From: Acidicapsa dinghuensis
GTDB taxonomy: Bacteria > Acidobacteriota > Terriglobia > Terriglobales > Acidobacteriaceae
Assembly: GCF_025685685.1 (NCBI RefSeq)
Contig: NZ_JAGSYH010000003.1
Location: 248,001 to 312,000, forward strand
Direction of reading: 5' to 3'
Length of the DNA: 64,000 bases
The position numbers were made by a program, and so were the translations under genes. Of this stretch, positions 1 through 64,000 are shown one piece after another (position 1 is the stretch's first letter; each line of letters opens with the position of its first letter). The notes beneath the pieces are model-generated. The model was not told the DNA's origin. It saw only the letters and a list, made by a program, of their open reading frames with translations, and did no database searches.

Positions 1-918
1 TTTGCGCGTGTCGAGGGCCTGTTTGATTGCTGTCTGCACATCAGGCTGGTCGAAGGCTGCGTAGGGAGCTTTGTCTGCCACTTCGAATTTCTGAGCCAGA
101 GGCAGACCAATGATGTGCGCGAGAGCCAGTTTGTCTTTTTCTGCCGTATTCTTCGCGACGATCAGTTGCTGCTGCAGGCTCTGGTAGTCAACCTGGGCGC
201 GAAGCTGATCGAGGCGCGGGGCGGTTCCGGCAGCATGATTGCTGACGGCCTGATCGAGCGAAACCTTCGAGGTTTCCACCTGGGCCTGCGTGGCATCGAT
301 CTGAGCTTCATCGGCGAGAACCTTAAGATATGCGTTGCCGATGGTAAGAATCACCATTTGCTTCGCATCTTCTGCCGAGAGCTTGGATGCCTCGAAATAA
401 TGCTTGGAAGCAAGGTAGGTCTTGATTGAGTTCAGGCTGAAAACGGTCCAGGAAAGATTTGCGCGCAGATCGGTGTAGCCGAAGGGTCCGATCACGGTTG
501 GCACGCCGGGAATGCGGAGACCCTCGGCAGCAAGATCGACCTGCTGGTAGGCCTCTTTGATATTGCCGTCCACGGAGGGAAGCAGCTTTTGCAGATCCTG
601 GAGCCGCTCGCCACGAGCGCTGGTTATCTGGGTATTGGAAAGCAACAGGCCGAGGTTATTTTGCAGACCGCGCTGGACAGCGTCATCAAGTGTCAGAGAC
701 AGCGTATCCTGCGTGGCCGTCCCTTTGGTTACTCCGCCCTGGTAGCTGGATGCGGGCGGTGGCGTCGGCGCCGACTGCTGGCTGCCCAGACTGATCTGGG
801 AGAAAGCCGGCATGGCGACCGCGGCTAACAACCCTGCCGCTAACGAGATGTTCGCCAGCCGGACCGGACACAGGAATCTCCTGGATGGGTTGGCTGGAGG
901 AGAAGGTTGGTTTTGCAT
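1..918 (-). CDS. TolC-family outer membrane efflux protein (C-terminus beyond window edge)
   Basis: Outer-membrane exit duct of a tripartite efflux or type I secretion system. The 306 visible residues start with a signal peptide (Arg-containing n-region, hydrophobic stretch to about residue 38 ending AMPAFS), then a Gln/Pro linker, then the helical repeat typical of the family: LSLTLDDAVQRGLQNN near residue 70 and alternating Gln/Ala/Leu coiled-coil helices (AQIDATQAQVETSKVSLDQA). The frame is still open at base 1, so only the first repeat and part of the hairpin are present. ATG 918 was chosen because it begins the signal peptide; no convincing Shine-Dalgarno precedes it. The pump partners are not in the window, so substrate is unknown. 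Family assignment is firm, function only general. Confidence 0.88.
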   Translation of the reverse strand, partial: MQNQPSPPANPSRRFLCPVRLANISLAAGLLAAVAMPAFSQISLGSQQSAPTPPPASSYQGGVTKGTATQDTLSLTLDDAVQRGLQNNLGLLLSNTQITSARGERLQDLQKLLPSVDGNIKEAYQQVDLAAEGLRIPGVPTVIGPFGYTDLRANLSWTVFSLNSIKTYLASKHYFEASKLSAEDAKQMVILTIGNAYLKVLADEAQIDATQAQVETSKVSLDQAVSNHAAGTAPRLDQLRAQVDYQSLQQQLIVAKNTAEKDKLALAHIIGLPLAQKFEVADKAPYAAFDQPDVQTAIKQALDTRK

Positions 919-1104
919 TTTTTCGGAGGTCACTCTCACTCAAAGCGTTTCGCTGGTCTGCTAATGGATGCGGTAAGGTGCGCGAAAGGTTCCAAAACAA
1001 AGCGCATACGGCTGCGAAAACTGCCGGACACAGCTCTGGGGTGCTGCAGCGGCTGGAAAACCGCCTTATGGAATCTCAAGAAGAATAAACCACGAACAGG
1101 TCAT

Positions 1105-1127
1105 CGAACGCCTGTGACGGGCGTTCG
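1105..1127. terminator. Hairpin between sigma-like gene and tolC-like gene
   Basis: Perfect 8-bp inverted repeat CGAACGCC / GGCGTTCG around a 7-base loop, 28 bases past the stop of the minus-strand sigma-like gene. No T-run follows on either strand, so it would be a weak or factor-assisted terminator, or only a structured spacer. Confidence 0.4.
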
Positions 1128-1154
1128 TGCGCTATAGTACCAAGACAAGACAAC

Positions 1155-1850
1155 TTACCGAGCTGCGGAGAGATGGATAAGCTGCGAGGCCAGAGAGCAA
1201 AGTGCCTGGCGGAAAGCAATGCGCACGCCATCTGGAGTCCAGCCCTGCGCCTGTTCACCGCCATCGAGCGACAGAAGTCCAGCGACCTCGGCGGAGTTCA
1301 GGCCCGCAATCGCCCGCAAGACAAAAATCACGCGAAGTTGCGGTGTGAGACCCTCGAGCCATTGGCGGAGCCTGCGATTTTCAGGACCGCTGATCATCTG
1401 TTCGAGCTCCGCAGGGGTGACACCGGCCGCTGAAAGATCATCGTCTTCGATACAGCTCGCCGGGCCGCTTTCGCCCTCTGGAGCTGCCAGTGAAGCCGGA
1501 TCGCCCTGCACCAGACTGGCAATCGCGTTCTCGGCCAGCAGCATTCGCGCCTGATGCCGTGCATCCTCGGGATCGCTACAGGAGTTGAGGTCGATTGCAG
1601 CGACCACCCCTTCGACAGCAGCTATCGCTACTTCACCCTCGCCCAGCAGCATGGAAGCGATCCGATACTGCTCAGCGGCAATCTGATCTAATACACCATC
1701 CCACTTTGCCAATTCTGCCTCCACCTGCGCTGCATCCTTCGGGTTTCCGTCCAGCATGCCAACCATGGTTTGAAACACTCCCGGGCCATCCGGATGCAGC
1801 GGTACCTCGGGAATAAATCTACCGTCGAGTGATATTGGATTGGATGGCAT
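1155..1850 (-). CDS. Degenerate ECF sigma-factor-like protein
   Basis: Protein of 231 residues resembling an ECF sigma factor but poorly conserved. Residues about 55-110 look like a weak region 2 (YRIASMLLGEGEVAIAAVEG is reminiscent of the region 2.1/2.2 helices), and the last 65 residues resemble region 4 (LTPQLRVIFVLRAIAGLNSAEVAGLL followed by a predicted recognition helix). An insertion of roughly ten residues (GGEQAQGW) sits where the short turn of the helix-turn-helix should be, and an acidic linker (EDDD) separates the parts. ATG 1850 was chosen over an upstream in-frame ATG at 1946 because GGAGGT lies 6 bases before it. It could be a diverged sigma factor, an anti-anti-sigma-like partner, or a non-functional relic. 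No anti-sigma gene is adjacent. Confidence 0.6.
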   Translation of the reverse strand: MPSNPISLDGRFIPEVPLHPDGPGVFQTMVGMLDGNPKDAAQVEAELAKWDGVLDQIAAEQYRIASMLLGEGEVAIAAVEGVVAAIDLNSCSDPEDARHQARMLLAENAIASLVQGDPASLAAPEGESGPASCIEDDDLSAAGVTPAELEQMISGPENRRLRQWLEGLTPQLRVIFVLRAIAGLNSAEVAGLLSLDGGEQAQGWTPDGVRIAFRQALCSLASQLIHLSAAR

Positions 1851-2140
1851 AGCCCACCTCCGGGAAGATTCGGACTCGGCGATCGGGCAGGGACGGACTG
1901 CTGGACCTCTTATTTTATCCTCAATCCGGTTCATGTGTTGCGTCAACTCGACGAAGAATCCATATTGCGTTTTGACCGATGGTTAACACCTGCGCACTCA
2001 CAAATGCGATATGAGTTGAGGAGTACTCTTGAGTCGGGACGCGCGCGAGTTGTGAATCGCCCAATAAGCGTCTAAACTTCTGAAATTCTTGACCCCCACC
2101 GCAAAAGGCTGACTGGCGGCGGATGCGGAGAACGACTGAA

Positions 2141-4351
2141 ATGGCACGAGCCACGAAGCAGGTAAAGCATTTTGCCGGGCGCGATACGTCCTGGATGCAG
2201 TTCAACCGGCGCGTGCTGGAAGAGGCGCAGGACGAAACCAACCCCATTCTGGAACGGGTCAAATTTCTCGCCATTACCGGCAGTAATCTGGACGAATACG
2301 TGGAAATCCGACTGGCTGGGCTGCTGCAGCGGACGGAAGACGGCCACACCGAGCCGGGATACGATGACCTGCCCCCGGAGGAGTCGCTGGCCGTTCTGAC
2401 GGCCGACATGCATGACTTCGTCGAGGCCCAGTACCGCTGCTGGAATGAGCAGATTCTGCCGGAGATGCGGCGCAACGGCATTCGATTGCTGCAATGGGAC
2501 GAACTGACTGACTCGCAACGCGAGATTGCCAAGGCGTACTTTCAACGGGAAGTCGATCCGCTGCTGACTCCAATCACGATCGATCCGGCGCACCCGTTTC
2601 CGCGGGTGCTGAACCGGGCGCTTTGCCTTGCGATGCTGCTGCGCGTAAAGCGCCGCAGTTCTGGACCGACGGTTCTCGGAGTATTGACGGTGCCGCGCGC
2701 GCTGCCCCGGTTCGTGCGTCTTTGCGAGCCAGACGCTGCGAATCCTACCTTCGATTACATTCTGCTGCAGGATCTGGTTGCACAGAACCTTTCCGGCATG
2801 TATCGCGGATATGAGGTGATCGCCCAGGCAGCTTTCCGAGTGACCCGCAATTCGAATCTCTACTTCGAAGAAGAAGAAGCGCGGTCGCTGCTTGAGTCGA
2901 TCCGCAGTGAGTTGCACAACCGGCGTAAAGGCGATGCTGTTCGGCTGGAGATCGTAACCGATGCGCATCCTGAGATCGTGGACCGGCTGCGCACCAATTT
3001 TGAGCTTGACGACTCGCAGGTTTACCAGGCGGATGGCCCGGTGAATCTTGCCCGCCTGATGTTTTTCTACGGCGACATTCAACGGCCAGAGCTCAAATTT
3101 GCCCCGTTCGTTCCCAAGCAGCTTCACCTGAGCCGCAAGGTCAACGACATCTTTGAAGACCTGCGCCAGCGCGACATTCTGCTGCATCATCCCTACGATT
3201 CCTATGAGCCGGTCGTGAACTTTATCCAACAGGGAGCGATCGATCCTCGCGTGGTTGCGATGAAACAGACGCTTTACCGCACGAGCTCAGATTCTATGAT
3301 GTTTCAGGCGCTCACCGATGCAGCGGCGTCGAAGGAAGCTACGGTCGTCGTGGAATTGATGGCGCGCTTCGATGAGGCGTCGAACATTCGCTGGGCGCGC
3401 AGCATGGAAGATGCGGGCGTTCAGGTGTTCTACGGCGTGGTTGGCCTCAAGACGCATTGCAAGCTGGCTATGCTGGTCCGACGCGATGAAGACGGCGTGA
3501 CGCGGCGCTATTGCCATCTGGGGACGGGCAATTACAACCCGATTACTGCACGCTTCTACACCGATCTGAGCCTGCTTACGAGCGATCCGCAGATTACGGA
3601 TCAGGTTCACATGGTCTTCAACTATCTGACGGCCCATGCCGAGATTGATGATTACCGGCCACTGCTGGTGGCTCCGCTCACGATGGCGGAGACGTTTCTG
3701 CAACTCATTCGGCGTGAGACGGAGCATGCCGCCGCGGGCCGTCCAGCGCACATCATCGCCAAGATGAACGCGCTGCTTGAGCCTTCGGTGATCGAGGCGC
3801 TCTACACCGCATCGCAGGCGGGTGTGCAGGTGGATCTGATCATCCGCGGGGTGTGCATTCTGCGCCCAGGCGTTAAAGGCCTGAGCGACAATATTCGCGT
3901 ACGCTCGATCGTAGGCCGATTCCTTGAACACAGCCGCATCTTCCACTTTGCCAACGGAGGCAAAGAGGAAACATATCTAGGCAGCGCGGACTGGATGCCT
4001 CGAAACCTCTTCGAACGCTGCGAGGTTGTCTTCCCGGTGAAGGATAAGGCGATTCGAGCGCGCATTCAGGAAGAGATTCTTGCCGCATACCTGGCCGACA
4101 CGGCCAAGGCGCGGCTGATGCAGGAAGATGGCAACTATCTGCGCCAGAATGACGGCAAGAAAAACAATGGCGCATTCAGTGCACAAGAGTTTCTGATGCG
4201 TCGCGCGGAAGGCAAAGCAGATCTGGATGCGATACCGCAACCGGGAAAGGCAACCGCGCCAGTGGTGAGCGCTGAAACCGCGGCAAAGCCCGCAAAAAAG
4301 CGTGCAGCCGTACCGGCAAAGGCCGCAACTGCGTCTGTTGTGGAAGCATGA
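2141..4351 (+). CDS. ppk1: Polyphosphate kinase 1
   Basis: Catalyses reversible transfer of the ATP terminal phosphate onto inorganic polyphosphate. About 736 residues with the full PPK1 layout: N-terminal domain (FAGRDTSWMQFNRRVLEEA, DETNPILERVKFLAITGSNLDEY), head domain, and the two phospholipase-D-like C1/C2 domains. Visible catalytic signatures are HHPYDSYEPVVNFI, VGLKTHCKLAMLVRR with its histidine, HLGTGNYNP, and LEHSRIFHF with the second histidine region. The last about 50 residues are an Ala/Lys/Pro-rich tail beyond the usual core and are probably disordered. ATG 2141 has GGAG ten bases upstream; an in-frame ATG at 2123 would add six residues. Converges on the CadC-like gene with only 3 bases between stops. 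Confidence 0.97.
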   Translation: MARATKQVKHFAGRDTSWMQFNRRVLEEAQDETNPILERVKFLAITGSNLDEYVEIRLAGLLQRTEDGHTEPGYDDLPPEESLAVLTADMHDFVEAQYRCWNEQILPEMRRNGIRLLQWDELTDSQREIAKAYFQREVDPLLTPITIDPAHPFPRVLNRALCLAMLLRVKRRSSGPTVLGVLTVPRALPRFVRLCEPDAANPTFDYILLQDLVAQNLSGMYRGYEVIAQAAFRVTRNSNLYFEEEEARSLLESIRSELHNRRKGDAVRLEIVTDAHPEIVDRLRTNFELDDSQVYQADGPVNLARLMFFYGDIQRPELKFAPFVPKQLHLSRKVNDIFEDLRQRDILLHHPYDSYEPVVNFIQQGAIDPRVVAMKQTLYRTSSDSMMFQALTDAAASKEATVVVELMARFDEASNIRWARSMEDAGVQVFYGVVGLKTHCKLAMLVRRDEDGVTRRYCHLGTGNYNPITARFYTDLSLLTSDPQITDQVHMVFNYLTAHAEIDDYRPLLVAPLTMAETFLQLIRRETEHAAAGRPAHIIAKMNALLEPSVIEALYTASQAGVQVDLIIRGVCILRPGVKGLSDNIRVRSIVGRFLEHSRIFHFANGGKEETYLGSADWMPRNLFERCEVVFPVKDKAIRARIQEEILAAYLADTAKARLMQEDGNYLRQNDGKKNNGAFSAQEFLMRRAEGKADLDAIPQPGKATAPVVSAETAAKPAKKRAAVPAKAATASVVEA

Positions 4352-4354
4352 GAT

Positions 4355-6970
4355 TTAACGTCTGGCTGAAGCGAGCCGTTTCGCTGGATGTGAAGGAGTC
4401 GCCTGCGAACTTCGCACTGTTTCACCTGCCAGCCGGGCGTACTCGGATTTGGCTTCTTTGAGCCGCGGCAAATCTGAGTCGGCGTCTTTCCATATCTGCA
4501 GCAGAAGCCGATAGGCCATCCGCGCATCATCGGTGCGCCCTGCCTGCACGTCGGCGCGCGCCAGTCCAAGCTGAGCCAATGGGTAGTCATGGGAGAGCGG
4601 CTCAACACCGGAGTGGCCTTGAATTTTGCTGAACTCTGCCGTGGCCTCCGCCGGCTGATGAGCCATCAGGTAGGCGCGTCCGCGGAGAGCCGGAACACCG
4701 AAGCCGCTCAGATCAAACGACTCCGCCGGCTTGAGCGCATCGATGGCATCGCTGGGCCGCTGCTCGTTGAGCGCAATCGCCGCTCTCACCTGCGGTCCGC
4801 GATACTCCTGCCAAAGCGTACTTGCCAGATGCGCATCAAGCTGCGCTTTGAGTTCTTCTTCGGTCCGTGTGATCATGCCTGCGTGCGCCATGGCGACAAG
4901 CGCGTCGGGATAATCTTCTGTTCCGGAGATGTGGCTTAAAGTAGATTCAGCCGCGTCGATCAGGCCTAGTTCCGCTTCGATACGGGCCATGGAAGCAAGC
5001 ACCTGCGCCGCGCGGCTGTCGGCTCCGTGAGCGCGAAACCCTGCAATCGCGGTGTTTGCCATCGCAGCGCCCGCTTTCGCTTTGCCCTGGGCAAAATCCA
5101 TCAGAGCCTGTTGCCATTGCATTTCTGGCTCGGCATCTTTGCCGCGAGCCCAGGCGATCTGTTCATCGATCCCGGCCTGATCGAGACGGAGAAACGCCGT
5201 CTGCAAAAGAAACTCGTGAATCTCCACTCCATCGATTTGCCGGTCGATGGCCAGACGACAGGTCTCGGCAACGCGCTCAAACTGGTCGAGATGCATCTGT
5301 GCGCGGGCCAGCACGACATAGGCCTCGGGATTGGCCGGATCGAGCTCAACTGCCCGCTGCGCAGGATCGAGCGCCTGAGCCGGATTACCTGACTCGATCT
5401 GCAGCTGTGCGAGCTTCAGAAATGGGGTTGAGCCATTCGGATACTCCGCAATCCAGTCTTTGTAATTGTGAATGCCGGCGCGCAGATCGCCTGTCACCAG
5501 TGTGTTGTACATGGCGGCAATGAAGAGCCGCGTCCGATCATCCACGGTGCTGCGAAGCTGGAAGGCACGGGTGATTGCCTGCACGGAGAAATCGCGCTGT
5601 CCGAGGTCGGCATACACGCCACCAAGATCGGCAAAGGCCAATGCAAACTGGGGATCGATCTCGACTGCGTGCTGCAGTGGGGCGACTGCATCTTGCAACT
5701 TGCCTGTGTTTGCCAATTGATCGCCATCGGCGAATGCTTTGAGAGCCTCTAATGACGATGCCCGGCCTTCGAAGAGCGATCTGCTGTACTGCGAGACCGA
5801 GGCAGGGCTTTCCCCAAGCTGCCGCCGCATATCCCATACGACACGGTCCAGAACGGAGACCAGTCCGTCGGTTGTCTCGGCAATGCCACGGCTTACCGCA
5901 GCCTGGCGGCCACTGCCGCAGCGGAAGGCAGAGAGTGTGAGCAAGTATCCGCGGGTTAAGCGGTGCACTTCACCGGTCAGGTAGCTCTCTGCTCCGAAGG
6001 CCCGGCAGACTGAGCCATACGCACCGGCGCCTTTTGTTTTTGCAGCAGCTAATGCCTGGTCGACTTTGGCCTGCGCGGGAACATCGAACCATGGCGACTG
6101 CTCAAAATCAAGATAGACCGCGGTCCTGGCAGCGGGGTCGAACTGCGGCACTCCTGAATTGTTGGTGAACTCGGCAATAATCAGCACGGGGGTGTGCACC
6201 GCGGACCGATGCGCCCACCGCCATAGAAAGAATCCGCCGAAGCCAATCACCGCGATCGCAAACGTGATGCATGCGAGTTGCCATGGACCGGGATGTAGAA
6301 GTCCGTTGAACACGCGGGCAGCAAAACTATGCGGCTTGTCGTCCTCGTCCTCTATTTCGCTTCTTCCTGCGGAAGACCGCGGCCCCGTGGCGCGGGTTCG
6401 TCTTCCGGATTGCGACTTCATTCTGCGTTCCGGGCGCAGACCTGGCTTTGTCCGGCTTCGAAATGGTTCGCGAGACAGGTCTTCGAGGGATGTATGCGAT
6501 GCTGCATCGAAAGAACGCAGAACCGGGGGCGGTTCATCGGTATTCGCGGGTGTTGGTGCAATTTCGACTTCCGGAACGATATCCGGATCTGGCTCATCTT
6601 CGACGGGAATTACGCGTGGGGTGAACTGAAACCCTCGTTTGGGGATCGTGACTATGAGGCGGTCTCCCGATTGGGTGCCGGAGAGCGCCTTTCTGAGCAG
6701 GAAAATGTGCTGGTTGAGATTGCTTTCTTCAGCAAGGGACTCTGGCCAGAGCGCCTCCGCGATTGTTTCTTTGCTTATGACGCGCTGTGGATGCCGCACA
6801 AAGAAAGACAGCACATCGAAGGTGCGCATGCCGAGAAAGATGGAATGTCCGTTGCGATGCAGAGTACGCCGACTGAGGTCGATCTCGAAGTCCTGAAAGC
6901 GAAACCTCTGCGGCTGGTTCGGTGACGAACCAGATGCCGAGATCGATGTGCCGATACGCGAAGCCTGCAT
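4355..6970 (-). CDS. CadC-like membrane-bound winged-helix regulator with TPR repeats
   Basis: One-component regulator of 871 residues. Residues about 22-115 form an OmpR/PhoB-type winged helix (FEIDLSRRTLHRNG, LLRKAL, IVTIPKRGFQF), followed by a Pro/Arg-rich linker, one transmembrane segment near residue 235 (LACITFAIAVIGFGGFF), then a large periplasmic part. The C-terminal about 450 residues contain tetratricopeptide-like repeats (ALAFADLGGVYADLGQRDFS, NPEAYVVLARAQMHLDQFE). The topology is that of CadC/ToxR: cytoplasmic DNA binding, external sensing or protein-protein contact. There is no receiver domain or phosphoacceptor. Target genes cannot be named; the neighbouring ppk1 is convergent, so co-regulation is not implied. 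Such proteins are common in Acidobacteria. Confidence 0.88.
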   Translation of the reverse strand: MQASRIGTSISASGSSPNQPQRFRFQDFEIDLSRRTLHRNGHSIFLGMRTFDVLSFFVRHPQRVISKETIAEALWPESLAEESNLNQHIFLLRKALSGTQSGDRLIVTIPKRGFQFTPRVIPVEDEPDPDIVPEVEIAPTPANTDEPPPVLRSFDAASHTSLEDLSREPFRSRTKPGLRPERRMKSQSGRRTRATGPRSSAGRSEIEDEDDKPHSFAARVFNGLLHPGPWQLACITFAIAVIGFGGFFLWRWAHRSAVHTPVLIIAEFTNNSGVPQFDPAARTAVYLDFEQSPWFDVPAQAKVDQALAAAKTKGAGAYGSVCRAFGAESYLTGEVHRLTRGYLLTLSAFRCGSGRQAAVSRGIAETTDGLVSVLDRVVWDMRRQLGESPASVSQYSRSLFEGRASSLEALKAFADGDQLANTGKLQDAVAPLQHAVEIDPQFALAFADLGGVYADLGQRDFSVQAITRAFQLRSTVDDRTRLFIAAMYNTLVTGDLRAGIHNYKDWIAEYPNGSTPFLKLAQLQIESGNPAQALDPAQRAVELDPANPEAYVVLARAQMHLDQFERVAETCRLAIDRQIDGVEIHEFLLQTAFLRLDQAGIDEQIAWARGKDAEPEMQWQQALMDFAQGKAKAGAAMANTAIAGFRAHGADSRAAQVLASMARIEAELGLIDAAESTLSHISGTEDYPDALVAMAHAGMITRTEEELKAQLDAHLASTLWQEYRGPQVRAAIALNEQRPSDAIDALKPAESFDLSGFGVPALRGRAYLMAHQPAEATAEFSKIQGHSGVEPLSHDYPLAQLGLARADVQAGRTDDARMAYRLLLQIWKDADSDLPRLKEAKSEYARLAGETVRSSQATPSHPAKRLASARR

Positions 6971-7083
6971 GAACGAGTCCGGAAGTAACTACGGTAACAG
7001 GCTAAGACATTGCATTCAATACAACCTGGTACTTATGCCGCCTGATCGCCTGCATCCGTCCCGAACCGAAATTATCAACCGCA

Positions 7084-8994
7084 GTGCAGGACGCGGCTCC
7101 GAAAGCACCGTATAACCGGCTCATACAATCAAGAGAGCGCAATGGGGCAAAAGTCCTGTGTGCACGGAGAAGTGGTCAGACATTGGCAGCATTGGTAAAT
7201 GGCAACGGACTCACGAAGTCCTTCGGTGCGGTTGCGCTCTTTCGCGGCATCGCGTTTCCAATTGACGAGGGCGATCGGGTAGGCCTGATTGGGCCAAATG
7301 GGAGCGGAAAATCGACGCTGCTCGGCATCCTCGGCGGAGAGATCGAGCCGGACGAGGGCGAGGTGGTGCGCCGTAAGCTGACGCGCCTGAGCTATGTTCC
7401 GCAGGTTTCGGAGTTCTCTGCCGGCTTCAGTGTTCGAGAAATCGTGACTGCGGCGCTGCGTGATGCGGCAGTTCCGGAGAGTGAATGGGAAGCTCGGCTT
7501 GCCGACACAATGGGCCGCGCGGGCTTTGAAGACTTTGAGACAGAGGCAGCCAGCCTTTCGGGCGGATGGAAGAAGCGCCTCTCTATCGCCCGCGCATTGG
7601 CGACGCATCCAGATGTGCTGCTGCTCGATGAGCCCACCAATCATCTGGACCTTGCGGGAATCGAGTGGCTGGAAGAACTACTGGAGTCAGCTTCCTTTGC
7701 CTGCGTGGTCATCAGCCATGACCGCTATTTTCTTGAGAATGTCGCAACGGAGATTGTCGAGCTGAATCGACAGTATCCGCAGGGGCTGTTGCGTGTTCAT
7801 GGCAAGTACAGCGAATTCCTGATCAAGAAGGAAGAGTTTCTGGAAGCGCAGTCGCGCCGCCAGGAAGCGCTGGAAAATCGGGTGAAGCAGGAGATTGAGT
7901 GGTTGCGGCGCGGGCCCAAGGCGCGCACTACCAAATCGAAGGCGCGCATTGGCACGGCCAACGAAATGATCGGCGAGCTCAGGGAGATGAAGGGCCGCGC
8001 GCAGGTTTCCACCGCTGCGATTGATTTTTCCGCGAGCGATCGACAGACGAAACGTCTCGTCGAGATCAGTGGACTTCGCTATTCGATCGGCGAGCGGCAG
8101 CTGTTTTCCGGCATGGACTTCAATATCAATGCAGGCATGCGTATTGGGCTGGTCGGCGCTAACGGCAGCGGCAAGTCAACGCTGCTGCGCTTGCTGATGG
8201 GGCAAATTGATCCCGAAGCAGGCGAGATCAAGCGCGCACCCATGCTGCGTCTTGTTCACTTTGACCAGACTCGCGTGCTTGACGAGACGCTTACGCTGCG
8301 CAGAGCGCTAGCTCCGGAGAGCGACTCCGTTGTCTATCAGGATCGCGTTATCCATGTAGCATCGTGGGCTTCGCGTTTTCTCTTTACGGGTGAGCAGCTC
8401 AATCAACCGGTGGAACGATTGAGCGGCGGAGAGCGCGCTCGCGTGCTCATAGCAAAGTTGATGCTGCAGCCTGCCGACCTGCTGCTGCTCGACGAGCCTA
8501 CCAACGATCTCGATATTCCAACGCTGGAGATATTGGAAGAAAGCCTGCTCGAATATTCTGGCGCGCTCGTTCTCGTAACGCATGATCGCTATATGCTCGA
8601 TCGAGTCTCAAACGTGGTGCTTGGCCTTGACGGTCTTGGCAATGCTGCACGGTTTGCGGACTACGGACAGTGGGAAGAGTGGCTGGCTGCGCAGAAGCGT
8701 GAGAAGCTGAAACCAACACAGAGCACAAGTATTTCTGAATCTACATCGCATAAGCCCTCTGTCGAGAGCAAGAAGAAGCTTTCCTATATCGACGCTCGCG
8801 ATTATGCGACTATCGAACAACGTATCGCCAGCGCTGAAGCAGACCTTACGGCCAAGAAAAGCGTCATGGAGCAGCCCGATGTCGTCATCAATGCAGCCCG
8901 TTTGCAGACCGCTCTGACGGAGTTAGAGAGCGCGCAACAGGCAGTTGACGCGCTCTACGCACGCTGGGCAGAGCTGGAAGAAAAACTCAGCTAA
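7084..8994 (+). CDS. uup: ABC-F family ATPase, Uup type
   Basis: Soluble duplicated ABC ATPase that in known members acts on ribosomes or DNA rather than in membrane transport. Two nucleotide-binding domains: first with GPNGSGKST, LSGGWKKR, LLLDEPTNHLD; second with GANGSGKST, LSGGERAR, LLLDEPTNDLD. A Lys/Arg-rich linker (LRRGPKARTTKSKA) lies between them, and a C-terminal coiled coil of about 75 residues as in Uup follows. Total 636 residues, close to E. coli Uup. The first about 33 residues before LAALVNGNGL do not look like the family, so the true start may be a downstream TTG at 7183 or 7192; GGAG lies at 7166-7169. Its stop overlaps the stop of the convergent small membrane gene. Confidence 0.93.
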   Translation: MQDAAPKAPYNRLIQSRERNGAKVLCARRSGQTLAALVNGNGLTKSFGAVALFRGIAFPIDEGDRVGLIGPNGSGKSTLLGILGGEIEPDEGEVVRRKLTRLSYVPQVSEFSAGFSVREIVTAALRDAAVPESEWEARLADTMGRAGFEDFETEAASLSGGWKKRLSIARALATHPDVLLLDEPTNHLDLAGIEWLEELLESASFACVVISHDRYFLENVATEIVELNRQYPQGLLRVHGKYSEFLIKKEEFLEAQSRRQEALENRVKQEIEWLRRGPKARTTKSKARIGTANEMIGELREMKGRAQVSTAAIDFSASDRQTKRLVEISGLRYSIGERQLFSGMDFNINAGMRIGLVGANGSGKSTLLRLLMGQIDPEAGEIKRAPMLRLVHFDQTRVLDETLTLRRALAPESDSVVYQDRVIHVASWASRFLFTGEQLNQPVERLSGGERARVLIAKLMLQPADLLLLDEPTNDLDIPTLEILEESLLEYSGALVLVTHDRYMLDRVSNVVLGLDGLGNAARFADYGQWEEWLAAQKREKLKPTQSTSISESTSHKPSVESKKKLSYIDARDYATIEQRIASAEADLTAKKSVMEQPDVVINAARLQTALTELESAQQAVDALYARWAELEEKLS

Positions 8995-9227
8995 CGATTG
9001 ATGTGGATTGTCGATAAGTTCGACAGCAGGCCGAATGCCTCAAGCAGCCACAGCACCACTACAATGACCACGACGGCGTTGAGGATTCCCTTGATGCTGG
9101 ATTGCATTGGGATGAAGTTGTTTACGAGCCATAGCAAGACGCCCACAACAACCAGGACGAGCAAAATATGCAGCAAGGGAACATCGATTACGGTGGCCAC
9201 AGCAACAGCCGTTAAAGACAGCAACAT
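8991..9227 (-). CDS. Small two-helix membrane protein (Thivi_2564-like)
   Basis: Protein of 78 residues made almost entirely of hydrophobic segments: LLHILLVLVVVGVLLWLVNNFIP then a short polar turn (MQSSIKG) and a second helix rich in Val/Leu ending LLEAFGLL. The pattern LLHILL...LLWLVNNFIPM is that of a widespread uncharacterised small membrane protein family. Start ATG 9227 is supported by GGAGGG about nine bases upstream. The stop overlaps the stop of the convergent ABC-F gene by four bases. No function is known; it may be a stress or envelope accessory protein. Confidence 0.8.
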   Translation of the reverse strand: MLLSLTAVAVATVIDVPLLHILLVLVVVGVLLWLVNNFIPMQSSIKGILNAVVVIVVVLWLLEAFGLLSNLSTIHINR

Positions 9228-9434
9228 GGTCCTTCCCTCCGGGAATATCGTTGTTCCGGCAGAGCTATCCCAGCCCAGCCGGTTTCGTTGATATTGGATG
9301 CGGAGAGAACAGCGAATCAGTATTTCAACAGGACAAAACTTGTTATGTATTGCATTGAAGTGTGCTTTTCAGCACAGAACTGTATGCCTCCGAACGGCTT
9401 GCCCGCGGCTGCAATAACGAACCCTGACGATTCC

Positions 9435-10592
9435 CTACCTGGAAGACTGCGACGAATTATCCTGCTGTGATTTATCCGGATTCTTGTCAGGCGGCATCGC
9501 TGTTCCAACCGGATAAATGAGTATCTTTATCTCGCCCCATCCGGACTTCGACACTTCACCAGGCTGCTTGCCCAGCGATAAAGTCTTCAGTTTGGTGTCG
9601 TCGAATCCGTAGTGCTGGACGATGTAATCTCGCAATGCCAGAGCACGGCCTTCGGCCAGCGTCATATCCGTATCGCTGCTACCCTTTGCGCCTGCCGCGA
9701 TCTCAATTACAGCTACGCCAAAATCATTCCCGGCCAGATATTCCCCGGCGTCTTTCAGCTTCTTTTGTCCCTTCAGCCGCGCTGTGTCCTGCTTGTCGAA
9801 GAGGTCTTTCGCGTCATAATCGAATTCTTTTACGGGTGTGCCATCTGGCGCATTTGCGATGGCGTCCTTGCCTAGATCCGCAGAGTCTTCATAGCCGCGA
9901 TTCTTGAAGAATCCACGAAGCAGAAAGTTGTGTTTGAGAGCCTCCATATTGTCCTGGAAGTCTTTGATACCGGTTTGCGCAGACGCCACGGTAGCGTCTG
10001 CCTTCTTCGCCGTCTCATCAAAGTTGTTGTAGATGGAGCGGTCATTGATCAAAGCACCAACTGTTCCCTGCCCCTGATCGATCTTTGCGCTTACCGACTT
10101 CAGATGTTCACTTACCTGGTTGATGTTCTTCATCGCCGCCTGGCCCTCTCCGAGCAGGCCGTTTGCCTTGGCCACCAACTCTGACATCTGCAGCGGCGGT
10201 ACGCTGGCGATGGTATCGCCGCTTTTTACCTCCGCCTGATCAGACGCTCCGAATGAAACCGCTACATACTGATTCCCGAGCAGGCCTTCTGTCTCTATCG
10301 ATGCTATCGAGTTCTTTCGCACGATCTTGCGCGTCGACTCATTCATCATCATCGTTACAGTGAGCTTTCCGTCTGGATTATTCGGCAGATCGACAGCTTT
10401 TACGGTGCCCGCATGTAGCCCGCCCACCATTACATCGGCTCCTTGCTGCAAGCCGGCGACATTAGCAAACTGCGCCTTTAGCTCATAGGTAGGCGTAAAG
10501 AGATAGCGTTTGCTGCCAATTATGAAGATTCCAGTCAGAAGGATTGCAAGCGTGAAGAGGATGAAAGCTCCAAGGCGCGCTGTTCGGTTCAT
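9435..10592 (-). CDS. mlaD: MlaD-like MCE protein with OmpA-like C-terminal domain
   Basis: Periplasmic substrate-binding subunit of a phospholipid/lipid ABC transporter. One N-terminal membrane anchor (residues about 7-26), then a single MCE domain (residues about 38-125: ELKAQFANVAGLQQGADVMVGGLHAGTV, EGLLGNQYVAVSFG), a helical region (residues about 140-215), and a C-terminal part (residues about 270-365) that resembles an OmpA-like domain (LAEGRALALRDYIVQHYG then a final beta strand). The usual Arg pair at the end of the OmpA domain is replaced by GWGEIKILI, so peptidoglycan binding is doubtful. Longer than typical MlaD (about 180 residues). Start overlaps the mlaF stop as ATGA, indicating translational coupling. 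Confidence 0.9.
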   Translation of the reverse strand: MNRTARLGAFILFTLAILLTGIFIIGSKRYLFTPTYELKAQFANVAGLQQGADVMVGGLHAGTVKAVDLPNNPDGKLTVTMMMNESTRKIVRKNSIASIETEGLLGNQYVAVSFGASDQAEVKSGDTIASVPPLQMSELVAKANGLLGEGQAAMKNINQVSEHLKSVSAKIDQGQGTVGALINDRSIYNNFDETAKKADATVASAQTGIKDFQDNMEALKHNFLLRGFFKNRGYEDSADLGKDAIANAPDGTPVKEFDYDAKDLFDKQDTARLKGQKKLKDAGEYLAGNDFGVAVIEIAAGAKGSSDTDMTLAEGRALALRDYIVQHYGFDDTKLKTLSLGKQPGEVSKSGWGEIKILIYPVGTAMPPDKNPDKSQQDNSSQSSR

Positions 10593-11410
10593 ACCTGCTC
10601 CAAATCTCGCTGCAGAAATTCCATAACGATGCGCTCTTTGCTTTGCTGCAGTTCTTCATAGGAGCCCTCAATCACGATCTTTCCCTCATCCATCAGGGCA
10701 ATGCGCGTTGCGATTGTCCTCGCGCTCACCATGTCATGCGTAACGACGATCGATGCGAGGTTGTACTCCTTTTGCAGCTTCATCACAAGCTGGTCGATCT
10801 CGGCGGAACTGATAGGGTCGAGGCCGGCTGTCGGCTCATCCAGCAGCAGCACTACCGGATCAAGCGCCAATGCACGCGCAAGGCCGACGCGCTTCTGCAT
10901 GCCGCCCGAGATGTCGGACGGCATCTTCTTGCCATGACCTTCCAATCCAACCTCAGCGAGCAACTCGTGGACACGATCTGTCCTCTGCTGCGCATTCAAA
11001 TCACGGCGGTGATGGACCAGTGGGAAAGCAACGTTCTCTGCCACGGTCAATGAGTCGTAGAGTGCTGCGTGCTGAAATAGAAAGCCCATCTGTTTTCTCG
11101 CGTCATCTATCTCTCGCGCGCTTGCTCCATTCATGTCTACACCGAGAACGCTGGCATTGCCTTCGTCGGGTGGTTCCAGTCCTACCAAGATGCGCAGAGT
11201 TACGCTCTTACCCGTACCACTCCGCCCAAGAATTGCGAGCGTCTCGCCGCGCCTCACTTCAAATGAGATGCCATCGAGCACGCGCTGCGGACCGAACGAT
11301 TTGACGAGATTGCTGACGATGATCGCAGGCGCGCTGTTTTCACCGCTCACCTCTTTGAACTGTGCTTCATTCTCCATTGCGTGCATAACGAGTCTCTCAA
11401 TCTGTCTCAT
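10589..11410 (-). CDS. mlaF: MlaF-like ABC transporter ATPase
   Basis: Cytoplasmic ATPase that powers the MCE lipid transporter. Complete ABC signature set: Walker A GRSGTGKS, Q-loop region FLFQHAALYDSLTVAENVAFPL, signature ISGGMQKRVGLARAL, Walker B VLLLDEPTAGLD, switch histidine VVTHD. FLFQHAALYDSLT and PLVHHR are typical of MlaF rather than importer ATPases. Length 273, in line with the family. Its start overlaps the mlaE stop by four bases and its stop overlaps the mlaD start by four bases, so mlaE-mlaF-mlaD is one coupled transcript. ATG codons at residues 9 and 12 are alternative starts but would lose the overlap with mlaE. Confidence 0.95.
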   Translation of the reverse strand: MRQIERLVMHAMENEAQFKEVSGENSAPAIIVSNLVKSFGPQRVLDGISFEVRRGETLAILGRSGTGKSVTLRILVGLEPPDEGNASVLGVDMNGASAREIDDARKQMGFLFQHAALYDSLTVAENVAFPLVHHRRDLNAQQRTDRVHELLAEVGLEGHGKKMPSDISGGMQKRVGLARALALDPVVLLLDEPTAGLDPISSAEIDQLVMKLQKEYNLASIVVTHDMVSARTIATRIALMDEGKIVIEGSYEELQQSKERIVMEFLQRDLEQV

Positions 11411-12207
11411 GACCAGATCAACAAGATGATCTTGACCAGTACAACGTCCGCAAGAATCACGAAGAGGGATGACAGCACAACAGAGGTCGTGGCTGAACTG
11501 CCCACGCCCTGCGCTCCGCCACGCGCCCGCATTCCTTGAAACGACGCAACGCAGCCGATGATCAATCCGAATACGCAGGTCTTGAATGTGGAGGGCAAGA
11601 AGTCCTTGAAACCTGCACCTTGAAATCCCTGGTTGATAAAGCGCACGAGCGTTATGGGCTCCATCAACGTAGATGCAACCCAGCCCATGAACACACCACT
11701 GAAAGAAGCGGCGAGCGTCAACAAAGGCATGGCAATGATGCAGGCTGCGATGCGCGTGGAAGCGAGCAATCTTCGCGGGTCGACGGCTGAGGTTGCAATG
11801 GCGTCGATCTGCTCTGTGACTTTCATGGCTGCGAGCTCAGCTCCAATACCCGCACCAACGCGTCCGCTCACGACTAGCGCAGTAATGATGGGTCCCATTT
11901 CCGTGATCACGGAATACACGATGGTGGTTGGCAGCAGAGATTTGGCGCCGAACTGCACCAGGCTCTGCCGTGTCTCCAGAGCCAGCACAGTTCCCGTAGC
12001 AGCTCCTGCGAGCATCACGAGGGGCAGAGAACGTGATCCAACCTCATCTAACTGGCGCACAAATTCTTTGAATTCGAAGGGCGGCTTTATGGCGGCGCAC
12101 AGAACCTGCCATACAAAGATGCCAAACTCTCCGAACCACTCCAGCATGCCCAACAGCAGGTTGGGCTTTGAGTGCACAGCGGATACTGCGGTTGGATTGG
12201 TCGACAT
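11407..12207 (-). CDS. mlaE: MlaE-like permease
   Basis: Inner-membrane permease of the MCE lipid transport complex, 266 residues with five to six hydrophobic segments. Diagnostic stretches are LPLVMLAGAATGTVLALETRQSL, ITEMGPIITALVVSGRVGAGIGAELAAMKV and EQIDAIATSAVDPRRLLASTR, matching the conserved EQIDAL..MGV-type core of MlaE. First gene of the mlaEFD operon. ATG 12207 has GGGAG about eight bases upstream. The complex is expected to move phospholipids between inner and outer membrane; MlaB and MlaC partners are not encoded nearby, which is common outside Proteobacteria. Confidence 0.95.
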   Translation of the reverse strand: MSTNPTAVSAVHSKPNLLLGMLEWFGEFGIFVWQVLCAAIKPPFEFKEFVRQLDEVGSRSLPLVMLAGAATGTVLALETRQSLVQFGAKSLLPTTIVYSVITEMGPIITALVVSGRVGAGIGAELAAMKVTEQIDAIATSAVDPRRLLASTRIAACIIAMPLLTLAASFSGVFMGWVASTLMEPITLVRFINQGFQGAGFKDFLPSTFKTCVFGLIIGCVASFQGMRARGGAQGVGSSATTSVVLSSLFVILADVVLVKIILLIWS

Positions 12208-12351
12208 TCCGCTAGCTCCCGGCTTGTCCCAGTTGCTGACAGGTTGCTTGCATACGGCGCATTCGCGCCCTGTTCCGACAGTCTGCCAGTTTTTGAGACT
12301 AACGGTTTCATCGCGTCAGGTCTGCCCAAAAGCAGTCATACAAAGTGTTCC

Positions 12352-15300
12352 TTAAGGCGCAGTTTTGAAGGTCCACGTTCCCCACAGGCCAGGTGTCAGC
12401 TCAGCCTCGCTGGGTACATCGGAGACGATAGCCGTTGCCTTGTTGCTCCAGTAGACACGCTGCAGCGTCTGTGTTCCATCGCCGCGCAGGAGGCCAATAT
12501 CCGCTCGAATGGTTTCTCCGGGAGCGGGCTTCAAACCAAGCTCCTGCAAGGGAACGGAGAGAACGTATGTTCCCGCATCGTTGCCGCTCAACGCAAGCAA
12601 CTGCACCTGGCTGCTTACGTCCTGCACCGAATCCATGGTGATGGTTCGTAATGGCGAAGAGAATGAGACAGGGCTCTTTGCATCCAGTGAAACGGGGCGA
12701 TACAGCATGGCTTTTGTCTGCTTATTAACCTGATATACAAGCAGCCTTTCATCCCCAGCGACGGCAGCGGTTCGTTTGGGATCTGCGCCGGGATTGTTGC
12801 CGATCATCAGATCCAGCGCACCACCACTCTTGAATGGTGCGTTGACAACGGCTGCTGAGTTGCGCAACAAGTTCGCATCTCCTGTACGGAAAACCGCATA
12901 CAGGTTGCCGCCGGCGATCATAATCGAGGTCTCGGCGTCGTTTGCCAGGTGCCCAAAGCCCAATGTATTGGTGCGATGATCAATTGTGGCCCAGGAGGCA
13001 TTCTTCATCAGCTCCGGCACTTCGCTCAACTGAGGCGCAGGCCCGCTGCGCATCGCCACATCCAGCGCTTTTGCTCCCTGCTCCTGCTGCCGCGCCGCCT
13101 CTCGCTGCTTGAAAAATGCCTGCGCCTGCATCAGATGCTGCGATGTTATCTGCAATGACAGGTTGGGCAAGCGGTGCACAGTATTCAGACCGTCGACACG
13201 CACCAAAGCTGTGCGGTATCCATCATCGACATATACTTTGCCATCGGATGTCTGTGTGATTGAAGGGAAGAAGTCCTCATCATGCAGCGATACCTGATTC
13301 AGGGACATGTTGCGTATGGCGCGAGGCATTGTCCATGGCTGCCCTGTACGCACATCCTGAAAAAGCTGGGTGACGAAGAACCCGTCCATCGTGAAGATAT
13401 ATAAATCACCCTCGTTGCTGTTAACACCCCAAAGTGTTTCAGTGCCAGGGCCGGGATGAATCGGCTCACCCAGCAGACGCGTGACACCTATCAGTTCTCC
13501 CGGATGATCGGGCACCGGAGCATCATGACTAGGATGAAGTCCGGGCCAAAGATTGGGATAGCTCCAGCGGTGATTTTGCGCATCGATGCCGCCGATCGCA
13601 TCACGTGAGAATGGCTCGGGAGCTGTCGTCAGAATGACTCCTTGGGGAGAATACAAGGCTTGTCCACCACCATCGCCGAGAGGAAGCTGCGCCCCTGCGG
13701 CCAAAGTCTGGATGGAGTGCAGATCGTATATGGGAACGCCTTCAGATGTGAAGCGGGCTGGAACAAGCCGGACAGCTTTGCCGTCGAGATATGCGTCGAC
13801 GATGGAAAGATCCGGCATTAAAGTGAGTGATCCAGAAAGTCCTTTTTCCATCGAAACTTCCGCGGGATCGACCTTGCCGTTGCCATTGACGTCTGACCAA
13901 GTGAAGAAAACTGCGTCTTGAGGCTTATTGCTTAACGGATTCGTTCCAGCAGGCCATAGCGACCGGAAAGAATCACTTTGCAGAAGAGGCCAGTCATTGG
14001 CCGTACCTGCAGCAGCAATCGGATATGAGGCTCCGTTTTTTATCCCGTAGAGCACTGCAATGGGCACTCCCTCGGTTCCATGTCCCAGAAATGTGTTGTG
14101 AAAGTATTGATGACCGTGTCCCTCGATCGGGGTAGAGGGATCACTATGTGCTGGGAAAGGAATTGGCCCTGACTGCGATTGATCGCGCAAATACAAAATG
14201 TCGGAAATGCTACTTGTCCCTTTGTCCCAGTCGAGTTTGAACTCCATTCCGTCGTAGTAGAACTTCGTCTTGTCGGCTGCATCCAGTGAGCCGCCACCGC
14301 CATATTCCGGTCCGCCATAGAAGGCTTTCACAAACTGCCCGTCGAGCGTCCAAATGCTCACGCGCTTGGGCTGGAAATTTTGCTCGGCAACCCAGAGATG
14401 CTGATTGCTATCGATGGTGAGGCCAAGAGGATGATTCATGTGCAGCGAATCGTAAGGGCCAACTTTTGCCGGACCGGCATGACCGATGACCAGCAGCAAC
14501 TTGCCGGCGGATGAAAAGACTTTTACCTGGTTCGAATTTCCCCAGTCGCTGACGTAGATATTGTTTTGATCGTCGACCGTGATTCCATGTGGATCATCCA
14601 ATCCGTCGGCCACAACAACATGCGGTTGCGCAAGAGTTGGGCTATTCGCTTTCAGCGGCATCGAAAAGCGAAGAATCTGCTTACCTGCCAGCACCAGCAG
14701 ATTGCCTTGCGAGTCAAATGTGAGCCCGCGTGGATTTTGTACTTGCGATTGGCCCAGAACGTTTCCGCTGGCCGCTTCGACAAAGAAAACCTGATTGAGA
14801 AGTGGGAAGCTTACAGCCAACACGCCATTCCATGCCGCGAGCCCGCCAGCCTCGTCGGGCCACCTATCCGAGCCGCTTGGCTGGCCCGGTACAGGCTGCC
14901 CCATGTTGAAGTTGTATGCAAGAAGCGGCTTGTCGCCCTGCGCTGTTAATCCAGTCAGACGCAGCACAGCCGATTGTGTCTTTGCGGCGGATGCTCTATC
15001 GCCAAACACTGCCGCCGCGTATGCATAAAACCTGGCGTCGGCATGAGGTCCTCGATCCCGCGCGAGGAACGCTGCTCCTGTCCAGCCTCCTCCAATCCAT
15101 TCCTTACCACCCTGTTTGTTACCGTTCAGATCGACCCAGGCAAACCCAGCTCCACCTTCCGCGACATAACAGCCCAGATAGACCAGAGGTTTGCCTCCGG
15201 GAGCTTTGTCCGCGGGAACAAACAGCGTTGACCACGCAGGTGTGTGTGTTGTCAGCCAACCGCCCGTACCGTCGGCTGTATCCCATGGAGGATTCCCCGG

Positions 15301-16722
15301 TTCATACACGGAGAATTCGTAGCTCAAATTGACGGCCTGATGTTCTATGCCGCGCACGGTGTATTGACCTGGCGCAACCAGATTCGTTGGGATGTAGTAT
15401 TCTCCGTGACTGGCGGCATCCCGATCGCGCCCGGTATCACTGGAACCGTCCCACCAGACGTTATTCGAGCCTGCCGGGAAATAGGTATCGGAGACGAGGT
15501 TGCGCACACGATTGCCTGCTGCGTCGTCGATCACGAGCGAGACATAGCCTGCGGCAGGCAACGTAAACTGGACCGGGATTGGCGGATGAATAGCCGGCGG
15601 CGCACTGGATGCAATCATCGCGGGCAGTGCATTCCCGCCAAGCGGCGAGAGAGCCATCAACCCTGCCAGCCAAACACGCGTTCCGTCGTGCGTGCTTCCT
15701 TTCAGATGGGGATGATGCGATTCGTTAGTCACCTCCGTCATCCGTAAGCGGACAGCGCGAGTCGTGATGTCCGAGCCAAAATCAAACCAATCTACGCCTA
15801 GTTGCAGCGGATACTGATTACTCAGCGTGTAATGGCCCACTACTCGCCAATCCGATTCAGGAGCTCCTTCCAGCGCCACGCCGGCGGGTCCGGTAAACAC
15901 CTCGACATCGGCGGCGTTGAATCCAGCCCAAAGCGTAGCCAGCCCGCGCAAAGTTACCGGATGCTGCCAGTGCAAGATAATCCACTCCGGTTGCAAAGCC
16001 GACACTGTATGCCGAAAATCCGGACCGTTATCCCATGGATGCCAATCGAATTTGTCGTTAATCAGTTTGCCGGACGCGGCATTGTTAGCGCTGACCTGGA
16101 CGTTTCCAAGTGTCGCCAGATTCGCAAATCGCGTAGAGAGCACGTAAATACCGTCCATTGAGCCGGTGTATGTGGTGTCGGAAGCCGATGCCACGTGCGA
16201 AAAACGAATCGCTCGCGTTTGTGTCACTGACGGAAGCACCCATACCGTATAACCGTCGGTCGATACTTCCCCATCTGCCAGCTGTCCCTGAGAAATTCGC
16301 TGTGCAGGAAGCCACTGGCTGTCATCTGCCAGGTTACCGGGATACGGCGCTCCGGGACGCAGAACGCTCAATTGGCCACCACTCCGCACCAGCACCGATC
16401 CAATTGCAACGGGCTGTGTAAACGCCAGCCGCAGGTATCTTGGCCCCGGTTCGGCTGACGCACCATACGCCATTCCACTACTCGATGGCATGGTCGCCCG
16501 AGTCCAGACAAGCTGACGCAAAGCATTTGGGTTCTGCAGCGGCCGCTCATGGCCGTCGACCCATTCGGCGAAATGCGGCATGTCCAGACTTGCATCTGTA
16601 ACGGGAGTCGCAAACGGTCCGGATTGCGGCTGTGGATCTGGAGCGGACAAAGCGGGGAGAGCGACAGCAAATAAAACAAGCGAGAAGGCAAGAAGGGAAA
16701 TGCGGGGAGATAGCTTTCTCAT
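12352..16722 (-). CDS. Large secreted multidomain protein (discoidin-like, FlgD-Ig-like, NHL beta-propeller, C-terminal sugar-binding-like)
   Basis: Secreted protein of 1456 residues. Signal peptide MRKLSPRISLLAFSLVLFAV ending ALPALSA. Two discoidin-like segments follow (TTRAVRLRMTEV and ARYLRLAFTQPVAIGSVLV type strands), then an Ig-like FlgD-type domain (PAAGYVSLVIDDAAGNRVRNL, NNVWWDGSSDTG), then NHL-like propeller blades (NPRGLTFDSQGNLLVLAG, DPHGITVDDQNNIYVSDWGN, HPLGLTIDSNQHLWVAEQ). The extreme C-terminus (ADIGLLRGDGTQ, YWSNKATAIVSDVPSEAELTPGLWG) resembles the CBM9/DOMON-like domain at the end of planctomycete and acidobacterial carbohydrate-related proteins. An upstream ATG (16803) would place the signal peptide internally, so 16722 was chosen. 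Probable extracellular polysaccharide-binding or scaffolding role; no catalytic motif recognised. Confidence 0.82.
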   Translation of the reverse strand: MRKLSPRISLLAFSLVLFAVALPALSAPDPQPQSGPFATPVTDASLDMPHFAEWVDGHERPLQNPNALRQLVWTRATMPSSSGMAYGASAEPGPRYLRLAFTQPVAIGSVLVRSGGQLSVLRPGAPYPGNLADDSQWLPAQRISQGQLADGEVSTDGYTVWVLPSVTQTRAIRFSHVASASDTTYTGSMDGIYVLSTRFANLATLGNVQVSANNAASGKLINDKFDWHPWDNGPDFRHTVSALQPEWIILHWQHPVTLRGLATLWAGFNAADVEVFTGPAGVALEGAPESDWRVVGHYTLSNQYPLQLGVDWFDFGSDITTRAVRLRMTEVTNESHHPHLKGSTHDGTRVWLAGLMALSPLGGNALPAMIASSAPPAIHPPIPVQFTLPAAGYVSLVIDDAAGNRVRNLVSDTYFPAGSNNVWWDGSSDTGRDRDAASHGEYYIPTNLVAPGQYTVRGIEHQAVNLSYEFSVYEPGNPPWDTADGTGGWLTTHTPAWSTLFVPADKAPGGKPLVYLGCYVAEGGAGFAWVDLNGNKQGGKEWIGGGWTGAAFLARDRGPHADARFYAYAAAVFGDRASAAKTQSAVLRLTGLTAQGDKPLLAYNFNMGQPVPGQPSGSDRWPDEAGGLAAWNGVLAVSFPLLNQVFFVEAASGNVLGQSQVQNPRGLTFDSQGNLLVLAGKQILRFSMPLKANSPTLAQPHVVVADGLDDPHGITVDDQNNIYVSDWGNSNQVKVFSSAGKLLLVIGHAGPAKVGPYDSLHMNHPLGLTIDSNQHLWVAEQNFQPKRVSIWTLDGQFVKAFYGGPEYGGGGSLDAADKTKFYYDGMEFKLDWDKGTSSISDILYLRDQSQSGPIPFPAHSDPSTPIEGHGHQYFHNTFLGHGTEGVPIAVLYGIKNGASYPIAAAGTANDWPLLQSDSFRSLWPAGTNPLSNKPQDAVFFTWSDVNGNGKVDPAEVSMEKGLSGSLTLMPDLSIVDAYLDGKAVRLVPARFTSEGVPIYDLHSIQTLAAGAQLPLGDGGGQALYSPQGVILTTAPEPFSRDAIGGIDAQNHRWSYPNLWPGLHPSHDAPVPDHPGELIGVTRLLGEPIHPGPGTETLWGVNSNEGDLYIFTMDGFFVTQLFQDVRTGQPWTMPRAIRNMSLNQVSLHDEDFFPSITQTSDGKVYVDDGYRTALVRVDGLNTVHRLPNLSLQITSQHLMQAQAFFKQREAARQQEQGAKALDVAMRSGPAPQLSEVPELMKNASWATIDHRTNTLGFGHLANDAETSIMIAGGNLYAVFRTGDANLLRNSAAVVNAPFKSGGALDLMIGNNPGADPKRTAAVAGDERLLVYQVNKQTKAMLYRPVSLDAKSPVSFSSPLRTITMDSVQDVSSQVQLLALSGNDAGTYVLSVPLQELGLKPAPGETIRADIGLLRGDGTQTLQRVYWSNKATAIVSDVPSEAELTPGLWGTWTFKTAP

Positions 16723-16863
16723 GTTCTCTAATTGGATGCCGGAACACAGGAAATCTGCAATACCAGGTATCAACCTGATCCAATTTGGTTGCACCCATGT
16801 CATGGAAGATTGTCCAGAGCTAATTGTCAGCGATGTCGAACACGCAGATGCGCAAACCGGGTA

Positions 16864-17892
16864 TCAACCAGAGAAAGAAGCACCGTTGCGGTTCCAGAAT
16901 GCAGCACTGAAGGCATGCGATGCCTCGTAATTTTCCGTGAGATACAGATTGACGGCACGCTCATTAGCCTCGGTTACGGTCAGCGTCAGCTCCATCATGC
17001 CCAGACGGCGGAACTCGCGAGCTGCGACACGCAGCAGGTGACAGCCAAGGCCATGCTGACGCCAGGATGGATGAACGCAAACCTGAGTGATGTGTCCGCA
17101 GTAAAGACTTACACGAGAACCGAGAATGAGGGCTACCAGTTCACGACGGCGGCGGTCGTACACAACGTGCGAAGCTTGCGGAGAGAAGACGCCGCATCCG
17201 GGAAAACGAACGATGTTTTGCAGAAAACGCTGCGATCCGTGCACCGTGCGGTACTGATCGTTGATGCGGCTATCTGGATGGTCACGATAGGCTTCGGCGA
17301 TGAGGCGTCCGGCTGGGTTCAGATCCTGGTCCGTCCACGGGCGGATTTCCAGTTCTGGTGGCAGGGCATCGACTGGCCCGAGCCCGCCTGATGCGAGTGA
17401 CTGACGCATATACAAGCGGCGGTAGACTTCGAACCCCGAACGTCGAAGTATCTCGGAATGCTCCCCAGCCCGGTGCAGAAGAAGCTGTGATTCAATGCGA
17501 TCTACTCCAGGGGAATGCAGGAGCAGTTCCAATAACCGGCTCAGCAGGCTCTCTTCCACTTCGCGGGCTGCTTCTTCGGCTTCCAGCAGGTCTTGAGACG
17601 AATCGCCTGACTGGTTGGGCAAAGCAAAAACATCGCCTATGACTGCCTTTGTATCCTCATAAACACAGAAAACATAGCCAGTTACGCGGCCATTGTCGAG
17701 CGCAACATAGCCCGGCAGCGAACGCGAATCGAGGTATTGCAGCAGAAGTTTGGCGGAGGCGAGATAATCCCAGTTCAGGCGCTGCCGCCAAACGACGCTC
17801 TCTGCCTCAAGGACGGGGCGCAGCATAGGCGATGCGAAGTGCCGCAGATCGAGAATCTCGACGGAAAGCCCTGAAGCCATACCGAGCCACAC
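16864..17892 (-). CDS. Tandem GNAT-family N-acetyltransferase
   Basis: Protein of 342 residues with two GNAT-like halves. The C-terminal half is canonical: ITQVCVHPSWRQHGLGCHLL carries the acetyl-CoA-binding motif A (V.P.WR..GLG..L), followed by LTLTVTEANERAVNLYLTENY (motif B). The N-terminal half (residues about 10-150) has the strand GYVALDNGRVTGYVFCVYE and a degenerate loop, probably a second, inactive fold. Two-fold GNAT proteins of this kind acetylate small amines or peptides; the substrate is unknown. The start could be GTG 17892 or ATG 17880; an AAAGG stretch precedes both. It stands alone between two unrelated genes. Confidence 0.82.
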   Translation of the reverse strand: MWLGMASGLSVEILDLRHFASPMLRPVLEAESVVWRQRLNWDYLASAKLLLQYLDSRSLPGYVALDNGRVTGYVFCVYEDTKAVIGDVFALPNQSGDSSQDLLEAEEAAREVEESLLSRLLELLLHSPGVDRIESQLLLHRAGEHSEILRRSGFEVYRRLYMRQSLASGGLGPVDALPPELEIRPWTDQDLNPAGRLIAEAYRDHPDSRINDQYRTVHGSQRFLQNIVRFPGCGVFSPQASHVVYDRRRRELVALILGSRVSLYCGHITQVCVHPSWRQHGLGCHLLRVAAREFRRLGMMELTLTVTEANERAVNLYLTENYEASHAFSAAFWNRNGASFSG

Positions 17893-18153
17893 CCTTTACA
17901 GCAATAGACGATCAAGGGATCGTCAGCGCCACCCTAATTACGAAATCCCAGGACGATCGCAGCAGATTCGCGATTCTGATAAGAGAAAGAATACCGCAAA
18001 ATCAGCTCGATGCCAGTTGGCAAGGTCAAGACTGAGCTCGGTTTAAGGCAGTTTTCCATCTACCTTGCGCCTTTTTATTCAGCGATATGCGGTTTTTCTT
18101 GGAAAAGGCCGCTTTACCTTCCAGATTCCGTATTGCCAGTGCGGCCCACGTCG

Positions 18154-19965
18154 CTATCTTGCTCCTACCAGGTACACCGTAAGCTCCTGTTCGGGAAACA
18201 CGAAGAGCTGCTCATAGTGCCTGCCTTCCAAATATTCCTCTAGGGCGGCTTTAGAGCCAAGATCGACTCCACCTCTACCGGCAACGCGGACGACAAGGAC
18301 ATGCTGCTCATCGGGCACGCCACCTTCGTCGTAGTTCACCACTTCGTGGTTGCGGTAGAAGGCCAGGCCATACTCCACATCGCGGCGCACACGAAAGACG
18401 GCAATGGTCTCGTTGGGAGGAACCAGCGTAGCAATGCGCTCCGCCAGCGGGCGCGCGGAATAGTAGCGATCGAGCATGTCTATTGTGCGTTTGCTGGCGG
18501 CAACCCCAGGAATCCAGAAAAATGGGCCGATTCCATAGAGGAAGAGTTCAAGCACAACAACGATGCAGCAGGTGGCAACGCGAAGCCGGGCAACGCCCCA
18601 CCGGTAAACGACGAGAAGAATGAGCGCCGCGGCAGAGATGGCTGAGATGCTTGCGATAACCGTCGCGTGGGTGGGTGGCATCTGCTTCGTTCCGTGAACC
18701 ACGAACCACGGCAGCAACAAAACGGTTGCAGTAATAACGGCGACCAGAGTCACATGGCCTATCAATACCCAACGCTGCAGGCCGCGGGCGCGGGCGCGGA
18801 AGAGGAAGTCTCCACTGAGGATGGTAATGGGCGGCAGGGAGGGGAGGATATAGCCGGGAAGCTTGGACTGCGAAAACGAGAAGAAGACAATGGGGATCAA
18901 GGCCCACAGGACGAGGAATTCTGGAAAGGCATCGCCGGGTTGACTAACGGCACCACTGGTCTTCGGCTTACCGGGGAAGCGATGGCGGATGCGCCATTCC
19001 ACAACCGAGACGTGAATGCCATCCCACATGGCACGCATTGCGACGACAGTCCATGGCATCGTGGCCAACAGGACCACGACGAGGTAGTACCAGAAGTGCT
19101 GCTGATGCTGGAAGCGGTTGGTGGCGAATCGCTCGAGATTGTGCTGAAGAAAGAATTCGTTGAAGAAGGTGGGATTCTGGTGCTGGACGGCTATAAACCA
19201 CGGGAGAACAATCGCGAAATAGAGCAGGATGCCCGGCCACCAGAGGGACTTCCAGAAGATCCAGTGCTCTTTGCGCAGAAGCGCGAATGCACCGATGATG
19301 ACCAATACCAGGAAGGGTGCGACCGGCCCCTTGGCCAGCGTGGCGACGGCAGTAAAAAAATAAATGTCGAAGAGCCAGAACTTGGACTTGGTCTCATACC
19401 ACGCATACCAGCCGAGCAAACCTATGGAAAGCGGCGCGGCAAGCTGCATGTCCGTCGATGCGCCACGCGAAAACCCGAGAATGCCAACGCAGGCCGCGGT
19501 AATGAGCGCTGCATCGAGATGGCCTCCGGGGCGAAAACGCCGCATGTGGAGGTAGGTAAGTCCAACGAGCCAGAGGGCGAAGCTGACGGAGGGCAGGCGC
19601 GCGACCCAGTCACGCACGCCGAAATCCTTGAAGACATACATGGCGCGCCAGTAATAAAGAGCCGGCTTTTCGAGCCAGGGGCGGCCATAGAGATAGGGGG
19701 TGACGCAGGCGCTCAGCTTATCGTGCAGGGTGTGCGCCTCGTTGAACCTGTTGAGCATCTCATGCGCAATCTGCGCATAACGCGGCTCATCGGCACCCAC
19801 TAGCCCCAGGCCCGCTCCCCCGAAGATGGGCGTAACGCCATAAAGGAGAAAGATTGCCATGAAGGCAAAGAGGCTGACGACCTCCCACGTGGTATCAGAG
19901 GAAGGCCACTGCTTTGGCAGCCATCTGCGCAAACCCGTAACAGGTTGAGGTAAGGGCATCTCCAC
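18154..19965 (-). CDS. GT39-type membrane glycosyltransferase (ArnT/PMT-like)
   Basis: Polytopic enzyme of 603 residues that would transfer a sugar from a polyprenyl-phosphate donor on the periplasmic face. The first external loop carries the catalytic acidic motif (LVGADEPRYAQIAHEML, with Asp-Glu after the first membrane helix), followed by RPWLEKPALYYWRAMYVFK, both conserved in the ArnT/PMT superfamily. About 11-12 hydrophobic segments follow, then a soluble C-terminal part (from about residue 500) with RRDVEYGLAFYRNHEVVNYDE. Acceptor (lipid A, protein or glycan) cannot be deduced. Start is GTG 19965 or ATG 19959; neither has a well-spaced ribosome-binding site. No sugar-nucleotide genes adjoin it. 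Confidence 0.88.
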   Translation of the reverse strand: MEMPLPQPVTGLRRWLPKQWPSSDTTWEVVSLFAFMAIFLLYGVTPIFGGAGLGLVGADEPRYAQIAHEMLNRFNEAHTLHDKLSACVTPYLYGRPWLEKPALYYWRAMYVFKDFGVRDWVARLPSVSFALWLVGLTYLHMRRFRPGGHLDAALITAACVGILGFSRGASTDMQLAAPLSIGLLGWYAWYETKSKFWLFDIYFFTAVATLAKGPVAPFLVLVIIGAFALLRKEHWIFWKSLWWPGILLYFAIVLPWFIAVQHQNPTFFNEFFLQHNLERFATNRFQHQQHFWYYLVVVLLATMPWTVVAMRAMWDGIHVSVVEWRIRHRFPGKPKTSGAVSQPGDAFPEFLVLWALIPIVFFSFSQSKLPGYILPSLPPITILSGDFLFRARARGLQRWVLIGHVTLVAVITATVLLLPWFVVHGTKQMPPTHATVIASISAISAAALILLVVYRWGVARLRVATCCIVVVLELFLYGIGPFFWIPGVAASKRTIDMLDRYYSARPLAERIATLVPPNETIAVFRVRRDVEYGLAFYRNHEVVNYDEGGVPDEQHVLVVRVAGRGGVDLGSKAALEEYLEGRHYEQLFVFPEQELTVYLVGAR

Positions 19966-20087
19966 TGGATTTTTATCTCAACTCGCCGACTTCAATCTAT
20001 CGAACAGGCCACGTTGGAGGGAGATTGGCACGAGTCTTAGGCTACCAGATTTGCGAGACGAAACTTGTCTTTCGTATCACAGCAGTT

Positions 20088-21125
20088 TTAAGCCTTGTGT
20101 CCTATTTCGCGGCAGAGAGCTTCGAGAATCTCATCCGTTGCTCGCTGCATGGGGCCATCGAGAGAGCATCCAGCGGCGTTTTCATGGCCTCCGCCGCCGA
20201 GGCGCTCGGCGATTGAGGCAACATTTACCTTGCCCTTGCTGCGCAGGCTGAGGCGGATGCGGCCCTCCGGGAGTTCACGGAGAAAAACAGCGGCCTCGAT
20301 GCCGGCAATGGAAAGTGCGAAGTTGACCACGCCTTCACAATCTTCTTCGGCCGCACCCGCATCGATCATGTCCTGATGTGTGACGGAGACCCAGGCAAGC
20401 GGCCCATCGCGACGCAGCGTGCTCAATGCCTTGCCCATGAGAAGGATCTTTGAAAACGGGTTAGCGAAATAAACATCGCGGGCGATGTGCACCGGATCGG
20501 CGCCCGCCTCGACCAGCTCGGCTGCAAGAGCAAACGTGCCGGGACGCAGCGTGCCATAGCAAAAGCCGCCGGTGTCGGTGAGGAGCGTGGTGTAGAGGCA
20601 TGTCGCCATTTCCTGTGTCACGACACACCCTGCCGCCTTCACCAGCCGATGCACCAGCTCGCCGACTGAAGTTGCATCGAAATCGATCCAGTTCAACTCA
20701 CCAAATTCCTTGCCACTGGCATGATGGTCGATGTTGATGTGGTACATGCGTTCGAGACCGCGCAGACGCGTACGCTCCAAACCGTCGCACTCCAATAGAA
20801 CCACGGCGTCATAAGGTCCATGCACCCGCATCGCGTGACGAATATCCTTAGCTCCCGGCAGATTGCGATAGACAGCGGGCACGCGATCTGCCGCGACGAG
20901 ATCGGCGCGCTTGCCCATCTGCCGCAAGAGCATCCCCATAGCCAGCATCGAGCCGACAGCATCGCCGTCAGGACGCGAATGCGAACAGACCAAAAACTTT
21001 TCCCCTTCGCGTAGAGCCTTGAGGATCGCCAGCATCGGAGCCGGTAGTGGCTGCGGCACAGCGGCCGCATCGACAACCTGCGGAGGCTGCATGCGGCGAT
21101 GAGAAATGGGTTGAGGTGTAGCCAT
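20088..21125 (-). CDS. nrnA: DHH-family nanoRNase / pAp phosphatase
   Basis: Degrades 2-5-mer oligoribonucleotides and dephosphorylates 3'-phosphoadenosine 5'-phosphate in characterised NrnA proteins. DHH motifs: VCSHSRPDGDAVGSMLAMG (motif I, with metal-binding His and Asp), VVLLECDG (II), INIDHHASG (III, DHH), and C-terminal DHHA1 motif GGGGHENAAG. Length 345 fits the family. An in-frame TTG precedes the ATG directly; ATG 21125 sits three bases after the rbfA stop, so the two genes are translationally linked. Located downstream of rbfA as in many bacteria, connecting ribosome maturation and RNA turnover. Confidence 0.95.
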   Translation of the reverse strand: MATPQPISHRRMQPPQVVDAAAVPQPLPAPMLAILKALREGEKFLVCSHSRPDGDAVGSMLAMGMLLRQMGKRADLVAADRVPAVYRNLPGAKDIRHAMRVHGPYDAVVLLECDGLERTRLRGLERMYHINIDHHASGKEFGELNWIDFDATSVGELVHRLVKAAGCVVTQEMATCLYTTLLTDTGGFCYGTLRPGTFALAAELVEAGADPVHIARDVYFANPFSKILLMGKALSTLRRDGPLAWVSVTHQDMIDAGAAEEDCEGVVNFALSIAGIEAAVFLRELPEGRIRLSLRSKGKVNVASIAERLGGGGHENAAGCSLDGPMQRATDEILEALCREIGHKA

Positions 21126-21128
21126 CAA

Positions 21129-21557
21129 TCAGTTTGTCTCTCGGGTTACTGGCTCGGGCTGTGCAGCCGATTCAGAATTTTCTCCGCCGGCGAAACGTTG
21201 ACGGCGTTTCGATCGCCCCAGTAATTCCTCTATTCGGGCATTGAATTTCTGTGTCTTGTCGATGTGAAAACTAAGATCGGGAACGCGACGCACACCCATG
21301 CGCTCCAGCAGCTCATGGCGGATATAGCCTTTTGCAGCAGTGAGTGCGGCAACAGTGGCCTTTTCAGCCTCTTCGTCTCCGTTGACAGCGATATATACCC
21401 GCGCGGATTTGTTGCCGGGGTGCATGGCAACCTCAGTTACATAGCAAACAGCGATGCGAGGATCGGAGAGCTCACCTTCCAGCATCGCGCCGATTTCTTC
21501 ACGCAAAGTCTCCGCGACACGGCTGCGATGATATATGCGCGATCTTGGTTCGGCCAT
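21129..21557 (-). CDS. rbfA: Ribosome-binding factor A
   Basis: Small KH-domain protein that binds the 30S subunit near helix 1 of 16S rRNA and is needed for its late maturation. 142 residues; recognisable features are RVAETLREEIGAMLEGELSDPRI near the N-terminus, VTEVAMHPGNKSARVYIAVNGDE, and the RMGVRRVPDLSFHID segment. A basic, disordered tail (RSKRRQRFAGGENS) extends past the KH fold. Start ATG 21557 has GGAGGG seven bases upstream. Followed immediately by nrnA. The usual nusA-infB neighbours upstream are absent; an EamA exporter lies upstream on the same strand. Confidence 0.96.
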   Translation of the reverse strand: MAEPRSRIYHRSRVAETLREEIGAMLEGELSDPRIAVCYVTEVAMHPGNKSARVYIAVNGDEEAEKATVAALTAAKGYIRHELLERMGVRRVPDLSFHIDKTQKFNARIEELLGRSKRRQRFAGGENSESAAQPEPVTRETN

Positions 21558-21642
21558 AGCTTTCCCTCCGAATAAACTAATTAGAATACCAGAGCGATTT
21601 TCTCTCGCCTTTCGCTACTGTGCGCTACGAGAAACCGCACGC

Positions 21643-22566
21643 TCAGCCCTGGTCTTTTACTGTCTGTTTTCTGGCAGTTGTAATCACGATCACGCTGATT
21701 AACACGCATACGGTACCCAGAATGGTTCGAAGACCCAGCGGCTCACCACCCAGGAAATATCCCACAATCACGGCAACAACCGGGTTGACATAAGCGTATG
21801 TGCCCACCTTTGTAGGCGACTCGTGGTGGATAAGCCAGAGATAGGCCGTGAAACCGATGATGGAACCGAAGACAATCAGATATAGCAGTGCAACCCATGC
21901 AGCCGGAGCGACACTCGCGAGATGGAACCGCTGGAATTCGCCTGCCAGGGCCGCAGGTACCATCAGCATCACGCCACCAGCCAGCATCTGTGTTCCAGAG
22001 CTCATGACTTTGGAGGCTGGCAGCGGCAGGCGGCGCGTGAGTACCGATGCAATGGACCAGCTTATAGCCGCGAGAATGAGTGCTCCCGCTCCGGCAGCAT
22101 CTACCGGTGCGCCGCTGAGGCCGAGCGATCGGACGGTGAGAACACACACTCCAATGATCCCGATCAACAACGCCAGGGCCAAGCGCACGGTAAGCCGCTG
22201 CGTACGCAGAATGAATATCTCAGCCAAAGCCATAAAGGCCGGGATCGTAGCAAGCACTACCGCGGCTATCCCAGACGCGACACGCTGCTCTGCCCAGAAG
22301 AGCAGGCCGTAATCCATAACGAAGATCATGGACGCCAGCAGCAAAATCGACGGCCATTCGCGTCTGCAGGGCGCTGGTTCACGCTTGATTCCAGCCCAGA
22401 GCAGCAGCCCCAACCCGGCAACGAAGAAGCGCAGAGCGGCCAGCAGGAACGGAGGAACCTGCTCAACGCCGACGCGGATAGCAAAGAATGTTGAGCCCCA
22501 GACGAAATAAATGATGGCAAAGGCCGTCAATGTCTTCCAGAGTGGGCGGCTCGGGTCATGCGTCAT
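21643..22566 (-). CDS. EamA/DMT-family exporter
   Basis: Ten-helix drug/metabolite transporter of 307 residues. Two EamA repeats are visible: the first opens with LTAFAIIYFVWGSTFFAIRVGVEQVPPF, the second near residue 155 with LILAAISWSIASVLTRRLPLP. The FVWGSTFFAIR motif is typical of the YedA/RhaT-like branch that exports amino acids or metabolites. Substrate is not deducible. ATG 22566 was preferred to the in-frame TTG six bases earlier; AGGG lies about nine bases upstream. It stands between rbfA-nrnA and a DUF503 gene on the same strand but with gaps of about 85 bases, so it may be transcribed with either. Confidence 0.92.
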   Translation of the reverse strand: MTHDPSRPLWKTLTAFAIIYFVWGSTFFAIRVGVEQVPPFLLAALRFFVAGLGLLLWAGIKREPAPCRREWPSILLLASMIFVMDYGLLFWAEQRVASGIAAVVLATIPAFMALAEIFILRTQRLTVRLALALLIGIIGVCVLTVRSLGLSGAPVDAAGAGALILAAISWSIASVLTRRLPLPASKVMSSGTQMLAGGVMLMVPAALAGEFQRFHLASVAPAAWVALLYLIVFGSIIGFTAYLWLIHHESPTKVGTYAYVNPVVAVIVGYFLGGEPLGLRTILGTVCVLISVIVITTARKQTVKDQG

Positions 22567-22649
22567 GCTCAATACCCTGATGCAGCGTTAGCAAGCAGAT
22601 GCGGGGCCAGGATTCGGAGATGCAGTTCTTGTTCGAAGCTCCGGCGCGT

Positions 22650-22946
22650 TCAGATCTCGAGAAAATCCCACCAGGCATCGGCGACCTCGGCGCCAAGATC
22701 GCGGACTATTCGAGACGCCGCCTTCTCAACCTCGGCCATCTGCCCCTGCAGATAATCGCGGGAATGCGAGATGGCAGCGATGCCAATGGTGGCGCTCTGC
22801 CAGGTAACGGCTTCGTCGAGTTCGGCGACGGAAATGTTGAATCCCTGGCGAAGCTGGTCTTTGAGCGAGCGCACCACCTGTCGGCGATCCTTGAGCGAGT
22901 GCGCGTACTCGATGCGGAGTTCGAGAGTAAGCTGGGCTACGGGCAT
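22650..22946 (-). CDS. DUF503 / YlxP-like protein
   Basis: 98-residue alpha/beta protein of the DUF503 family (VAQLTLELRIEYAHSLKDRRQVVRSLKDQL; AWWDFLEI at the end). Homologues such as YlxP are commonly encoded beside infB and rbfA and have been linked to ribosome assembly, which fits rbfA 1.1 kb downstream on the same strand. There is an ATG at 22946. The family has a ferredoxin-like fold with a conserved Lys-Asp-Arg-Arg segment (LKDRR), present here. Its position between the exporter and the symporter suggests that a former rbfA-ylxP cluster has been interrupted. Family assignment is firm; function is inferred. Confidence 0.88.
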   Translation of the reverse strand: MPVAQLTLELRIEYAHSLKDRRQVVRSLKDQLRQGFNISVAELDEAVTWQSATIGIAAISHSRDYLQGQMAEVEKAASRIVRDLGAEVADAWWDFLEI

Positions 22947-22960
22947 GGATTCAAATGCGC

Positions 22961-24391
22961 TTATGAGAACTGCGCGAGTTGTTCTGAGGTTGGTTTGGGC
23001 GTAATGAGACTCACCACGATCATGACGGCAACTGCCGCGATCAGCGCGGGAAAGATTGCGTCACGCTCGGCCAGGATCGGCGGGAAAAGATGCTTGACGG
23101 CTGGCATATCCCATGTGAGGGTAACGGCGGTCCCGGTAGCGATTGCGGCCACTGCTCCCCACGCTGTGACACGCTTTGAATAAAACGCAGCGAGGATCAC
23201 GGGCGTGAGAGCCGCTGAATAAACGGTATAGGCATAGAGCATCTTTTCGAGGATGCTCTCGGCGTAGAGCGCCTGATAGAGGGCCCAGCAGCCGAGCAGG
23301 ACAACCGTGAGGCGCGAGACGATGAGGACACGCTTGTGGCTGGCCTCGGGCGAGATGTAGCGAACGTAGATGTCGTTAACGAGATTGGTCGCGGGCGAGA
23401 AGAGAAAGTTCGATGCCGTGGAGATGACCTTGGCAAAGACCGCGGCGAGCAGCAGTGCGCCCATAAAGGCCGGCAATCCATGACGTGCCGTGTAGGGGAT
23501 AATTTCGCGCGGATGCTGGGCTACTTCTCCGGTCTGGAACATCGCCGAACCGGCGACCGCGATGATGATGATGACGGTTTCGAGCAACAGCGTACCGATG
23601 ATCCAGCCGACAACGGCTTTGCGCGCATCGCCTTCGCTCTTTGCCGCGAAGAATTTCTGATACATCGCCTGGTTGCCGAGCATGAGCAGCAGCGTCGGTA
23701 CGAGGAACTCCATGGCGCGAAGGAAGCTGAGATTGCCAAGCACCTGGAAGTGTGTTGCGGGCAGCACTGCTTCCATGCCGGACCATCCGCCTGCGCGTGA
23801 AACCAGATAGGGCGCGGCGATGACGCAGATGACGGTGACGATGGAGCCAATGATGAGGTCGGAATATGCCACAGAGGACATACCTGCGAGCGCGGTGAGG
23901 ATGATGACGAAGCCAGCGATCAGATAGGTACCGAGCGCGGGTGAAACGACATCAGGAAAGATCAGATGCAGCACGTCGCCGCCGCCTCGGAACTGATAAC
24001 TGGTGATGCCGGTGTAGGCGAAGAGGATGGCTATGGCCCCCAGGACGCGCGCGGTCTGGTTATAGCGGGCTTCGAGAAGATCGGGAATAGTAAATTGAGC
24101 AAATTTCCGTGCTCTTGGCGCAATGAAGTATATGAGCAGCAGTCCGAGCCATCCTCCGGCCGGCTGCCAGAGTGCGGCCATGCCGTTGCGGTAGGCATTT
24201 TCTGCTCCCGCGAAGAGAGAGCCGGCGCCGATCCAGGAGCTGAGCAGTGTGAAGACGAGGACGATTGCGGGCAGCGTGCGTCCGGCGACGAGATAGTCGG
24301 CCTTGGTTTTAACCGTGAATGCGCGATAGACCGAAACGGCCATCAACGCGACCGCAATGATTACCAGCAATACGACGTAAAGCGACGACAT
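22961..24391 (-). CDS. Sodium:solute symporter (SSS family)
   Basis: Sodium-coupled transporter of 476 residues with about 13 membrane segments. Typical SSS stretches are DYLVAGRTLPAIVLVFTLLSSWIGAGSLF, GGWLGLLLIYFIAPRARKFAQFTIPDLLEARY, and TALAGMSSVAYSDLIIG in the sodium-binding region. Helices TM2-TM6 and TM7-TM11 form the inverted repeat. Substrate cannot be told from sequence alone; similar proteins take up proline, pantothenate, sugars or organic acids. It lies 14 bases upstream of the DUF503 gene on the same strand and is divergent from a small membrane protein gene, with a 125-base promoter region between them. Confidence 0.93.
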   Translation of the reverse strand: MSSLYVVLLVIIAVALMAVSVYRAFTVKTKADYLVAGRTLPAIVLVFTLLSSWIGAGSLFAGAENAYRNGMAALWQPAGGWLGLLLIYFIAPRARKFAQFTIPDLLEARYNQTARVLGAIAILFAYTGITSYQFRGGGDVLHLIFPDVVSPALGTYLIAGFVIILTALAGMSSVAYSDLIIGSIVTVICVIAAPYLVSRAGGWSGMEAVLPATHFQVLGNLSFLRAMEFLVPTLLLMLGNQAMYQKFFAAKSEGDARKAVVGWIIGTLLLETVIIIIAVAGSAMFQTGEVAQHPREIIPYTARHGLPAFMGALLLAAVFAKVISTASNFLFSPATNLVNDIYVRYISPEASHKRVLIVSRLTVVLLGCWALYQALYAESILEKMLYAYTVYSAALTPVILAAFYSKRVTAWGAVAAIATGTAVTLTWDMPAVKHLFPPILAERDAIFPALIAAVAVMIVVSLITPKPTSEQLAQFS

Positions 24392-24516
24392 TAACCGCAG
24401 TTCCCTTCCCTGACTCGTTGGAAGACAGAGTAATGCGAGTGTAACGGATCGGGCCGCGGCCTAACCCTGAGGCCGTTGAGACGGAATCTCAGGCAGGAGT
24501 TCCGGGGAGGGACAGC

Positions 24517-25056
24517 ATGTACTATCCGCTTATTCAGAATATGACTTGGACAGAGCAACTGTTGTGCTTTGGCATTATCGTTGCGATCTTTCTTTTTATC
24601 CTTATTCGCATCATCTACCGCACACGCTCGATGAAGCGCTTCGCCACGGAACGACAATTCCGCTGGCTGGGCAAGGAACTGCCGGATGGCATGCATCTGA
24701 GGAAGAGTTCTTTCGCCTGGCGCGATACGAAGATCACAAACAGCGTGGTAGGGTCGCTGCGAGGAAATGAGATTGCGGTGCTCGATGTTGCGTACGATCT
24801 GCCTAAGGAAGGTGGACGGCAGGCGCGAACAGTGAATCAGACTGTGGTGGCCTTTCGCAACGCGGGCGATCTGCGCTGCTCAGACACACCGTCTACGGGC
24901 GGGCGCAAGTTCCATCTTGAGGTGGCTGGCGACTGGATCATAGCTTATACCGAAGGCAAGCTGATTGCCGTGTCGAAGCTGGATGAGAAATGCCTTGAGA
25001 TATACGCGCAGGCAGTGGTGCTGATTCAGAGGCTGCCTGCGCTCAGGAATGCTTGA
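24517..25056 (+). CDS. Hypothetical single-pass membrane protein
   Basis: Protein of 179 residues not recognised as a known family. One membrane segment near the N-terminus (LLCFGIIVAIFLFILIRIIY, residues about 15-35), followed by a basic stretch (RTRSMKRFATERQF) that predicts a cytoplasmic soluble part. The soluble domain contains mixed beta strands (EIAVLDVAYDLPK, FHLEVAGDWIIAYTEGKLIAVSKL) and no obvious catalytic motif. ATG 24517 is strongly supported by GGGGAGGG about six bases upstream. Divergent from the symporter gene. The fold could resemble a small DUF3137-like domain, but this is a guess. Confidence 0.75.
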   Translation: MYYPLIQNMTWTEQLLCFGIIVAIFLFILIRIIYRTRSMKRFATERQFRWLGKELPDGMHLRKSSFAWRDTKITNSVVGSLRGNEIAVLDVAYDLPKEGGRQARTVNQTVVAFRNAGDLRCSDTPSTGGRKFHLEVAGDWIIAYTEGKLIAVSKLDEKCLEIYAQAVVLIQRLPALRNA

Positions 25057-25469
25057 GCGGCGCGAACGAAGGATGTTCTTTTTCTGGCGCCAGGCTTGCA
25101 TAAGGGAGACTTGCTGATTGTCGCAAGCCCGAGCCTTGGTTGATACCTAGCATCGCCGCAAAGGCGGTGCTGAGCGCTTCGTCTTCTTACTCTCGAAGAG
25201 GCGAGTAGTATGCCCATGCCGAATTCGCATGCAGGATACGATTCGCCGGTGGCGCAGCATTGATCAGCTTCCTTCGCGCGCCCATCCAGTGACTCAGGTG
25301 TGGTGACTAATTTCTTCTTGCGCAGTCTTCGTGGTCCGTCATACCCTCGCATCCAACCAATTCGTTGGTCCTAACGCGTCAAATACAATCTTGCGCGGAA
25401 TGATCAATTACAGAGGACAATTCCCCCCAGATCAAATAACGAACCCAAACATATAAGGAGAACGCACAC
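25057..25469. other. Intergenic region before glsB-like gene
   Basis: 413 bases with no gene I can support. An open frame on the minus strand (25026-25352) has the skewed Arg/Ser-rich composition of a shadow. A 7-bp inverted repeat GGCTTGC / GCAAGCC (25093-25099 and 25123-25129) with a 23-base loop is present. The 3' end is the leader of the next gene and includes AAGGAG just before its ATG. Confidence 0.5.
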
Positions 25470-25742
25470 ATGGGTCATGGGCTTATCGCTTGGATTTTCA
25501 TCGGAATCGTCGCGGGCTGGCTTACCGGCAAGCTGATGAAAGGTTCTGGCTTTGGCGTATTTATGGACATGGTTGTTGGTCTTGTCGGAGCACTGGTAGG
25601 AGGGTTTCTCTCAAGGCATTTAGGCTTCGGTGGCGTAGGGCAGCATGGCCTTATCGGAAGTATCGTCATTGCGGTTATCGGTGCCGTCGTTCTCACGCTG
25701 ATCATCCGGCTCATCTCGGGCAACAGATCGGCAAACCTGTAA
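25470..25742 (+). CDS. GlsB/YeaQ/YmgE-family stress membrane protein
   Basis: 90-residue membrane protein of the transglycosylase-associated family. Three hydrophobic segments with Gly-rich packing: LIAWIFIGIVAGWLTGKLMKGSG, VVGLVGALVGGFLSRHLG and the C-terminal IGSIVIAVIGAVVLTLIIRL. The Gly-Leu-Val-Gly-Ala pattern and GKLMKGSGFG are characteristic. Members are induced by osmotic, acid or cell-wall stress in several bacteria; the molecular role is unknown. Ribosome-binding site AAGGAG about eight bases upstream supports ATG 25470. A hairpin follows the stop. Confidence 0.93.
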   Translation: MGHGLIAWIFIGIVAGWLTGKLMKGSGFGVFMDMVVGLVGALVGGFLSRHLGFGGVGQHGLIGSIVIAVIGAVVLTLIIRLISGNRSANL

Positions 25743-25755
25743 CCTTTCGATACGC

Positions 25756-25778
25756 GCGGGGCTGATCCATAGCCCCGC
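25756..25778. terminator. Bidirectional GC-rich hairpin between glsB-like gene and yggU
   Basis: Perfect 8-bp inverted repeat GCGGGGCT / AGCCCCGC with a 7-base loop, 13 bases after the glsB-like stop and before the stop of the convergent yggU. No T-run follows, so efficiency is uncertain. Confidence 0.6.
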
Positions 25779-25796
25779 ATTCGAGCCCCGCATTCG
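25771..25796. repeat. Tandem 13-bp repeat
   Basis: Two perfect adjacent copies of AGCCCCGCATTCG (25771-25783 and 25784-25796). The first copy forms the right arm of the hairpin at 25756-25778, so the second copy could pair alternatively with the same left arm. Looks like replication slippage. Confidence 0.8.
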
Positions 25797-25806
25797 AGTG
25801 AGCTAA

Positions 25807-26127
25807 CTACAGGTGAGGCAGCCGCTCCTGTAGGTCGGCAGGGCTGATGCCGCGCACAAGGAGAACTTTGTTCCGGGAGAGTTCGCCCGAGAACACAGTT
25901 ACGGAGGATTTTGGGAGTTTGAGTAACGACGCGAAGAACGCAATCAACGCATCATTGGCGCGGCCTTCGACAGGCGGAGCCTGCACCGCAACTTTGAGGA
26001 CGATCTGATCGTCCTGGCCGTGGATGCCTAGGATCTCGGTCTTCTTAGCGCCGGGCTGTACTCGAACAGTGATGGTGCAGCCCTGTGCATGTTTACGTAG
26101 AGCCGCGGCTATCCGGGCTTCGGTCAT
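25807..26127 (-). CDS. yggU: DUF167 / YggU-like protein
   Basis: 106-residue small alpha/beta protein of the DUF167 family. Conserved core: ITVRVQPGAKKTEILG and the VAVQAPPVEGRANDALIAFFASLL segment with PPVEGRAN, then KSSVTVFSGELSRNKVLLVRG. Structural members are known but the function is not. Start ATG 26127 overlaps the yggS stop as ATGA, so it is coupled to yggS. A longer frame upstream (to 26277) lies inside yggS and is not the real N-terminus. The yggS-yggU pairing is a conserved context in many bacteria. Confidence 0.93.
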   Translation of the reverse strand: MTEARIAAALRKHAQGCTITVRVQPGAKKTEILGIHGQDDQIVLKVAVQAPPVEGRANDALIAFFASLLKLPKSSVTVFSGELSRNKVLLVRGISPADLQERLPHL

Positions 26128-26864
26128 TTCTGATAGCCGGGACGTGTGCCGAAGAGTGCTGTACCGACACGGATGCGCGTCGCTCCCTCGGCGATAGCGA
26201 GCGCGTAATCGCCGCTCATGCCCATCGAGAGCACAGGGAAGTTTAAGCGCGGGTAGGTTGCTGCGAGCCGGTCGCAAAGTTGGCGCAGATGACGAAAGCA
26301 GGCGCGGGTTTCGTCTTCACGAACATCGAGCGGAGCGATGGTCATGAGGCCTTCGGTTTCGAGGTTGGCGAGATCGGGCAGCTTTTCGAGCAGCTCGCTC
26401 AACTCGGGCGAGTCAGGTGCGAGGCCAGCTTTGGTCTCTTCTGTGCTGAGCTTGATTTCGATCAGGACTGGTAGCTTCTTGCCAAGTTTTGCGGCGGCTT
26501 CGTTGAGACGCTCGGCGAGCTTGAGCGAATCGACTGAGTCGACAGCGTCGAAGACTTCGGCGGCTTTAGTAGCTTTGTTCGATTGCAGGTGGCCGATGAG
26601 GTGAACACGGACGGCCTGACGCGCGGGCATTGCTGCTCCAGGAATCGAAGCCAGCGAGAGATCGACGGATTTGGAGGTGAACTCCTGCACGCGGTTTTCG
26701 CCGAAGACGTAGAGGCCGAGGCTGGCGGCCTCAAGAATGGCGGAGGCCGGGTGGTTTTTTGACACGGCCATCAGCTCTACATCTTCGCGCTGTCTGCCTG
26801 CGGCGTGACACGCGGCTGAGATGGACTCCTCAAGCCGCGCGTGTCTTTCTTCGAATTCGGACAT
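26124..26864 (-). CDS. yggS: YggS/PROSC-family PLP-binding protein
   Basis: Fold-type III pyridoxal-phosphate protein that maintains vitamin B6 and amino acid homeostasis in known members rather than acting as an alanine racemase. 246 residues starting MSEFEERHARLEESI. The PLP lysine lies in LMAVSKNHP at position 36, the same position as Lys36 in E. coli YggS. Later landmarks are FGENRVQEF, HLIGHLQSNK and LSMGMSGDYALAIAEGATRIRVGTALFG, which holds the phosphate-binding loop. ATG 26864 was preferred because an upstream frame is only extension without homology. Lies four bases after the trxB stop and overlaps yggU by four bases, so trxB-yggS-yggU form one operon. Confidence 0.95.
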   Translation of the reverse strand: MSEFEERHARLEESISAACHAAGRQREDVELMAVSKNHPASAILEAASLGLYVFGENRVQEFTSKSVDLSLASIPGAAMPARQAVRVHLIGHLQSNKATKAAEVFDAVDSVDSLKLAERLNEAAAKLGKKLPVLIEIKLSTEETKAGLAPDSPELSELLEKLPDLANLETEGLMTIAPLDVREDETRACFRHLRQLCDRLAATYPRLNFPVLSMGMSGDYALAIAEGATRIRVGTALFGTRPGYQK

Positions 26865-26868
26865 TGCC

Positions 26869-27801
26869 TCAGTGACCGTGCTCTTCGAGATACTTCTCTG
26901 CCTCAAGAGCAGCCATGCAGCCGGTGCCAGCGGCGGTGATGGCCTGGCGGTAGCGGCGGTCCTGCACGTCTCCGCAGGCAAAGATGCCGGGAACGCGGGT
27001 CATGACATTGTCTTTGGTGACGATGTAGCCCTCGTCGTCGAGATCGATCTGGCCATGGAACATCTTGGCATTGGGTTCGTGGCCGATGCCGAGGAAGAAT
27101 CCGGTGACGGGAAGGACCGACTTCTCGTTGGTCTTGATGTTGCGGATGTGCAGGCCGCGGACGGACTTCTCTTCGACGCCGAGCACTTCGTCAACGACGG
27201 TATTGGTGACAATCTCGATCTTGGGATGAGCGATGACGCGCTCAAGCATTACCTTGGAGGCGCGGAAGCTTTCGCGACGATGGATGAGATAGACCTTGGT
27301 GGCGAAGCGAGTGAGGAATAGCGCTTCCTCCATGGCGGTGTCGCCGCCGCCGACTACGGCAATGTCGTGACCTGAGAAGAAGAATCCATCGCAGGTGGCG
27401 CAGCTTGAGACGCCATGGCCGATCAGGGCCTGTTCACTAGGCAGACCGAGCCAGCGCGCGCTGGCGCCTGAGGCAATGATGAGCGTCCGGGTGTGAATCT
27501 CGCCCTGAGAGGTCTTGAGCTTGAAGGGATGCGACTTGAGGTCGACGGAAACCAGGTGGCTCAGCTTGAATTCAGCACCGAAGCGCGCAGCCTGTTTCTT
27601 CATGTTTTCAATGAGTTCCGGCCCCTGGATGCCCTCTGGCCAACCGGGAAAGTTCTCAACCAGCGTGGTGATGGAGAGCTGGCCGCCGGGCTCGTGGCCC
27701 TCAAGAACAAGGGGTTTCAGGTTGGCGCGTGCGGTGTAGATAGCAGCGGTGAGGCCGGCGCAGCCGGAGCCGAGAATAACTGTGTCGCGAATCTCTTCCA
27801 T
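26869..27801 (-). CDS. trxB: Thioredoxin-disulfide reductase
   Basis: FAD enzyme that passes electrons from NADPH to thioredoxin. 310 residues with FAD-binding GSGCAGLTAAIYTARA at the N-terminus, the redox pair in CATCDGFFF (Cys134, Cys137), the NADPH-binding GGGDTAMEEALFLTRFA, and the C-terminal FAD motif GIFACGDVQDRRYRQAITAAGTG. All match the classical low-molecular-weight class. Contrast with the fused reductase at 53897-55564, which lacks the CxxC. AAGG precedes ATG 27801. First gene of the trxB-yggS-yggU operon, divergent from a small unknown gene. Confidence 0.97.
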   Translation of the reverse strand: MEEIRDTVILGSGCAGLTAAIYTARANLKPLVLEGHEPGGQLSITTLVENFPGWPEGIQGPELIENMKKQAARFGAEFKLSHLVSVDLKSHPFKLKTSQGEIHTRTLIIASGASARWLGLPSEQALIGHGVSSCATCDGFFFSGHDIAVVGGGDTAMEEALFLTRFATKVYLIHRRESFRASKVMLERVIAHPKIEIVTNTVVDEVLGVEEKSVRGLHIRNIKTNEKSVLPVTGFFLGIGHEPNAKMFHGQIDLDDEGYIVTKDNVMTRVPGIFACGDVQDRRYRQAITAAGTGCMAALEAEKYLEEHGH

Positions 27802-27985
27802 GATATGTACCTTGACGATTGTAACGGAGCCTTTCTGCGGGGCGCATCCGTTAAACCAACCGGCTTATCCATCGGTTCGACTGGGACCGAGGTAAGACGG
27901 CGTCTGGTGTATGCCTCCTGACAATGGATGCGCGGGAATCGCATTCGGCTCAAAGCGAAGATAAACCGGCTGTAAGATAGAGCGT

Positions 27986-28186
27986 ATGGCCAACCTGACG
28001 CTGATATACGGATTGCGGCTGCTCCCTGAGGGAGAAGTGACTGAGGTAAAAGACGCGGTGTTACAGCTTGCCAACGGACATGAGGCGCGGGTCACGATGC
28101 ATGTGCTGGAGGGCTCGCGCGAGGAGATCGAGCGGCAGCTCAAGATGAGCCTAGATGCTTTCTTCGATTTCTACCCCGAAATTTAG
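27986..28186 (+). CDS. Small conserved-looking hypothetical protein
   Basis: 66 residues, not recognised. Predicted as beta-alpha-beta: ANLTLIYGLRLLPEGEVTEVKD, QLANGHEARVTMHVLEG, then an amphipathic helix SREEIERQLKMSLDAFFDFY. Codon use looks like its neighbours and the protein is acidic and well structured for its size, which favours a real gene. ATG 27986 has only a weak AGAG upstream, and a TAAGAT stretch (-10-like) lies seven bases before the ATG, so the transcript could be nearly leaderless. Divergent from trxB. Function unknown. Confidence 0.55.
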   Translation: MANLTLIYGLRLLPEGEVTEVKDAVLQLANGHEARVTMHVLEGSREEIERQLKMSLDAFFDFYPEI

Positions 28187-28231
28187 AGATCTCTGACCCC
28201 GGCACGTTAAAACCACCCTAGAAATCTCTGA
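28184..28231. repeat. Spaced 13-bp direct repeat containing a palindrome
   Basis: TAGAGATCTCTGA at 28184-28196 and TAGAAATCTCTGA at 28219-28231, one mismatch, 35 bases apart start to start. The first contains the perfect palindrome AGAGATCTCT. Lies at the end of the small gene and before the leader of the large secreted protein; possibly an operator pair. Confidence 0.45.
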
Positions 28232-28346
28232 TCTTACGCATGAATTCTGGCCCTGCTCCTGCATGCGAGGCAGTGGATGCCAGCGCGTTCTGTGCGGTTA
28301 ATTGAGCCGGAGCGAACGCTGGATTTGTTCCCTGCGGAGCAATTGG

Positions 28347-31300
28347 GTGGGTTTGGCTTTCAGGATAGGCAGGAAGGTTATCGGACGCGGGTGCGTGCTC
28401 GCGCTGGGCATCCATGCGTTGGCTATTTGCGTCTGCTTTTCCGCCGGTCTGGAAGATGCCTTTGCCGGAGGGCCGAAGTATGTGGCGGGAGCTACTTATT
28501 TCAACGCGGCCGTGATGGGCCAGCCCGTTGTCTGGGCCAACGGACGGCTGCACTACTTTGTGGACCAGGGCTCGCTGGGTCCATTGTTGAATGCGCAGGC
28601 CGTGGCGATGGTGGATGCTGCGGCGGCGGTGTGGAATGCGGTGCCGACGGCAGCTGTCCAGCTCACCGATGCGGGATCTCTGGCAGAAGACGTAAATGGC
28701 GGCAATGTCGTGGCCGGAAATGGGGTGCTGGATGCGCCGAACGATGTTGTGCCCGATGCGACAGCGACACCTGTTGCCGTGATCTTCGATTCGGATGGAG
28801 CGGTGATCGATGCACTGGAAGGATCGGGAGCGAGCGATCCGACATCTTGCCAGCTCAATGGGGTACTTTACTGGATCGACAACATGACAACCAACGCCAA
28901 TTTTGCGCACGGCGTGATTGTGGTGAATGGCCGCTGTGCTACGTCGGCGAGCCTGCTGCAAATGATGAGCTATCAGTTGGAGCGGGCCTTCGGGCGCATC
29001 CTGGGGTTGGATTATTCGCAGGTGAACGACGATGCACTGAAGAACAGCAGCGAAACGAACGGTCCACTGGGCTGGCCGATCATGGAGCCGGCGAACTATG
29101 AATGCGGCGAGACGGGTGGAAGCTGCATACCGAATCCGACGCAGATTCGGTATGACGATGTAGCTGCGGCGAGCCGGATGTATCCGGTGACTGCGTCGAA
29201 TCTGGCGAACTTTCCGGGAAAGCAGCTTACCGCTGCCAATACGGTATCGATTCAGGGAACGATCAGCTTTCGCAATGCGCAGGGGATGCAGGGCGTGAAT
29301 GTGGTAGCGCGGCCGCTGGATGCGAATGGGAATCCGCTGTACCAGTACACGGTGACGTTTGTTTCGGGTGCGTATTTCACGGGAAATCATGGAAATGAGA
29401 TCACCGGGTATGTGGATACGCAAGGGAATCGGTATGACCGCTTTGGCAGCAGCAATACTTCGATGCAAGGATACTTTGACCTGAGTGCGATTCCGCTGCC
29501 GCCAGGCGTGACCACGGCAAACTATCAGGTGACCTTCGAAGCTGTGAATCCGCAATATGCGAATAGCGAGTCGGTTGGGCCGTATGTACTCGGTTCGCCT
29601 GCACCATCGGGCACGATGACGACGATAACGTTGACAGGCCTGACGGCGGGCGGCAGCAAACAGCTTGCGATTATGGTGGCAAATTCGGCTGGTGAGACCA
29701 CGCCAATCCGGATTCCGGTGGGACCAAATCCAAGACCGGACATGATTATGGAACCGGAATTCCGTCTGGTGATGCAGCCGGGCTCCGGCGCTTCTAGTGG
29801 ATCAGATCTGCGCACGGCGATCAGCCCGGTACGTATACCGGCGGCACTTGGGACAGAGGCTGATCCAGAGCCTTTGCCTCCGTCCGGCGAGTGGACCAGC
29901 ACCCTCAACAAAATTGGCGGAGGGGGCTGGTATTCGTTTCCGGTGCAGGCAAACCGGGTCTTCACTGTTGTGACGCAAGCTCTCGATGAGACCGGCACGC
30001 CGAGTTCAGTGAAGGCCATGCCCAGCATCGGAGTGTGGGATGCTTTTGCTGCGATCGGCTCGGCTCCAGCAGCGTTCGCCTCTGCTGCAAATGGCGTGGC
30101 TACGGGCGAAACGTGGCTGCAGGTTTCGAGCGCTGCAGCCGATACGGTGCGGTTGGGCATTCAGGATGCTCGCGGGGATGGGCGCTCAGACTACGCCTAT
30201 CATGGCTGGGTTTTGTATGCGGATTCAGTGTCTCCAGAGCGGCTGCCTGCTGCGGGAGGAGCGTTTGTCATTAGCGGCATGGGATTTCGCACTGGAGACA
30301 CGGTTTTTGTTGGAGGGGCCAATGCACAGGTAACGAGCATTTTGCCGAACGAGATTACCGCGATTGCTCCAGCAGCGGGAGCCGGAATTTCCAGTTCGCA
30401 GGATGTAACCGTCAACGATCTTCCCGGCTTTAATGCGACGGCCGTGATTCCAGGCGGAATTAGTTACGATGCAGTAGCGGGGGATGCTTTAAGCATCGTT
30501 GCGGCTCCGGCAAATCAAGTGCCTCTGAATGTGCCGCAGCCTTTCACGGTGAAGGCTGTTGGCTCGGATGGGACGCCTGGGGGCGGAGTTACCGTGACGT
30601 ACGCGATTGCGTCCGGAGCGGCTTCGCTTGGGTGTGGGCAGACCGTTTGCAGTGTGGTCACCTCAGGCGATGGAACGGCGACGCTGCAGATAGCGGCGAC
30701 AAGCACCGCGATTGCGATTGTCACCGCTTCACTGATCAATGGAGCCAGCGTGCAGGCGCACTTTTATGGCGGGCCCGCGGCAACGATAAGCGTGCTGACG
30801 CCCACGCTGTATCTGGCAGCGGGCGCAACGATGCAATGGCCCGTGCAGGCGCTGGTGCTGAACAACGGGATTCCGGTTGCGGGGCAGAGTGTGAGCTGGC
30901 AATCGGTAAGTGGCATCGCTGCGCCGGGCACAGCGTCTTTGACTAATTCCTCCGGCATTGCCTCTGCGACGCTGACGGTGGGACCGTTGGCGGAAGGAGC
31001 TACGGCAACCTCGAATGCGTGCGTGGCTGGCACGACGAGTTGCGTGGGTTTTGGTGTATTTGGCTCGCGGCCTGAGTTTGGATCTCTGATCGCTGTTTCG
31101 GGGACCGATCAGAGCATGGCTTCCGGCGCTACTCCCGTGCAGGTGGTGTTACGGGCTCTGGACATGGACGGCAATGCCATGGCGGGCGCAACAGTGAACG
31201 TTACACAGGCACTCTACGCGTGGGCTCCGCAATGTTCCGCACATGGCCGATGCGTTCAGGCTCCTTTGCTCGTAACACAAAGCTCGACTTTGACGTCTGC

Positions 31301-31421
31301 TCTGGATGGTTTTGTGTCGATTACTCCGTTGACTCGCTCAGGGGTTGCGACAAAACTGCTCGGTCTCGCGACGACGGGAAATTCAGCGAGCCTGATGTTC
31401 AGTGTTGAGCAGCATCCATGA
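28347..31421 (+). CDS. Secreted protein with degenerate matrixin-like region, IPT/TIG and bacterial Ig-like domains
   Basis: 1024-residue secreted protein. GTG 28347 was chosen because GGAG lies seven bases upstream and it gives a proper signal peptide (basic n-region RIGRKVIGRG, hydrophobic core LALGIHALAICVCF, cleavage around EDAFAG). Residues about 30-240 resemble a matrixin/M10-like metalloprotease fold (MVDAAAAVWNAVPTAAVQL, ending in RILGLDYS), but the zinc motif HExxHxxGxxH is replaced by RAFGRILGLDY at residues 213-223, so catalysis is not expected. C-terminal parts include an IPT/TIG-like domain (SGMGFRTGDTVFVGGANAQV) and invasin-type Ig-like domains (GTPGGGVTVTYAIASGAASL, LDMDGNAMAGATVNV). 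Probably a surface binding protein. Confidence 0.82.
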   Translation: MGLAFRIGRKVIGRGCVLALGIHALAICVCFSAGLEDAFAGGPKYVAGATYFNAAVMGQPVVWANGRLHYFVDQGSLGPLLNAQAVAMVDAAAAVWNAVPTAAVQLTDAGSLAEDVNGGNVVAGNGVLDAPNDVVPDATATPVAVIFDSDGAVIDALEGSGASDPTSCQLNGVLYWIDNMTTNANFAHGVIVVNGRCATSASLLQMMSYQLERAFGRILGLDYSQVNDDALKNSSETNGPLGWPIMEPANYECGETGGSCIPNPTQIRYDDVAAASRMYPVTASNLANFPGKQLTAANTVSIQGTISFRNAQGMQGVNVVARPLDANGNPLYQYTVTFVSGAYFTGNHGNEITGYVDTQGNRYDRFGSSNTSMQGYFDLSAIPLPPGVTTANYQVTFEAVNPQYANSESVGPYVLGSPAPSGTMTTITLTGLTAGGSKQLAIMVANSAGETTPIRIPVGPNPRPDMIMEPEFRLVMQPGSGASSGSDLRTAISPVRIPAALGTEADPEPLPPSGEWTSTLNKIGGGGWYSFPVQANRVFTVVTQALDETGTPSSVKAMPSIGVWDAFAAIGSAPAAFASAANGVATGETWLQVSSAAADTVRLGIQDARGDGRSDYAYHGWVLYADSVSPERLPAAGGAFVISGMGFRTGDTVFVGGANAQVTSILPNEITAIAPAAGAGISSSQDVTVNDLPGFNATAVIPGGISYDAVAGDALSIVAAPANQVPLNVPQPFTVKAVGSDGTPGGGVTVTYAIASGAASLGCGQTVCSVVTSGDGTATLQIAATSTAIAIVTASLINGASVQAHFYGGPAATISVLTPTLYLAAGATMQWPVQALVLNNGIPVAGQSVSWQSVSGIAAPGTASLTNSSGIASATLTVGPLAEGATATSNACVAGTTSCVGFGVFGSRPEFGSLIAVSGTDQSMASGATPVQVVLRALDMDGNAMAGATVNVTQALYAWAPQCSAHGRCVQAPLLVTQSSTLTSALDGFVSITPLTRSGVATKLLGLATTGNSASLMFSVEQHP

Positions 31422-31591
31422 TGCGCGATGGATTCTTGTCTTCAATTTCTGGGTTCGATTATGGTCGATGGGATTGGCGTTCAACCGCTCAAAGGCGGCT
31501 GAAGATATTTCTCACACGCAGCAGATGCCGTTTATCAAGACCTATGACTCGTTTTCAGGCTTCGCCGCATCAGAAACTGTGAGGACTGGAA

Positions 31592-33007
31592 ATGAACGAG
31601 ACCAACACTTCTCCGTGGGCTGCACAAACCGGTGGCCGCAGACCTCGGGTGGCTGTGGTCGGCGGCGGTTTCGCCGGCATCAATGCGGCAATGGAATTGG
31701 GTAAGTTAGCAGTGGATGTGACGCTGATCGATCGCCGCAACCATCACACGTTTCAGCCGCTGCTATACCAGGTCGCTCTCGCGGTGCTGTCACCTGCGCA
31801 GATAGCGCAGCCGATCCGAGGCATTCTGAAAAACTTCAATAATACTCAGGTTCTGATGGATGAGGTGACGGGAATCGATTCTTCGGAACACGAGTTGCAG
31901 CTCGCCAGTGGAACGACGATCCAATACGACTACCTGATTCTGGCGACGGGTGCAACGCATTCTTATTTTGGTCATGAGGAGTGGGCGAAGAGTGCGCCGG
32001 GACTGAAGTCGATAGAGGATGCGCTTGAGATTCGCCGCAGGGTCTTGCTGGCGTTTGAATTGGCAGAACGGCACATGCTGGAACATGGGTGGCATCCGCC
32101 CTTGAATTTTGTGGTGATCGGCGGTGGCCCGACGGGAGTTGAGCTGGCTGGGGCGATTTCGGATATCGCGCGGCTGTACCTGCGGCATGACTTCCGCAAG
32201 ATTCAGCCGAGCGAGGCGCGGGTGTTGCTGGTCGAAGGATCGCCGCGAGTGCTGGCGACGTTTCCGGAGGATTTATCTGAAAAAGCGCTGAAGCAACTGA
32301 AAGACATCGGCGTCGAGGTATGGAATAACAAGCAGGTGACGGAGGTTGGCCCCGGCTACGTAAAGGTCGGGGATGAGCGCGTTGAGGCCGCGGTTATTTT
32401 GTGGGCCGCAGGAGTAGCTGCATCACCGCTAGGGAGGATGCTGGGAGCACCGGTGAGCAAGCGCGGCACGGTCATTGTCGACAGATTCCTCAATCCGACA
32501 GATATGCCGGAGGTATTTGTCTGCGGAGATCTGGCTTATTTCGAGCAGGATGGGCATCCGGTGCCGGGAGTGGCGCAACCTGCGATGCAGATGGGGCGGC
32601 ATGCGGCGCGAATGATTGCCGCTGACCTAGCGGGCAAGCCTCGCACCGGTTTTCGCTATTTCGACAAAGGGGATATGGCAACGATTGGACGGCTGGCGGC
32701 CGTGGCGAAGATCGAATGGCCGTTTAAGGCTCACTGGGGCGGATTCATGGCCTGGATCACCTGGTCGGTCATCCACATCTATTTCCTGATCGGCTTCCGC
32801 AACCGCCTGCAACTTTTCTGGTCCTGGACGTGGACGTTCTTCACCTTTACCGATAGCGCCCGGCTGATCACCGGAGATCAAAGGCTGCCGGGTTGGGAGG
32901 ATGCAACTCACGGGTCGGCGCATGATCCCGAAAATCCCGTTCCGGGGCAAATTCCGGGAGTGGAGCCGGTTGGGATGGCGGCTGCCGAGGCACGCCAGCG
33001 CAGATAA
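31592..33007 (+). CDS. Type II NADH dehydrogenase-like FAD oxidoreductase
   Basis: Single-subunit, non-proton-pumping NADH:quinone oxidoreductase, attached to the cytoplasmic membrane. 471 residues with FAD-binding VAVVGGGFAGINAAMELG, the quinone-site-like segment HHTFQPLLYQVALAVLSPAQIAQPIR, the NADH-binding FVVIGGGPTGVELAGAISDIA, and PEVFVCGDLAYFEQDGHPVPGVAQPAMQMG. C-terminal WPFKAHWGGFMAWITWSVIHIYFLIGFRNR-type helix (only partly quoted) is the membrane anchor. Start ATG 31592 has GAGG about eight bases upstream. Monocistronic, 27 bases ahead of serS, so read-through is possible. Start of respiratory electron entry as an alternative to complex I. Confidence 0.93.
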   Translation: MNETNTSPWAAQTGGRRPRVAVVGGGFAGINAAMELGKLAVDVTLIDRRNHHTFQPLLYQVALAVLSPAQIAQPIRGILKNFNNTQVLMDEVTGIDSSEHELQLASGTTIQYDYLILATGATHSYFGHEEWAKSAPGLKSIEDALEIRRRVLLAFELAERHMLEHGWHPPLNFVVIGGGPTGVELAGAISDIARLYLRHDFRKIQPSEARVLLVEGSPRVLATFPEDLSEKALKQLKDIGVEVWNNKQVTEVGPGYVKVGDERVEAAVILWAAGVAASPLGRMLGAPVSKRGTVIVDRFLNPTDMPEVFVCGDLAYFEQDGHPVPGVAQPAMQMGRHAARMIAADLAGKPRTGFRYFDKGDMATIGRLAAVAKIEWPFKAHWGGFMAWITWSVIHIYFLIGFRNRLQLFWSWTWTFFTFTDSARLITGDQRLPGWEDATHGSAHDPENPVPGQIPGVEPVGMAAAEARQRR

Positions 33008-33022
33008 CACCCGGTCTAGTAA

Positions 33023-34363
<1,341 letters not shown>

Positions 34364-34403
34364 CATATTTGCGCTGACCCGGATCGATTCGCGTGTGGAT
34401 GGT

Positions 34404-34796
34404 ATGAGTCAAAACACGATTGGCAAGACATTTCGCAGTTACTTTTTCTGGACGCATCCGAGAGGCAGTTTTCATTACGACGTAATGGTGACGCTGATTC
34501 TGGCGTTTATTTTTATTACCCCACGCTTCTGGGATTTCGGCGATAAAGCTCCTGAGAATGGAGCGTTGGCTGGACCGATCCAGGTACTGCGCGATGGCAA
34601 CTATGGGCTGGTGATTACGGTTCCGGCAAACAGCGTGAATGTAACACCGGACGCGGATATCCGCACGGTGCGAAAGGCGCTGCATGTGGCTATTCAGCCA
34701 GTTACGGGGGATGCGGTTTCCGTGGTGAAGTGGGAGACTGCCGATTATGACGCCAATGGCAAGCCGGGCTCATGGAAGGTCTGGGCGCATCGCTAG
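34404..34796 (+). CDS. Hypothetical single-pass membrane protein
   Basis: 130 residues, not recognised. One membrane segment (YDVMVTLILAFIFITPRFWDF, residues about 27-47) between an N-terminal RSYFFWTHPRGSFHYD and a C-terminal domain of mainly beta strands (GNYGLVITVPANSVNVTPD, ALHVAIQPVTGDAVSVVKW). The topology suggests the C-terminal domain is on the outside of the inner membrane. An ATG at 34404 is preferred over an upstream GTG at 34395. Codon use matches its surroundings. Located between serS and a LolA-like gene. Possibly an envelope protein with a small beta-rich domain. Confidence 0.72.
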   Translation: MSQNTIGKTFRSYFFWTHPRGSFHYDVMVTLILAFIFITPRFWDFGDKAPENGALAGPIQVLRDGNYGLVITVPANSVNVTPDADIRTVRKALHVAIQPVTGDAVSVVKWETADYDANGKPGSWKVWAHR

Positions 34797-34907
34797 GATG
34801 AGCTATCCGGTGTGGAATCAAGGATTGCCGACGTTAGGTGTTCGGGAATCGGTGGTATGGCTGGCATCCTTCGTGGTTTTCTTTCCGTCCAATGAAGCTG
34901 GAGAGAT

Positions 34908-35627
34908 ATGAAAGACTTCAGGAAATTTTTACGCTTTGGATGTGTACCACTGGTGGCTTTTGCCGTAGCGGGAACCGCGATTGCGGCGGACAATCTGCAG
35001 CCGGTGCTGAGTAAGCTGGACGAGTCCTCCAAGACTTTTAGCTCTGCAGAAGCCGACATCGTATGGGAAGGCACGCAGGTCAATCCCGTTCCAGATACAG
35101 ATACGCAGAGCGGGACAGTGGTCTTTGCGCGGTCTGGTGGACAGATGCGGGTTGCCGTGCACATCAAAGCCGACAATGGGAAACCGTACCAAAAAGATAT
35201 GGTTTACGCCGACGGAGTAGGCAAACTCTATGAACCGGCGATCAAGCAGTTGCAGGTATTTCAGGTTGGGAATCGGCGCGACCAGTTGAACTCTTTCCTC
35301 ACCCTGGGCTTTGGCGGGAGCGGCGCTGACCTCGAAAAGAACTGGAATGTGCAGTCACAGGGAGTAGAGGCGGTAAATGGCGTTCAAGCAGCGAAACTGC
35401 TGCTCACTCCGAAAGATGCGGCGCTGACCAAGTCGACGCCGAAGGTGCTTCTGTGGATTGATACGGCCCGCGGGGTTGCGGTGAAGCAGCAGCGCTATGA
35501 CTCCGATGGAAATTACCTCACATTTACGTATAACCACATCAGGCTAAACGGTAAGGTGCCGGGAGATACGTTTGAGATTAAGACTGCGTCAGGGACGCAG
35601 ACCGTCAATCACTCGGGATCCAACTAA
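34908..35627 (+). CDS. LolA-like outer-membrane lipoprotein-sorting protein
   Basis: Periplasmic protein of 239 residues with a signal peptide (KDFRKFLRFGCVPLVAFAVA, cleavage near AIA-AD). The rest matches the LolA-like fold: a half-open beta barrel with QPVLSKLDESSKTFSSAEAD, VFARSGGQMRVAV, MVYADGVGKLYEPAIKQLQ and VLLWIDTARGVAVKQQRYDSDGNYLTFTY. Such proteins ferry lipoproteins across the periplasm or are paralogues of LolA acting on glycolipids; which one applies cannot be told. Ribosome-binding site GGAGAG lies eight bases before ATG. No LolB or LolCDE gene adjoins it. Confidence 0.88.
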   Translation: MKDFRKFLRFGCVPLVAFAVAGTAIAADNLQPVLSKLDESSKTFSSAEADIVWEGTQVNPVPDTDTQSGTVVFARSGGQMRVAVHIKADNGKPYQKDMVYADGVGKLYEPAIKQLQVFQVGNRRDQLNSFLTLGFGGSGADLEKNWNVQSQGVEAVNGVQAAKLLLTPKDAALTKSTPKVLLWIDTARGVAVKQQRYDSDGNYLTFTYNHIRLNGKVPGDTFEIKTASGTQTVNHSGSN

Positions 35628-35658
35628 GGTGCTCCAAAATGGTTGATGGTTCCCGTGC

Positions 35659-37212
35659 TCAGCGCGTCAGCGCATCCATTGAGCGCCGTCGGAAGATATG
35701 TTGTAGCGAGATGCCACCGGTAGCGAAGAGGAACGGGAAGAACTCCAGCGTATAGCGCGTTTCAGGCGCTTCAATGGTGAGCAGCAGCAGGCAACGTAAT
35801 ACGAGATAGGCCACCATGTACTGCCAGTAGCGCGGTTTGAGAAATAGCCCGTAGATTCCCAAGCCCAAGAAGAGAAGATTAACGACGCCGTAGACGATAC
35901 TAAAGCGGGTCTCGGAACGGTGCAGGTGATACTGCCACCATTTGAGATCGATGGTGAGATTTTCGACACGGGGACGGAAGGTCATGTCCGCCAGACGGCC
36001 CAAAGGCATGAGAATCATGGTGCGGATGGGGTGATCGTGGGCGCGTTCCCGGGCGAGAGCGGCGAAGCGGACATCCAATTCCGGTGGCATGTCAGGGTTG
36101 CGATTGTAGATAGCGAAAATCTGCTCGGTTTCGGCCTTTTGCGCTGGCGAGTCGAAGACCCAGGATGGCAGATCGTTTAGATCGACAGTATCGTCGGGGA
36201 CATTCCAGTAAATGTTGTAGGTGCAGGTGAAATCGAGGCACCAGGTTTTAACCCAATGCTGCCAGCCCAGGTGCGGGTCTTCGCCGGGGTCATTGGCGTA
36301 GCGCGGGGCCAACGGTTCGAAAACGTGGAAGACTTGCCAGTTGCGGACAGCCCAGAAGGCAAAGGGAAGCACTGCAAGGACACCAGCGATCAGAGCTTTG
36401 GAAAGCATAGGCCGTAGTGATTGAGTTGTGGCGCGCGCGAAGAATAGCGCCGGCCAGAGCGCGAATGCCAGAAGTGCGCCGTCGGGACGAAAAAGAGCCG
36501 CGGAGCTTAATGCAAGGGTGAATAGCAGAAGATATAGAATCGAGTGCTGCCTCCTGGTCAGATAACGGTCGAGGGACCACAGGGCGAGGCAGATTGCATC
36601 GAACGTAGGGGACTCGGTGAGCGGCGCTCCGGAAAAGACTGCCGTAAAGGGGCACATGGCAGCGAGCCAGAGTGCGTTCAATCCGGCGCGATCGGTTGAG
36701 ATATTGCGGACAAAGTCGGCAAGAAGCAGGCATGAAAAGAGTTCGAGGGCGATCTGGAAATAACCGACGGCGTTGTAGTTTTCAATACCGAAGACGCGGA
36801 AACAGGTGGCGAGAAAGAGCGGATAACCGGGCAGACGGATGAGCGTGGGATGGATGGAATCGGTGCCAATGGCGAATGTCCCATGCTGCAGGAGATTGCG
36901 GGCTATGGTTCCGTAGATCAGGGCATCGCCGCTGACCTGGGGGAAGGCTCGCATCATCCAAAGCCTAAGAATGAGACCGCCGATTAACGCTGCCAGCGCA
37001 CGCCAGCCCAACCACTGCCAATGCGGGAACGAGATGGGCGACACAGCGCTTACACTAGAGAAAGAAGAGACTGATATTTTGTCGTTCGCAGAAAGTTTCT
37101 CTTGTTTGCTCAGCGCATGACGCTTGAATGCGACCCGGTCCTGGCCGGACGCTTCCTCCTGTTGCTCTTGTACATGTTCTGTCTTGGATTGACGCCCCGA
37201 ACCTGCTTCCAT
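35659..37212 (-). CDS. GT39-like membrane glycosyltransferase
   Basis: Second polytopic glycosyltransferase of this window, about 517 residues. After a polar N-terminus, the first membrane helix (ALAALIGGLILRLWMMRAF) is followed by a periplasmic loop with SGDALIYGTIARNLLQHGTF, where the Asp is the likely catalytic residue as in ArnT/PMT. LPGYPLFLATCFRVFG and about eight further helices follow. Sequence is only distantly similar to the GT39 enzyme at 18154-19965. ATG 37212 was preferred to ATG 37281, since the extra 23 residues show no homology-like features; no good ribosome-binding site precedes either. Divergent from the GH18-NodB-GT2 fusion gene, sharing a 217-base intergenic region, which hints at a common envelope-glycan function. 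Confidence 0.82.
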   Translation of the reverse strand: MEAGSGRQSKTEHVQEQQEEASGQDRVAFKRHALSKQEKLSANDKISVSSFSSVSAVSPISFPHWQWLGWRALAALIGGLILRLWMMRAFPQVSGDALIYGTIARNLLQHGTFAIGTDSIHPTLIRLPGYPLFLATCFRVFGIENYNAVGYFQIALELFSCLLLADFVRNISTDRAGLNALWLAAMCPFTAVFSGAPLTESPTFDAICLALWSLDRYLTRRQHSILYLLLFTLALSSAALFRPDGALLAFALWPALFFARATTQSLRPMLSKALIAGVLAVLPFAFWAVRNWQVFHVFEPLAPRYANDPGEDPHLGWQHWVKTWCLDFTCTYNIYWNVPDDTVDLNDLPSWVFDSPAQKAETEQIFAIYNRNPDMPPELDVRFAALARERAHDHPIRTMILMPLGRLADMTFRPRVENLTIDLKWWQYHLHRSETRFSIVYGVVNLLFLGLGIYGLFLKPRYWQYMVAYLVLRCLLLLTIEAPETRYTLEFFPFLFATGGISLQHIFRRRSMDALTR

Positions 37213-37429
37213 AGGATTCGAGTGTAACCGCTGCCAGCAGAATCGACTGCCGCAGACAGGGACAAGAGCAAGAAGGCACATTCACGCTTTCGATTTCGAA
37301 AGATCTGGAAAGAGCAAAGAGGTTTCGTCTGAGAGACGCATTTCCAGTTACCGAATTCGACTTACTATGTAGGAAATTTTTCCAATCCTCGCGGAGATTT
37401 ATCCGGAACAGCAACAGCAATCCCCAATC

Positions 37430-40400
37430 ATGAGCCCAGATCGCCAGATTTTTTATGACCCTCAACGCAAACGCTGGAAGCGCCTGCGCCGCATCATGGA
37501 TGTCTCCGCGGTCATTTTCACCCTTGTCGTTACGATCTTTATCTTCAATGTACTGCGCGGGCAGCGCCTTCCTGAGTTACTGCTTCCGGCGCCGAAGCAC
37601 AACTATAAGGCGCTGCACGACCGCCAGTCAGATCTGATACGCGCGGAAAAAACGAAAGCGAAATCGAGTCGGCGCAAGACAACGAAGAAGGCGTCGGAGG
37701 TTCCGTTCAATACGGGCGAAGGCATCCGGACGGCGTACTACAGGCCAGACGATACGGCGAGCTATTCCTCGTTCAAGGAGCATGTCCATCAGATCGACAT
37801 CGTATTTCCAGTCTGGCTGCATGTCTCGCTGAGCAGCGGCGACCTGATGGAAGAATCGGGCGACGACCGGACCGAGTATCGCGCTGTGGATAACCGGAGT
37901 GTGCGCGACCCGGATGAGCTGAACAAGATCAAGAATGTGATTTCGGCGGCAAAGGAAGACACAGAAATCTTTCCCGACCTGACCAGCTACAATCCGCAGA
38001 ACCAGAGCTTTGACCCGGCGATTGGCTCGATTCTCATGGATCAGGGGAAGCGGGACGCGTTGCGGCAGCAGATTATTCAGTTCTTTGCCGGGTTGCCCAT
38101 GTATCGCGGCTTGTCGCTCGACATTGAAAACCTGCCGGATGAGGCTATTAGTTCGTACCTGCAGTTCATTCATGACTTGTATGCAGATATGCATGCTCGC
38201 AATCTGCGACTGTATGTAAACGTCGAGGCAGGCACGGATGACGATGATTTGAAGTCGATCGCAGCGAACTCCGACGGCGTGATTCTCATGAATTACGACG
38301 AGCACGAGGAGAACAGCGATCCGGGGCCGATTGCTTCACAGCAGTGGTTTCTGGGAAATCTGACGCGCGTGCTAAAGGATGTTCCGAAAGAGAAATTGAT
38401 CTGCGCGGTTGGTAATTTTGGCTATGACTGGTCGATGTCGATTCCCGACCCGAAGGACAAAAAACATCCGAAGCCGAAGGTGCTGAACACGGACGATCTT
38501 AGCGTGCAGGAGGCGTGGCAGCGTGCTTCCGATGCCGATGCCGATCTCGATCTCGATTACGACTCACTCAATCCGCATTACTCATTCATTGATGAGGACG
38601 AGCACGTACGCCATGTGGTGTGGTTCCTGGATGGCGTGACGCTGCTGGATGAAATGCGTGGCGCGCGGACGCTGGGTATTCAGACATTTGCACTTTGGTC
38701 GCTTGGGCAGGAAGACCGCTCACTTTGGAATATATGGGACAAGCCGAGCAGTGCGGATGCGCTAAATCAGCTCTCAGCAGTGCAGCCCGGCCACGATATC
38801 GACAGCGAAGGTGTTGGCGACATCCTGCGAATAAGCGGAACACCTAAGCCAGGACACCGTACAGTGCTGCAGGATACGGATGAATCAGACCTGCGGCGGC
38901 GGTTGATTATTGACGAGCACATGGATGAATATCCGCTAAGTTACAAGGTCACTTACTACGGATATCATCCAGGGGAAATTGCAATTAGTTTCGATGACGG
39001 ACCTGATCCGACGTGGTCTCCCAAGATTCTGGACATTCTTAAGAAGAAGAATGTAAAAGCAACGTTTATGCTGATCGGCTCACAGGCTCAGGAGAACGTG
39101 GGGATCATGCAGCGAATGGTGCGCGAAGGACATGAGATTGGAAATCATACCTATACGCACCCTGATATCAGTGAAATTTCGCCGCGACAGCTACAGCTGG
39201 AAGTAAATCTGACGGAGCGGTTATTCATCAGCAAGCTTGGAGTCCAGCCGCTGTACCTGCGTCCTCCGTATGACATTGATGAAGAGCCAGACACAGACGA
39301 TCAGGCTGAACCAGCGTACCGCATACAGCAGATGGGCTATGTGATTGTCGGCAACAAGATCGATACAGACGATTGGAACGAGCATCCGCGGAAGACGCCG
39401 CAGCAAATGATCACTTCGGTGCTTTCACAACTCGACGAGATGAAGACTAAGCCGCAGTTTCAGGGCTCAATCCTCTTGATGCATGACGGAGGCGGTAACC
39501 GTGCGCCAACAGTAGCAGCGTTGCCCGAGTTGATTGATGCTCTGCGTGCACATGGATATAAATTCGTTACTGTGAGTTCGTTGATGGGCAAGACCACGGC
39601 AGAGGTGATGCCCAAGATCACCGGTCTGCAATATTGGCGAGCGAGGGCCGACTCAGTTACGTTTAGTGCGCTGAGCCTGGTGGGACACTTCGTCGTCTGG
39701 GTTTTCTTTGTGGGCGATGTGTTGATGAGCGTCCGGCTGTTGCTTATCGGAGTACTGGCGCTGATTGACAGGCTTCGCGGGCATAAGCCAGATGTGCCGG
39801 AATTTACTCCAGCCGTAGCTGTATTGGTCCCAGCCTATAACGAAGAAACGGTCATTGTCCGCACAGTGCGTTCGGTGCTGAACTCGACGTACAAGAATCT
39901 GCGCGTGGTTGTGATTGACGATGGATCCAGTGACAGAACTGCAGAGGTAGCACGCGACGCCTACGGTCCAGAGATTGCAGCAGGCAAGGTCACGGTGCTC
40001 ACCAAAGCCAACGGCGGCAAAGCTGCTGCGCTCAATTACGGACTTGAGCATCTGACGGAAGAGTTCTATGTCGGCATCGATGCGGATACGGTGATTGCTC
40101 CGGACGCCATTACTAAGCTGATTCCGCATTTTGTGGATGAGCGCGTCGGCGCGGTTGCCGGCAATGCCAAGGTTGGCAATCGAGTGAATCTGTGGACCCG
40201 CTGGCAGGCGCTTGAATACATTACGAGCCAGAATTTCGAACGGCGGGCACTGAATCTATTTAATGTAGTGACCGTAGTACCGGGAGCTATTGGCGCGTGG
40301 CGGACAGGCCCCGTCAAAACTGCGGGCGGCTATCCGGTAAACACCGTGGCGGAAGATGCAGACCTGACGATGAGCCTGCTGGAGCAAGGTCTAAAAGTGG

Positions 40401-40963
40401 TTTACGAAGACCGCTCGCTGGCGTTTACGGAAGCACCGATTAACGCGACAGGGCTGATGCGGCAACGCTTCCGGTGGTCGTTTGGCACGCTTCAGGCAGT
40501 GTGGAAGCATCGCGCGGCGTTCTCGACAAATAAGGCAATGGGGCTGTTTGCATTGCCGAATATCGTTATCTTCCAGATGCTGCTGCCGCTGGTGTCGCCA
40601 TTCATTGACCTGATGTTTGTGTATGGTACGCTGCAGTTTTTGTATAACAGCTACTTCCATCCGGAAGCCGCGAGCATGGCTTCATTTGAGAAGCTGGTCG
40701 CCTATTTTCTGACCTTCATGGTTATCGACTTCATCACCTCTACGATTGCGTTTAGCCTGGAACCGAGGCACGCGGCAAACAAAGGCGACGGATGGCTGCT
40801 GTTCCATATTTGGCTACAACGGTTTGCTTACCGGCAGGTCTTCTCGGTGGTGTTGTTCAAGACGATCAAACGCGCGATTGACGGCCGGCCGTTTAACTGG
40901 GACAAAATTGCCAGAACGGCAAAGATGAGCAAACAGACCGACCGGTTGATGGAGGGAGTGTAG
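37430..40963 (+). CDS. GH18-like / NodB deacetylase / GT2 synthase fusion (exopolysaccharide assembly)
   Basis: 1177-residue membrane protein joining three enzyme modules. Residues about 22-45 are a membrane anchor. A GH18-like hydrolase module (about 95-480) has the catalytic motif in GLSLDIENLP (Asp231, Glu233). A NodB polysaccharide deacetylase module (about 512-720) has SFDDGPDP (metal-binding Asp523), GHEIGNHTYTH (His573, His577) and LYLRPPYD. A GT2 processive synthase module (about 795-1080) has VLVPAYNEE, IDDGSSD (830), DAD (884-886), VAEDADL (Asp976) and QRFRW (Gln1012-Trp1016), with membrane helices on both sides. This combines in one chain what PgaB (deacetylase plus hydrolase) and PgaC (synthase) do separately, so a beta-1,6- or beta-1,4-GlcNAc-type polymer is the best guess. 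Confidence 0.93.
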   Translation: MSPDRQIFYDPQRKRWKRLRRIMDVSAVIFTLVVTIFIFNVLRGQRLPELLLPAPKHNYKALHDRQSDLIRAEKTKAKSSRRKTTKKASEVPFNTGEGIRTAYYRPDDTASYSSFKEHVHQIDIVFPVWLHVSLSSGDLMEESGDDRTEYRAVDNRSVRDPDELNKIKNVISAAKEDTEIFPDLTSYNPQNQSFDPAIGSILMDQGKRDALRQQIIQFFAGLPMYRGLSLDIENLPDEAISSYLQFIHDLYADMHARNLRLYVNVEAGTDDDDLKSIAANSDGVILMNYDEHEENSDPGPIASQQWFLGNLTRVLKDVPKEKLICAVGNFGYDWSMSIPDPKDKKHPKPKVLNTDDLSVQEAWQRASDADADLDLDYDSLNPHYSFIDEDEHVRHVVWFLDGVTLLDEMRGARTLGIQTFALWSLGQEDRSLWNIWDKPSSADALNQLSAVQPGHDIDSEGVGDILRISGTPKPGHRTVLQDTDESDLRRRLIIDEHMDEYPLSYKVTYYGYHPGEIAISFDDGPDPTWSPKILDILKKKNVKATFMLIGSQAQENVGIMQRMVREGHEIGNHTYTHPDISEISPRQLQLEVNLTERLFISKLGVQPLYLRPPYDIDEEPDTDDQAEPAYRIQQMGYVIVGNKIDTDDWNEHPRKTPQQMITSVLSQLDEMKTKPQFQGSILLMHDGGGNRAPTVAALPELIDALRAHGYKFVTVSSLMGKTTAEVMPKITGLQYWRARADSVTFSALSLVGHFVVWVFFVGDVLMSVRLLLIGVLALIDRLRGHKPDVPEFTPAVAVLVPAYNEETVIVRTVRSVLNSTYKNLRVVVIDDGSSDRTAEVARDAYGPEIAAGKVTVLTKANGGKAAALNYGLEHLTEEFYVGIDADTVIAPDAITKLIPHFVDERVGAVAGNAKVGNRVNLWTRWQALEYITSQNFERRALNLFNVVTVVPGAIGAWRTGPVKTAGGYPVNTVAEDADLTMSLLEQGLKVVYEDRSLAFTEAPINATGLMRQRFRWSFGTLQAVWKHRAAFSTNKAMGLFALPNIVIFQMLLPLVSPFIDLMFVYGTLQFLYNSYFHPEAASMASFEKLVAYFLTFMVIDFITSTIAFSLEPRHAANKGDGWLLFHIWLQRFAYRQVFSVVLFKTIKRAIDGRPFNWDKIARTAKMSKQTDRLMEGV

Positions 40964-41003
40964 CTCGTTTAACCATGATCAACGGCATTCCGGCTCTTCT
41001 CGT

Positions 41004-41528
41004 TTACATGGAAGAACCAGAACGAGAACTGGGGCGTGGATGGCCCGGAGGCAGAGTGCGCAGGAATGCGATGATCTGCCAGCGCTGATCTTCAGGAAGC
41101 GAGCTCCACTGTGGCATTCCCTGGTACGGATCGCCGTGCTGCAGCATCCAGGCGAGTTCACCGTCGGTTGCGTGACGAATACGCTCGGTACGCAGGCTCG
41201 GACGGTTGGGACGACCGTTCGCATCGGCTGCGTGGCATTTGGCGCAGTTTGCCAGGAAAAGCTGATGACCTGCCTCGGCTGCCTGCGGATTGTGTGCGAA
41301 AGGGTTCTTGCGGGCGCGATCTTCGTCGGGAACACGATGCAGCCATTTGCCGTCGAACACTCTGGTCTGCGCGAAGCTGATGGTCGAGTACCCCGCTGCC
41401 AGGATTATCAGACTCGAAACGATGATTGCGGCAGAGAGAAGAAGAGGTTGGCGCTTACGAGATTCGGCCTGGGGTGGTTTACGCTGGTCGCTGCTGACTT
41501 CCTGAGCGGCGGGAAGTGAAGACGGCAT
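41004..41528 (-). CDS. Membrane-anchored class I cytochrome c
   Basis: 174-residue protein with an N-terminal anchor (LLLSAAIIVSSLIILAAGYS) and one c-type haem domain. CAKCH at residues 95-99 binds haem; the likely distal Met is in YQGMPQWSS. The C-terminal DQRWQIIAFLRTLP helix is typical of the class. An alternative upstream start (41603) is rejected because it adds 25 residues without family features; ATG 41528 has GAGGG ten bases upstream. Divergent from the ion-channel gene. Likely electron carrier to an oxidase or to an alcohol/sugar dehydrogenase; partners are not in the window. Confidence 0.9.
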   Translation of the reverse strand: MPSSLPAAQEVSSDQRKPPQAESRKRQPLLLSAAIIVSSLIILAAGYSTISFAQTRVFDGKWLHRVPDEDRARKNPFAHNPQAAEAGHQLFLANCAKCHAADANGRPNRPSLRTERIRHATDGELAWMLQHGDPYQGMPQWSSLPEDQRWQIIAFLRTLPPGHPRPSSRSGSSM

Positions 41529-41662
41529 CAATACTGTTCCCTCTATATCGATGGTAGCCGACCGGAATGATGAAACGTAATTGCGCCGGCGGCATCGAAC
41601 CACCGATGCTCACAGAATCGAGCCTGATTCTGATTTTGGACATCCGCTTTTATAGTGATCTC

Positions 41663-42871
41663 ATGCACCCTGCAGCACTCATTGCCGGTTTGGCTCTTCT
41701 CGCATTTGTTCTGCTCGATGCGTTTCAGACAATTATTCTGCCGCGCAGACCGGTTGGACGGTTTCGTATCACCCGCCTGTTCTTTTTGGTGACATGGTAT
41801 CCGTGGACCGCACTCGCGCAGCTGATGCGTGAACGTAAGACCCGAGAACAGATGTACAGCGTGTATGGACCGCTGGCTCTGCTGCTGTTGTTTGTGCTCT
41901 GGGCGGCGCTGCTTACCTGTGCCTATGCGCTGATGTATTTCGGCCTGCACGAGCCATTTGTCGATCCAGAGCATCCAACGAGAATTTTTGCGGTGTTCCG
42001 CAGCTGCCTTTATGTCAGCGGAACCACCATCTTTACCCTGGGCCTCGGAGATGTGCAACCGGCCAACCAGATTGCACGCATGCTGACAGTGCTTGAGGCG
42101 GGTACGGGGCTCGGCTTCGTGGCTCTGGTGATCGGCTACGTGCCGGTGCTGTATACGGCGTTTTCTAGTCGGGAAGTATCGGTGGCATTGCTGGATGCGC
42201 GGGCGGGTTCGCCTCCCAGCGCTAGCGAGATGCTGCTGCGGCATAATTTCAAAGGCGGCCACGAGGCGCTAATCGTGCTCCTGGCGGAGTGGGAGCGATG
42301 GGCAGCCGGCATGCTGGAAACCCACATCTCGTATCCCATCCTGTGCTACTACCGGTCGCAGCACGACAACCAAAGCTGGCTCTCGGCGATCACAGCGATT
42401 CTGGATACGTGCGCGCTGCTGATCACGACCATCGAGGGACCATGCACTCGTCAGGCACAGCTTACCTTCGCTATAGCGCGGCACGTGCTGGTTGATCTAG
42501 GGCATGTGTTTCATCGCGAAACCGAGGAAAAACGATATCGCGAAAGCAAACCTGTACGGTTGCAGGATGAAGAGTTTGCACGGCTTTGCGACGCATTGTC
42601 AGAGGTAGGGTTTTCACTCTGCGGGGATTTGACGACACGGAAGCGCCTGGATGCGATCCGCAAGATGTATGAACCACATGCGCAGGCAATGGCGGATTAC
42701 TTAAAGCTCGACCTGCCTCTTTGGATGCCGCCTCCAACAGCAAAGCCGGATAACTGGAAGACGGTAGCTAATCTTCGGACCCCAACTGCTGTTGCCGACC
42801 GGCTGATAACGCAAATCAGCCTGCGTTCCGCAGCATCCGGGCTGCAGGATGACGAGTTACACCCGCTGTAA
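41663..42871 (+). CDS. Putative potassium-channel-like membrane protein with long cytosolic C-terminus
   Basis: 402-residue protein. Three to four hydrophobic helices (ALIAGLALLAFVLLDAFQTII; LALLLLFVLWAALLTCAYALMYFG; LTVLEAGTGLGFVALVIGYV) with a pore loop FRSCLYVSGTTIFTLGLGDVQP between the last two. The T-L-G-L-G-D filter resembles the TxGYGD signature of potassium channels, with Leu in the Tyr position. About 200 residues after the pore are soluble and rich in helices (HNFKGGHEALIVLLAEWERW); no RCK nucleotide-binding motif was recognised. ATG 41663 was chosen because it begins the first helix; ATG 41606 is possible. Ion selectivity is unproven. Confidence 0.72.
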   Translation: MHPAALIAGLALLAFVLLDAFQTIILPRRPVGRFRITRLFFLVTWYPWTALAQLMRERKTREQMYSVYGPLALLLLFVLWAALLTCAYALMYFGLHEPFVDPEHPTRIFAVFRSCLYVSGTTIFTLGLGDVQPANQIARMLTVLEAGTGLGFVALVIGYVPVLYTAFSSREVSVALLDARAGSPPSASEMLLRHNFKGGHEALIVLLAEWERWAAGMLETHISYPILCYYRSQHDNQSWLSAITAILDTCALLITTIEGPCTRQAQLTFAIARHVLVDLGHVFHRETEEKRYRESKPVRLQDEEFARLCDALSEVGFSLCGDLTTRKRLDAIRKMYEPHAQAMADYLKLDLPLWMPPPTAKPDNWKTVANLRTPTAVADRLITQISLRSAASGLQDDELHPL

Positions 42872-42956
42872 TCGGATTGAAGATCGGAAATTGGATTCCT
42901 CGATCTCCAACCGTATCGACTTCGCAGCACTGCGCAGCTTCGGCTAGACTTGCAGC

Positions 42957-44546
42957 ATGGCGCACGAATCGGTTTTCCCTATCCAGATGCTGTCGCCCAA
43001 GGGCGAATTCAAGAATGAACCGTTTGTCGACTTTGCCGATCCCGAGAATGCCCGGGCGATGCGCGAGGCGCTGGCAGATGTGGCCACCAAGCTTGGGCGT
43101 GAATATGACCTGGTCATTGGTGGGCACCGTGAGCGGACGACGGGCAAGATCACCTCGATCAATCCGGCGAAACCTGCGCAGGTGGTGGGTGTGCACCAGA
43201 AAGCAGGCGCGGAGCACGCGCAGGAAGCGATGGATGCAGCGCTGCGTGCGTTCCACTCATGGAGCAGAACACCGGTTGAGGTGCGGGCATCGCTGCTGCT
43301 GGGTGCGGCTGAGATCATTCGCAATCGCAAATTTGAGTTTGCCGCGTGGCTGACCTATGAGGTGGGCAAGAACTGGGCCGAAGCCGACGCCGATGTGGCC
43401 GAAACAATCGACTTTCTGGAGTTCTACGCTCGCGAGGCCCTGCGGCTGGCGCACGCAACGACGCCGATTCAGTATCCGGGTGAGAAAAACCGCCTGATGT
43501 ACATTCCCCTGGGAGTCGGTGCTGTGATTCCGCCGTGGAATTTCCCGTTCGCGATTATGGCGGGGATGACGACGGCTGCGATTGTTACCGGAAACACAGT
43601 GATTTTGAAGCCATCGAGCGATTCACCGACGATTGCGGCGCAGTTTATGGAAGTGCTGGAGGAAGCAGGTCTGCCGGCGGGCGTGGTGAACTTCTGCCCT
43701 GGCTCGGGAGCCACCTTTGGCAACGCGATCGTGGCGCATCCGAAGACGCGTTTTGTGGCGTTCACCGGATCGAAGCCCGTGGGCCTGGATATTCACGAGC
43801 TCGCGGCAAAAACGCAACCCGGGCAGATCTGGATCAAGCGCACGGTGCTGGAGATGGGCGGCAAGGACTCGATTGTGGTCTGCGCCGATGCGGATGTAGA
43901 TTCCGCGGCAGACGGCGTGGTGGCTTCAGCCTTTGGGTTCAGCGGGCAGAAATGCTCGGCCTGCTCCCGCGCTATTATCGAGGCGCCGATCTATGACGTC
44001 TTTGTCGAGAAAGTGCGAGAGCGTGTGGCGAAACTGACCGTTGGCGATCCTGCCAGAAACCCAAATATGGGACCAGTGGTCAACGCAGCTGCGCGCGACT
44101 CTATCCTTGGCTACATAGAGAAGGGCAAGGCCGAAGGGCGGCTTATTTCCGGTGGCGCCGCAGTCGAAACGGCGGCCGGTGGCTATTTCATCCAGCCGAC
44201 CGTAATTGCCGATATTGATCCAGACGCGGTGATTGCGCAGGAAGAAATCTTTGGACCAGTGTTGGCGCTGATCAAAGTGGAGAGCTTTGAAGAGGGGCTG
44301 GCAGTGGCCAACAATACCGAGTTTGGCTTGACCGGCGCACTGTACACCAACGATCACGAACGGCTGAAGCAGGCAGCGGATGAGTTCCATGTGGGCAATC
44401 TGTATCTGAACCGCAAATGCACGGGTGCGATGGTGGGTGCACATCCGTTTGGTGGATTCAATATGAGCGGAACAGACTCGAAGGCCGGCGGTCCGGATTA
44501 TCTGCTGCTGTTTACGCAGGCCAAGAGCGTCGCCGAGAAGCTGTAG
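42957..44546 (+). CDS. pruA: L-glutamate gamma-semialdehyde dehydrogenase (1-pyrroline-5-carboxylate dehydrogenase)
   Basis: Oxidises glutamate semialdehyde to glutamate with NAD, the second step of proline degradation. 529 residues, the length of the stand-alone RocA-type enzyme. N-terminal FKNEPFVDFADPENARAMREAL and YDLVIGGHRERTTGKITSINP are characteristic of this subgroup. Catalytic features: VIPPWNFPFAI, ILKPSSDSPTIAA, FTGSKPVGLDI, LEMGGKDSIVV (the glutamate general base), and FGFSGQKCSACSR (Cys at about residue 333). No proline dehydrogenase gene adjoins it. Followed after 21 bases by a short-chain dehydrogenase gene, so they may be co-transcribed. Confidence 0.95.
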   Translation: MAHESVFPIQMLSPKGEFKNEPFVDFADPENARAMREALADVATKLGREYDLVIGGHRERTTGKITSINPAKPAQVVGVHQKAGAEHAQEAMDAALRAFHSWSRTPVEVRASLLLGAAEIIRNRKFEFAAWLTYEVGKNWAEADADVAETIDFLEFYAREALRLAHATTPIQYPGEKNRLMYIPLGVGAVIPPWNFPFAIMAGMTTAAIVTGNTVILKPSSDSPTIAAQFMEVLEEAGLPAGVVNFCPGSGATFGNAIVAHPKTRFVAFTGSKPVGLDIHELAAKTQPGQIWIKRTVLEMGGKDSIVVCADADVDSAADGVVASAFGFSGQKCSACSRAIIEAPIYDVFVEKVRERVAKLTVGDPARNPNMGPVVNAAARDSILGYIEKGKAEGRLISGGAAVETAAGGYFIQPTVIADIDPDAVIAQEEIFGPVLALIKVESFEEGLAVANNTEFGLTGALYTNDHERLKQAADEFHVGNLYLNRKCTGAMVGAHPFGGFNMSGTDSKAGGPDYLLLFTQAKSVAEKL

Positions 44547-44567
44547 CGCGGCGCACAGGTTAGCGAA

Positions 44568-45356
44568 ATGACAACGAAGACAGACAGCCGGGTTGCGGTC
44601 ATAACGGGTGGCGCGCAGGGGATCGGTCGCAGGACTGCAGAGTTGCTAGCTTCACGCGGCTACAACATCGCCATCATTGACCTCCGCGAGCCTGCGCAGA
44701 CCGTCCTCGCTATTGAAACACAGGGTGGAACGGCGATTGGCTTTGCCGGGGACATCACGGATGAAGCCACGGTAGAGCGGTTTGCCGACAAGGTCTTCCA
44801 CACGTTCGGCCCAGTCGACGTTCTGGTAAACAATGCAGGTATTAGTTGCATTTGTGCGGCGGAAGACACGGAGGCCCATATATACCGGCGAGTGATGGAA
44901 GTGAACCTTGTCGCTCCATTTCTGCTGGCGAAGGCTTTTGGGCGCGGAATGCTGGAGCGGCACAGCGGTGCAATCGTAAATGTAGCCTCGATCGCAGGGC
45001 TAGCTGGCGTCTCAGACCGCGCCGCCTACAATGCATCGAAACATGGGCTGGTGGGGCTTACGCGCACATTGGCAGCAGAGTGGGGCGGACGGGGCGTTCG
45101 CGTGAATGCGGTCTGTCCCGGCTGGGTGAAGACGGAGATGGACGCCACCGACCAGGCCGGAGGCAGCTATTCAGATACGGACATTACCCAGCGCGTACCG
45201 ATGGGCCGGTTCGCGACTCCGGATGACGTCGCGCGGGCGATCGCCTTCCTGGCAGATAACGCGGAGAGTGGATTTGTGAATGGCCACACGCTCACGGTCG
45301 ATGGTGGATGGACGGCAGACGCTAGCTGGGAATCGGTTCGCCTGCGCAAGCGGTGA
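44568..45356 (+). CDS. SDR-family NAD(P)-dependent oxidoreductase
   Basis: Classical short-chain dehydrogenase of 262 residues. Nucleotide-binding TGGAQGIGRRTAELLASRG near the N-terminus, NNAG loop, IVNVASIAGLAGVSDRAAYNASKHGLVGLTR containing the catalytic Ser and Tyr-x-x-x-Lys, and VNAVCPGWVKTEM after it. The Asp in IIDLRE at the end of strand beta2 favours NAD over NADP. Substrate is not deducible; homologues reduce ketones of sugars, acyl-ACPs or act on glucose. Directly downstream of pruA (21 bases). Confidence 0.93.
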   Translation: MTTKTDSRVAVITGGAQGIGRRTAELLASRGYNIAIIDLREPAQTVLAIETQGGTAIGFAGDITDEATVERFADKVFHTFGPVDVLVNNAGISCICAAEDTEAHIYRRVMEVNLVAPFLLAKAFGRGMLERHSGAIVNVASIAGLAGVSDRAAYNASKHGLVGLTRTLAAEWGGRGVRVNAVCPGWVKTEMDATDQAGGSYSDTDITQRVPMGRFATPDDVARAIAFLADNAESGFVNGHTLTVDGGWTADASWESVRLRKR

Positions 45357-45689
45357 GCGCTGATTCTCTGACTCTCTTTTCAAGGTCCAGAGGACGAGCA
45401 ATCCGCCAACCCTTTGACAAAATCTTGCGCGTTTTCGGCCAACGCATACGCCTGTCTTCACATCTAATTCGTGGAAAAAATAAAACAGGTTGCGGGGCGT
45501 CTGCGATCGGGCCGGGGATTATCGCTGCATTCCGGGGTATTCAATCTGAGTCCTTTTATCTAAGCTTTGCTAAGAAAGTGTGCGTTTGCGAAGATAGAGA
45601 CTCGATAAAATTATCTCTGTCCCCCTCTCGAATATGGAAAGGGTCTGAGCAAGCGCAGGGTCTTTCGCAGCCATTGATGACAAGGGCTC
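45357..45689. other. Intergenic region upstream of the histidine kinase gene
   Basis: 333 bases, more AT-rich than the flanks. TTGACA occurs near 45414 but no good -10 element lies at proper spacing. No gene or RNA structure is convincing. Confidence 0.5.
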
Positions 45690-47843
45690 ATGAATCCATC
45701 GTCTTTCCGGCTTTTGCTGCTACGCTTCGCTTTGCTGCCGATTCTGTGTGTCTGCTTATTTGTCGGCATCCTTAGCTGGCAATTTCATGAAATCGACTTA
45801 CTGCGCACCCAGACGACACAGGCAACTACGCTGACGATTGGAAGCGACCGGCTTCTAAACAGTCTTGTCGATGAAGAGACTGGCGTCAGAGGATTTGCGC
45901 TGTCGGGAAACGCCGCGTTTTTACAGCCTTATCATGCAGCCACTGACCGAATTGACGACGAGTTGGACGCCATTGCCAATGCGGCGGACGGCAAAGCACT
46001 TGTAACCGCCGAATTGCACGAGATACGGCAGGATATTGCCAGCTTTGACAAAGCAAATGAGGCAATCGTCTCGGCGGTACCCGCACATATCGAAGATGCC
46101 GATGCTTTGCTGGCGCAAAAACAGGCGATGGATCGTCTGCGTACCAGGATTCGCAAGCTCGAGAATGAGCAGTCTGCACTACGCCAGCAAGGGCGACAAA
46201 AACTGCTAAAAATGTACGCCGCGCAACCAGTCGTCGCGATCGTTGGCGGAGCACTGGTTGCCATTTTTCTCGTGCTGGATGGAATCGGGCAGTTCCGCAA
46301 ATTATCGAGAGCTTTTGCGGAGCAACTACGAGAGGTTGAGATTCAGCGCAATTCGCTTTCGACAACATTGAGAAGTATTGGCGACGCCGTCATTGTTTGT
46401 GACCAGGACGGGAAAATTACACTATTGAATCCGACCGCAGAAGAACTGACAGGCTGGAGTTCGCTGGAGGCCGTCGGCGAACACTTGGATGCAGTTTTCC
46501 CTATCGTGAATGAGACGAGCCGCAAAAAGGTCGAGAGTCCGGTAGCAAAGGTGTTGCGCACAGGACAGATAGTGGGTCTGGCGAATCACACCGTGTTGAT
46601 TCGGCGCGATGGAAGCGAAATCGCCATCGACGACAGTGGAGCGCCGATTCGTGGCGAGAAAGATGGAATCGCCGGCGTGGTGTTGGTCTTTCGCGATATT
46701 GCGGAGCGCCGCAAAGCAGAGCGAGAACTGGCGCTACGTAACGCGGAGCTTGAATCGCTGCTACACAACTCCCCTATTGGATTTGCCACCTTTGACACCT
46801 CATATCACTATTTACGTGTCAACAAGGCCTTGTCTGATATTGACGGCATTGCGGAAGAAGCCCACCTCGGCAAGCCTTTAAGCGAGATGATGCCTGAGGC
46901 GTTTCCGGTGCTGCAGCCTTTGCTGGACAGTGTTTTGCGCGAAGGAAAGGTGATCCAGCGGGAATTCATTGGACGAAGACCGCAAGACGAAGGCGAGCGC
47001 CAGTGGCTCACGTGGTTTTATCCAGTGTTTGCAGGGGAATCGACGAAACCTGTACTGGCAGGCGCCATCATTCTGGACAACACAGACCGATGGCACGCAC
47101 ACGAAGCACTGGTGCGTACGGAAAAACTGGCTGCCGTGGGACGGCTTGCAGCTTCGATTGCGCATGAAATGAACAACCCGCTGACAAGCGTTACCAATCT
47201 TCTGTACCTGATCGGCTATGATCAGGCGCTCAGCGAATCTACGCGAGGATTTGTAGAGCGGGCCAGCATCGAGTTGGATCGAGTATCCAAGATTGCGACG
47301 CAGACACTGCGATTCGCGCGGCGCACGATGAATCCTGCTCAGGTGAATCTGGAAGAGATTGTCAGCGGGCTCATGCTGCTATTTGGAGGCCGCTTGAATC
47401 AAAGCCAGATTACGGTCAATATCCGCAAACGAAGCACCTCGACGTTTATCGGATATGCCAGCGAAATTATGCAATTGCTTACCAACCTGCTGGGCAATGC
47501 CATCGACGCAATCGGAACTGGTGGCCGCATCACGCTTGCAACGCAGAGCAGCACACATTGGAGCACGGAAACATCATGCGTTGCGGTCTCGGTGGCGGAC
47601 TCCGGTCCTGGAATTCCTGAGAATTTGCGGAAAAAAATCTGGGAGCCGTTCTTTACAACAAAGGCCGATACCGGGACAGGCCTGGGACTGTGGCTGGTGG
47701 AAGAAACGATTCGCAAGAACGGTGGCTGGATTCGCATGCGCACAACATGTAACGAAGTGAGGCACGGCACCGTATTTCGCTTGCTGCTGCCGCTGGAGAT
47801 GCCGCAGATATCGGAAGATGAGGCGACGGTACAGGGGTCGTAA
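45690..47843 (+). CDS. Hybrid-less sensor histidine kinase with CHASE3-like and PAS domains
   Basis: 717-residue membrane sensor kinase. First membrane helix (residues about 8-28), an extracytoplasmic helical region with the CHASE3-type ETGVRGFALSGNAAFLQPY, second helix (YAAQPVVAIVGGALVAIFLV), two PAS-like domains (GDAVIVCDQDGKITLLNPTAEELTG; HNSPIGFATFDTSYHYLRVNKAL), then HisKA with phosphoacceptor His492 in IAHEMNNPLTSV, and a HATPase_c domain with N box LLTNLLGNAIDAI, GPGIPENLR and GTGLGLWLVE. No receiver or Hpt domain is attached and no response regulator gene is adjacent, so its partner is elsewhere. ATG 45690 has AAGG upstream. Confidence 0.93.
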   Translation: MNPSSFRLLLLRFALLPILCVCLFVGILSWQFHEIDLLRTQTTQATTLTIGSDRLLNSLVDEETGVRGFALSGNAAFLQPYHAATDRIDDELDAIANAADGKALVTAELHEIRQDIASFDKANEAIVSAVPAHIEDADALLAQKQAMDRLRTRIRKLENEQSALRQQGRQKLLKMYAAQPVVAIVGGALVAIFLVLDGIGQFRKLSRAFAEQLREVEIQRNSLSTTLRSIGDAVIVCDQDGKITLLNPTAEELTGWSSLEAVGEHLDAVFPIVNETSRKKVESPVAKVLRTGQIVGLANHTVLIRRDGSEIAIDDSGAPIRGEKDGIAGVVLVFRDIAERRKAERELALRNAELESLLHNSPIGFATFDTSYHYLRVNKALSDIDGIAEEAHLGKPLSEMMPEAFPVLQPLLDSVLREGKVIQREFIGRRPQDEGERQWLTWFYPVFAGESTKPVLAGAIILDNTDRWHAHEALVRTEKLAAVGRLAASIAHEMNNPLTSVTNLLYLIGYDQALSESTRGFVERASIELDRVSKIATQTLRFARRTMNPAQVNLEEIVSGLMLLFGGRLNQSQITVNIRKRSTSTFIGYASEIMQLLTNLLGNAIDAIGTGGRITLATQSSTHWSTETSCVAVSVADSGPGIPENLRKKIWEPFFTTKADTGTGLGLWLVEETIRKNGGWIRMRTTCNEVRHGTVFRLLLPLEMPQISEDEATVQGS

Positions 47844-47955
47844 TCAAAACGGCTAAATCGACCGGGCCGGCAGCGAATCTACAATCGAGAGAGAAGTCGA
47901 TTCTCAGTTTCAATGAGCGCGGCACATGTCTGCGCAAAGGTTTTAGCTCATCATC

Positions 47956-48747
47956 ATGACATTTGACTCATTGCTACACCGTTTAACAGTGGCCTGCGCC
48001 GTTGCGCGTGAGGCTGGGATGCTGCAGAAGCGGCGCTTTCTCAATCGCGAGGCGATGATCTACAAGTTCAAAGGGCCGCAGGACTATCTGACAGCCACGG
48101 ATGGCGAAGTCGAAAAGCTAATCCGCGAGCGTTTGCTCGAGGCTTTTCCGAACGATACTGTTCTCGGTGAAGAAGAAGGCGGCAAGGTGAGCGATGCGAC
48201 GTGGGTGGTGGACCCTATCGATGGGACATCGAACTTTGCACGAGGCATTGCGCACTTCTGCGTTTCGATTGCGTTTGTCGATAAAGGGGAAGCCGCCATC
48301 GGCGTGATTTATCAGCCGATGCTCGATGAACTCTTTGCAGCCGCCAAAGGACATGGCGCAACGCTGAATGGTGAGCCGATCCATGTATCGAAGACGGCTA
48401 AATTGGAACAATCACTGTTGGAGGTAGGCCGCGCGGCGCGGCAGCCACAGGCTGGCTATCTTGCAATGCTCGATAAGGTGATGGCGACAGGCGCAGGCAT
48501 CCGCGGCGCAGGCTCAGGTGCGCTGGCTGTGGCTAATGTTGCAGCGGGGCGCGTGGATGGATGTTATGAGACGCACATGTATTCGTGGGATTGCCTGGCC
48601 GGGCTGGTGATGGTGAAGGAAGCCGGTGGCCGGATCAATGATTTTCTGGCAGGCGATGGACTCACAAAAGGGAACCTGATCTTTGCAGCAGCGCCGGGAA
48701 TTGCGGAGGAGCTTGCCTCGGTAGTTAGCGTATCGCTGAGCAACTAG
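47956..48747 (+). CDS. suhB: Inositol monophosphatase family protein (SuhB-like)
   Basis: Metal-dependent phosphatase of 263 residues that removes phosphate from inositol monophosphate or related sugar phosphates. Signature motifs: EEEGG (metal-binding Glu), VVDPIDGTSNFARGIAHFCVS (DPIDGT) and YSWDCLAGLVMVKEAGGRI near the C-terminus (metal-binding Asp in WDCLAG). Length and layout match IMPase/SuhB. In E. coli SuhB also binds NusA in rRNA antitermination; no such role can be inferred here. ATG 47956 lacks a clear ribosome-binding site. Stands alone after the kinase gene. Confidence 0.93.
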   Translation: MTFDSLLHRLTVACAVAREAGMLQKRRFLNREAMIYKFKGPQDYLTATDGEVEKLIRERLLEAFPNDTVLGEEEGGKVSDATWVVDPIDGTSNFARGIAHFCVSIAFVDKGEAAIGVIYQPMLDELFAAAKGHGATLNGEPIHVSKTAKLEQSLLEVGRAARQPQAGYLAMLDKVMATGAGIRGAGSGALAVANVAAGRVDGCYETHMYSWDCLAGLVMVKEAGGRINDFLAGDGLTKGNLIFAAAPGIAEELASVVSVSLSN

Positions 48748-48834
48748 TATGCTCTGGCACACTAGCTCCAGCTTTGGCCGTGAGATATGGCATCTCATTT
48801 GCTGAGTGCGGCGACGCTGCGCCGAGGAGTTGTG

Positions 48835-49152
48835 ATGACCAAGGCTGCCAGGCAATCAAGTTCCACGAAGAAGCGCTGGGTTAAGGATGTCAAGACGGAT
48901 TCGACTCATCCGCCTGAAGGTCTGTTTACCAAGGATCCAGAGACGATTGCCAGAACGCTGGCATCGAAAAAGGTTTCTCCGAAAGGGCCTGCTTCGGGGC
49001 TGCGCATGCTCACCTACTTCATCAATCGTGGCGGAAAAGGATTGAGTGCATCGCGGCGGAAAGAACTGGAAAAGGCGAAAGAGTTGCTTTCGGAGCGAGT
49101 TCATCCTGAAGAGGCTTCCACGCACAGAAAAGCGCACAAGAGAAGCGCCTGA
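48835..49152 (+). CDS. DUF3175-family small basic protein
   Basis: 105-residue, Lys-rich protein of the DUF3175 type: KKRWVKDVKTDSTHPPEGLFTKDPETIARTLAS, then LRMLTYFINRGGKGLSASRRKELEKAK. The pattern (W..DV, GLFT, MLTYFINRAGK.L...R...LE.AK) is shared by small bacterial proteins of unknown function, often near DNA- or plasmid-related genes. ATG 48835 has GAGGAG seven bases upstream; an in-frame ATG at 48787 lacks support. Lies 46 bases before the YedK-like gene and so is probably co-transcribed with it. Basic charge suggests nucleic-acid binding, which is inference. Confidence 0.78.
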   Translation: MTKAARQSSSTKKRWVKDVKTDSTHPPEGLFTKDPETIARTLASKKVSPKGPASGLRMLTYFINRGGKGLSASRRKELEKAKELLSERVHPEEASTHRKAHKRSA

Positions 49153-49198
49153 GCCGGCGGTAATCTAAAAGGAGAGAAGGTAGAGATACTGGCGGAAG

Positions 49199-49987
49199 AT
49201 GTGCGGTCGATTTCAGCGGCGGCTCGATAAGAAACAGATGATGGAAGCGTTTGGGCTTGGTGCGCTGGAAGAGATGGACGTCAGCCTGGAAGTGGGCCTG
49301 GCCCCGAACTACAACGCTGCTCCCGGATCGATGCATCCGGTTGTCGTATGGGATGACGACTTTGGCATGCGAGCGTTGCGCATGATGTATTGGCGATTTC
49401 TACCCCCCTATTGCACCGATCCGAAAAAGTTCAATTGGAGTACGTTGCACGCGGGCGCGGAGAATCTGCTGTCGAGCACGATGTGGAAGAAGGCTTTTCA
49501 ATATCGCCGATGCCTGATCCCGGCGGACTCGTTTGTTGAGTGGAAGACGATCGACAAAAAAGCTAGCAAGAAGACGCTGAAGCTGCCGTTCTTATTTGCG
49601 TTAAAGACTGGCGATCCTTTTGGCATCGGAGGGATTTGGCAGCATTGGCGCTCTCCTGATGGGAAAACCCGGATGGACACCTTTGCGGTTGTCACCGTCG
49701 AGCCGAACGAGATCGTCCACGATATGACGGATCACGACCGGATGCCGCTGCTGATTGAAAAGAAGGATTACGAGCGCTGGCTGCAAGGCGGAGATGTCGA
49801 ACGACCACCCGTGGATCTGCTTCGGCCGTTCGATGCCGACAAGATGAAGGCGTGGCGGGTTGGGACTTCAATCAATAGTGTGCGCAATAACGATCCCAGT
49901 CTGATTACTCCAGATGACACTCCCGAGCCTGGCGACGACGAAGGTGGGGAATCTTCGAATGGATCAGGGCAAATGGGATTGTTCTGA
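49199..49987 (+). CDS. yedK: SOS-response-associated peptidase (YedK/HMCES)
   Basis: SRAP-domain protein that covalently traps abasic sites in single-stranded DNA via its N-terminal cysteine. 262 residues beginning MCGRFQ, so Cys2 is exposed after Met removal. Other conserved parts are NYNAAPGSMHPVVVW (Asn of the active site), RRCLIPADSFVEWK (Glu), and HDRMPLLIEKKDYERWL (His). All residues expected for the thiazolidine crosslink chemistry are present. An Asp/Glu/Gly-rich tail of about 25 residues ends the protein. ATG 49199 has GGAAG close upstream. Paired with the DUF3175 gene. Confidence 0.96.
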   Translation: MCGRFQRRLDKKQMMEAFGLGALEEMDVSLEVGLAPNYNAAPGSMHPVVVWDDDFGMRALRMMYWRFLPPYCTDPKKFNWSTLHAGAENLLSSTMWKKAFQYRRCLIPADSFVEWKTIDKKASKKTLKLPFLFALKTGDPFGIGGIWQHWRSPDGKTRMDTFAVVTVEPNEIVHDMTDHDRMPLLIEKKDYERWLQGGDVERPPVDLLRPFDADKMKAWRVGTSINSVRNNDPSLITPDDTPEPGDDEGGESSNGSGQMGLF

Positions 49988-50205
49988 TACTTTCAGTTCC
50001 AAGTCCAAACGGACGGAACTTCCTACGCAAAATTTCGTAATATATTTCTGGATTTTTGCTAACCGGCGGCATTATCCAGCGTCTTGACGCCAGTTCTAAA
50101 TAAGCTTCTCGTTTCTATCTCTTCCCTTTTCTGGGTTTTGCAAGTTAACCGTGGGGCCTTCAGTAGCGTTGTAGTTGTCGAGGGAGTCCTGCGCCTGCAT
50201 AAGGC

Positions 50206-52701
50206 ATGACAGGCATCCGGTTTCATCTGCCATTTTTCATTCGGGGGTGGGTTGTGGGAGATCTTCGCGGGGACCTGAAGCATGCCTTGCACATGTTCAT
50301 TAAGAATCCCGGCTTTACGCTGGCGGTAGTTGCCGCGCTGGCGCTCGGGATTGGGGCCGATACAGCGATCTTTTCCGTGGTGAATGCGGTGCTGCTAAAG
50401 CCGCTTACCTATCCGGAACCGGATCGGATTGTGCAAATTCTGTTGACTGGCCCAGGTGGCGAAGGACCGGGAGCCTCGGCCACGAAGCTGCATGTTTGGG
50501 AAGAACAAACCAGCGTCTTTCAGGATGTGACCGGATATGACTTCGGCGGCGGTATGAACTTGACCGGCTCGATTCCGGAGCAGGTGCATGGAGTTCATGT
50601 GACTGAGCCCTACTTCCGGGTTTTTGGCGCGAACTTCATTCTGGGGCGCGGATTTACCAAACAAGAGGACAGACCCAACGGCGGCAATGTCGTTGTGTTG
50701 AGCGGAGGGCTATGGAAGCGCCGCTTTGGAAGCGATCCGAATATCGTGGGCAAGGCGATTCAGATTGCGAATTTGCCATACACAGTGGTGGGTGTCGTCA
50801 ACACTGATTTCTACACTGACCCGCCAGCGGATCTCTGGGTGCCGTATCAGTTCGATCCGAACACGACGGACCAGGCACATTACTTTGTTGCCGCAGCACG
50901 AATGAAACCCGGCGTAACTCTTTCGCAGGTGCAAGCGCAGTTGAAGCTGGCTGCGGTGGAGTTTAACCGGAAGTATCCGGGAGCGAATCCGCGTGGCGGT
51001 TTTGATGCGCAGTTGCTCAAAGACTCGGTCGTGAGCTATGTGCGTTCATCGCTGATGGTGCTGATCGGAGCCGTCAGTTTTGTACTGCTGATTGCCTGCG
51101 CGAACGTAGCGAATCTGCTGATGGTGCGAGCAGCCAGCCGCAGCCGCGAGTTCGCGATTCGTGTCGCGCTAGGGGCAAAACGCGGAAGGATTGTCCGGCA
51201 ATTGCTGACGGAAAGCGTATTACTGGCTCTTACCGGGGGGCTGATCGGGCTGGTGCTTGGCATGACAGGGGTGCATGCACTGCTGGCCCTGAGCCCCGGA
51301 GGTATTCCACGCATCGGCGAGAAAGGCGCTGACGTCGGGCTGGACTGGCGTGTGGCGCTCTTCACGCTTGGCATCTCTGTTTTGACAGGCGTCCTGTTTG
51401 GCCTTGTACCCGCGCTCCAGGCATCGAAGCCGGACTTAAACAGCTCAATGAAAGAGTCGAGCCGAGGATCGGGCGCGAGCGTGCGGCATAACAAGCTACG
51501 GTCGCTACTGGTAATAAGCGAGGTTTCGCTGGCGCTGGTGCTGCTGGTCGGCGCTTCACTGCTGATCCGCACATTTGTAGCGCTACGCGCGGTTGATCCC
51601 GGGTTTAATGCGCACAACGTATGGACAGCGGAGATGGCGCTGAATGGACCACAGTTCGAGAAGACTGCTGGGGTTGCGCAGGTGATTCGCGAAGGACGTC
51701 AGCAGCTGGAGGCAACACCTGGAGTCATCTCGGCTGGAGCAACGAATGCCATGCCACTGGAGGGTGGATTCGGCCTCCCCTTCACGATCGTCGGACGGCC
51801 AAACAACGGGGAACCGGAAGGAGCGGGATGGATGGCGGTCTCTTCCGGTTTCTTCGGCTCCTTCAAAATTCCGATTTTGCGTGGTCGCGACTTTACCGAC
51901 AACGACACCGCCGCTTCGCAAGGCGTCGCAATTATCAACGAAGCAATGGCCAAGCACTACTGGAAGAACGGTGAGAACCCCGTCGGGCAGCAGATTGTGA
52001 TCGGGCATGGGGTCGGACCAGAATTCGAAGAGCCAGCGCGGTTGATTGTAGGAGTTGTTGGCGATGTGCGGGATGGAGGCTTGAATCGCGATCCGGAGCC
52101 GAAGATGGTGGTGCCACTGGCGCAGATGACTGACGGGCTGACACAGCTTAATTCAAAGGTCGCGCCTATCTCATGGGTAGTGCGAACACAGCTCGATCCG
52201 CACCAGATGACGAAGCAATTGACGGAAGTGCTACGCAAGGCAAGCGGCGGATTCCCAATAGCTCACGTCAAGAGCATGGATGAGATCGTCATCGCTTCGA
52301 CTGAGCGGCAGGATTTCAACATGCTGCTGTTGAGCATCTTTGGCGGGTCTGCGCTGGTGCTGGCGGCTATCGGTATTTACGGCTTGATGGCGTATTCAGT
52401 GCAGCAGCGGACACAAGAGATCGGAATTCGCATGGCGATGGGAGCAGACCGCGGGCGGATTACCAAAATGGTAGTCTGGCAAGGCATGCGGCTGACACTA
52501 GCAGGAGTGGTAATTGGCGTCGGCGCGGCCTTTGGGCTCACACACCTTATCGCTTCCCTGCTATACGGGGTCAAGAAATGGGATCCCGGTGTATTTGTCG
52601 CGGTGCCGTTGATCCTGAGCGCCGTGGCACTCATAGCAGTATGGCTGCCGGCGCTGCGGGCTTCGAAGCTGAATCCAATGGAGGCCCTCAGAACGGAATA
52701 A
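50206..52701 (+). CDS. ADOP-family ABC transporter permease
   Basis: 831-residue acidobacterial duplicated orphan permease: a fusion of two MacB/FtsX-type permease halves. Residues about 20-440 begin [32 protein letters not shown], followed by a MacB-like periplasmic domain ([14 protein letters not shown] and [18 protein letters not shown]) and FtsX helices ([31 protein letters not shown]); the second half (residues about 445-831) repeats the pattern and ends [38 protein letters not shown]. Members are assumed to work in MacB-like efflux but lack a linked ATPase. A GTG at 50254 near the family's usual start is possible. Convergent with the LuxR gene by six bases. Confidence 0.93.
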
Positions 52702-52707
52702 ACGGCT

Positions 52708-53427
52708 TTATGTGCCCGTACGAGTGATGCTTTGGACCTTTGAGGATCTGCCACCGCCAGCGGATCCAGCGCTTTCCTCCGCTTCGATGCGGCTGCCTAC
52801 ATCGGCTGCCGCCTCGGCCAGCACGCGATGATGCAGGGTGAAGAGCGCCAGCTCCAGGCGATCGCTTACTCCTGTTTTGTCATAGATGGAGCGCAGGTAG
52901 TTCTTGATGACCTGCTCGGTGGTCTTGAGGCGATTTGCAATCTCGCGATTCTTGCACCCCTGCACGATGAGCGCGACAATGCGCATCTCTTTGGGCGTAA
53001 GACGGTCGCGCACGCGGATGCCGACGAGATCCTGCTCGGGAGCGTCAGTTACGCGTGTATGCACCGGCAGCCATGTTTCGCCGGCGCAAACCTTGCGAAC
53101 ACACTCGACCAACGCAGCGCCGGTAGAGTTGCGCTGGATAACGCCGCGGAAACCAAGCTGCATGTAGCTCGTGGGAATCTCGGAATTTTCGGCAATGACA
53201 ATGCCTCGGCTGTTCACCGATTCCAGTAGAGGTCTGAGGCGGGAATAGTCGGCTCTCAGTGCCGAAGCGAAAATGACGATGGCATGCGGAAAAGTCGTGA
53301 TGGCATGCATCATGCGTTCCGCGTCAGAACACTGCGCAATGATGCGAAAATCGTCGTCCGCGGCAAGCACTTTGGCTGTGCCGGCGCGAAAAATGGCCTG
53401 GGAGTCCGCGAGTATGATCTTGTTCAT
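52708..53427 (-). CDS. LuxR/NarL-type regulator with a degenerate (pseudo-)receiver
   Basis: 239-residue DNA-binding protein with an N-terminal receiver-like domain (about 1-120) and a C-terminal LuxR helix-turn-helix (about 140-205: DRLTPKEMRIVALIVQGCKNREIANRL, TTEQVIKNYLRSIYDKTGVSDRLELAL). The receiver lacks the phosphoacceptor Asp: the strand HAIVIFASAL has Phe53/Ala54 at that place. The acidic pair near the start is reduced to Asp8-Ser9 (ILADSQ), and the conserved Lys is Arg99 (GVIQRNS). Phosphorylation-dependent activation is thus unlikely. C-terminal tail is Ser/Gly-rich. ATG 53427. Only six bases separate it from the convergent ADOP stop. Confidence 0.9.
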   Translation of the reverse strand: MNKIILADSQAIFRAGTAKVLAADDDFRIIAQCSDAERMMHAITTFPHAIVIFASALRADYSRLRPLLESVNSRGIVIAENSEIPTSYMQLGFRGVIQRNSTGAALVECVRKVCAGETWLPVHTRVTDAPEQDLVGIRVRDRLTPKEMRIVALIVQGCKNREIANRLKTTEQVIKNYLRSIYDKTGVSDRLELALFTLHHRVLAEAAADVGSRIEAEESAGSAGGGRSSKVQSITRTGT

Positions 53428-53605
53428 TGCCCCTGCTTAAAGCATTTTTCGAATTACTGTGATCTTTCCCAAAGTGCACCCAGGTGAATTTCTCGTGAGG
53501 AAAAATCCACTCCGTCGTTTCTTTGGTCTACACCAATTCAGAAAATGCGTTAGTTTCCGGTTCTACATCCGGAGCCAGCCCGAAAACTCCTTCGCACGCA
53601 AAGAC

Positions 53606-53623
53606 CCGCTCACACCTGAGCGG
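53606..53623. promoter_or_regulatory. Perfect hairpin in divergent regulatory region
   Basis: Inverted repeat CCGCTCA / TGAGCGG, seven base pairs with a CACC loop. It could be a regulator-binding site or a leader hairpin. Sits about 180 bases before the downstream kinase-operon gene and about 270 bases before the LuxR start codon. Confidence 0.55.
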
Positions 53624-53644
53624 CGTTGCAGTGAGAAGATTTCC

Positions 53645-53656
53645 CCCTTAAATGGG
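53645..53656. promoter_or_regulatory. Possible LuxR/NarL-type operator
   Basis: Near-palindrome CCC-TTAAAT-GGG inside CCCCCTTAAATGGGTA. The minus-strand reading TACCCAT matches the NarL heptamer consensus (TACYYMT), and a second imperfect heptamer faces it with a 2-base gap. Binding by the adjacent LuxR protein is inference only. Confidence 0.3.
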
Positions 53657-53896
53657 TATATCGGCGGTAGGCGTAACAACTTTGCATTTGTTTTAATCTG
53701 CGACATCCAGGGACTAGATATGTCTCTTTGGTAAGCGCTTTTCCTATCCTGCGCCCATTTTCGTAACCTTACCAGCCGCCTTTAGAGTACGGCACGTTGC
53801 TGGATTTGCCAACCATAGGATTTCCAGAATGTTGCGCCAGACCTCGACAAGCTGGGGTTGCCTCAGCCGCGCTACCATCTAAACTGGATTTCAGAT

Positions 53897-55564
53897 ATGA
53901 ACAGGCCCATCCTTCTCGCGGTAGACGACGACATCAATGTGTTGGAAGCGGTGGTCCAGGATCTGCGCCGGCAGTATGGATCGACGTACAGAGTTGTGCG
54001 CGCGGCCAGCGGTCAAGCGGCGCTGGATACCCTGCAACAGTTAAAGGCTCGTGAAGAGGCCGTAGCCCTGCTTTTGAGCGATCAGCGCATGCCGGGCATG
54101 AGCGGTGTCGAGTTTCTGGAAAAGGCACGGAGTTTTTATCCGCACGCAAAGCGCGTCCTGTTGACGGCGTATGCGGACACCGAAGCGGCCATCCAGGCGA
54201 TCAACACAGCCCGCATTCACTATTACCTGACCAAGCCGTGGGATCCGCCGGAAGAGAAGCTGTACCCGGTGCTGGATGACCTGCTGCAGGACTGGAACGC
54301 CGGGTATCAGCCTAAATTCGACGGTATTCGTGTGATTGGACACCGGTGGTCGCTTAAGGATCACCAACTGCGGAGTTTCCTTTCGCGCAATCATGTGCCT
54401 TATCGCTGGCTGGATGCTGCCGCTAGCGACGATGCCCAGCAGCTGCTAAAAGAGCGTTCGCTTGACCCGGAAGCGCTTCCGGTAGTGTTGTTTGCGGATG
54501 GCAGCGCGCTTGTCGATCCGGAGCAGGAGGTGCTGGCGGCGCGCGTCGGCCTGCGGACGCAGCCTGCCCAGGACTTCTATGACATGGTGGTGGTTGGCGC
54601 CGGTCCGGCGGGCTTAGCTGCAGCCGTATATGGAGCGTCCGAGGGGTTGAAGACACTTGTAATCGAGCCGGATGCGCCGGGCGGACAGGCTGGATCTTCT
54701 TCAAAAATAGAGAATTATCTTGGATTCCCTGCAGGAATCACCGGTGCCGACCTGGGCCGGCGTGCGCATATGCAGTGCGTGCGGTTCGGAGCAGAGTTCC
54801 TGACGCAGCGAGCGATGAGCGTTCGGGCCGACGGGCAATACCGGTTTGTTTCGCTGGCAGATGGACGTGAGGTTTCGAGCCACGTTGTGCTGCTGGCTAC
54901 CGGGGTGCAATACCGAAAACTCGAAATTCCGGGTTGCTTAGACCTGACCGGGCGCGGCGTTTATTACGGAGCCGCGCTGGTGGAGGCCGCCGCCTGCAAG
55001 GATGAAGAGGTCTTCATTGTCGGCGGAGCGAATTCCGCCGGCCAGGCAGCCCTGCACTTCGCAAAGTTTGCCCAAAAGGTGACGATGCTGGTGCGTGGGA
55101 GCAGTCTTGAAGCGAGCATGTCGAAATATTTGATCGACGAAATCGAGAAGACCCCGAATATAGTGGTGGAACCAAACACCCAGGTGATAGAAGCACTGGG
55201 CAATGAGCATCTAGAGGCTTTGAAGGTTCGCGGACCGGAAGGGGAAAGTTGCCGTCCGGCTGGATCGCTTTTCGTATTTATCGGGGCTGCTCCAGGTACG
55301 GAATGGTTGCCGGATTCGATTTTGCGCGACGATAAAGGCTTTGTTTACTCAGGGATGGACCTAAGCACTGCCGATCCGAAGACGTCCGCGAAGTTCAAGG
55401 TTCAGTGGAAGCAGGAACGGCCTCCGTTTTTGCTGGAGTCCAGCGTTCCAGGAGTTTTTGTGGCGGGGGACGTGCGCCACGGTTCGATCAAACGAGCGGC
55501 TTCGGCGGTAGGTGAAGGCTCGATTGCAGTACAGTTTGCACATCAGTATTTGGCGAGTTTTTGA
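53897..55564 (+). CDS. Response regulator fused to glutaredoxin-like and thioredoxin-reductase-like FAD domains
   Basis: 555-residue protein with three parts. Receiver domain (about 1-125) with acidic pair VDDDINVLEAV, phosphoacceptor Asp in LLLSDQRMPGMSGVEF, and Lys in YLTKPWD, all intact. A thioredoxin/glutaredoxin-like domain (about 145-235: LRSFLSRNHVPYRWLDAAA, LPVVLFADGSALVDP) without a CxxC. A TrxR-like reductase (about 240-555) with FAD-binding VVVGAGPAGLAAAVYGA, NAD(P)H-binding VGGANSAGQAALHFAKFA, and GVFVAGDVRHGSIKRAASAVGEGS. The redox CxxC of TrxR is absent: the segment after GRGV reads YYGAALVEAAACKDEE. It is thus a phosphorylation-controlled flavin reductase rather than a classical TrxR. 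ATG 53897 begins the receiver; ATG 53858 is an alternative. First gene of a probable pair with the kinase. Confidence 0.93.
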   Translation: MNRPILLAVDDDINVLEAVVQDLRRQYGSTYRVVRAASGQAALDTLQQLKAREEAVALLLSDQRMPGMSGVEFLEKARSFYPHAKRVLLTAYADTEAAIQAINTARIHYYLTKPWDPPEEKLYPVLDDLLQDWNAGYQPKFDGIRVIGHRWSLKDHQLRSFLSRNHVPYRWLDAAASDDAQQLLKERSLDPEALPVVLFADGSALVDPEQEVLAARVGLRTQPAQDFYDMVVVGAGPAGLAAAVYGASEGLKTLVIEPDAPGGQAGSSSKIENYLGFPAGITGADLGRRAHMQCVRFGAEFLTQRAMSVRADGQYRFVSLADGREVSSHVVLLATGVQYRKLEIPGCLDLTGRGVYYGAALVEAAACKDEEVFIVGGANSAGQAALHFAKFAQKVTMLVRGSSLEASMSKYLIDEIEKTPNIVVEPNTQVIEALGNEHLEALKVRGPEGESCRPAGSLFVFIGAAPGTEWLPDSILRDDKGFVYSGMDLSTADPKTSAKFKVQWKQERPPFLLESSVPGVFVAGDVRHGSIKRAASAVGEGSIAVQFAHQYLASF

Positions 55565-55676
55565 GGTTAAACGGGTGCGGGAAGAGGCTAACGGGCAAAT
55601 CTCAACGAAAGTGGAATGGAAGAAACGCATCTTCCTGGCTCACGCTACATCCATAGCTAATGGAAATGTACGAGTA

Positions 55677-55696
55677 GCGGCAGCAGAAGCTGCGGC
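55677..55696 (+). promoter_or_regulatory. Imperfect hairpin just before kinase gene
   Basis: GCGGCAGC-AGAA-GCTGCGGC, seven of eight pairs, tetraloop AGAA, 14 bases before the kinase ATG, which lacks a Shine-Dalgarno. Could affect translation or stabilise the transcript. Confidence 0.35.
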
Positions 55697-55710
55697 ATAA
55701 ACAAAAAACG

Positions 55711-57162
55711 ATGGATACCGAAAACCAAATCACTACCGAGCGGGTCTCGCTGGACGATTACGCGGAACGGCTCACAGAAGCCTTCCCTGGCACCGGCGTT
55801 AAGCCGGAACAGCTTTGCGGCCTTGGAGATGCGGACCTGCTTCGCGTACCGGCCAATGTAACTTTTTACGACTCAACTGCCGGTAATGCACCAATGCGCG
55901 CTCTTTGGGTTTTGCTTGAGGGCGAAGCGGTAGCTGACAAGGTGGAAGCGGACGGCTCGCAGATGCGTGCCTATGCTGGCAAGGCTCCGGAATCCTTCGG
56001 TGAAGTCTTCCTGTTGGCGGGCAAAGCTCCGCCAATGCTCGCCAAGGCCGTGCAGCCTTCCGTAATTTTGCGTATCGATGAGTCAAGCTTCTGGAACCTG
56101 ATGGCTTGCTGTGAGCCGATCCGTAAAAAAGTACTCATAAATATGTCGGCTCGGCTGAAGGTTCTGCAAGCGGAAGCCGCGCATAGGGAAAAGCTGGTCT
56201 CTTTAGGAACGCTGGCTGCCGGACTCATGCATGAGCTGCACAATCCTGGATCGGCGGCAAAACGCGCCGCTTCCCAGCTGCGTGTAAACCTGACCCGGCT
56301 ACAGGAACTTAGCCTGCGACAAGCTTCGAAGCCAAAGACTCCGCTGCAACTCGAGTGCATGCATGACCTGCTAGCGCATGCTATGCATAGCTGCAAGGCT
56401 CCGGCGATGAGCAGTCTGGATCAGGCCGACGCCGAAGAGGCAATGTCGGAATGGCTTGATTCGTCGGGCGTGGAAAATGCTTACAAGATCGGCCCCGCGC
56501 TGGTCGCTATCGGCTTTGAGAAAGAAGAGCTGGAATGCGCCCGAACCGCCTTTGAGAACGGCTCTCTGTCAGACGCACTCAACTGGCTGGAAGCTCTGGT
56601 ATCGAGCATATCGTTAGTCTGCGCCATCGAGGAAAGCGTTTCCCGGGTTTCTGACCTGGTGATGGCAGTAAAGAAGTTTGCGTACGACGACCGCTGCACT
56701 TTACGAGACGTCGATGTGCATGACAGCATCCAGAGCACTCTGACGATTCTTGGGCATAAGATGCGGCAGAGACAGATCACCGTGCAGAAGCACTTCGATG
56801 CGGCACAGCCGAACATCCGGACGACTGGGGTTGCAATCAGCCAAGTCTGGACGAACCTGCTCGACAACGCCATCGATGCTTCGCCCGAAGGCGGCCAGAT
56901 CGATGTCAAGACATGGTCCGAACCGGACTATCTCGCAATTGCCATCGTCGATCACGGATCGGGTATTCCGGAGGAGATCCGCGAAAAGATCTTCGAGCCG
57001 TTCTTCACAACCAAGCCGGTGGGCAAGGGCACGGGACTTGGTCTCGAGATTGTGCAGCGCATCGTGACGCAGAGTTTTGGCGGAAAGATTCAGATCGATT
57101 CGAAGCCCGGCGAGACGAAGTTTATCGTGCGTCTGCCGCAAGCCGCAGGGCTGCCGGCCTGA
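55711..57162 (+). CDS. Soluble sensor histidine kinase with CRP-like N-terminal domain
   Basis: 483-residue cytoplasmic kinase with no membrane segment. Residues about 40-140 form a cyclic-nucleotide-binding-like barrel ([51 protein letters not shown]). The phosphate-binding cassette lacks the Arg-Ser-Ala of cAMP binders, so the ligand may differ. HisKA begins at [30 protein letters not shown] with phosphoacceptor His174, followed by a long insertion of about 150 residues (residues 190-340) and HATPase_c ([34 protein letters not shown]). The gap of 146 bases after the receiver-reductase gene on the same strand makes it the likely kinase partner. No ribosome-binding site is evident. Confidence 0.92.
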
Positions 57163-57196
57163 GCGACCAGAGCAACTGTTGTCGAATCACGGTTGC

Positions 57197-57712
57197 TCAA
57201 ATTTCTTTTTCTAAAATTACGAAGTGAAGATCGTCGCGCAGTGACTTGCCGAATCGCTCGTCGCCGCTTGGAAATGGTTCCTGCTCACCTGTGAGAGCAT
57301 AGCCGCGACGGAGATACCAAGCTAGGAGAGCATGACGAACATTGACTACTGTCATGCGGATACGCGTGGCTCCGTGTGCCTTGGCATATTGCTCGCTGGC
57401 CGCCAGGAGCGCCCGGCCAATTCCCTGATCTTGTAAATTCGGCAGAACCGTGAGCAGTCCCAGGTACCAGGTATTTTCGGACTTTGGCTCCAGCCATACG
57501 GTACCGATGATGCTGGCTTCAGGGCTTTCCCGCCACACCAGCAGATGCGCATGCGGTGCACGAATGAACTCCTGCCGCAGCAGGTCGTCAGTCAGACGAG
57601 TTCCTGTGATGTATCCGCGTTCCGAGTTCCAGCCCTCTGCGCCGCGGTAAGCGAGATTCGCCAACTCGATGATTGCCGGGTAGTCCTTTTCAGTTGAAGG
57701 AATGAGCTGCAT
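57197..57712 (-). CDS. GNAT-family N-acetyltransferase
   Basis: 171-residue acetyltransferase. Motif A LLTVLPNLQDQGIGRALLAASE carries the Q-x-x-G-x-G/A acetyl-CoA loop (QDQGIGRA); motif B is IRMTVVNVRHALLAWYLRRGYAL, with the usual Tyr near the end. The N-terminal STEKDYPAIIELANLAYRG is typical of small-molecule or antibiotic-modifying GNATs. The upstream ATG at 57799 adds 29 unsupported residues; ATG 57712 starts the beta1 strand (MQLIPSTEKD). Convergent with the kinase gene, 34 bases apart. Substrate unknown. Confidence 0.88.
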   Translation of the reverse strand: MQLIPSTEKDYPAIIELANLAYRGAEGWNSERGYITGTRLTDDLLRQEFIRAPHAHLLVWRESPEASIIGTVWLEPKSENTWYLGLLTVLPNLQDQGIGRALLAASEQYAKAHGATRIRMTVVNVRHALLAWYLRRGYALTGEQEPFPSGDERFGKSLRDDLHFVILEKEI

Positions 57713-57932
57713 CGAAAGCCATTCTAAAGCCCTGCATTGCCCCGTTTCAGGACATTCCTTATGGGTATCCACGTGACCTTGGTTTGAAGTTACCTGCAAT
57801 CACGCCGATAGATGGGCATATACGGAACCGCACAGAGCCTTGGAGAGTGGCCTAAAGCCTGTGCTGACAGGCCTTCATGCAACGCAACGGCTAAGACGGT
57901 CGAAGGCCCGAAACCGGATCAGGGAGACAGGA

Positions 57933-58808
57933 ATGTTCGCAATCATAGGCATCCTCGTGGTGTTCGGCGCCATCATCGCCGGATATCTGATGGAAAAGGG
58001 CAACATGCTTGTGCTGATGCAGCCGGCCGAGCTCATCATTATTGGCGGCGCGGCGTTGGGCACACTGCTGATTGCGAATCCGCTGCATATCATCCGCGCG
58101 ATTGCGAACGGGATCGTTGGTGTCATTAAGCCGTCGCCCTTCGGCCAAGAGCGTTATCTGGAAACGATGAAGATGATGTTTGAGTTTCTCAACAAGATTC
58201 GCAAGGAAGGCATGCTGTCGGTTGAGAACGATGTTGAGAAGCCAAAGGAATCGGCCATCTTTCAGAAATATCCGGCATTTCTAAGCGACCACCACGTCAT
58301 GGATTTTGTCTGCGACACAATGCGCATGGCCGTTACCGGTGGCGTAGAACCGTTTGACATGGATCAGATGATGGAGCGGGATATGGAAGTGCATCATCAC
58401 GGCGCCGTTGCCCCCGTGACCTCACTGCACAGCATTGCCGATTCGCTGCCGGGGCTTGGAATCGTCGCGGCAGTGCTGGGTGTCGTGATAACAATGGGTG
58501 CGCTTGGCGGTCCACCGGAAGAGATTGGACACAAGGTAGCGGCGGCGCTTGTAGGCACGTTTCTCGGCATTCTGATGTGCTACGGACTGGTAGGACCTCT
58601 GGCGGCGAACATGACCAAACAGGCCGACGATCAGAACGCTTATCTGCAGGTGCTGCGTGTGCTGATCCTTTCCTTCCTCAAGGGCAACGCGCCGATGATC
58701 GCTATCGAGATGGCGCGCAGATCGATTCCTTCGCACGTGCGGCCAACTTTCACCGAGATGGAAAAGGCATGTAAAGGCAGCGGCGCCACTGCGGCAGAGG
58801 CAGCGTAA
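57933..58808 (+). CDS. motA: Flagellar motor stator protein MotA
   Basis: Proton-channel subunit of the flagellar stator; 291 residues, near E. coli MotA (295). ATG 57933 has GGGAG six bases upstream. Four membrane helices: residues about 2-20, 33-50, and a pair after residue 160 (PGLGIVAAVLGVVITMG; ALVGTFLGILMCYGLVGPLAANM). Key residues fall at identical positions to E. coli: Arg90 and Glu98 in the cytoplasmic loop that contacts FliG, and Pro173 in LPGLG. It is followed nine bases later by motB. No other flagellar gene is in the window. Confidence 0.96.
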   Translation: MFAIIGILVVFGAIIAGYLMEKGNMLVLMQPAELIIIGGAALGTLLIANPLHIIRAIANGIVGVIKPSPFGQERYLETMKMMFEFLNKIRKEGMLSVENDVEKPKESAIFQKYPAFLSDHHVMDFVCDTMRMAVTGGVEPFDMDQMMERDMEVHHHGAVAPVTSLHSIADSLPGLGIVAAVLGVVITMGALGGPPEEIGHKVAAALVGTFLGILMCYGLVGPLAANMTKQADDQNAYLQVLRVLILSFLKGNAPMIAIEMARRSIPSHVRPTFTEMEKACKGSGATAAEAA

Positions 58809-58817
58809 GAGAACACT

Positions 58818-59639
58818 ATGCCCAGCCATGCGAAGCGTCCCATTATTGTCATCAAGAAAGTTGTCAGTCATAAAGGCCATCATGGCGGCGCGTGGAAGGT
58901 TGCTTATGCCGACTTTGTGACGGCTATGATGGCTCTTTTTATCGTGCTGTGGCTGATGAACACCAGCACCAAGATAAAGCAAGCCGTGGCCGGATATTTT
59001 CACGATCCGCGGAGCTCGCAATCGCAAACTGGAGCAAGTCATGTGGGCGATGCGGAGAATTTGCCGATCGACAAAGACAATGTAGAGAAGCTGAAAGAGC
59101 GAATTCAAAAGGCGATTCAAAACCAGAAGGATCTGGAGAAGCTTGCCAAGCAGGTCGAGATCACGATCACGCCAGAAGGGCTGCGCATTGAGCTCATCGA
59201 AAACAAGAATGGCACCTTCTTTGAAAGCGGCAGCGCAAAACTCAGTGATAGCGGTCAGGAGCTTTTGGGTATGCTGGCGGGGCAACTGAAGACGCTGCCC
59301 AACCATCTTCTGCTGGAAGGCCACACAGATGCGCAGCCGTACGCTCCAGACGCGACTTATACCAACTGGGAGCTCTCTGCTGATCGCGCCAATGCCGCGC
59401 GCAGGCTGCTGCGTACCGATGGTGTGCGGCAGGATCAGATATCGCAGGTACGTGGCTATGCCGACCAGATGCTGCGCGTGAAAAATGATCCCTATGACCC
59501 GTCGAACCGCAGGATTTCTTTGATTGTGCAGTGGGTGCAGATGGCTTCGACAACAGGAATAACGAATGAAATCGAGAAAGAGCCTGCCAAGCTAGCGGAA
59601 TCTCTTAAAGTTGCAACGCCGCGGCAGTCAGAGAAATAA
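58818..59639 (+). CDS. motB: Flagellar motor stator protein MotB
   Basis: Peptidoglycan-anchored stator subunit; 273 residues. N-terminal cytoplasmic start with basic residues, single membrane helix (WKVAYADFVTAMMALFIVLW) with the proton-binding Asp at position 32, as in E. coli MotB. A plug segment and linker with coiled coil (residues about 85-125: DNVEKLKERIQKAIQNQKDL) follow, then the OmpA-like peptidoglycan-binding domain (FFESGSAKLSDSGQELLG, LLEGHTDAQPY, WELSADRANAARRLL, NRRISLIVQW) complete with its Asp and Arg residues. Nine bases after motA, so they are co-transcribed. The convergent neighbour stops 21 bases away. Confidence 0.96.
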   Translation: MPSHAKRPIIVIKKVVSHKGHHGGAWKVAYADFVTAMMALFIVLWLMNTSTKIKQAVAGYFHDPRSSQSQTGASHVGDAENLPIDKDNVEKLKERIQKAIQNQKDLEKLAKQVEITITPEGLRIELIENKNGTFFESGSAKLSDSGQELLGMLAGQLKTLPNHLLLEGHTDAQPYAPDATYTNWELSADRANAARRLLRTDGVRQDQISQVRGYADQMLRVKNDPYDPSNRRISLIVQWVQMASTTGITNEIEKEPAKLAESLKVATPRQSEK

Positions 59640-59660
59640 CAATGCCGAAGTAGCGTTGAG

Positions 59661-60194
59661 CTATTCTCCTGGCTCTTCCGATTTTGCATTTCGTCGAGAT
59701 GAGCGCGATGGCCGCTCTTCCGTAATGACTCGATATGCGTTTATCTCGCCTCGATTGCAGTAACGGCAACCGCAGAATGGTTTGCTTCCTTTCGCCTTTG
59801 GATGGATACGCCAACCGAGAACCTGGCTTGGAGAATAAATCCTTGTAATCGAGGTTCTGGACACACTATGGGGAACGATAACCTCCAAACCGAGCCCGTC
59901 ATCATGCTCATTAAAAATGAGCGAGGCTTCTGCTGCGGTAACCTCAAGAAAATCGCCATTGTATTTGCCGATCCAAACCAGTGTTTCAGGAACCAGATCG
60001 AACTGCACTGCCTGGATAGTCTTGACCCCGGATCGCTTCAGCTCTCGTAGCCATTGATGAGTTCGAAAGTAATCGAGAACGACGGGCGTACAGTAAAAAC
60101 CTTTTTGCCCAAGTCTAGTTGACCTTGCAAGAATACCGTTTCGCTCAATTCTGGGAATGTGCTTAGCATCTGCGAGATGAATGAACTGTGCCAT
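59661..60194 (-). CDS. Unrecognised 177-residue protein, possibly ART-fold like, with C-terminal Cys cluster
   Basis: 177 residues, not assigned to a named family. The N-terminus (AQFIHLADAKHIPRIERNGILA) resembles the start of DarT-type ADP-ribosyltransferases (a beta strand with His, then a helix ending in Asn-Gly-hydrophobic), followed by GFYCTPVVLDYF and TIQAVQFDLVPETLVWIG. No catalytic Glu motif can be assigned with confidence; EVTAAEASLIF may be one. The C-terminus has a CGCRYC cluster, possible metal binding, then a basic tail (RPSRSSRRNAKSEE). Base composition here looks lower in GC than the neighbours, so horizontal transfer is possible. No antitoxin gene is adjacent. ATG 60194 has no clear ribosome-binding site. 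Confidence 0.6.
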   Translation of the reverse strand: MAQFIHLADAKHIPRIERNGILARSTRLGQKGFYCTPVVLDYFRTHQWLRELKRSGVKTIQAVQFDLVPETLVWIGKYNGDFLEVTAAEASLIFNEHDDGLGLEVIVPHSVSRTSITRIYSPSQVLGWRIHPKAKGSKPFCGCRYCNRGEINAYRVITEERPSRSSRRNAKSEEPGE

Positions 60195-60293
60195 CGTTTT
60201 GCCGTCGCCATTGCTAGCTTACTTGTGGACTGCGGTTTGAATTTTCCTGACGTGGAGACAGATGTTAGCATGACTGGCGACGGAGAATCCTAC

Positions 60294-62510
60294 ATGAAGC
60301 AAACAAGAATGAAAACCTTTCCAGCCATCCCATTTCTTTTTGCGTCCATCTGGGGGGCCTGCATACCTGGAACCGCTCAGAATCACGTTGATCCCACTGG
60401 GCCGGTCTTTCGCATGGATGGTGGCAATGTTACTTACGCCTTCGGCGTAAATGAGCGCGGTGAGCTGCAGCAACTCTATTGGGGTGGGCGCGTTGCTGCG
60501 TCCGACAAGATTGAGCCGGCGCATTCCGATCCCGAGTGGGCCTCATTCGATTCTTCCTACAACAACACGCCACAGGAATACGCGGGATGGGGTTCGGGGC
60601 TCTACATGGAGCCTGCTCTCAAAGTCACATTTGCCGATGGCGTGCGTGATCTGGTGCTGCATTACGTCTCAAGCAGCAAGCCTGCAGATAATGCGCTCGA
60701 TGTAGTGCTGAAGGATATTTCGCGAGCTGTAACGGTAACGCTGCATTATCGAATGGATCCCGAGTCAGGCATCCTGGCGCGATCGGCAACGATCGAAAAC
60801 AGCGAACCTAAGCCCATCATGATCGAACAGGCTGCCGCAGCCGCTTATTCGCTGCCTGCAGCGCACTACACACTTGAATACCTGAGCGGCCGCTGGGCTG
60901 GCGAGTGGACGCTGAACTCGGAGACTATCCATCAAGGACAGCGCGTACTCGAGAGCCGCCGCGGCACTACCGGTCATCAACTCAATCCGTGGTTTGCCAT
61001 CGGCAAAGACGATGCTGATGAGGAACATGGTGACACATGGTTCGGCGAACTGGCATGGAGCGGATCATGGCGCATCACGGTCGAGCAGGACACGCTGGAC
61101 AAAGTGCGTGTTACGGGTGGCTTCAACCCCTTTGATTTTGGTTATCAGCTCAAGACCGGCGAGAAGCTGGAGACACCGGCTTTCTATACGGGTTATTCCG
61201 ACCATGGATATGGTGGCGCTTCGCGTCTCATGAACCAATTCACGGTTACACACATTCTTCCCGAGGCTCCGAACCCGCGCCCGCGGCCTGTGATCTACAA
61301 CTCATGGGAAGCGACGGAGTTTCATGTCAACGAAGCCGGCCAGGAGGCTCTTGCCGTCAAAGCTGCGGCGATGGGCGCAGATCGCTTTGTGATGGACGAT
61401 GGCTGGTTTGGCCAGCGCAAAGATGATCACGCCGGACTTGGCGACTGGTACGTGAATAAGGAGAAGTTTCCCAACGGGCTCAAGCCGCTGATCGACAAAG
61501 TGCATTCACTCGGGATGGATTTCGGACTTTGGGTTGAGCCGGAGATGGTGAATCCGGATTCGGATCTGTACCGCGCGCATCCGGACTGGGTGCTGAATTT
61601 TCCCGGCCGTCCGCGCCTGGAAGAGCGCAATCAGCTGGTGCTGAATCTGGCGCGGCAGGATGTACGCGACTACGTCTTCGGATTTCTCGACAAACTACTT
61701 AGCGAAAACCAGATCTCTTTTCTCAAGTGGGACTACAACCGCAACTGGAGCGAGCCCGGCTGGGATCAGATGCCGCCCGATCAGCAAAAAGAGGTCTACG
61801 TCAAATTCATCCAGAATCTGTACTGGGTCCTGGCAGAGCTGCGTAAGAAACATCCTGGTGTGGAGATCGAAAGCTGCTCCGGCGGCGGCGGGCGTGTGGA
61901 CCTTGGCATACTGCACTACACGGATGAAGTATGGCCCTCTGATAACACCGATCCCTTTGATCGCCTGAGTCAGCAGGATGGTTTTACTCGTGCGTATCCT
62001 GCGCAGGTGATGATGGCGTGGGTCACGGACTCACCCCACTGGGCTAATAATCGCAGCACTTCCCTCACCTATCGCATGCTGGTCTCGATGCAGGGATCGC
62101 TCGGCATTGGCGGCAATCTCAATAAGTGGAGCGATGAGGAACTGGCTACAGCAAAACGGCTGATTGCTTCTTATCATCAGGTGCAAAAGACCATCACGCA
62201 AGGTAGCCTGTACCGGTTGATTTCGCCTACCAACGGCAGCGAATTTTCTGCTACCGAGACGGTGTCTCCGGACAAATCTCAGGCCGTCTTCTTTGCCTTT
62301 GTGCATTCGACGCAGGAGGGACGCAGTTTTCCAAGACTTCAGCTCTTGGGTCTTGATCCTGCAGCGGAATATGCTCTGACCAGCATCGAAGGTAAAACGC
62401 TGCCGGGTACGCCTGAACATGCCAGCGGGGCCTGGTGGATGAATCACGGTGTCGATATCGACCTACATGGAGACTTTCAGGGAGCGGCTTTCCGGCTCGA
62501 CCGCCGCTAA
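60294..62510 (+). CDS. Secreted alpha-galactosidase, GH36
   Basis: Hydrolyses terminal alpha-galactosides from melibiose, raffinose or galactomannan. 738 residues starting at ATG 60294, supported by GGAG nine bases upstream; an earlier frame start at 60159 is unsupported. Signal peptide FPAIPFLFASIWGACIPGTAQ. The N-terminal super-beta-sandwich (residues about 30-310: LQQLYWGGRVAAS, AGWGSGLYMEPALKVTF) precedes the catalytic barrel, with RFVMDDGWFGQRKDDH, VEPEMVNPDSDLY, nucleophile Asp480 in FLKWDYNR, CSGGGGRVDLGILHYTDEVW, and acid/base Asp550 in SDNTDPFDR. A C-terminal beta domain closes the protein. A bidirectional hairpin follows the stop. Confidence 0.95.
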   Translation: MKQTRMKTFPAIPFLFASIWGACIPGTAQNHVDPTGPVFRMDGGNVTYAFGVNERGELQQLYWGGRVAASDKIEPAHSDPEWASFDSSYNNTPQEYAGWGSGLYMEPALKVTFADGVRDLVLHYVSSSKPADNALDVVLKDISRAVTVTLHYRMDPESGILARSATIENSEPKPIMIEQAAAAAYSLPAAHYTLEYLSGRWAGEWTLNSETIHQGQRVLESRRGTTGHQLNPWFAIGKDDADEEHGDTWFGELAWSGSWRITVEQDTLDKVRVTGGFNPFDFGYQLKTGEKLETPAFYTGYSDHGYGGASRLMNQFTVTHILPEAPNPRPRPVIYNSWEATEFHVNEAGQEALAVKAAAMGADRFVMDDGWFGQRKDDHAGLGDWYVNKEKFPNGLKPLIDKVHSLGMDFGLWVEPEMVNPDSDLYRAHPDWVLNFPGRPRLEERNQLVLNLARQDVRDYVFGFLDKLLSENQISFLKWDYNRNWSEPGWDQMPPDQQKEVYVKFIQNLYWVLAELRKKHPGVEIESCSGGGGRVDLGILHYTDEVWPSDNTDPFDRLSQQDGFTRAYPAQVMMAWVTDSPHWANNRSTSLTYRMLVSMQGSLGIGGNLNKWSDEELATAKRLIASYHQVQKTITQGSLYRLISPTNGSEFSATETVSPDKSQAVFFAFVHSTQEGRSFPRLQLLGLDPAAEYALTSIEGKTLPGTPEHASGAWWMNHGVDIDLHGDFQGAAFRLDRR

Positions 62511-62518
62511 TGTTAAAA

Positions 62519-62556
62519 GCGCGTGCGTGCATTTTGTGGCTAATGCATACGCGCGC
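62519..62556. terminator. Bidirectional terminator-like hairpin
   Basis: GCGCGTGCGTGCAT / ATGCATACGCGCGC, 14 positions with one mismatch and two G-T pairs, loop of 10 bases, between the convergent GH36 stop (62510) and the stop of the MBG gene (62579). The T-rich loop side TTTTG is internal, with no T-run after the stem. Confidence 0.65.
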
Positions 62557-62578
62557 TCCTGACGATGAGCCGATGTAA

Positions 62579-63733
62579 CTATTTACTCGCCGGTGGCACG
62601 AATGCCTTGCGGATCGAGGAGTTCGAAAATACAGAGTTTGCGTTTACTGCGCTCGATTCACCAGGAAGCATAGCGGAACGCACAGGAACGGATGGCGCCG
62701 GCATCACCACGGGACGCTGGGAAACCATGAGCGCAGCGGCAGTACGCGTGGGAGTGGTTAAGGTGGTGGATTCCACGGACGCTACATCTGGCAGCGCCAC
62801 CGTGTGAACCGGCGCGGCTGGCGCCAGCGGAGCGGCCGAGAGATTTACCAGTAAAGCCGAGCGCGTGTTCTGCGAATGGATAATTAACTGAGCAGAGGTC
62901 GAATCAGACCAGATGGCAGCTTTGACAAACATGCCGGAATCGCCGCGCAAACCGGCTATAAAAGCTGGCTGCTCCTCAGAGTCAGTGCTACGCTGACCGG
63001 CGAGGGCGAGCCGCACCGATGGTGCGTTGTCTGTGGAAACAGTGGCAGTTTCAAGTGTGCTCTTACCGGCAACCCAGCCGTCCGGTGCAGCTCCACCAAC
63101 AATCGCAAGCGTGCCATAACCGACCACAAAGGTATAGTTCGGCGAAGAAAGAGTCCCAGGATTGCCCTTGATAACGTAGTTTGCGTGCATGCCGGGATTC
63201 GTCGCTGTTGTAGTGAGTGTTGGATTGCCCGTAATGTGAGCCGTATCCGCAGTGTCGCTGTTCACAAATCCTACAAGTGAGTAGTTGGCGACGATGGGAA
63301 TTTCGCTGCCTGCTGGCGAAACGATATTGTCTGGGACAACTGTGAGAGGCGCCTTATCAATCTGGAGATTGGGAAATTCAACACGCGTCCTCGCATCTCC
63401 AGATATCTGGGCAGATGCTTCCGTGATGCAGACTTCGAGGCCTGTGGCATTCACACTGGCGAGGCCGTTGCCATCGGAGATCGCATAAGAAGGAGTGATG
63501 CCTACACCGCGACCTGGAGTGAATTCAACCCGGACACCTGCGACCGGGCGATGCGCAACAGTGTCAACAGCACGCACCACCAGAGGATCGGCAAACGCAG
63601 ACCCGTACGTCGTCACTTGATCTGATCCGCGCAGAACCTGAAGGCTTGTCGCCGCACTTGCGGGCAGAGCAACACTCGCGAACAAAATTGAGATCGGAAG
63701 TAAAGAACCAAAGAAATGTCGCGATGGACTCAT
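62579..63733 (-). CDS. Secreted MBG-domain / Ig-like protein
   Basis: 384-residue secreted protein. Signal peptide SRHFFGSLLPISILFASVAL ending PASA. Residues about 30-120 are an Ig-like (invasin/Big_1-type) domain (VVRAVDTVAHRPVAGVRVEF). Residues about 125-215 are an MBG-type beta domain (LQIDKAPLTVVPDN, NPGMHANYVIKGNPGTLSSPNYTF, GYGTLAIVGG), typical of surface proteins. The C-terminal 110 residues are low-complexity Ala/Pro/Ser/Val with no recognisable fold. ATG 63733 is strongly supported by GGGGAGG six bases upstream. No anchor or sorting motif was seen. The domain set parallels the larger protein at 28347-31421. Confidence 0.82.
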   Translation of the reverse strand: MSPSRHFFGSLLPISILFASVALPASAATSLQVLRGSDQVTTYGSAFADPLVVRAVDTVAHRPVAGVRVEFTPGRGVGITPSYAISDGNGLASVNATGLEVCITEASAQISGDARTRVEFPNLQIDKAPLTVVPDNIVSPAGSEIPIVANYSLVGFVNSDTADTAHITGNPTLTTTATNPGMHANYVIKGNPGTLSSPNYTFVVGYGTLAIVGGAAPDGWVAGKSTLETATVSTDNAPSVRLALAGQRSTDSEEQPAFIAGLRGDSGMFVKAAIWSDSTSAQLIIHSQNTRSALLVNLSAAPLAPAAPVHTVALPDVASVESTTLTTPTRTAAALMVSQRPVVMPAPSVPVRSAMLPGESSAVNANSVFSNSSIRKAFVPPASK

Positions 63734-64000
63734 GGAAACCTCCCCCTTAGAAACTTCCGATCATGCAAGGAAGTTGTGTCAGGACTCGGAATCCCGTTTC
63801 CTCAGGAAGTACGCCGCTGATCAGGGTTTATCCTGAGTATCTGGGTAAGATGGAGAGCAGAACTATCCAACTTTGTCTTATCTTGCTACGACTTTCCCAT
63901 TTGTCGATGGCAAAATAGGCACTAAAAACAAATGTCCTTCGTAATAGTTACCTAAAAATTAGCGGTGTGAAAAATGTTTGCCCCTCAAACAAGAACATTG
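63734..64000. other. AT-rich upstream region at window end
   Basis: 267 bases, distinctly AT-richer than most of the window, containing the leader of the MBG gene (GGGGAGG before its ATG). No further gene or repeat could be supported; the sequence may include the promoter. Confidence 0.5.

Follow-up and report, generated by a model that had tools for sequence, protein, structure and literature searches.

We found that two adjacent genes of Acidicapsa dinghuensis, located within a 64,000-nt stretch of DNA (hereafter the window, in whose coordinates all positions are given), have the hallmarks of a two-component system, i.e., the receiver residues, the kinase histidine with N and G boxes, and conservation as neighbors. 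The reading that we favor, albeit tentatively, is that they encode a cognate pair in which an NAD(P)H-dependent flavoprotein could be switched by phosphorylation and signal through a protein partner. Specifically, the CRP-like domain of the kinase would sense a ligand that is probably something other than a cyclic nucleotide, and the kinase would control how far Asp62 of the receiver-flavoprotein is phosphorylated. This flavoprotein would bind FAD and NAD(P)H and would still carry out the thioredoxin reductase (TrxR) reaction as far as the transfer of electrons from NAD(P)H to the flavin. Since the CxxC relays of both TrxR and glutaredoxin (Grx) are gone, electrons or the flavin redox state must exit another way, and the output would most likely be the binding of a protein partner, depending on both redox state and phosphorylation; the strongest candidate for this partner is a small protein with a ubiquitin-type zinc finger (zf-UBP).

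A receiver fused to glutaredoxin-like and TrxR-like parts

The first gene (53897..55564, (+) strand, as are all features below) encodes a protein of 555 aa that starts at the ATG at 53897, with the stop codon ending at 55564; M1 is invariant among nine aligned homologues, and an alternative TTG lies upstream at 53858. Pfam searches (Response_reg at residues 7–118 and Pyr_redox_2 at residues 228–541) and an AlphaFold2 model agree with the earlier claim that the output consists of Grx-like and TrxR-like parts. The receiver domain (residues 1–136; 53897..54304) was delimited by the Pfam match, conservation, and a helix boundary taken from the model. It is followed by the Grx-like domain (approximately residues 140–217; 54314..54547), which rests on conservation, the model, and a Pfam Glutaredoxin match at residues 157–198 that falls below the cut-off (E = 0.078; 13.6 versus 22.9 bits), and by the TrxR-like FAD and NAD(P)H domains (residues 224–555; 54566..55561), which were assigned from Pfam, motifs, and the model and have no CxxC.

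Conservation was counted over 125 of 127 homologous sequences, leaving out two that carry a CRP-like domain instead of a receiver (CNB-type, see below). The phosphorylation site, described previously as intact, proved conserved: the acidic pair D10/D11, D62, and T90 occur in 124 of the 125 homologues (the remaining one has a gap), and K113 occurs in all of them. The codon of D62, the predicted phospho-acceptor, occupies 54080..54082. The FAD and NAD(P)H sites likewise remain, in the window's protein as well as in its homologues, with the FAD motifs GxGxxG, GGQ, and IENYLGF invariant or nearly so and the NAD(P)H motif GGxNSAGQ retained. Among the basic residues of HRRxxxR, which we take to be the three that grip the 2′-phosphate in TrxR, the first alone is kept (R400; 125/125). 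P195, presumably the cis-Pro position of the Grx-like domain, is also invariant.

Both dithiols are lost and a Glu/Cys motif is conserved

The window's reductase has four cysteines (residues 294, 347, 367, and 452) and no CxxC, CxC, CxxxC, or CC, so the sequence-only reading was right that both redox pairs are missing, and a CxxC hidden at another position can be dismissed for this protein. S152 and D155 occupy the positions read as the Grx cysteines, with no CxxC or CxxS site; across the 125 homologues, the pairs SS (58) and SD (43) dominate at these positions, and Cys occupies the second in four. CxxC does occur elsewhere in 27 of the 125 homologues, in 20 of which it is a CHVC preceding the ATG motif.

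Where TrxR has its CATCD loop, alignment with homologues and TrxR puts the segment YGAALVEAAAC (residues 357–367; 54965..54997), part of a YYGAxxxExxxC motif that the earlier reading had missed. E363, which aligns with the Asp following the TrxR CxxC, is present in all 125 homologues, and E363, Y357, and G541 occur in every one of 41 aligned sequences. C367 is conserved in 118 of the 125 receiver-type (Rec-type) homologues and in 15 of 18 CNB-type proteins, while the other three cysteines of the window's protein are not conserved.

The near-invariant cysteine raises the possibility of a single-cysteine thiol enzyme in which C367 forms a sulfenic acid or a mixed disulfide, by analogy with NADH peroxidase and bacillithiol disulfide reductase. 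We regard this as improbable despite the conservation of C367 alone among the four cysteines: it is replaced by Tyr (n = 5), Ala (n = 1), or Val (n = 1) in seven Rec-type proteins and by Val in three CNB-type proteins, all of which keep E363 and Y357, and these losses led us to reject a thiol enzyme depending on this cysteine as the best reading. Moreover, C367 may not reach the flavin because, in an alignment with one TrxR sequence, it falls on a Tyr located four positions past the CATCD Asp.

The loss of both dithiol relays alongside retained ligand motifs would also suit a non-catalytic sensor, in which the flavoprotein responds to the ratio of NAD(P)H to NAD(P)+ or to the FAD state and alters, with no turnover, the lifetime of the receiver or the binding of a partner, the signal possibly running from the flavin to the kinase. 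This alternative seems rather unlikely to us, as the invariance of E363, Y357, and G541 hints, without proving it, at selection beyond binding.

The modeled fold resembles the flavin-reducing state of TrxR

The AlphaFold2 model of the receiver-flavoprotein (pLDDT 88.2; pTM 0.69) deviated by 2.0–2.8 Å from the ten best TrxR entries (including 5mh4, titled FR, at 2.5 Å, and 1f6m at 2.8 Å), compared with 8.4 Å and 6.0 Å for two entries titled FO (5mjk and 5w4c, respectively). The modeled flavoprotein thus takes the flavin-reducing (FR) conformation of TrxR, a state that may reflect a bias of AlphaFold. The model also matched the TrxR-like ferredoxin/flavodoxin-NADP reductases 3lzw and 6gas, which are not known to carry a CxxC; they share the TrxR-like fold at a larger deviation (5.2–5.6 Å).

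These matches, together with the retained NAD(P)H and FAD motifs and the modeled flavin-reducing conformation, favor another alternative, the one put forward in the sequence-only reading: an enzyme, gated by phosphorylation, that works as a flavin reductase or NAD(P)H oxidase. As in a diaphorase, the electrons of reduced FAD would go to O2, quinones, free flavin, or a small acceptor. We consider it possible but doubtful: no site for free flavin or ferredoxin has been recognized so far, the residues for the NADPH 2′-phosphate are mostly lost, and such an enzyme would leave the zf-UBP association described below unexplained.

A CRP-like histidine kinase accompanies the flavoprotein

The second gene (55711..57162; ATG at 55711, stop codon ending at 57162) encodes a histidine kinase of 483 aa, as judged from Pfam, alignments, and a model, and a fold search with it returned kinases. 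Its HATPase_c domain (residues 375–478; 56833..57144; E = 8e-27) and an N-terminal domain of the cNMP_binding type (residues 8–133; 55732..56109), combined with no transmembrane segment being evident on inspection of the sequence, fit the earlier description of a soluble kinase with a CRP-like domain. The cNMP_binding match in the window's kinase scores slightly below the cut-off (26.2 versus 27.5 bits); it has E ≤ 0.01 in all 33 aligned kinases, the window's among them. All 33 have HATPase_c and 20 have HisKA, which is absent from the window's kinase.

After relatives shorter than 380 residues had been dropped, the kinase alignment retained 113. H174 (56230..56232), the predicted phospho-donor, is a His in every row of the alignments, and H174, N382, N386, D414, G416, and G418 are invariant in the 33 rows. 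Control of the flavoprotein by phosphorylation would fit these intact kinase and receiver residues. The suggestion that the system senses nucleotides was weakened: in the column that corresponds, by visual comparison, to the Arg with which kinase A grips the phosphate, 0 of 27 kinases have an Arg, and the CRP-like domain of the window's kinase likewise lacks it, which makes cyclic-nucleotide sensing less likely. Also unnoticed in the sequence-only reading was a helical insert of ~77 residues between the two DHp helices (residues 206–282; 56326..56556), seen in the AlphaFold2 model and holding the conserved columns E242, W248, and L274.

The gene pair is conserved across phyla

The two genes are conserved neighbors: a kinase of the same kind accompanied the reductase in all 45 loci from acidobacterial genomes. 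In the separate locus sets, it lay near the reductase in 16 of 16 loci, in 29 of 29 acidobacterial Rec-type loci (the window's own not counted), and in 67 of 80 named loci spread over many phyla, within 300 bp in 59 of the 80. These counts contradict a chance pairing. Gene order varies among relatives, and in annotated records from Deinococcus, Caballeronia, and Streptomyces, the two coding regions share 4 bp. The gap of 146 bp in the window, set against such overlap elsewhere, weakens the case for tight coupling in A. dinghuensis. A terminator or promoter splitting the pair was rejected, as neither was found at 55565–55710, and the totals did not exceed expectation (terminator-like, 4 versus 4.9 expected; promoter-like, 1 versus 2.5 expected). 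The genes flanking the pair encode a LuxR-type regulator, an acetyltransferase, and MotA.

That the genes are neighbors without a functional link, or an assembly artifact, is exceedingly improbable given that the same pairing turns up in many phyla with the genes in both orders and, in places, overlapping, although the kinase was absent from the fetched flanks of 13 of the 80 named loci, nine of them cyanobacterial. In two of these 13, the contig stops 175 bp past the reductase gene, and inspection by eye of 12 of them (locus L051 excluded) revealed no recurrent substitute for the kinase. At locus L062, the kinase match has no CRP-like part. Among the 28 largest neighbor clusters, many of which are frame shadows, no recurrent pathway family could be placed besides the kinase, zf-UBP, and the reductase.

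In a sister form, the CRP-like domain replaces the receiver

The sequence-only reading had also overlooked a sister form of the reductase (CNB-type, annotated as "cyclic nucleotide-binding domain-containing thioredoxin-disulfide reductase"), in which a CRP-like domain replaces the receiver in front of the Grx-like and TrxR-like part. That part is ~40–50% identical to its Rec-type counterpart and shares the motif with E363 and, mostly, C367. The two forms differ not only in the N-terminal domain but also in their neighbors, since no kinase of this kind was found beside the CNB-type reductase in 20 loci, hand-picked from the acidobacterial matches after zf-UBP neighbors had been noticed. The absence of the kinase where the sensor sits on the reductase itself is expected if sensor and reductase form one pathway. 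In a tree including 18 CNB-type proteins, the Rec-type formed one group and the CNB-type did not; its root is unusable because the outgroup was a single, very distant TrxR.

A zf-UBP protein is a candidate partner

A further association missing from the earlier reading is that with zf-UBP: among acidobacterial genomes, it is present in 56 of the 70 that have the reductase family versus 29 of the 326 that do not (one of these 85 zf-UBP genomes scoring under the family cut-off) and, beyond the window's own family, in 21 of 34 genomes with the reductase versus 27 of 318 without it; Fisher p-values for such counts overstate independence because genomes within the phylum are related. Among the named genomes with the reductase, 49 of the 80 were searched, and zf-UBP was not found in 18.

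We also examined proximity. In the flanks of the 80 named loci, zf-UBP was found at 23, using a profile, also applied to the 20 CNB-type loci, that was built from 11 sequences of the searched loci. The count at the CNB-type loci (6 of 20) is biased because they were chosen after zf-UBP neighbors had been seen, and the figure to use is instead 7 of 48 receiver-less acidobacterial matches (i.e., those beginning after residue 118) with zf-UBP within 5 kb, compared with 4 of 51 receiver-type matches and 11 of 99 overall. This proximity is far above chance for one or two copies per genome. Nevertheless, that zf-UBP lies near only 11 of the 99 acidobacterial matches weighs on our favored explanation as a whole, a phosphorylation-switched flavoprotein signaling through a partner. 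In the window, no zf-UBP lies near the pair, and the single copy in this genome is on another contig (G000:C10:138316-138516), beside siroheme-synthase-like genes.

In two loci (L059 and L199), Kef-like fusions of an antiporter, TrkA_N, and zf-UBP adjoin the reductase-kinase pair, and zf-UBP is also fused to LtrA membrane proteins. A broader and quite unlikely proposal is that a CRP-like sensor, on either the kinase or the reductase, switches a dithiol-less TrxR-type flavoprotein in its flavin-reducing state, which would signal via zf-UBP to membrane transport.

Relation to known systems

In AhpF, thioredoxin-like domains are borne in front. The window's protein scores far below the NCBIfam cut-off for this family (139.7 versus 502.9 bits) and has no CxxC in either its N-terminal or TrxR part. 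It resembles thioredoxin reductase (TrxB) in its TrxR fold and its FAD and NAD(P)H motifs but differs in having no CxxC and in falling short of the TRX_reduct cut-off (205.5 versus 343.45 bits). The annotated plasmid homologues examined are labeled "FAD-dependent oxidoreductase."

In the KefC-KefF system, a cytosolic flavoprotein, KefF, partners a cation/proton antiporter; KefF has a quinone-reductase fold rather than that of TrxR. The antiporter-TrkA_N-zf-UBP fusions beside the reductase-kinase pair recall this arrangement, whereas the window's pair has no flanking antiporter gene.

As the earlier reading had stated, similar fusions are known: response regulators that fuse REC to thioredoxin reductase, with the same architecture, are already in print (PMC5847659), in passages that make no mention of CxxC loss, a Grx-like domain, a partner kinase, or zf-UBP. 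The parts of PMC8945050 consulted hold nothing on the window's reductase family. The literature searched yielded no mechanism for receiver-TrxR fusions, no paper on a module of kinase and dithiol-less flavoprotein, and no cellular context for the bacterial zf-UBP domain. The newness of the zf-UBP association itself is uncertain because Burroughs, Iyer, and Aravind, in their work on the treble-clef domains of prokaryotes, may have noted zf-UBP together with redox and kinase genes.

The sensor swap, the lost dithiols, the invariant Glu, the near-invariant Cys, and the zf-UBP neighbor turn an orphan architecture into a testable module. It would also place the bacterial zf-UBP domain in a cellular context. 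If the broader proposal holds, this module would couple ion flux with the redox state of NAD(P)H, much as KefF does for KefC but by different parts.

Loss of the dithiols and conservation of the flavoprotein

The gene at 53897-55564 (+), which runs in the same direction as the adjacent kinase gene, encodes a receiver followed by glutaredoxin-like (Grx-like) and thioredoxin reductase (TrxR)-like parts. In agreement with the sequence-only reading, which had described both redox pairs as missing, YYGAALVEAAACKDEE occupies the place of the TrxR CxxC and Ser and Asp stand at the two Cys positions of the Grx-like part (assigned by reading the alignment); a motif count over the whole protein found four Cys and no CxxC at any other position. 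Among 125 homologues, 27 have a CxxC at other positions, and in 20 of these it is CHVC immediately ahead of the ATG motif. A CxxC just ahead of this FAD-domain motif was seen in loci L116-L119, L121-L129, L131, L133, L134, L136-L140, L039, and L040 (mostly CHVC; three are CSVC or CRVC), which are acidobacterial sequences plus one contig labelled Verrucomicrobia. The window also contains a conventional thioredoxin reductase that retains CATC (26869-27801, −), ~26 kb from the pair, so general TrxR function is covered elsewhere than by the receiver-flavoprotein.

The phosphorylation and cofactor sites, both previously proposed to be intact, proved to be conserved: receiver residues D10, D11, D62, and T90 occur in 124 of 125 homologues (the remaining one has a gap) and K113 in all 125, the FAD motifs vary little or not at all across the same set, and GGxNSAGQ, the NAD(P)H fingerprint, is retained, with the TrxR HRRxxxR reduced to its first Arg. 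The loop replacing CxxC has a strong motif of its own, with Y357, G358, and E363 in 125/125 homologues and C367 in 118/125. Against one CATC TrxR, C367 aligned with a Tyr and E363 with the Asp after the second Cys of CATC, which we take to be the acid catalyst. C367 is replaced by Tyr (n = 5), Ala (n = 1), or Val (n = 1) in receiver-type proteins and by Val in 3 of 18 proteins of the sister form described below, so the residue is common yet dispensable.

The flavoprotein model (pLDDT 88.2, pTM 0.69) fitted the ten best TrxR entries at 2.0-2.8 Å, including 5mh4, titled flavin-reducing (FR), at 2.5 Å and the TrxR-thioredoxin complex 1f6m, presumably also in the FR state, at 2.8 Å, versus 8.4 Å (5mjk) and 6.0 Å (5w4c) for two entries titled as the other conformation (FO). 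The FR-like fit of the model is what dithiol loss would allow.

Pairing with a CRP-like-domain kinase

As the sequence-only reading had it, the gene next door (55711-57162, +, same direction) encodes a kinase whose N-terminal domain is CRP-like. A full-length receiver-flavoprotein occurs in 14 of 15 examined genomes of the genus, the window's own counted (G001, a genus member, is the sole absence), and the two genes are neighbours across Acidobacteria, in 16/16 loci of the genus and family and in 29/29 further loci fetched from the phylum. Among 80 named loci from Acidobacteria, Cyanobacteria, Actinobacteria, Chloroflexi, Bacteroidetes, Verrucomicrobia, Proteobacteria, and others, the kinase lies within the fetched flanks in 67 and within 300 bp in 59, mostly upstream of the reductase in Bacteroidetes and mostly downstream in other groups. 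It was not found in the fetched flanks of the other 13, nine of them cyanobacterial, and in two of the 13 the contig ends 175 bp past the reductase gene. Annotated plasmid records of Deinococcus, Caballeronia, and Streptomyces show a 4-bp overlap of both genes; the kinase gene of Streptomyces fungicidicus is in turn overlapped by a gene for a UBP-type zinc finger.

In the kinase model (pLDDT 88.1, pTM 0.67), four helices (residues 211-280) lie between helix 135-205, bearing H174, and helix 283-328. Together with conserved columns, this predicts a helical insert of about 77 residues (56326-56556, +) in the DHp hairpin, which bears the phospho-donor His. The CRP-like domain matched kinase-A and CRP-type domains, but the phosphate-binding Arg (column matched by eye) is missing in 27/27 aligned kinase rows, so a cyclic nucleotide is an unlikely ligand, which weakens the suggested nucleotide sensing.

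In the sister form, the Grx-like and TrxR-like parts are again present but follow a CRP-like domain that replaces the receiver; one such paralogue lies in the genome of the window itself (L002, G000:C13:422575-423756). No such kinase was found in 20 loci of this form (~4-5 kb each side in most). In a tree of 60 proteins, whose root is unreliable, the receiver-type proteins all fall to one side of a single branch, which has 94/92 support and recurs in 95% of the bootstrap trees. The sensor is thus carried by the reductase in one form and by a separate kinase in the other, which by Rosetta-stone reasoning would place both in one pathway.

Two further neighbours were observed. At L062:6313-8034 (−, Ktedonobacterales), near a receiver-type reductase, a kinase with the same core appears by eye to have a receiver-like N-terminus replacing the CRP-like domain. 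A divergent LuxR-type regulator in the window (52708-53427, −) has a receiver-like N-terminus, seemingly without the phospho-acceptor Asp (HAIVIFASALR, by eye); its neighbour cluster occurs in 9/80 loci, eight acidobacterial at the corresponding place and one, L066 (Anaerolineae), not.

Association with zf-UBP proteins

The ubiquitin-type zinc finger zf-UBP (PF02148) is present in 85 of 396 acidobacterial genomes: 56/70 with the reductase family (E ≤ 1e-60) versus 29/326 without it (Fisher p ~4e-33) and, outside the window's family, 21/34 versus 27/318 (p ~2e-12), both p-values being inflated by genome relatedness. A search for it anywhere in the genome was positive for 31 of 49 named genomes versus 2 of 14 controls. 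It lies in the flanks of 23/80 named receiver-type loci, directly beside the pair or reductase in all except L081 (by reading). Adjacency is a minority case in the window's phylum, where zf-UBP lies within 5 kb of 7/48 receiver-less and 4/51 receiver-type hits; the window genome's single zf-UBP gene (L206:4820-5101, −) follows siroheme-synthase-like genes on a different contig from the pair. The zf-UBP protein is a plausible partner of the flavoprotein.

Some zf-UBP domains are fused C-terminally to membrane proteins. Kef-like antiporters (Na_H_Exchanger-TrkA_N-zf-UBP) are encoded at L059:5637-7808 (−), L199:4229-6442 (−), and L204:4082-6496 (−); the first two adjoin the receiver-flavoprotein and kinase, divergently in L059 and in the order receiver-flavoprotein, kinase, antiporter-zf-UBP on a single strand in L199. 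Domain matches also revealed LtrA membrane proteins with zf-UBP at L200:4206-5885 (−) and L201:2658-4109 (+). Separately, Deinococcus aetherius (L172) has an LtrA gene ~2.3 kb from the pair. That the module acts in the end on membrane ion transport is speculative.

Such fusions had been described as a known family, and this holds: PMC5847659 already reports the receiver-TrxR architecture, and public records carry annotated homologues. Relative to the literature compared, mostly outside subscription papers, our analysis adds the view of a module and the residue motif. It establishes a recurrent, widespread two-component pair with a TrxR-like flavoprotein lacking the dithiols as its output, and phosphorylation likely controls a flavoprotein still able to take electrons from NAD(P)H.
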